NCBI GenBank assembly: GCA_016217625.1
Contig: JACRHK010000250.1
Span: 1 to 12,861 of the forward strand
Direction of reading: 5' to 3'
From: Nitrospirota bacterium
GTDB lineage: Bacteria > Nitrospirota > RBG-16-64-22 > JACRHK01
DNA length: 12,861 nucleotides
The notes beneath the pieces were generated by a model that worked only from the letters and a program-made list of their open reading frames with translations, searched no databases and was not told the DNA's origin. This document shows positions 1 to 12,861 of the stretch, piece after piece. A program made the translations under genes and the position numbers. Numbering within the stretch: position 1 is the stretch's first letter; each line of letters begins with the position of its first letter.

Positions 1-130
1 GGGTCTCATAGACGCCGTCACCGTACAGAAAGCCGTGGTCCATGACGGAAACCTTGGCTTCCGACAGCGGCACCAGCCTGTCATTGAGGAAGATGAGCGG
101 CTCCACGGGAATGATGGCACTATACCGCAT
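1..130 (-). CDS. ilvE: Branched-chain aminotransferase-like (class IV), N-terminal part
   Basis: Partial gene running off the left edge; about 43 N-terminal residues are visible on the minus strand. The segment with IFLNDRLVPLSEAKVSV followed by MDHGFLYGDGVYET is the typical start of fold-type IV PLP aminotransferases (IlvE, D-amino acid transaminase, ADC lyase). Class IV IlvE transfers the amino group from glutamate to the 2-oxo acids of Val, Ile and Leu in the cytoplasm. The first in-frame ATG is at 130-128, but a near-consensus promoter (119-148) overlaps it, so the GTG at 106-104 may be the true start. Family starts usually lie just before the xxLNG/D motif, which fits the GTG. It is divergent from the sigma-factor gene. 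The nearby ilv/leu operon supports IlvE, but D-amino acid transaminase or aminodeoxychorismate lyase cannot be excluded from this fragment. Confidence 0.8.
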   Translation of the reverse strand, partial: MRYSAIIPVEPLIFLNDRLVPLSEAKVSVMDHGFLYGDGVYET

Positions 131-148
131 GGGCCGGCGGCGTGTCAA
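119..148 (-). promoter_or_regulatory. Candidate sigma70-type promoter for the divergent aminotransferase
   Basis: On the minus strand there is a perfect TTGACA (148-143), an 18-bp spacer, and TATAGT (124-119). Transcription would start near 112, downstream of the ATG at 130, which would then be untranscribed. That leaves a very short leader before GTG 106. No Shine-Dalgarno sequence is seen before either start. The match is seen directly; promoter activity is inferred. Confidence 0.4.
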
Positions 149-174
149 CCCGCCGCGGCGGGCGAAAAAGGGGC

Positions 175-205
175 TTGCTGAGGGAGATGGGGTCCGTGGT
201 ATGGT
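175..205 (+). promoter_or_regulatory. Weak candidate promoter for the sigma-factor operon
   Basis: TATGGT (200-205) carries an extended -10 TG at 197-198. A poor -35 (TTGCTG, 175-180) lies 19 bp upstream. A 10-bp palindrome GAAATATTTC (213-222) lies just after the expected start of transcription and could be an operator. The -35 match is poor, so this is tentative. An autoregulated ECF-type promoter is equally possible but I could not identify one. Confidence 0.22.
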
Positions 206-264
206 AGAGAGTGAAATATTTCGCCCGGTGAGTTCGTTGACATGTGCAGATGAAGGGGGTAACC

Positions 265-876
265 GTGCAACTCGATGCGTCCCAGCGCAGGGAGTTCGAA
301 CGCCTGGTTGAGCCTCTGCTCGATCCGCTCTACCGAACCGCCTGTTGGCTCCTGAGGGACGCCGAGCGGGCGCAGGACCTCCTCCAGGAGAGCCTCCTGA
401 AGGCCTTGAAGGGGTTCGGAGGGTTTGAGCCGGGGACCAGCTTCAGGGCCTGGGTCTTCCGGATCCTGCGGAACACCTTCATCGACGGCTACCGGGTCCG
501 CGAGCGGGAACCCGATTTTCTCTCGCTGGACGACTTGGAGGAGATAATCCACCCCAGCTCGCTGGTCTGGGAACGCGCGATGGCGGCGACGCCCGAGAAG
601 GTCATCCTGGATCGGCTGATGTTGGCCGACCTCCGCCGCGCGCTGGAGGTCTTGCCGGAAAAGTACCGGACCCCGGTCATCCTGCGCGACCTGGAGGGGC
701 TCTCTTACAGGGAGATCAGCCACGCGCTGGGCATCCCCATCGGGACCGTGATGACCCAGATTTACCGGGGACGGCGCCTGCTCCAGAAGGAGGTCCTGGG
801 GTTGGAAGCCGGGAGTCAGGAGTCGGAAGTCAGGAGTCAGAAGTCAGGAGGCAGAAATCAGGAGGCAGAGCGATGA
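265..876 (+). CDS. ECF-family RNA polymerase sigma factor
   Basis: About 203 residues, with sigma2 at roughly 15-80 (DAERAQDLLQESLLKAL, then FRAWVFRILRNTFIDGYR) and sigma4 at roughly 120-178 (LPEKYRTPVILRDLEGLSYREI and a helix-turn-helix ending GTVMTQIYRGRRLL). This two-domain layout is that of ECF (group 4) sigma factors, which direct RNA polymerase to stress or envelope genes and are held by a partner anti-sigma factor. GTG 265 is chosen because AAGGGGG (253-259) lies 5 bp upstream. ATG 250 and GTG 244 are in frame but lack such a site. The stop overlaps the next start as ATGA (873-876), implying translational coupling. Oddity: residues 183-203 are encoded by a 7-bp tandem repeat, giving a polar, low-complexity seven-residue repeat absent from normal ECF factors. 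The fold assignment is secure; target genes are unknown. Confidence 0.93.
   Translation: MQLDASQRREFERLVEPLLDPLYRTACWLLRDAERAQDLLQESLLKALKGFGGFEPGTSFRAWVFRILRNTFIDGYRVREREPDFLSLDDLEEIIHPSSLVWERAMAATPEKVILDRLMLADLRRALEVLPEKYRTPVILRDLEGLSYREISHALGIPIGTVMTQIYRGRRLLQKEVLGLEAGSQESEVRSQKSGGRNQEAER
814..869 (+). repeat. Heptamer tandem array, AGTCAGG type (8 units)
   Basis: Eight uninterrupted 7-bp units in strict register. AGTCAGG-type units alternate with AGTCAGA/AGGCAGA-type units, with only one or two substitutions per unit. The array covers the end of the sigma gene and stops three bases before the ATG of the anti-sigma gene. Its last units contain GGAGG (861-865), which sits 7 bp before ATG 873 and so serves as the ribosome binding site. 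The same unit recurs before leuC (10581-10629). Confidence 0.9.
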
Positions 877-1592
877 ACTGTAGCGATGTGCGGACCTTGA
901 TCTTCGCCTTTGTGGACAACGAGCTGGACGTGGCCACTTCCCTGAAGGTCCAGGCCCATCTGGATCGTTGTGCGGAGTGCGCGACGCGGGCGGACTTTGA
1001 AATCCGTTTCCAGGAGCATCTGCGGGAACAGGTGAAACCCTGTCGCCTGCCGAAGGCCGGGCGGCGCCGAATCCTGGCTGCCTTGCGTGATCCGGTCGGC
1101 GCGGGGCGATGGTACGCGATAGGCCAAGCTTTCCGCCGCTTAAACCGCGGCCCCCTCTGGGGCGGGGTTGTCGGGGCGGCCCTCGCGCTGGTTGCCGGGG
1201 CATTCCTGTTCTCCGCGCAGGAGACGCCCGCGCAACAGAAGGTCGTCTACCACTTCAACCAGGGGGATCTCCGCGTCTGGAAGGCAGGCCTGATGAACAT
1301 CAGCAACCACTTGGAGAGCGCGGGCCCGGAACGGGCGCGGATCGTGGCCGTCCTCCACGGTCCGTCGCTGGACATAGTGAACAAAGGCAAGAGCCAGCCG
1401 GAGGTCCTGCGCTTGATCGAAGAGCTCAAGGCCAGAGGCGTACTCTTCCGGATCTGCCACAACACGGTCAACCAGCGGAAGATCGATTGGGAGCGGGATC
1501 TGTACGATTGCAAACCGGGCGATCTCGTCCCTTCCGGCGTGGCGGAAATTGCACGGCTCCAGCAACTAGGGTATGCGTACATCCGGATCTGA
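873..1592 (+). CDS. Membrane zinc-type anti-sigma factor fused to an outer DsrE-like domain
   Basis: 239 residues in three parts. Residues 1-55 are a cytoplasmic zinc-binding anti-sigma (zf-HC2/ZAS-like) domain with Cys3 and the signature H29-x3-C33-x2-C36. Residues 94-115 form one transmembrane helix (GVVGAALALVAGAFLFSA). Residues 122-239 are a DsrE-like domain (KVVYHFNQGD, VLHGP, FRICHNTV, GYAYIRI) that would lie outside the membrane. ZAS proteins bind and silence the ECF factor encoded beside them, so this is the likely partner of the preceding sigma factor. DsrE-fold proteins commonly carry a reactive Cys used in sulfur relay; Cys195 in the CHNTV segment is the candidate and Cys213 is a second outer-face Cys. 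The C-terminal domain closely resembles the next gene's product. The sensing role is an inference from this fusion. The start is fixed by the ATGA overlap and a GGAGG 7 bp upstream. Confidence 0.88.
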   Translation: MNCSDVRTLIFAFVDNELDVATSLKVQAHLDRCAECATRADFEIRFQEHLREQVKPCRLPKAGRRRILAALRDPVGAGRWYAIGQAFRRLNRGPLWGGVVGAALALVAGAFLFSAQETPAQQKVVYHFNQGDLRVWKAGLMNISNHLESAGPERARIVAVLHGPSLDIVNKGKSQPEVLRLIEELKARGVLFRICHNTVNQRKIDWERDLYDCKPGDLVPSGVAEIARLQQLGYAYIRI

Positions 1593-1626
1593 CGCGTACG
1601 CAAAAGGCAACCACAAACTCCAAGCC

Positions 1627-1642
1627 GGACGGTTCTCCGTCC
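1627..1642 (+). other. Short GC hairpin just before a ribosome binding site
   Basis: GGACGG (1627-1632), loop TTCT, CCGTCC (1637-1642): a perfect 6-bp stem with a tetraloop. AAGGAGGG follows at once (1643-1650). It lies in the 60-bp gap between the anti-sigma gene and the secreted DsrE-like gene. It could protect or set the level of the downstream message. There is no T-run, so it is not a terminator. Confidence 0.5.
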
Positions 1643-1655
1643 AAGGAGGGAAATG

Positions 1656-2138
1656 ATGGCAAGACGCGAGGGAATTCCGACGGTGATTGTCGCGCTGATT
1701 TTCGGGGCGTTTTTCGCGTTCGGGGCTGTGGCGGCCGAGGCGAGCCACCTCTCCGGCAGTCCGAAGAAGCACAAGATCGTCTATCACTTCAACGGGTCCG
1801 ACAGCGGGGATCACGTGAAGAAGGCAAAGGCCGTCCTCGACAACATCCAGAACCACGCCAACGGTTTGGGTGGGTGGAAGAACATCGAAGACTTTGTGCT
1901 GGTCGTCCATGGGGACGGGGTGATCCCCTTCGTCGAGAAGAGCATGGACATCGAGGTGAGGAAGCGCGTGGATATGCTCATGACGTCGGGGATGAAGCTC
2001 GGAGTCTGCGGCAACACCCTGAAGGCGAAGAAACTTGAGCTCAAGCAGTTTTCCGATGGGGCCGTGCGTCTCGACCAGGGCGGGGTGACCGCTGTCGGCG
2101 AATACCAGGAAAAGGGGTACGTTTACATCAAGCCCTAA
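1656..2138 (+). CDS. Secreted or membrane-anchored DsrE-like protein
   Basis: About 160 residues: a basic N-terminus (ARR), a hydrophobic stretch at about 9-27 ending in small residues (AVAAEAS), then a DsrE-like domain at about 40-160. The stretch looks like a Sec signal peptide, or an uncleaved anchor. The domain mirrors the outer half of the upstream anti-sigma factor: KIVYHFNGSD against KVVYHFNQGD, VVHGDG against VLHGP, GVCGNTL against RICHNTV, and GYVYIKP against GYAYIRI at the end. The single Cys118 matches the anti-sigma Cys195. The protein should sit in the periplasm or on the outer face, where it could pass a sulfur or redox signal to the anti-sigma factor; that role is inferred. AAGGAGGG (1643-1650) is 5 bp from ATG 1656 and only 2 bp from the adjacent ATG 1653, so the second ATG is preferred. 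It is the last gene before a strong terminator. Confidence 0.85.
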   Translation: MARREGIPTVIVALIFGAFFAFGAVAAEASHLSGSPKKHKIVYHFNGSDSGDHVKKAKAVLDNIQNHANGLGGWKNIEDFVLVVHGDGVIPFVEKSMDIEVRKRVDMLMTSGMKLGVCGNTLKAKKLELKQFSDGAVRLDQGGVTAVGEYQEKGYVYIKP

Positions 2139-2157
2139 CCCCTTGATCGAAGGGAGA

Positions 2158-2190
2158 GGCCCCCCGATGACCGTCGGGGGGCCTTTTTTT
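2158..2190 (+). terminator. Strong intrinsic terminator
   Basis: A perfect 10-bp GC-rich stem, GGCCCCCCGA (2158-2167) against TCGGGGGGCC (2174-2183), with a 6-nt loop and a run of seven T (2184-2190). It lies 19 bp after the secreted DsrE-like gene and ends the sigma/anti-sigma operon. Confidence 0.95.
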
Positions 2191-2220
2191 GTTTGGACCA
2201 TTGGGGTATGATGAAAACAT

Positions 2221-2259
2221 AGTCCAAAGTCCAAGGTCCAAAGTCCAAGGTCCAAAGTC
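2221..2259 (+). repeat. Heptamer tandem array, AGTCCAA type (5.5 units)
   Basis: Five 7-bp units, AGTCCAA twice, then GGTCCAA, AGTCCAA and GGTCCAA, followed by the half unit AGTC. Only the first base varies. The array fills the space between the terminator and the tsaB start and ends one base before ATG 2261. It contains no good Shine-Dalgarno sequence. The period matches the other arrays in the window but the unit sequence differs. Confidence 0.92.
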
Positions 2260-2260
2260 T

Positions 2261-2962
2261 ATGTACATCCTGGCTTTAGAGACGGCGACGAGTCAAATCG
2301 GCGTCGCCCTGGTGAACGAAGGGGGAGTGCTGGCGGAGCGGGCCTACCCTCCGGGCGAGCCCCCGTCTCTCCGCCTCCTGGAAGGGGTGGAAGAGGTCTG
2401 CCGGGCAGCCGTTGTCCCCCTGGAGAAGCTGGACGGCTTGGCCGTCTCTGTCGGACCTGGCTCTTTTACGGGGCTCCGTGTCGGGATGGCCACGGCCCAG
2501 GGGCTTGCCTTCGCCCTGGAAATCCCCATCGCCCCGATCCCGACGCTGGAGGCCCTCGCCTGGAGCCTCCCCCAAGCAACCGGGTTCTTGTGTCCCATCC
2601 TGGATGCCAAACAGGGTGAGGTCTATGCGGCAATCTACCGCTACAATCCGGACGGGAAGCTGGACACCCTGCTGGGGGAACGGGTCATCACCCCCAGGGA
2701 CTTGGCTGCCTCGATCCGGGGACCCGTCACCTTCCTGGGGGAGGGGGCGGAACGCTACGGGCCGTTGCTTCGCCAGATGCTGCCGCATGCGGAGTTCGCC
2801 CATTCCGCCGCCCGTTACCCTTCCGCCGCTCAGGTGGGGATCCTGGGCCTGGCTCTCCTTGCCCGGGGGGGAGGGGTGCAACCGGAAGCCTTGAGGCCGC
2901 GGTATCTGCGACGCGCGGAAGCGGAAGTGCAGTGGGAAAAACGCCTGATGAGCAAGCGGTGA
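2261..2962 (+). CDS. tsaB: tRNA threonylcarbamoyladenosine (t6A) biosynthesis protein TsaB
   Basis: 233 residues, close to the usual TsaB size. The start MYILALETAT and the signature VGPGSFTGLR (about 64-73) followed by GMATAQGLAFAL are typical of the YeaZ/TsaB branch of the ASKHA fold. TsaB is a cytoplasmic, non-catalytic partner that with TsaD and TsaE transfers the threonylcarbamoyl group to A37 of ANN-decoding tRNAs. Reading upstream to an in-frame start at 2189 would add 24 residues made mostly of the heptamer array, so ATG 2261 is the real start. No clear Shine-Dalgarno sequence precedes it. rimI follows and overlaps its end, a pairing seen in many bacteria. tsaD and tsaE are not in the window. 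Confidence 0.95.
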   Translation: MYILALETATSQIGVALVNEGGVLAERAYPPGEPPSLRLLEGVEEVCRAAVVPLEKLDGLAVSVGPGSFTGLRVGMATAQGLAFALEIPIAPIPTLEALAWSLPQATGFLCPILDAKQGEVYAAIYRYNPDGKLDTLLGERVITPRDLAASIRGPVTFLGEGAERYGPLLRQMLPHAEFAHSAARYPSAAQVGILGLALLARGGGVQPEALRPRYLRRAEAEVQWEKRLMSKR

Positions 2963-3453
2963 GGGGGGACCAAGCTGATCGGGTTGATGCCCTCGCCGTG
3001 GAGGCGGTGATTGAGCCGATGCTCCCGGAGGATCTGGAGCAGGTCCTCCGGATCGAGGAAGCCTCCTTTCCCTCTCCGTGGACGCGGGAGATGTTTGAGG
3101 CCGAGCTTCGCGGCCCCGCGTTTGCGCGCCAACGAGCGCTCTGCTTCTTCGATCGGGACGGGAAACGACGGATCCTGGGATATGCCTGCTATTGGATCCT
3201 CTTCGAAGAGCTGCACCTCCTTGATTTCGCCGTCCATCCGGCCTACCGCCGTCGGGGGCTGGGGAGCCGGCTCCTGGAGGCGATCCTCCAAGAGGGGGCA
3301 AAAGCTGGAGCCTCCCGGGCGCTCCTGGAGGTGCGGGCATCGAATGCCGCCGCCCACAAGCTTTATGAGCGCTTCGGTTTTCGACCGATTATCGTCAGGA
3401 AGGGGTATTACCGCTCCCCCAGGGAGGACGGCTGGGTGATGGAGCGGGGATGA
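2959..3453 (+). CDS. rimI: RimI-type N-terminal GNAT acetyltransferase
   Basis: About 164 residues. GNAT acetyl-CoA site: LDFAVHPAYRRRGLGSRLL, with R-R-R-G-L-G at about 97-102. The RimI-like C-terminus has LEVRASNAAAHKLYERFGF followed by KGYYRSPREDGWVM. RimI proteins acetylate the N-terminal alpha-amino group of ribosomal protein S18 and other proteins in the cytoplasm. Linkage to tsaB supports the assignment. The start is uncertain: GTG 2959 overlaps the tsaB stop as GTGA and is chosen for that reason. GTG 2932, GTG 2998, GTG 3007 and ATG 3019 are alternatives. The conserved fold starts only at IEPMLPEDL, so the first 17 or so residues may not be translated. Confidence 0.9.
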   Translation: MRGDQADRVDALAVEAVIEPMLPEDLEQVLRIEEASFPSPWTREMFEAELRGPAFARQRALCFFDRDGKRRILGYACYWILFEELHLLDFAVHPAYRRRGLGSRLLEAILQEGAKAGASRALLEVRASNAAAHKLYERFGFRPIIVRKGYYRSPREDGWVMERG

Positions 3454-3476
3454 GGGGTGATGCGCCTGAATTTCGC

Positions 3477-3505
3477 TTGTCTTCGCCGGGGGAATGTGTT
3501 ACAGT
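3477..3505 (+). promoter_or_regulatory. Candidate extended -10 promoter for the DUF465 gene
   Basis: TTGTCT (3477-3482), a 17-bp spacer, then TGT-TACAGT with an extended TG and -10 at 3500-3505. Each hexamer matches the consensus at four of six positions. A transcript from here would contain the whole inverted-repeat element that follows. Confidence 0.35.
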
Positions 3506-3530
3506 GGCTGTGTCCTGATCGGTGGGGTAA

Positions 3531-3612
3531 ACCCCGTTAGAAGTTTACAAACCAGGGGCGAGAAAGCAATTGGCAAATTTAAAATCCCGGATGAGAGAAC
3601 TTCTAACGGGGT
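3531..3612. repeat. Palindromic element with perfect 15-bp inverted repeats
   Basis: ACCCCGTTAGAAGTT (3531-3545) is matched exactly in reverse complement by AACTTCTAACGGGGT (3598-3612), with 52 bp between. GGGGTAAA also stands just outside or at the end of each arm (3524-3531 and 3608-3615). There is no coding potential and no T-run. It resembles a REP- or MITE-like non-autonomous element lodged between rimI and the DUF465 gene. As RNA it would fold into a 15-bp stem with a large loop. No transposase is seen nearby. Confidence 0.8.
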
Positions 3613-3654
3613 AAAGGGGTATCCTGAGCTTCTCCAACACGAGGAGGGGGGCGT

Positions 3655-3894
3655 ATGGCGGAACTCAAGGAGCAGGAGTTGACGGATTACTTTTTGCGGG
3701 AACACGAGGAGTACAAGAAACTGTACCAGGAACACCGGCGATTGGAGGAATCGCTGAAGGCTTTAGATGAGAGACGGTTTCTTACGGTGGCGGAGGAGTT
3801 CGAGCGTAAGCGGGTCCAGAAACAGAAGCTGTTGAAGAAGGACCGCATGGCGGAGATCATCCGGGAGTATCGCCAGGGACAGCTTGTCCGCTGA
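3655..3894 (+). CDS. DUF465 (YdcH-like) small charged protein
   Basis: 79 residues, highly charged and predicted to be almost wholly helical: EEYKKLYQEHRRLEESLKAL, a short turn, then EFERKRVQKQKLLKKDRMAEIIREY. The spacing of the two helices and the lysine-rich QKLLKKDRM segment are those of the DUF465/YdcH family, small cytoplasmic coiled-coil proteins of unknown function. The start is well set: GGAGG (3643-3647) lies 7 bp before ATG 3655. It stands alone between the inverted-repeat element and the ilv promoter. No function can be assigned. Confidence 0.8.
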   Translation: MAELKEQELTDYFLREHEEYKKLYQEHRRLEESLKALDERRFLTVAEEFERKRVQKQKLLKKDRMAEIIREYRQGQLVR

Positions 3895-3929
3895 AAGCAT
3901 CCCCGCCGCGGGGCCAAGAAACCAGACTG

Positions 3930-3958
3930 AAGGGGAGCGGGTAATTGACCTCCCCTTT
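3930..3958 (+). terminator. Weak terminator-like hairpin after the DUF465 gene
   Basis: AAGGGGAG (3930-3937) pairs perfectly with CTCCCCTT (3950-3957) across a 12-nt loop. The T-run is short (TTT), so termination would be partial. A smaller stem CCCCG-CCG-CGGGG lies at 3901-3913. Because the sequence is A-rich before and T-rich after the stem, it could act in both directions. Confidence 0.4.
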
Positions 3959-3973
3959 AGTATGATCAATCGT

Positions 3974-4002
3974 TTGACGCATGGGGCTATCTGTGATAGA
4001 TT
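3974..4002 (+). promoter_or_regulatory. Candidate promoter of the ilv/leu operon
   Basis: TTGACG (3974-3979), a 17-bp spacer and TAGATT (3997-4002) preceded by TGA, an extended -10. Transcription would start near 4009, about 30 nt before ilvB. That leader is too short for a leader-peptide attenuator or T-box. AGGGA (4026-4030) is the ribosome binding site. This is the best sigma70 match upstream of the operon. Confidence 0.55.
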
Positions 4003-4038
4003 AATGAAAATTACCCGAATCATTCAGGGACAGAACAG

Positions 4039-5769
4039 ATGAAAATCTCCGGCGCAGAGATTTTCCTCGAGGCGCTTCGTCGCGAGGGGGTGAAGGTGGT
4101 CTTCGGCTACCCCGGAGGGGTCGTCTTAAAAGTCTTCGACGTCCTCTATGACGAGAAGGAGATCAAGGTCGTCCTCAGCCGCCATGAGCAAGGGGCCACG
4201 CACATGGCGGACGGGTATGCCCGGGCCACGGGGCGCCCCGGCGTGGTGCTGGTGACCTCGGGCCCCGGCGCGACGAACACGGTTACGGGGATCGCCACGG
4301 CTTATATGGACTCGATCCCGCTGGTGGTCTTTACGGGGCAGGTCCCCACGAAGATGATCGGCAACGACGCCTTCCAGGAGGCGGACATCGTGGGGATCAC
4401 GCGGCCTTGCACCAAGCACAGCTACCTCGTCAAAGACGTGGCGGACCTGGCCGGGGCGATCAAGGAAGCCTTCTACATCGCCTCGACGGGGCGCCCGGGG
4501 CCGGTCCTGGTGGACATCCCCAAGGACGTGTTCCTCGACAAGGCGGAGTTCCGCTATCCGGAGGAGGCGAAGCTCCGGAGTTACAACCCGAAGTATGCGG
4601 GCAACAAGTGGCAGATCAAACAGGCGGCCCAGGCCATCGCCAAGGCCAAGAAGCCGGTCATCTACGCGGGCGGCGGCGTCCTTCTCTCCGGGGCGGCGGA
4701 GGAGCTCCGGGATCTGGCCGAGATCACGCAGATCCCCGTGACGCTCACCCTGATGGGGCTGGGAGGGTTCCCCGGCACGCATCCCCTCTTCCTGGGGATG
4801 CTGGGGATGCACGGCACCTATCAGGCCAACATGGCCGTCTATCGCTCCGACCTGGTGATCGCTATCGGCGCCCGCTTCGACGACCGGGTGACGGGAAAGG
4901 TGGAGGAGTTCTGCCCCGAGGCAAAGATCATCCATGTGGATATTGACCCTACCTCCATCAAGAAGAACGTTCACGTGGATGTCCCCATCGTGGGGGACGT
5001 CAAGCACGTGCTCCGGGATCTGAACACCATGCTCCGGGAGCTCAAGGAGCCCTGGGAGGCGATCCGCAAGGCCTGGCTCCGACAGGTGGCCGAGTGGCAG
5101 GCCGAGCACCCGCCGGCGTACGAATGGAGCGACGAGGTGATCAAGCCTCAGTACGTCATCGAGAAGATCTACGATCTGACCGGCGGGGACGCCATCATCA
5201 CGACCGAGGTGGGGCAGTGCCAGATGTGGACGGCCCAGTTCTTCAAGTTCAACAGGCCCCGCACCTTCCTGAACTCCGGCGGCCTGGGGACAATGGGGTA
5301 CGGATTTCCCGCCGCCATCGGCGCGCAGATGGCTTTCCCGGACCGGCTGGTGATCGACATCGCCGGCGACGCCAGCCTGGAGATGAACATCCAGGAGCTG
5401 GCCACGGCCGTGATCCAGCGGCTCCCCGTGAAAGTGGCGATTCTCAACAACCGCTTCCTGGGGATGGTCCGCCAGTGGCAGGAGCTCTTCTTCGGGGGGC
5501 GCTACTCGAGCAGCGACATGACCGGCCAGCCGGATTTCGTTCGGCTGGCCGAGGCATACGGCGCCGTGGGCCTCCGGGCCGAGAAACCCTCGGAGGTGGA
5601 GCCGGTGCTGAAGGAGGCCTTTCGAATCTCCCGCCCGGTGCTCATCGACTGTGTGGTGGATCGGTATGAGAACGTCTTCCCCATGGTCCCGGCCGGGAAG
5701 GGCAACCACGAGATGATCTTCGGTCAGGAGAAGAAGTCTTCCGAGCGGGGGTTGCGGGCGGTCGGCTAA
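4039..5769 (+). CDS. ilvB: Acetolactate synthase, large catalytic subunit
   Basis: 576 residues, full length for the family. It condenses pyruvate with pyruvate or 2-oxobutyrate, using ThDP, FAD and Mg2+, the first common step of Val, Leu and Ile synthesis in the cytoplasm. Domains in order: N-terminal PYR domain with catalytic Glu50 in RHEQGA; middle FAD-type domain (about 190-330); C-terminal PP domain with the ThDP/Mg motif from GDAS (443-446) to NN (470-471). The segment [10 protein letters not shown] follows, as in true AHAS rather than oxalyl-CoA decarboxylase or catabolic relatives. GDAS replaces the common GDGS, a variant found in other bacterial AHAS enzymes. It is first in the operon, directly after the candidate promoter and 66 bp before ilvN. 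Confidence 0.97.
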
Positions 5770-5835
5770 ATGCGACCGACAAGGGGCGCGCTCGTTTGAG
5801 GGAGCATGTATTCCGAGCGTTAGCGAGGCATCTCA

Positions 5836-6309
5836 TTGCGGCACATCATCTCGATCATTGTCGAAAACAAGTTCGGTGTGCTGTCCCGGGTGGCGGGGCT
5901 CTTCAGCGGCCGCGGGTACAACATCGAGACCGTGGCGGTGGGCCCCACGCTGGACCCCGAAGTTTCGCAGATGACCATCGTCACGAACGGGGACGACCAG
6001 GTCCTTGAGCAGATCACGAAACAACTCAACAAGCTCATCGACGTGATCAAGGTCGTGGATTTGACCGAGAAGGAATTCGTGGAGAGGGAGACGGCCCTCA
6101 TCAAGGTGGCCCCTCCGCCCGAGGGGCGCGCCGAGGTCCTCCGGACGGCGGAGATCTTCCGGGCCCGCATCGTCGACTCCAGCCCCAAGACCTCTACTCT
6201 CCAGGTGACGGGCGATGAGAAGAAGATCGCGGCGATCATCGAGCTGCTGAAGCCGTACGGCATCAAGGATCTCGTCCGGACGGGCAAGGTCGCGATTGCG
6301 AGGGAGTGA
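5836..6309 (+). CDS. ilvN: Acetolactate synthase, small regulatory subunit
   Basis: 157 residues. The N-terminal ACT domain (about 2-75: HIISIIVENKFGVLSRVAGLFSG, then YNIETVAVG) binds the feedback effector, usually valine. The C-terminal domain (about 80-157) activates IlvB. The two subunits form the AHAS holoenzyme. The start is TTG 5836: GAGG (5825-5828) stands 7 bp upstream, and the conserved ACT domain begins within two residues, leaving no room for a later start. The non-AUG start may keep its output below that of ilvB. The gene ends 94 bp before ilvC, in a gap filled by a heptamer array. Confidence 0.95.
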   Translation: MRHIISIIVENKFGVLSRVAGLFSGRGYNIETVAVGPTLDPEVSQMTIVTNGDDQVLEQITKQLNKLIDVIKVVDLTEKEFVERETALIKVAPPPEGRAEVLRTAEIFRARIVDSSPKTSTLQVTGDEKKIAAIIELLKPYGIKDLVRTGKVAIARE

Positions 6310-6319
6310 GCACTTACAT

Positions 6320-7423
<1,104 letters not shown>

Positions 7424-7439
7424 GGCGACACCTCGGGCC

Positions 7440-8111
7440 ATGACAGCAGGAGGGACTGCGACCCGAAGCCTCCACGCTCCGATTGCCCGGGAGGGCGTGC
7501 CCTTCGTGCTGGCCGGCCTCGGGCTGTCGGCCGCAGCCTTTCTGATGGGCGGCTGGGGACCGGCGCTCGTGCCGACGGCGGGGACCCTCTTCGTCGCGTG
7601 GTTTTTCCGGAACCCGGAACGTCATGCTCCCGAAGGGGAGGGGGTTGTCGTCTCCCCGGCCGACGGCACGGTCATCGAGATCCGGGAGGAGGTCGAGAGG
7701 CGGTTCTTCCACGAGGGCGGCGTGAAGATCGCCATCTTCATGAACGTCTTCAATGTCCATGTGAACCGGGTGCCCGCGACGGGCCGGATCGTGGGCATCC
7801 GCCACCACCCCGGCAAGTTCTTCTCGGCCAACCGGGAGAAGGCTTCGCTGGAGAACGAACAGAACGCCATCCTGCTGGAGGACGAGCGGGGGAGGCGGGT
7901 CGTCTTTATTCAAATTGCGGGATTCATTGCGCGGCGGATCGCCTGCTGGATCGGGGAGGGAGACCGGGTAGAGCGGGGCCAGCGCTGCGGCCTCATCCGG
8001 TTCGGCTCCCGCGTGGATGTCTATCTCCCCAAGGGGGTGGAGGTCCGGGTCACGCTCCGGCAGAAGGTCCGGGCGGGGGAAACTATTCTGGGGGTGCTAC
8101 CATGTCGGTAA
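7440..8111 (+). CDS. psd: Phosphatidylserine decarboxylase proenzyme (short type)
   Basis: 223 residues, the size of the short PSD-A form rather than the longer E. coli type. It converts phosphatidylserine to phosphatidylethanolamine at the inner membrane. Residues about 20-56 are two close hydrophobic segments ending AWFFRNPER. Conserved core: VVSPADGTV, VNVHVNR-like FNVHVNRVPATG, and HHPGKFFSA. The self-cleavage site is Gly189-Ser190 in IRFGSRVDVYLP, where Ser190 would become the pyruvoyl group. It overlaps pssA by 10 bp, so the two are coupled. The ribosome binding site is poor; a small stem GAGG-cgaca-CCTC lies between ilvC and the ATG. It sits inside an amino acid operon, an arrangement known from other lineages. 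Confidence 0.93.
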   Translation: MTAGGTATRSLHAPIAREGVPFVLAGLGLSAAAFLMGGWGPALVPTAGTLFVAWFFRNPERHAPEGEGVVVSPADGTVIEIREEVERRFFHEGGVKIAIFMNVFNVHVNRVPATGRIVGIRHHPGKFFSANREKASLENEQNAILLEDERGRRVVFIQIAGFIARRIACWIGEGDRVERGQRCGLIRFGSRVDVYLPKGVEVRVTLRQKVRAGETILGVLPCR

Positions 8112-8929
8112 AGCGTCAAGGCATCAAGCGGGGGATTTATCTGATCCCGAATCTCTTGACCACGGGGAACATGTTCAGCGGATTTTATTCCGTCATCGCC
8201 TCGCTGGGGGGAGAGTACATCTACGCGGCGGTCGCCATCCTCATCGCCGTGGTCTTCGACGGCCTCGACGGGAAGGTGGCCCGGATGACCAAGAGCACGA
8301 GCCGCTTCGGCATCGAGTACGACTCCCTGGCGGATCTGGTCTCCTTCGGGATGGCGCCGGCCCTGCTCATCTACTCCTGGGCCCTCAACAGCTACGGGTG
8401 GCTGGGCTGGGTGGCCGCCTTCCTCCTGGTCGTCTTCGGCGCGCTCCGCCTGGCCCGCTTCAACGTCCAGGTGGGGACGGTGGAGAGCAAGCACTTCATC
8501 GGGCTGCCGATCCCGGCGGCGGCCAGCGTGATTGCCACGACGGTCATCCTCGACCAGCATTTTCTGGGGATGGGTCGGGAGATCCGTCCGCTGGTGATCC
8601 TCTTGATCACCTACCTGATGGCCTTCTTGATGGTGAGCACGATCCGCTACCGGAGCTTCAAGGACTTCAACCTCCAGGAGCGGAAGCCGTTCCGGGTGCT
8701 TGTGGGGGCGGTCCTGATCCTGATCGCCATCGTGGCCCAGCCCCAGGCGATGGTGTTCCTGATCTTTGTCCTGTACGCCCTCTCCGGCGTGGTGGAGCAC
8801 TTTTTCGGTCAGGCCATCAGGCGGACGTTGGCCCTGGCGGGGGTGAAGAACCGGGAGATCGAAGGGAATCCCCAGGAGGAAGAAGAGATCGTGGATCGGG
8901 ATGTCGTCGTGAGTAAGCGCACACCCTAG
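8102..8929 (+). CDS. pssA: CDP-diacylglycerol--serine O-phosphatidyltransferase
   Basis: 275 residues, an integral membrane enzyme. It makes phosphatidylserine from CDP-diacylglycerol and serine, the substrate of the psd product just upstream. The CDP-alcohol phosphotransferase motif D-G-x2-A-R-x8-G-x3-D-x3-D is complete (residues 53-78: DGLDGKVAR, then G70, D74 and D78). The start IPNLLTTGNMFSGF is typical of PssA. Several hydrophobic helices follow between about 80 and 240, and an acidic tail (NPQEEEEIVDRD) lies at the end. ATG 8102 has GGGGG 7 bp upstream and overlaps the end of psd. In-frame extension upstream to 7598 runs through psd and lacks family support. Confidence 0.95.
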   Translation: MSVKRQGIKRGIYLIPNLLTTGNMFSGFYSVIASLGGEYIYAAVAILIAVVFDGLDGKVARMTKSTSRFGIEYDSLADLVSFGMAPALLIYSWALNSYGWLGWVAAFLLVVFGALRLARFNVQVGTVESKHFIGLPIPAAASVIATTVILDQHFLGMGREIRPLVILLITYLMAFLMVSTIRYRSFKDFNLQERKPFRVLVGAVLILIAIVAQPQAMVFLIFVLYALSGVVEHFFGQAIRRTLALAGVKNREIEGNPQEEEEIVDRDVVVSKRTP

Positions 8930-8937
8930 GCAGGGGA

Positions 8938-9026
8938 AATCCAAAACACAAAATCCGAAATCCTAAACACAGCGCTTTCACATATGATCTGTTTCGGATT
9001 TCGATATTCGGATTTAGGATTTGATT
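8938..9026. repeat. Two opposed heptamer arms, AATCCGA type, forming an imperfect hairpin
   Basis: The left arm (8938-8972) has five 7-bp units of type AATCCNA/AACACAA. The right arm (8992-9026) has five units of type TTTCGGA/TTTAGGA, the reverse-complement family. CAG (8970-8972) and CTG (8989-8991) bound a 16-nt loop, so the whole can fold back on itself with mismatches. It fills the pssA-leuA gap and ends 6 bp before the leuA ATG. It is strongly AT-rich in a GC-rich region. Confidence 0.8.
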
Positions 9027-9032
9027 TATCAG

Positions 9033-10571
9033 ATGCGCACCATTCTCATCTTCGATACGACGCTCCGGGACGGGGAGCAGTGCCCGGGAGCCAGTATGAA
9101 CGTGGAGGAGAAGTTCCTCATCGCGCGGCAACTGGCCCGCCTGGGCGTGGACATCATCGAGGCGGGGTTCGCCTTCAGCTCCCCCGGGGACTTCGTGGCC
9201 GTCCAGCGGATCGGCAGGGAAGTCAAGGGACCCGTCATCTGCAGCCTCGCCCGCGCCAAACCGGAGGACATTGACTCCGCCTGGGAGGCGCTGAAGACCG
9301 CCCATCGCCCCCGGATCCATACGTTCCTGTCGACGTCGGAGATCCACCTCCGCCACCAATTCCGGATGACCAGGGAGCAGGCGCTGGAGCGGGCGGTCGC
9401 CATGGTCCGTCGGGCGAAAGGGTACGTCGAGGACGTGGAGTTCTCGCCCATGGATGCGAGCCGCTCCGACCCGGAGTTCCTCTACCGGGTCATCGAGGCG
9501 GTCATCCAGGCGGGGGCCACGACGGTGAACATCCCGGACACCGTCGGCTACGCCATTCCGGAAGAGTTCGGCGCGCTCATCCGGGGGATCCGTGAGCAGG
9601 TGCCGGCCTCGGACCGGATCGTCCTGTCCGTCCACTGCCACAACGACCTGGGGCTGGCGGTCGCCAATTCCCTGGCGGCGATCCGAAACGGAGCCGGCCA
9701 GGTGGAGTGCACCATCAACGGGATCGGCGAGCGAGCCGGCAACGCCTCGCTGGAGGAGATCGTGATGACGCTCCGGACCCGCAGGGACTTCTTCCAGGCC
9801 GACACCCGGATCGCGACCGAGGAGATCTACAAGACCAGCCGGATGGTCTCCGGCATCACCGGGATGGTGGTCCAGCCCAACAAGGCCGTCGTGGGGGATA
9901 ACGCCTTCGCCCACGAGTCGGGGATCCACCAGGACGGCCTGCTCAAGGAGCGGATCACGTACGAGATTATGACGCCGGCCTCCATCGGCCTCCTCAAGAG
10001 CAAGTTGGTCATGGGGAAGCACTCGGGCCGGCACGCCTTCCGGGAACGACTCCTCGAACTCGGGTATGAGCTTGCCGACGAGGATCTCAACAAGGCGTTC
10101 CGGCGCTTCAAGCGGCTCGCCGACCAGAAAAAGGAGATCTTCGACGAGGACCTGGAGGTCATCGTGAGCGAGGAGGTCTACCGGATCCCCGATACGTATG
10201 TGCTGCATTATCTCCACGTGGAGAGCGGGACGGACAAGACGCCAATCGCCACGGTCGAGCTGCTGGTGGACGGCAAGCCCGTCCGCGAGACGCGGACGGG
10301 GGACGGCCCCGTGGATGCTACGTATCGGACGATTACGGCCATTACCGGGACCCGGAGCCAGCTCGTGACCTACGCGGTCAAGGCGATCAGCGGCGGCTCG
10401 GACGCCCAGGGCGAGGTGACGGTCCGGATCAAAGAGGGGGACAAGACGGTCCTGGGGCAGGGGGCCGACACCGACATCATCACGGCCAGCGCCAAGGCGT
10501 ACTTAAACGCCCTGAACAAGCTCGCCCATCGCCGGCGGCAAGCCGAGCAGGCGACCGGAGGAGGGGTGTAG
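9033..10571 (+). CDS. leuA: 2-isopropylmalate synthase
   Basis: 512 residues, normal for bacterial LeuA. It joins acetyl-CoA and 2-oxoisovalerate, the first committed step to leucine, in the cytoplasm. The TIM-barrel catalytic domain (about 1-270) has [16 protein letters not shown] with Arg12 and Asp13, the metal ligand pair His201/His203 in [15 protein letters not shown], and Asn237 in [14 protein letters not shown]. Linker subdomains follow, with [11 protein letters not shown]. The C-terminal LeuA allosteric domain (about 390-505) is present, so leucine feedback is likely. This domain and the LeuA-type motifs separate it from homocitrate synthase; citramalate synthase is less likely. ATG 9033 gives the family start [10 protein letters not shown]. 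No good ribosome binding site is seen, and TTG 9021 is a possible but poorer start inside the repeat. Confidence 0.94.
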
Positions 10572-10580
10572 GGTGAGAAA

Positions 10581-10629
10581 AGTCAGGAGTCAGGCCCGCT
10601 CGGAGCGGGGCAGGGAGCCAGGAGTCAGG
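10581..10629 (+). repeat. Heptamer array, AGTCAGG type, with an in-phase hairpin insert
   Basis: Forty-nine bases, seven positions of 7 bp. Units 1, 2, 6 and 7 are AGTCAGG or AGCCAGG, and unit 5 is GGCAGGG. Units 3 and 4 are replaced by exactly 14 bp containing the hairpin CCCGCT-cgg-AGCGGG (10595-10609), so the 7-bp phase is kept across it. The end of the array creates AGGAGG (10627-10632), 5 bp before the leuC ATG. It is the same unit family as 814-869. Confidence 0.88.
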
Positions 10630-10637
10630 AGGCGTGT

Positions 10638-11939
10638 ATGGGGTTGACGATCACCGAAAAGATCCTGGCGCGGCATGCTGGGCGGGACCGCGTCGAGCCG
10701 GGGGAGATCCTTTGGGTGGATGTAGACGTGTTGATGACGCATGACGTTTGCGGTCCGGGGACCATCGGGGTCTTCAAGCGGCAGTTCGGCGAGCGGGCGC
10801 GGGTCTGGGACAAGGACCGGGTGGTCATCACCCCCGACCATTATATCTTCACGGCCGATCCCCATGCCCGCCGCAACCTCGACGTGCTCCGCGCGTTCGC
10901 GCTGGAGCAGGGGATCCCCCACTTCTACGACGCGGGACCGAATCGGTACAAGGGGGTCTGCCACGTGGCCCTCGCCGAGGAGGGGTTCACCCGTCCCGGG
11001 GAGGTCCTCTTCGGCACGGACTCTCACACATGCACGGCCGGCGCGTTCGGCGGATTCGCCACGGGGATCGGCAACACGGACGCGGCCCTCATCCTGGGGA
11101 TCGGGAAGCTCTGGGTGAAGGTGCCGGAGACCATGCGGTTTGTCTTCGAGGGGCCGCTGCCGCCGTACCTCATGGCCAAGGACCTCATTTTGCAAGTCAT
11201 CGGCGACATCGGCGTGGACGGGGCGAGCTACCGGGCGATGGAGTTTGCCGGCGAGGGGGTCTACGCCCTCCCCATCGAAGAACGGATGACCCTCTGCAAC
11301 ATGGTGATAGAGGCCGGCGGGAAGAACGGGGTCATCGCCCCGGACAAGGCGACGCTCGACTATATCAGCCGCCGCACGGAGAAGCCGTTCGAGGTGGTGA
11401 CCGGGGATGCCGACTCGCGCTATCACTCCGAACGGGCGTATCAGTTGTCCGATCTGGAGCCGGTCGTGGCCCGTCCCCATTCCCCGGACAACCGGGCCCT
11501 GGCGCGGGAGTGCCGCGACGTTCGCCTGGATCGCGCGTATATCGGCTCTTGTACGGGAGGCAAGGTCGAAGACTTCCGCGCTGCGGCTCGTATTCTCAAC
11601 GGGCGGACGGTAACGGTCGGAACGTACGTGGTCCCCGCCACCACTGCCGTCGCCCGCGCGTTGGATCAGGAGCGGATCGACGGCAAGACCCTCCGGCAGA
11701 TCTTGGAGGCGGCGGGCGCGCAGATCGCAGAGGGGGCTTCCTGCGCGGCGTGCCTGGGCGGGCCGGCCGATACGTTCGGCAGGCTCAACGGCGCCGAGGT
11801 CTGCATCTCCACGACGAACCGGAACTTCCCCGGGCGGATGGGATCCAGGCAGTCGGCGGTCTACCTTGCCTCTCCCCTTACGGTGGCGGCCTCCGCCGTC
11901 GCGGGCCGGATCACCGACCCGCGGGAATTTCTGGCTTAG
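10638..11939 (+). CDS. leuC: 3-isopropylmalate dehydratase, large subunit
   Basis: 433 residues, the shorter LeuC/homoaconitase-like form rather than the roughly 466-residue enteric form. With LeuD it isomerises 2-isopropylmalate to 3-isopropylmalate through a [4Fe-4S] cluster. The cluster ligands are Cys305 in GSCTGGK and Cys369/Cys372 in SCAACLGG. Other conserved segments are VDVLMTHDVCGPG, FGTDSHTCTAGAFGGFATGIGNTD and the C-terminal STTNRNFPGRMGS. Many LeuC proteins have SCTNG where this one has SCTGG. A homoaconitase role is less likely given leuA and leuD alongside. AGGAGG (10627-10632), supplied by the heptamer array, is the ribosome binding site. leuD starts 12 bp after the stop. Confidence 0.95.
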   Translation: MGLTITEKILARHAGRDRVEPGEILWVDVDVLMTHDVCGPGTIGVFKRQFGERARVWDKDRVVITPDHYIFTADPHARRNLDVLRAFALEQGIPHFYDAGPNRYKGVCHVALAEEGFTRPGEVLFGTDSHTCTAGAFGGFATGIGNTDAALILGIGKLWVKVPETMRFVFEGPLPPYLMAKDLILQVIGDIGVDGASYRAMEFAGEGVYALPIEERMTLCNMVIEAGGKNGVIAPDKATLDYISRRTEKPFEVVTGDADSRYHSERAYQLSDLEPVVARPHSPDNRALARECRDVRLDRAYIGSCTGGKVEDFRAAARILNGRTVTVGTYVVPATTAVARALDQERIDGKTLRQILEAAGAQIAEGASCAACLGGPADTFGRLNGAEVCISTTNRNFPGRMGSRQSAVYLASPLTVAASAVAGRITDPREFLA

Positions 11940-11951
11940 GAGCGAAAGCGC

Positions 11952-12503
11952 GTGAAGCCGATCATCCGCGGAAAGGCCTACGTTCTGGGCGACCACATCG
12001 ACACGGACCAGATCATCCCCGCCCGGCACCTGGTCTACTCCCTCGGCGATCCGGAAGAACGGATGCGATACGGACAGTACGCCCTCTCCGGCGTCCCGGA
12101 GGCGCAGGCGGGTCTTCCGGACGGTCACCATCCGTTCGTCAAGGAAGGGCATACCTCGCCTTACACCGTGATCGTGGCCGGGAAGAACTTCGGCTGCGGC
12201 TCCTCTAGGGAGCACGCCCCGGCTGCGCTCCAGATCGCCGGGGTCGAGGCCGTCGTGGCGGAATCGTACGCCCGGATCTTCTACCGGAACACGATCGACG
12301 GAGGCTTCCTCGTCCCGCTCGAGTCGACAGAGCCCCTCTGTCGGACGGTCCGCACGGGAGATCCGGTCGAGATCGACACGACAGCCGGCATGCTCCGCGT
12401 CGGGGACAAGACGTTCCGCCTCAAGCCGCTGGGCGCCGTGGAGGCGATTCTCCGGGCCGGGGACGTCTTCGCTTACGCCCGGCAGAGCGGACTGCTGAGG
12501 TGA
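11952..12503 (+). CDS. leuD: 3-isopropylmalate dehydratase, small subunit
   Basis: 183 residues, the swivel-domain partner of LeuC. The motif GDHIDTDQIIPARH (13-26) and the substrate loop GKNFGCGSSREHAP (77-90) are diagnostic. The C-terminal part (GFLVPL, GDPVEIDTTAGMLRV) is complete. The start is GTG 11952, with AGGAG (11938-11942) overlapping the leuC stop and standing 9 bp away. A GTG start and the tight spacing suggest coupling with leuC. The stop lies within GAGGTGA, which is also the ribosome binding site of the next gene. Confidence 0.95.
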   Translation: MKPIIRGKAYVLGDHIDTDQIIPARHLVYSLGDPEERMRYGQYALSGVPEAQAGLPDGHHPFVKEGHTSPYTVIVAGKNFGCGSSREHAPAALQIAGVEAVVAESYARIFYRNTIDGGFLVPLESTEPLCRTVRTGDPVEIDTTAGMLRVGDKTFRLKPLGAVEAILRAGDVFAYARQSGLLR

Positions 12504-12508
12504 CGCTC

Positions 12509-12861
12509 GTGAAGGGTACAACGCCTCCGGCCAACCACCGTCGCTACGACACGGAGCGGAAGCTCGATGTGGTGCGGGTGAACTGCGAGAACCCGATCCG
12601 CGAGATCTGGCACATCCTCTCCGACGACGAGAACGAGTACAAGGTCCGGAAGAACCTCCGGAGCTACTACGAGGAGATCCACGCGACCTATACGGACGAA
12701 GACATCGAGCGGAACGCCTCTTACTTCAGCTATTGCATCAAGCAGGGGAAGGAGTATTTCACCACGGCCCCCCAGGTGAGCCTGCTCACCCGGCCGCTCA
12801 TCATCTTCTACGGGATGGTGAGCCTGGCAAAGGCCATCGTCGTGCTGAACAACCCAAAGTA
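12509..12861 (+). CDS. YaaC-like protein, N-terminal part
   Basis: Open reading frame running off the right edge, about 117 residues visible with no stop. Features seen: IREIWHILSDDENEYKVRKNL, then YCIKQGKEYFTTA, then SLLTRPLIIFYGMVSLAKAI and VLNNPK. The last block resembles the YaaC family, in which a KYYEAA-like segment is followed by a conserved RPxxxFYGxxxLxKA helix. YaaC proteins are cytoplasmic and of unknown function. GTG 12509 is chosen because GAGGTGA (12496-12502), a close match to the anti-Shine-Dalgarno sequence, lies 6 bp upstream. GTG 12500, which overlaps the leuD stop as GTGA, is the alternative. The spacing makes it part of the leu operon. The family call rests on a remembered motif and is moderate. 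Confidence 0.65.
   Translation, partial: MKGTTPPANHRRYDTERKLDVVRVNCENPIREIWHILSDDENEYKVRKNLRSYYEEIHATYTDEDIERNASYFSYCIKQGKEYFTTAPQVSLLTRPLIIFYGMVSLAKAIVVLNNPK

Follow-up and report, generated by a model that had tools for sequence, protein, structure and literature searches.

Tandem heptamer arrays between genes of a Nitrospirota bacterium as probable members of a genome-wide family of dispersed intercistronic repeats

Five short arrays of tandem heptamers, each lying just ahead of a start codon, raise the question of whether a common 7-bp period marks a function at gene starts or a class of repeats that occupies the spaces between genes. They were found in a contig of a Nitrospirota bacterium (JACRHK010000250.1), the whole 12,861-nt stretch of which is referred to here as the window. 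An earlier note on this DNA had described five intergenic arrays sharing one period but free in the sequence of their units, and had proposed that they might form mRNA leader structures, affect translation or act as phase-variable switches.

The period itself was borne out at four of the five sites. Lag-7 scores of the arrays at 814–869, 2221–2259 and 6320–6389 were each reached by none of 1000 shuffles (with TRF as further support), and that of the 8938–9026 region by 3 of 1000. The segment at 10581–10629, taken alone, was weak (67 of 1000 shuffles) and was missed by the array finder; its two halves are separated by a 21-bp insert containing a small CCCGCTCGGAGCGGG hairpin, with the 7-bp register held across the break. 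As the earlier note had stated, all five arrays end close to the next start codon (1–14 bp before the starts at 873, 2261, 6404, 9033 and 10638). The description required correction in several respects. The first array is not intergenic, as the sigma-factor ORF 244–876 crosses it and terminates at a TGA overlapping the next ATG (ATGA); since the sigma domains finish at residue 181 of 210, the C-terminal tail of this protein is encoded by the array. The region at 8938–9026 keeps its period and is an inverted pair of arrays, AAATCC facing GGATTT, rather than a single one. Genes adjoining the window arrays are mostly housekeeping or biosynthetic, and an Rfam search of the window gave no match. 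Coordinates are collected in Table 1.

Table 1 Heptamer arrays of the window and the genes beside them
Feature	Coordinates	Strand	Description
Sigma-70-family (ECF-like) gene	244–876	+	Pfam Sigma70_r2/r4_2; array encodes C-terminal tail
AGTCAGR heptamer array	804–869	+	~8 units, 14-bp higher-order repeat; last units read AGGAGG ahead of ATG at 873
Zinc-finger (zf-HC2, anti-sigma-like) protein gene with C-terminal DsrE domain	873–1592	+	Pfam
AGTCCAA/GGTCCAA heptamer array	2218–2259	+	5.6 units; 1 bp short of tsaB ATG (2261)
tsaB-like gene	2261–2962	+	Pfam TsaD family
AWNGCAA heptamer array	6318–6389	+	~10 units; occupies ilvN-ilvC gap, from 8 bp past stop to 14 bp before start
ilvC, ketol-acid reductoisomerase	6404–7423	+	Pfam
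Inverted heptamer pair, arm 1 (AAATCC units)	8937–8971	+	pssA-leuA gap
Inverted heptamer pair, arm 2 (GGATTT units)	~8992–9022	+	pssA-leuA gap; reverse complement of arm 1
leuA, 2-isopropylmalate synthase	9033–10571	+	Pfam HMGL-like and LeuA_dimer
Interrupted array, half 1 (AGTCAGG x2)	10581–10594	+	leuA-leuC gap; read from sequence; weak alone
Interrupted array, half 2 (AGCCAGG AGTCAGG)	10616–10629	+	leuA-leuC gap; read from sequence; continues into AGGAGG before leuC
leuC (aconitase family)	10638–11939	+	Pfam

Repeat periods were then counted in a sample of this genome (G000, an assembly 77.9% complete) made up of 53 contigs and 338,212 bases (338 kb); eight of 61 contigs were excluded for an N content of at least 10%, and six of the first 40 were entirely N. 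With mixed-lag clusters counted as 7 or 8 if those lags scored at least equal, period 7 was recorded 75 times, period 8 25 times and every other period at most 6 times. A single stricter threshold for all lags over the same 338,212 bases gave 52 lag-7 and 24 lag-8 segments; with multiples of 7 and 8 set aside, no remaining lag exceeded 4. The same strict threshold applied around ilvC of 80 other bacteria (1,199,223 bases) gave 3 lag-7 and 5 lag-8 segments. Equal frequency of other periods, an outcome that the earlier note had named as fatal to its proposal, was not seen, with the exception of period 8.

Because 18 unit families recur, units are neither free nor unique. These families contain 93 of 107 segments, and the 14 singletons include a few artefacts (some coding repeats, and two hexamer arrays picked up at a lag of 24). 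The unit AGTCAGG is used at two of the five window sites, and the four window arrays other than 10581–10629 belong to families with between 2 and 8 sampled members. The window arrays are part of a genome-wide class. Units such as TCAGCNN, AWNGCAA and GTCAATNN have no G-tracts. Of 148 genomes examined across the phylum, 58 carry TCAGCNN arrays, with a patchy distribution (0 to 120 TCAGC triplets per genome inside one family). Their five-base core is near-invariant, and the remaining two bases are nearly random (3.76 of 4 bits over 153 spacers).

Comparison with three congeneric relatives revealed rapid turnover. In 18 orthologous gaps, classified by eye from alignments, the unit was kept in 12, survived as a remnant in one, was swapped for an unrelated array in four and was present in one species only in one. 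For instance, the ilvN-ilvC gap carries AWNGCAA heptamers in the window and an octamer array, GGTGAATS, in three relatives, so that related genomes may hold unrelated units, at times of the other period, in the same gap. Whole-unit changes in length between congeneric species were also seen. The ortholog comparison was made without L205:1810, L207:5269 and L217:5951 (counterpart outside the aligned or fetched stretch) and without the G002 side of L270:18118 (not orthologous); that at L215:19962 is truncated where the stretch ends, and the G002 array at L270:13479 is weak (score reached by 3 of 100 shuffles). Collectively, the idea of a shared period with exchangeable units stands as regards the dominance of period 7 and the swapping of units between orthologous gaps, and fails as regards the freedom of unit sequence.

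These data bear on pure polymerase slippage, whereby slips of 7–8 bp would occur best, any heptamer could grow and selection would decide only where arrays survive. The lock on period 7 (and 8), the whole-unit changes between species and a composite array at L049:195–279, in which the unit seemingly shifted from 8 to 7 bp and was then re-amplified, are consistent with such a process, which earlier literature has invoked for heptamers (Mrazek 2007, cited through PMC4679880 and PMC4692102). However, local slippage alone gives no core recurring at many sites, no inverted pairs of fixed polarity and no whole-array swaps, and we consider it quite unlikely as the full explanation.

Placement was examined with gene starts taken from a simple purpose-written caller. 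Arrays were present in 40 of 103 co-directional gaps of 40–159 bp, in 6 of 45 co-directional gaps of at least 160 bp, in 7 of 19 convergent gaps and in just one of 19 divergent gaps. Coding sequence, which makes up about 87% of the total, held 1,210 of 4,494 array bases. The upstream stop codon lay within 15 bp of the array in 40 of 49 gaps (random placement mean 30.3, matched in 0 of 2000 trials), whereas a start codon did so in 24 of 49 (random placement 30.3), the median array end being 16 bp ahead of the start. Contrary to what the window had suggested, there is no general preference for gene starts, the other outcome that the earlier note had taken as refuting its proposal, and a start-codon role as a general rule was rejected on this placement, with one exception noted. 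Array ends approach the start to within 12 bp in 21 of the 49 gaps; since a 5-base Shine-Dalgarno match accompanies only three of these 21, the arrays may affect initiation of those genes, and some may stand in for the ribosome site.

Apart from these start-near cases, the view of the arrays as phase-variable switches or start-proximal translational regulators, the proposal of the earlier note, could draw on the closeness of all five window arrays to starts and on unit counts that differ between species. Against it stand the genome-wide preference for the stop side, the location of most arrays outside called genes, the mostly housekeeping or biosynthetic character of their neighbours in the window, and the frequency of Shine-Dalgarno-like motifs, which barely shifts (63% of gaps with an array, 68% without). 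As an account of the class it appears highly improbable.

Arrays that occur as inverted pairs do so with a consistent orientation. One polarity per family was obeyed by 34 of 36 pairs in G000 and by 10 of 10 in relatives of the same class; both rule-breaking pairs belong to the GTCC family, and the GATRGA and GAAGATA rows in L035 are one place. The TCAGC-first orientation was found at 345 places in 29 of 148 genomes and the reversed one at 6 places in 6 of 148, these being pattern places, several of which may overlap within one element where arrays are long. When 35 TCAGC arrays on both strands of 30 fetched loci were inspected, a partner lay downstream in 11, upstream in none and was absent in 24; single-orientation arrays lacking a partner arm are frequent. 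Among octamers in four genomes, GTCAAT-first pairs were seen at 10 places, which amount to 5 sites and lie wholly in G000, and reversed pairs at none.

Across TCAGC hairpins, 8 of 66 facing spacer bases were complementary, compared with 16.7 in shuffles, of which 0.3% were lower. This below-chance complementarity may reflect selection that disfavours perfect palindromes or that favours a bulged hairpin of defined form. An origin of TCAGC inverted pairs by recent fold-back copying is unsupported, the facing spacers being non-complementary; the five other families compared supplied only between 2 and 8 spacer pairs apiece. The pairs next to the loop are G-C in some families and A-T in others, which lends no backing to a thermodynamic cause of polarity. 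Predicted mRNA folding at the five window sites ranged from z = -2.1 to +1.3 relative to shuffles, the strongest, before tsaB, being modest (z = -2.09), and the suggested leader structure found no exceptional site in its favour.

An invariant core beside free positions, fixed polarity and non-complementary spacers across TCAGC arms would all fit functional intercistronic RNA or DNA elements, similar to REP/BIME, with a recognised core and bulged hairpins after stops acting through mRNA stability, ribosome pausing or protein binding. The manner in which arrays hug stops points the same way, as Escherichia coli REPs within 15 nt have been reported to affect translation (PMC12306157). Yet congeners swap the unit, and even the period, in the same gap; a genome with at least 18 cores would call for numerous binding factors; partnerless arrays are common; and folding at the window sites does not surpass that of shuffles, or does so only modestly. 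We regard this explanation as possible but unlikely.

Binding sites for nucleoid proteins of the IHF/HU type, as proposed for Geobacter metallireducens, would be a related possibility by analogy. The same architecture is described there, with GTTGCTYN octamers in tandem runs of four, or MTYCTGA heptamers in runs of five, forming opposite-strand pairs, but that assignment is itself a prediction (PMC2700814), and the multiplicity of cores together with the scarcity of arrays in divergent promoter gaps (1 of 19) would be odd for transcriptional regulators. Such a role seems very unlikely here.

Enzymes that might copy the arrays were sought by profile searches. No match to the Y1 transposase family PF01797 was found in G059, a 100% complete genome with 83 TCAGC triplets, and four were found in G000. 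The RVT_1 reverse transcriptase search gave no match in G000 (77.9% complete), G001 (98%) or G003 (89%) and one match in G002. As both are undetected in some array-rich genomes, neither seems to be required, and the RAYT transposase and a telomerase-like reverse transcriptase of the DRT10 kind, whose studied system appends 9-nt repeats (PMC12632851), were rejected as necessary copiers. These searches brought up no copying enzyme, and the same absences remove the obvious candidates for one.

A bolder proposal is that one mobile or copying system, common to distant bacteria and until now reported only in fragments, writes period-7/8 arrays of many cores into intercistronic spacers through dedicated machinery, neither a Y1 transposase nor a reverse transcriptase, that measures a step of 7–8 bases and reads strand polarity. 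Site-interchangeable arrays, obligatory pair polarity and free unit positions would point to such machinery, and we put it forward tentatively, as a conjecture we would not expect to prevail.

The reading we favour, and consider probable though only slightly so, takes in the period, family recurrence, placement, polarity and turnover observed here, and holds that the arrays are dispersed, fast-turnover, REP-like intercistronic repeats of 7-bp (less often 8-bp) units, tolerated between the stop codon and the ribosome site. They would be mainly non-autonomous, selfish or mutation-driven repeats that grow and shrink by whole units, most likely through strand slippage, and whole arrays would in addition be copied into spacers or replaced within them. 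They would survive where least harmful, from the stop codon to the next ribosome-binding site in operons and between convergent genes, and would be excluded from promoter-bearing gaps and mostly from coding sequence. Proximity to start codons could then be a by-product of filling short spacers, with some arrays incidentally providing a stop codon or an AGGAG-like motif. Neutral repeats by themselves leave unexplained the invariant five-base core, the near-absolute polarity and the sharing of one core by families far apart in the phylum.

Comparable repeats have been described in other bacteria. Closest in layout are the heptamers of Xanthomonas (GGGAATC, (GGGANTN)n) and Nostoc (GGGGAYT), with conserved and free positions, 2–26 units, and length and sequence differing between the two species; they form 70 and 75 convergent opposite-strand site pairs, lie mostly in co-directional and rarely in divergent gaps, and are nearer the upstream ORF (mean 28 vs 160 nt; Rehm et al. 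2015, PMC4692102). The arrays described here share the period-7 excess, inverted pairs, co-directional gaps and nearness to the upstream ORF. As reported, however, each of those genomes has one G-rich family, read as G-quadruplexes, while here there are 18 families, most lacking G-tracts, and octamers as well, and a given gap can carry unrelated units from one related genome to the next.

In G. metallireducens, as here, both periods occur in one genome, with degenerate positions (GTTGCTYN, MTYCTGA, GGACCGG, TWGTTGAY) and opposite-strand pairing of GTTGCTYN and MTYCTGA; by hand comparison the reverse complement of the latter, TCAGRAK, covers TCAGRAG, which is the window unit AGTCAGR rotated. 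The available text of that report presents the repeats as distinct entities, namely predicted IHF/HU sites and regulatory RNAs, and gives no polarity, placement or turnover statistics (PMC2700814). Heptamers of the Nostoc tRNA-Leu intron P6b (TDNGATT, NNTGAGT) likewise have free positions, build a stem and replace one another at a site, but are described as confined to that stem at a single locus (PMC4476775). TAACTGA heptamers of marine Beggiatoaceae are mostly intergenic (in one genome, a single inverted set against 169 direct ones), but represent one unit, nearly all direct and mostly within several nucleotides of the start, for which a translational role was proposed (MacGregor 2015, PMC4679880). 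REP, BIME and REPIN elements are also dispersed extragenic palindromes, some directly past stops (PMC12306157), recognised by a 20–40 bp palindrome with a GTAG/CGTC tag (PMC3733652); as described, they lack a tandem 7–8 bp build and are spread by the Y1 (RAYT) transposase, undetected in array-rich G059. A search of titles and abstract openings returned no report of a single genome with arrays built on many distinct units, the Geobacter paper (PMC2700814) being nearest.

Proximity to a start codon in one window is thus a poor guide to function. Earlier accounts of intercistronic heptamer arrays treated them piece by piece, whether as quadruplexes, as regulator sites, as translational signals or as intron stems. 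Here a single genome, taken with its relatives, offers 18 families in which period, placement on the stop side, polarity and the swapping of arrays are open to joint measurement, which makes it testable whether one process underlies them all.

The five sites at which the earlier note had described intergenic 7-bp arrays (see table below) all carry 7-bp tandem repeats, but the first is not intergenic and the fourth is not a single array: the former falls inside a sigma-factor ORF, at its 3' end, where this ORF and the following start codon overlap as ATGA, and the latter is an inverted pair of two facing arms. The lag-7 score was reached by 0, 0, 0 and 3 of 1000 shuffles at the first four sites, which are clear, and by 67 of 1000 at the fifth, weak when taken alone. 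RNA folding of the five sites revealed nothing exceptional save modest structure before tsaB, and a search of the window against Rfam gave no match. The window is contig C199 of a draft genome (G000; 1.61 Mb, 289 contigs, 77.9% complete), and its IlvC has Nitrospirota-type and Geobacter records as top named relatives (70–75% identity), which suggests a Nitrospirota-like host.

Repeat arrays and other features, by coordinate
Stretch	Positions	Feature	Next gene or context
Window	814-869	7-bp repeat	anti-sigma-like
Window	873-1592	zf-HC2 anti-sigma-like protein with C-terminal DsrE domain	second DsrE protein (1653-2138)
Window	2221-2259	7-bp repeat	tsaB
Window	3531-3545 / 3598-3612	Perfect 15-bp inverted repeat (ACCCCGTTAGAAGTT), arms 52 bp apart; 3531-3612 possibly another dispersed palindromic element	short ORF at 3655
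Window	6320-6389	7-bp repeat	ilvC
Window	8938-9026	AAATCC units opposite GGATTT units	leuA
Window	10581-10629	AGTCAGG unit again; 7-bp register maintained over 21-bp insert	leuC
L049	195-279	Octamer array (AATGGGTC) leading into heptamer array (AATGAGC), period 7 from there on	
L065	3200-3383	Hexamer array, ~8 AGGTTA units, opposite AGGTTG-type hexamers; rare other period	similar gap type
L215 (relative G001)	5917-6394	T-box leader (RF00230, 6010-6253) with inverted AATTG/CAATT heptamer pairs on either flank	leuA
L231 (phylum member, G026:C47:45001-65000)	20 kb	14 period-7 AGAAGTN/AGCAGTN segments, stretches looking duplicated	selected on account of a pattern hit

Array period is locked across the genome. 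The window and 60 evenly numbered contigs were sampled, of which eight were excluded for N content, leaving 53 contigs (338,212 bases) with 75 array clusters of period 7, 25 of period 8 and at most six of any other period, mixed-lag clusters being assigned to 7 or 8 where those lags scored equal or higher. A stricter single threshold with no assignment step gave 52 segments at lag 7 and 24 at lag 8, and apart from multiples of 7 or 8 no lag had more than four; at this same threshold, 80 ilvC loci of other bacteria (1,199,223 bases) yielded three and five, respectively. Shuffling the first 41 contigs left zero segments at either lag. Simple proportion suggests roughly 480 arrays in the whole genome, coding repeats included. 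A pattern search for AGTCMRR pairs returned 169 matches in G000, versus one for the reversed control pattern.

Circular, strand-aware clustering of 107 lag-7/8 segments produced 32 clusters, 18 of them recurrent and holding 93 segments. Most families combine nearly invariant unit positions with one to three variable ones. In 60 TCAGC arrays, picked by exact core so that core conservation is by construction, 153 spacers used 15 of 16 dinucleotides (entropy 3.76 of 4 bits); unit columns from the circular clustering, where arrays were not core-selected, had the same shape. Spacer freedom was lower elsewhere (GTCAAT, 5/16; AGTCA, 3/16). TCAGCNN triplets occurred in 58 of 148 phylum genomes, at 0 to 120 per genome, the reversed control being near zero.

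Inverted pairs have a polarity. Of 36 pairs sampled in G000, among which one place was entered under two related cores, 34 kept a single arm order per family, as did 10/10 in class relatives; both exceptions belong to the GTCC family. Across 148 genomes, TCAGC preceded GCTGA at 345 places in 29 genomes, with the reverse order at six places in six genomes; within the class the ratio was 178 to 0. Thirty loci fetched from other genomes provided 35 TCAGC arrays; scored on both strands, 11 had their partner downstream, none had it upstream and 24 had no partner. The octamer GTCAAT family gave 10 places (five sites) versus 0 reversed in four genomes searched, all places being in G000. Between-core bases across TCAGC arms were complementary at 8 of 66 positions, versus 16.7 in shuffles, and this lack of complementarity speaks against the arms being fresh fold-back copies.

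Arrays fill gaps from the stop side. With 348 genes called by a purpose-written hexamer-based caller, arrays occupied 40/103 co-directional gaps of 40–159 bp, 6/45 of at least 160 bp, 7/19 convergent gaps and 1/19 divergent gaps. In 49 array-bearing co-directional gaps (20–400 bp), the median array started 6 bp past the stop codon, which the first unit sometimes includes, and ended 16 bp before the start codon. The start-codon role proposed earlier fails as a general rule: 40/49 arrays lay within 15 bp of the stop, above all 2000 random placements, and the 24/49 that came equally close to the start fell short of the 30.3 averaged by random placement. Judged from placement, phase variation is an unlikely role. 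The simplest reading is that arrays occupy the whole spacer apart from the ribosome site; against this count the 21 arrays ending within 12 bp of a start, since a 5-base Shine-Dalgarno match precedes only three of the genes concerned, compared with 39% of array-preceded genes overall.

Between species, units are gained and lost and whole arrays exchanged. Between ilvN and ilvC, G000 has a heptamer array where three class relatives have an octamer array (GGTGAATS). Inverted pairs in the pssA-leuA gap are unrelated to one another, those of G001 standing on either side of the T-box. Eighteen gaps were compared by eye among three congeneric genomes, with aligned flanks 80–95% identical. The unit was retained in 12, often with altered number (one gap had roughly 5, over 20 and roughly 8 units); one array was reduced to a remnant, one was present in a single species, and four gaps had unrelated arrays between the same genes. 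Among these four, one had a different array in each species, that of G002 being weak, and one a 7-mer versus an 8-mer. In one congener gap a whole TCAGC pair was also gained or lost. The L049 unit apparently went from 8 to 7 bp by a one-base loss and then re-expanded. Together with the period-7/8 excess, these unrelated arrays bear out genome-wide the suggestion of a shared period with exchangeable units.

Slippage may change array length, some copying or replacement route would disperse arrays, and purifying selection could set their place. Searches for reverse transcriptase found no match in G000 (77.9% complete), G001 or G003 and one in G002, and a Y1 transposase search found none in the array-rich complete genome G059.

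Published heptamer and octamer repeats share features with the G000 arrays, which we therefore regard as a variant of known repeats. Very similar in anatomy are the G-rich heptamers of Xanthomonas (Rehm et al. 2015, PMC4692102), described as convergent pairs nearer the upstream ORF, but as a single family. Octamer and heptamer pairs in Geobacter metallireducens are given as predicted regulator sites (PMC2700814), one heptamer class is described as replacing another at one site in the Nostoc intron P6b (PMC4476775), and TAACTGA heptamers are reported adjoining start codons (MacGregor 2015, PMC4679880). New relative to these is that many families and two periods together, polarity, placement and exchange have all been measured. 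The 7–8 base step, invariant core and single polarity persist while array identity is exchanged, which poses a testable problem.
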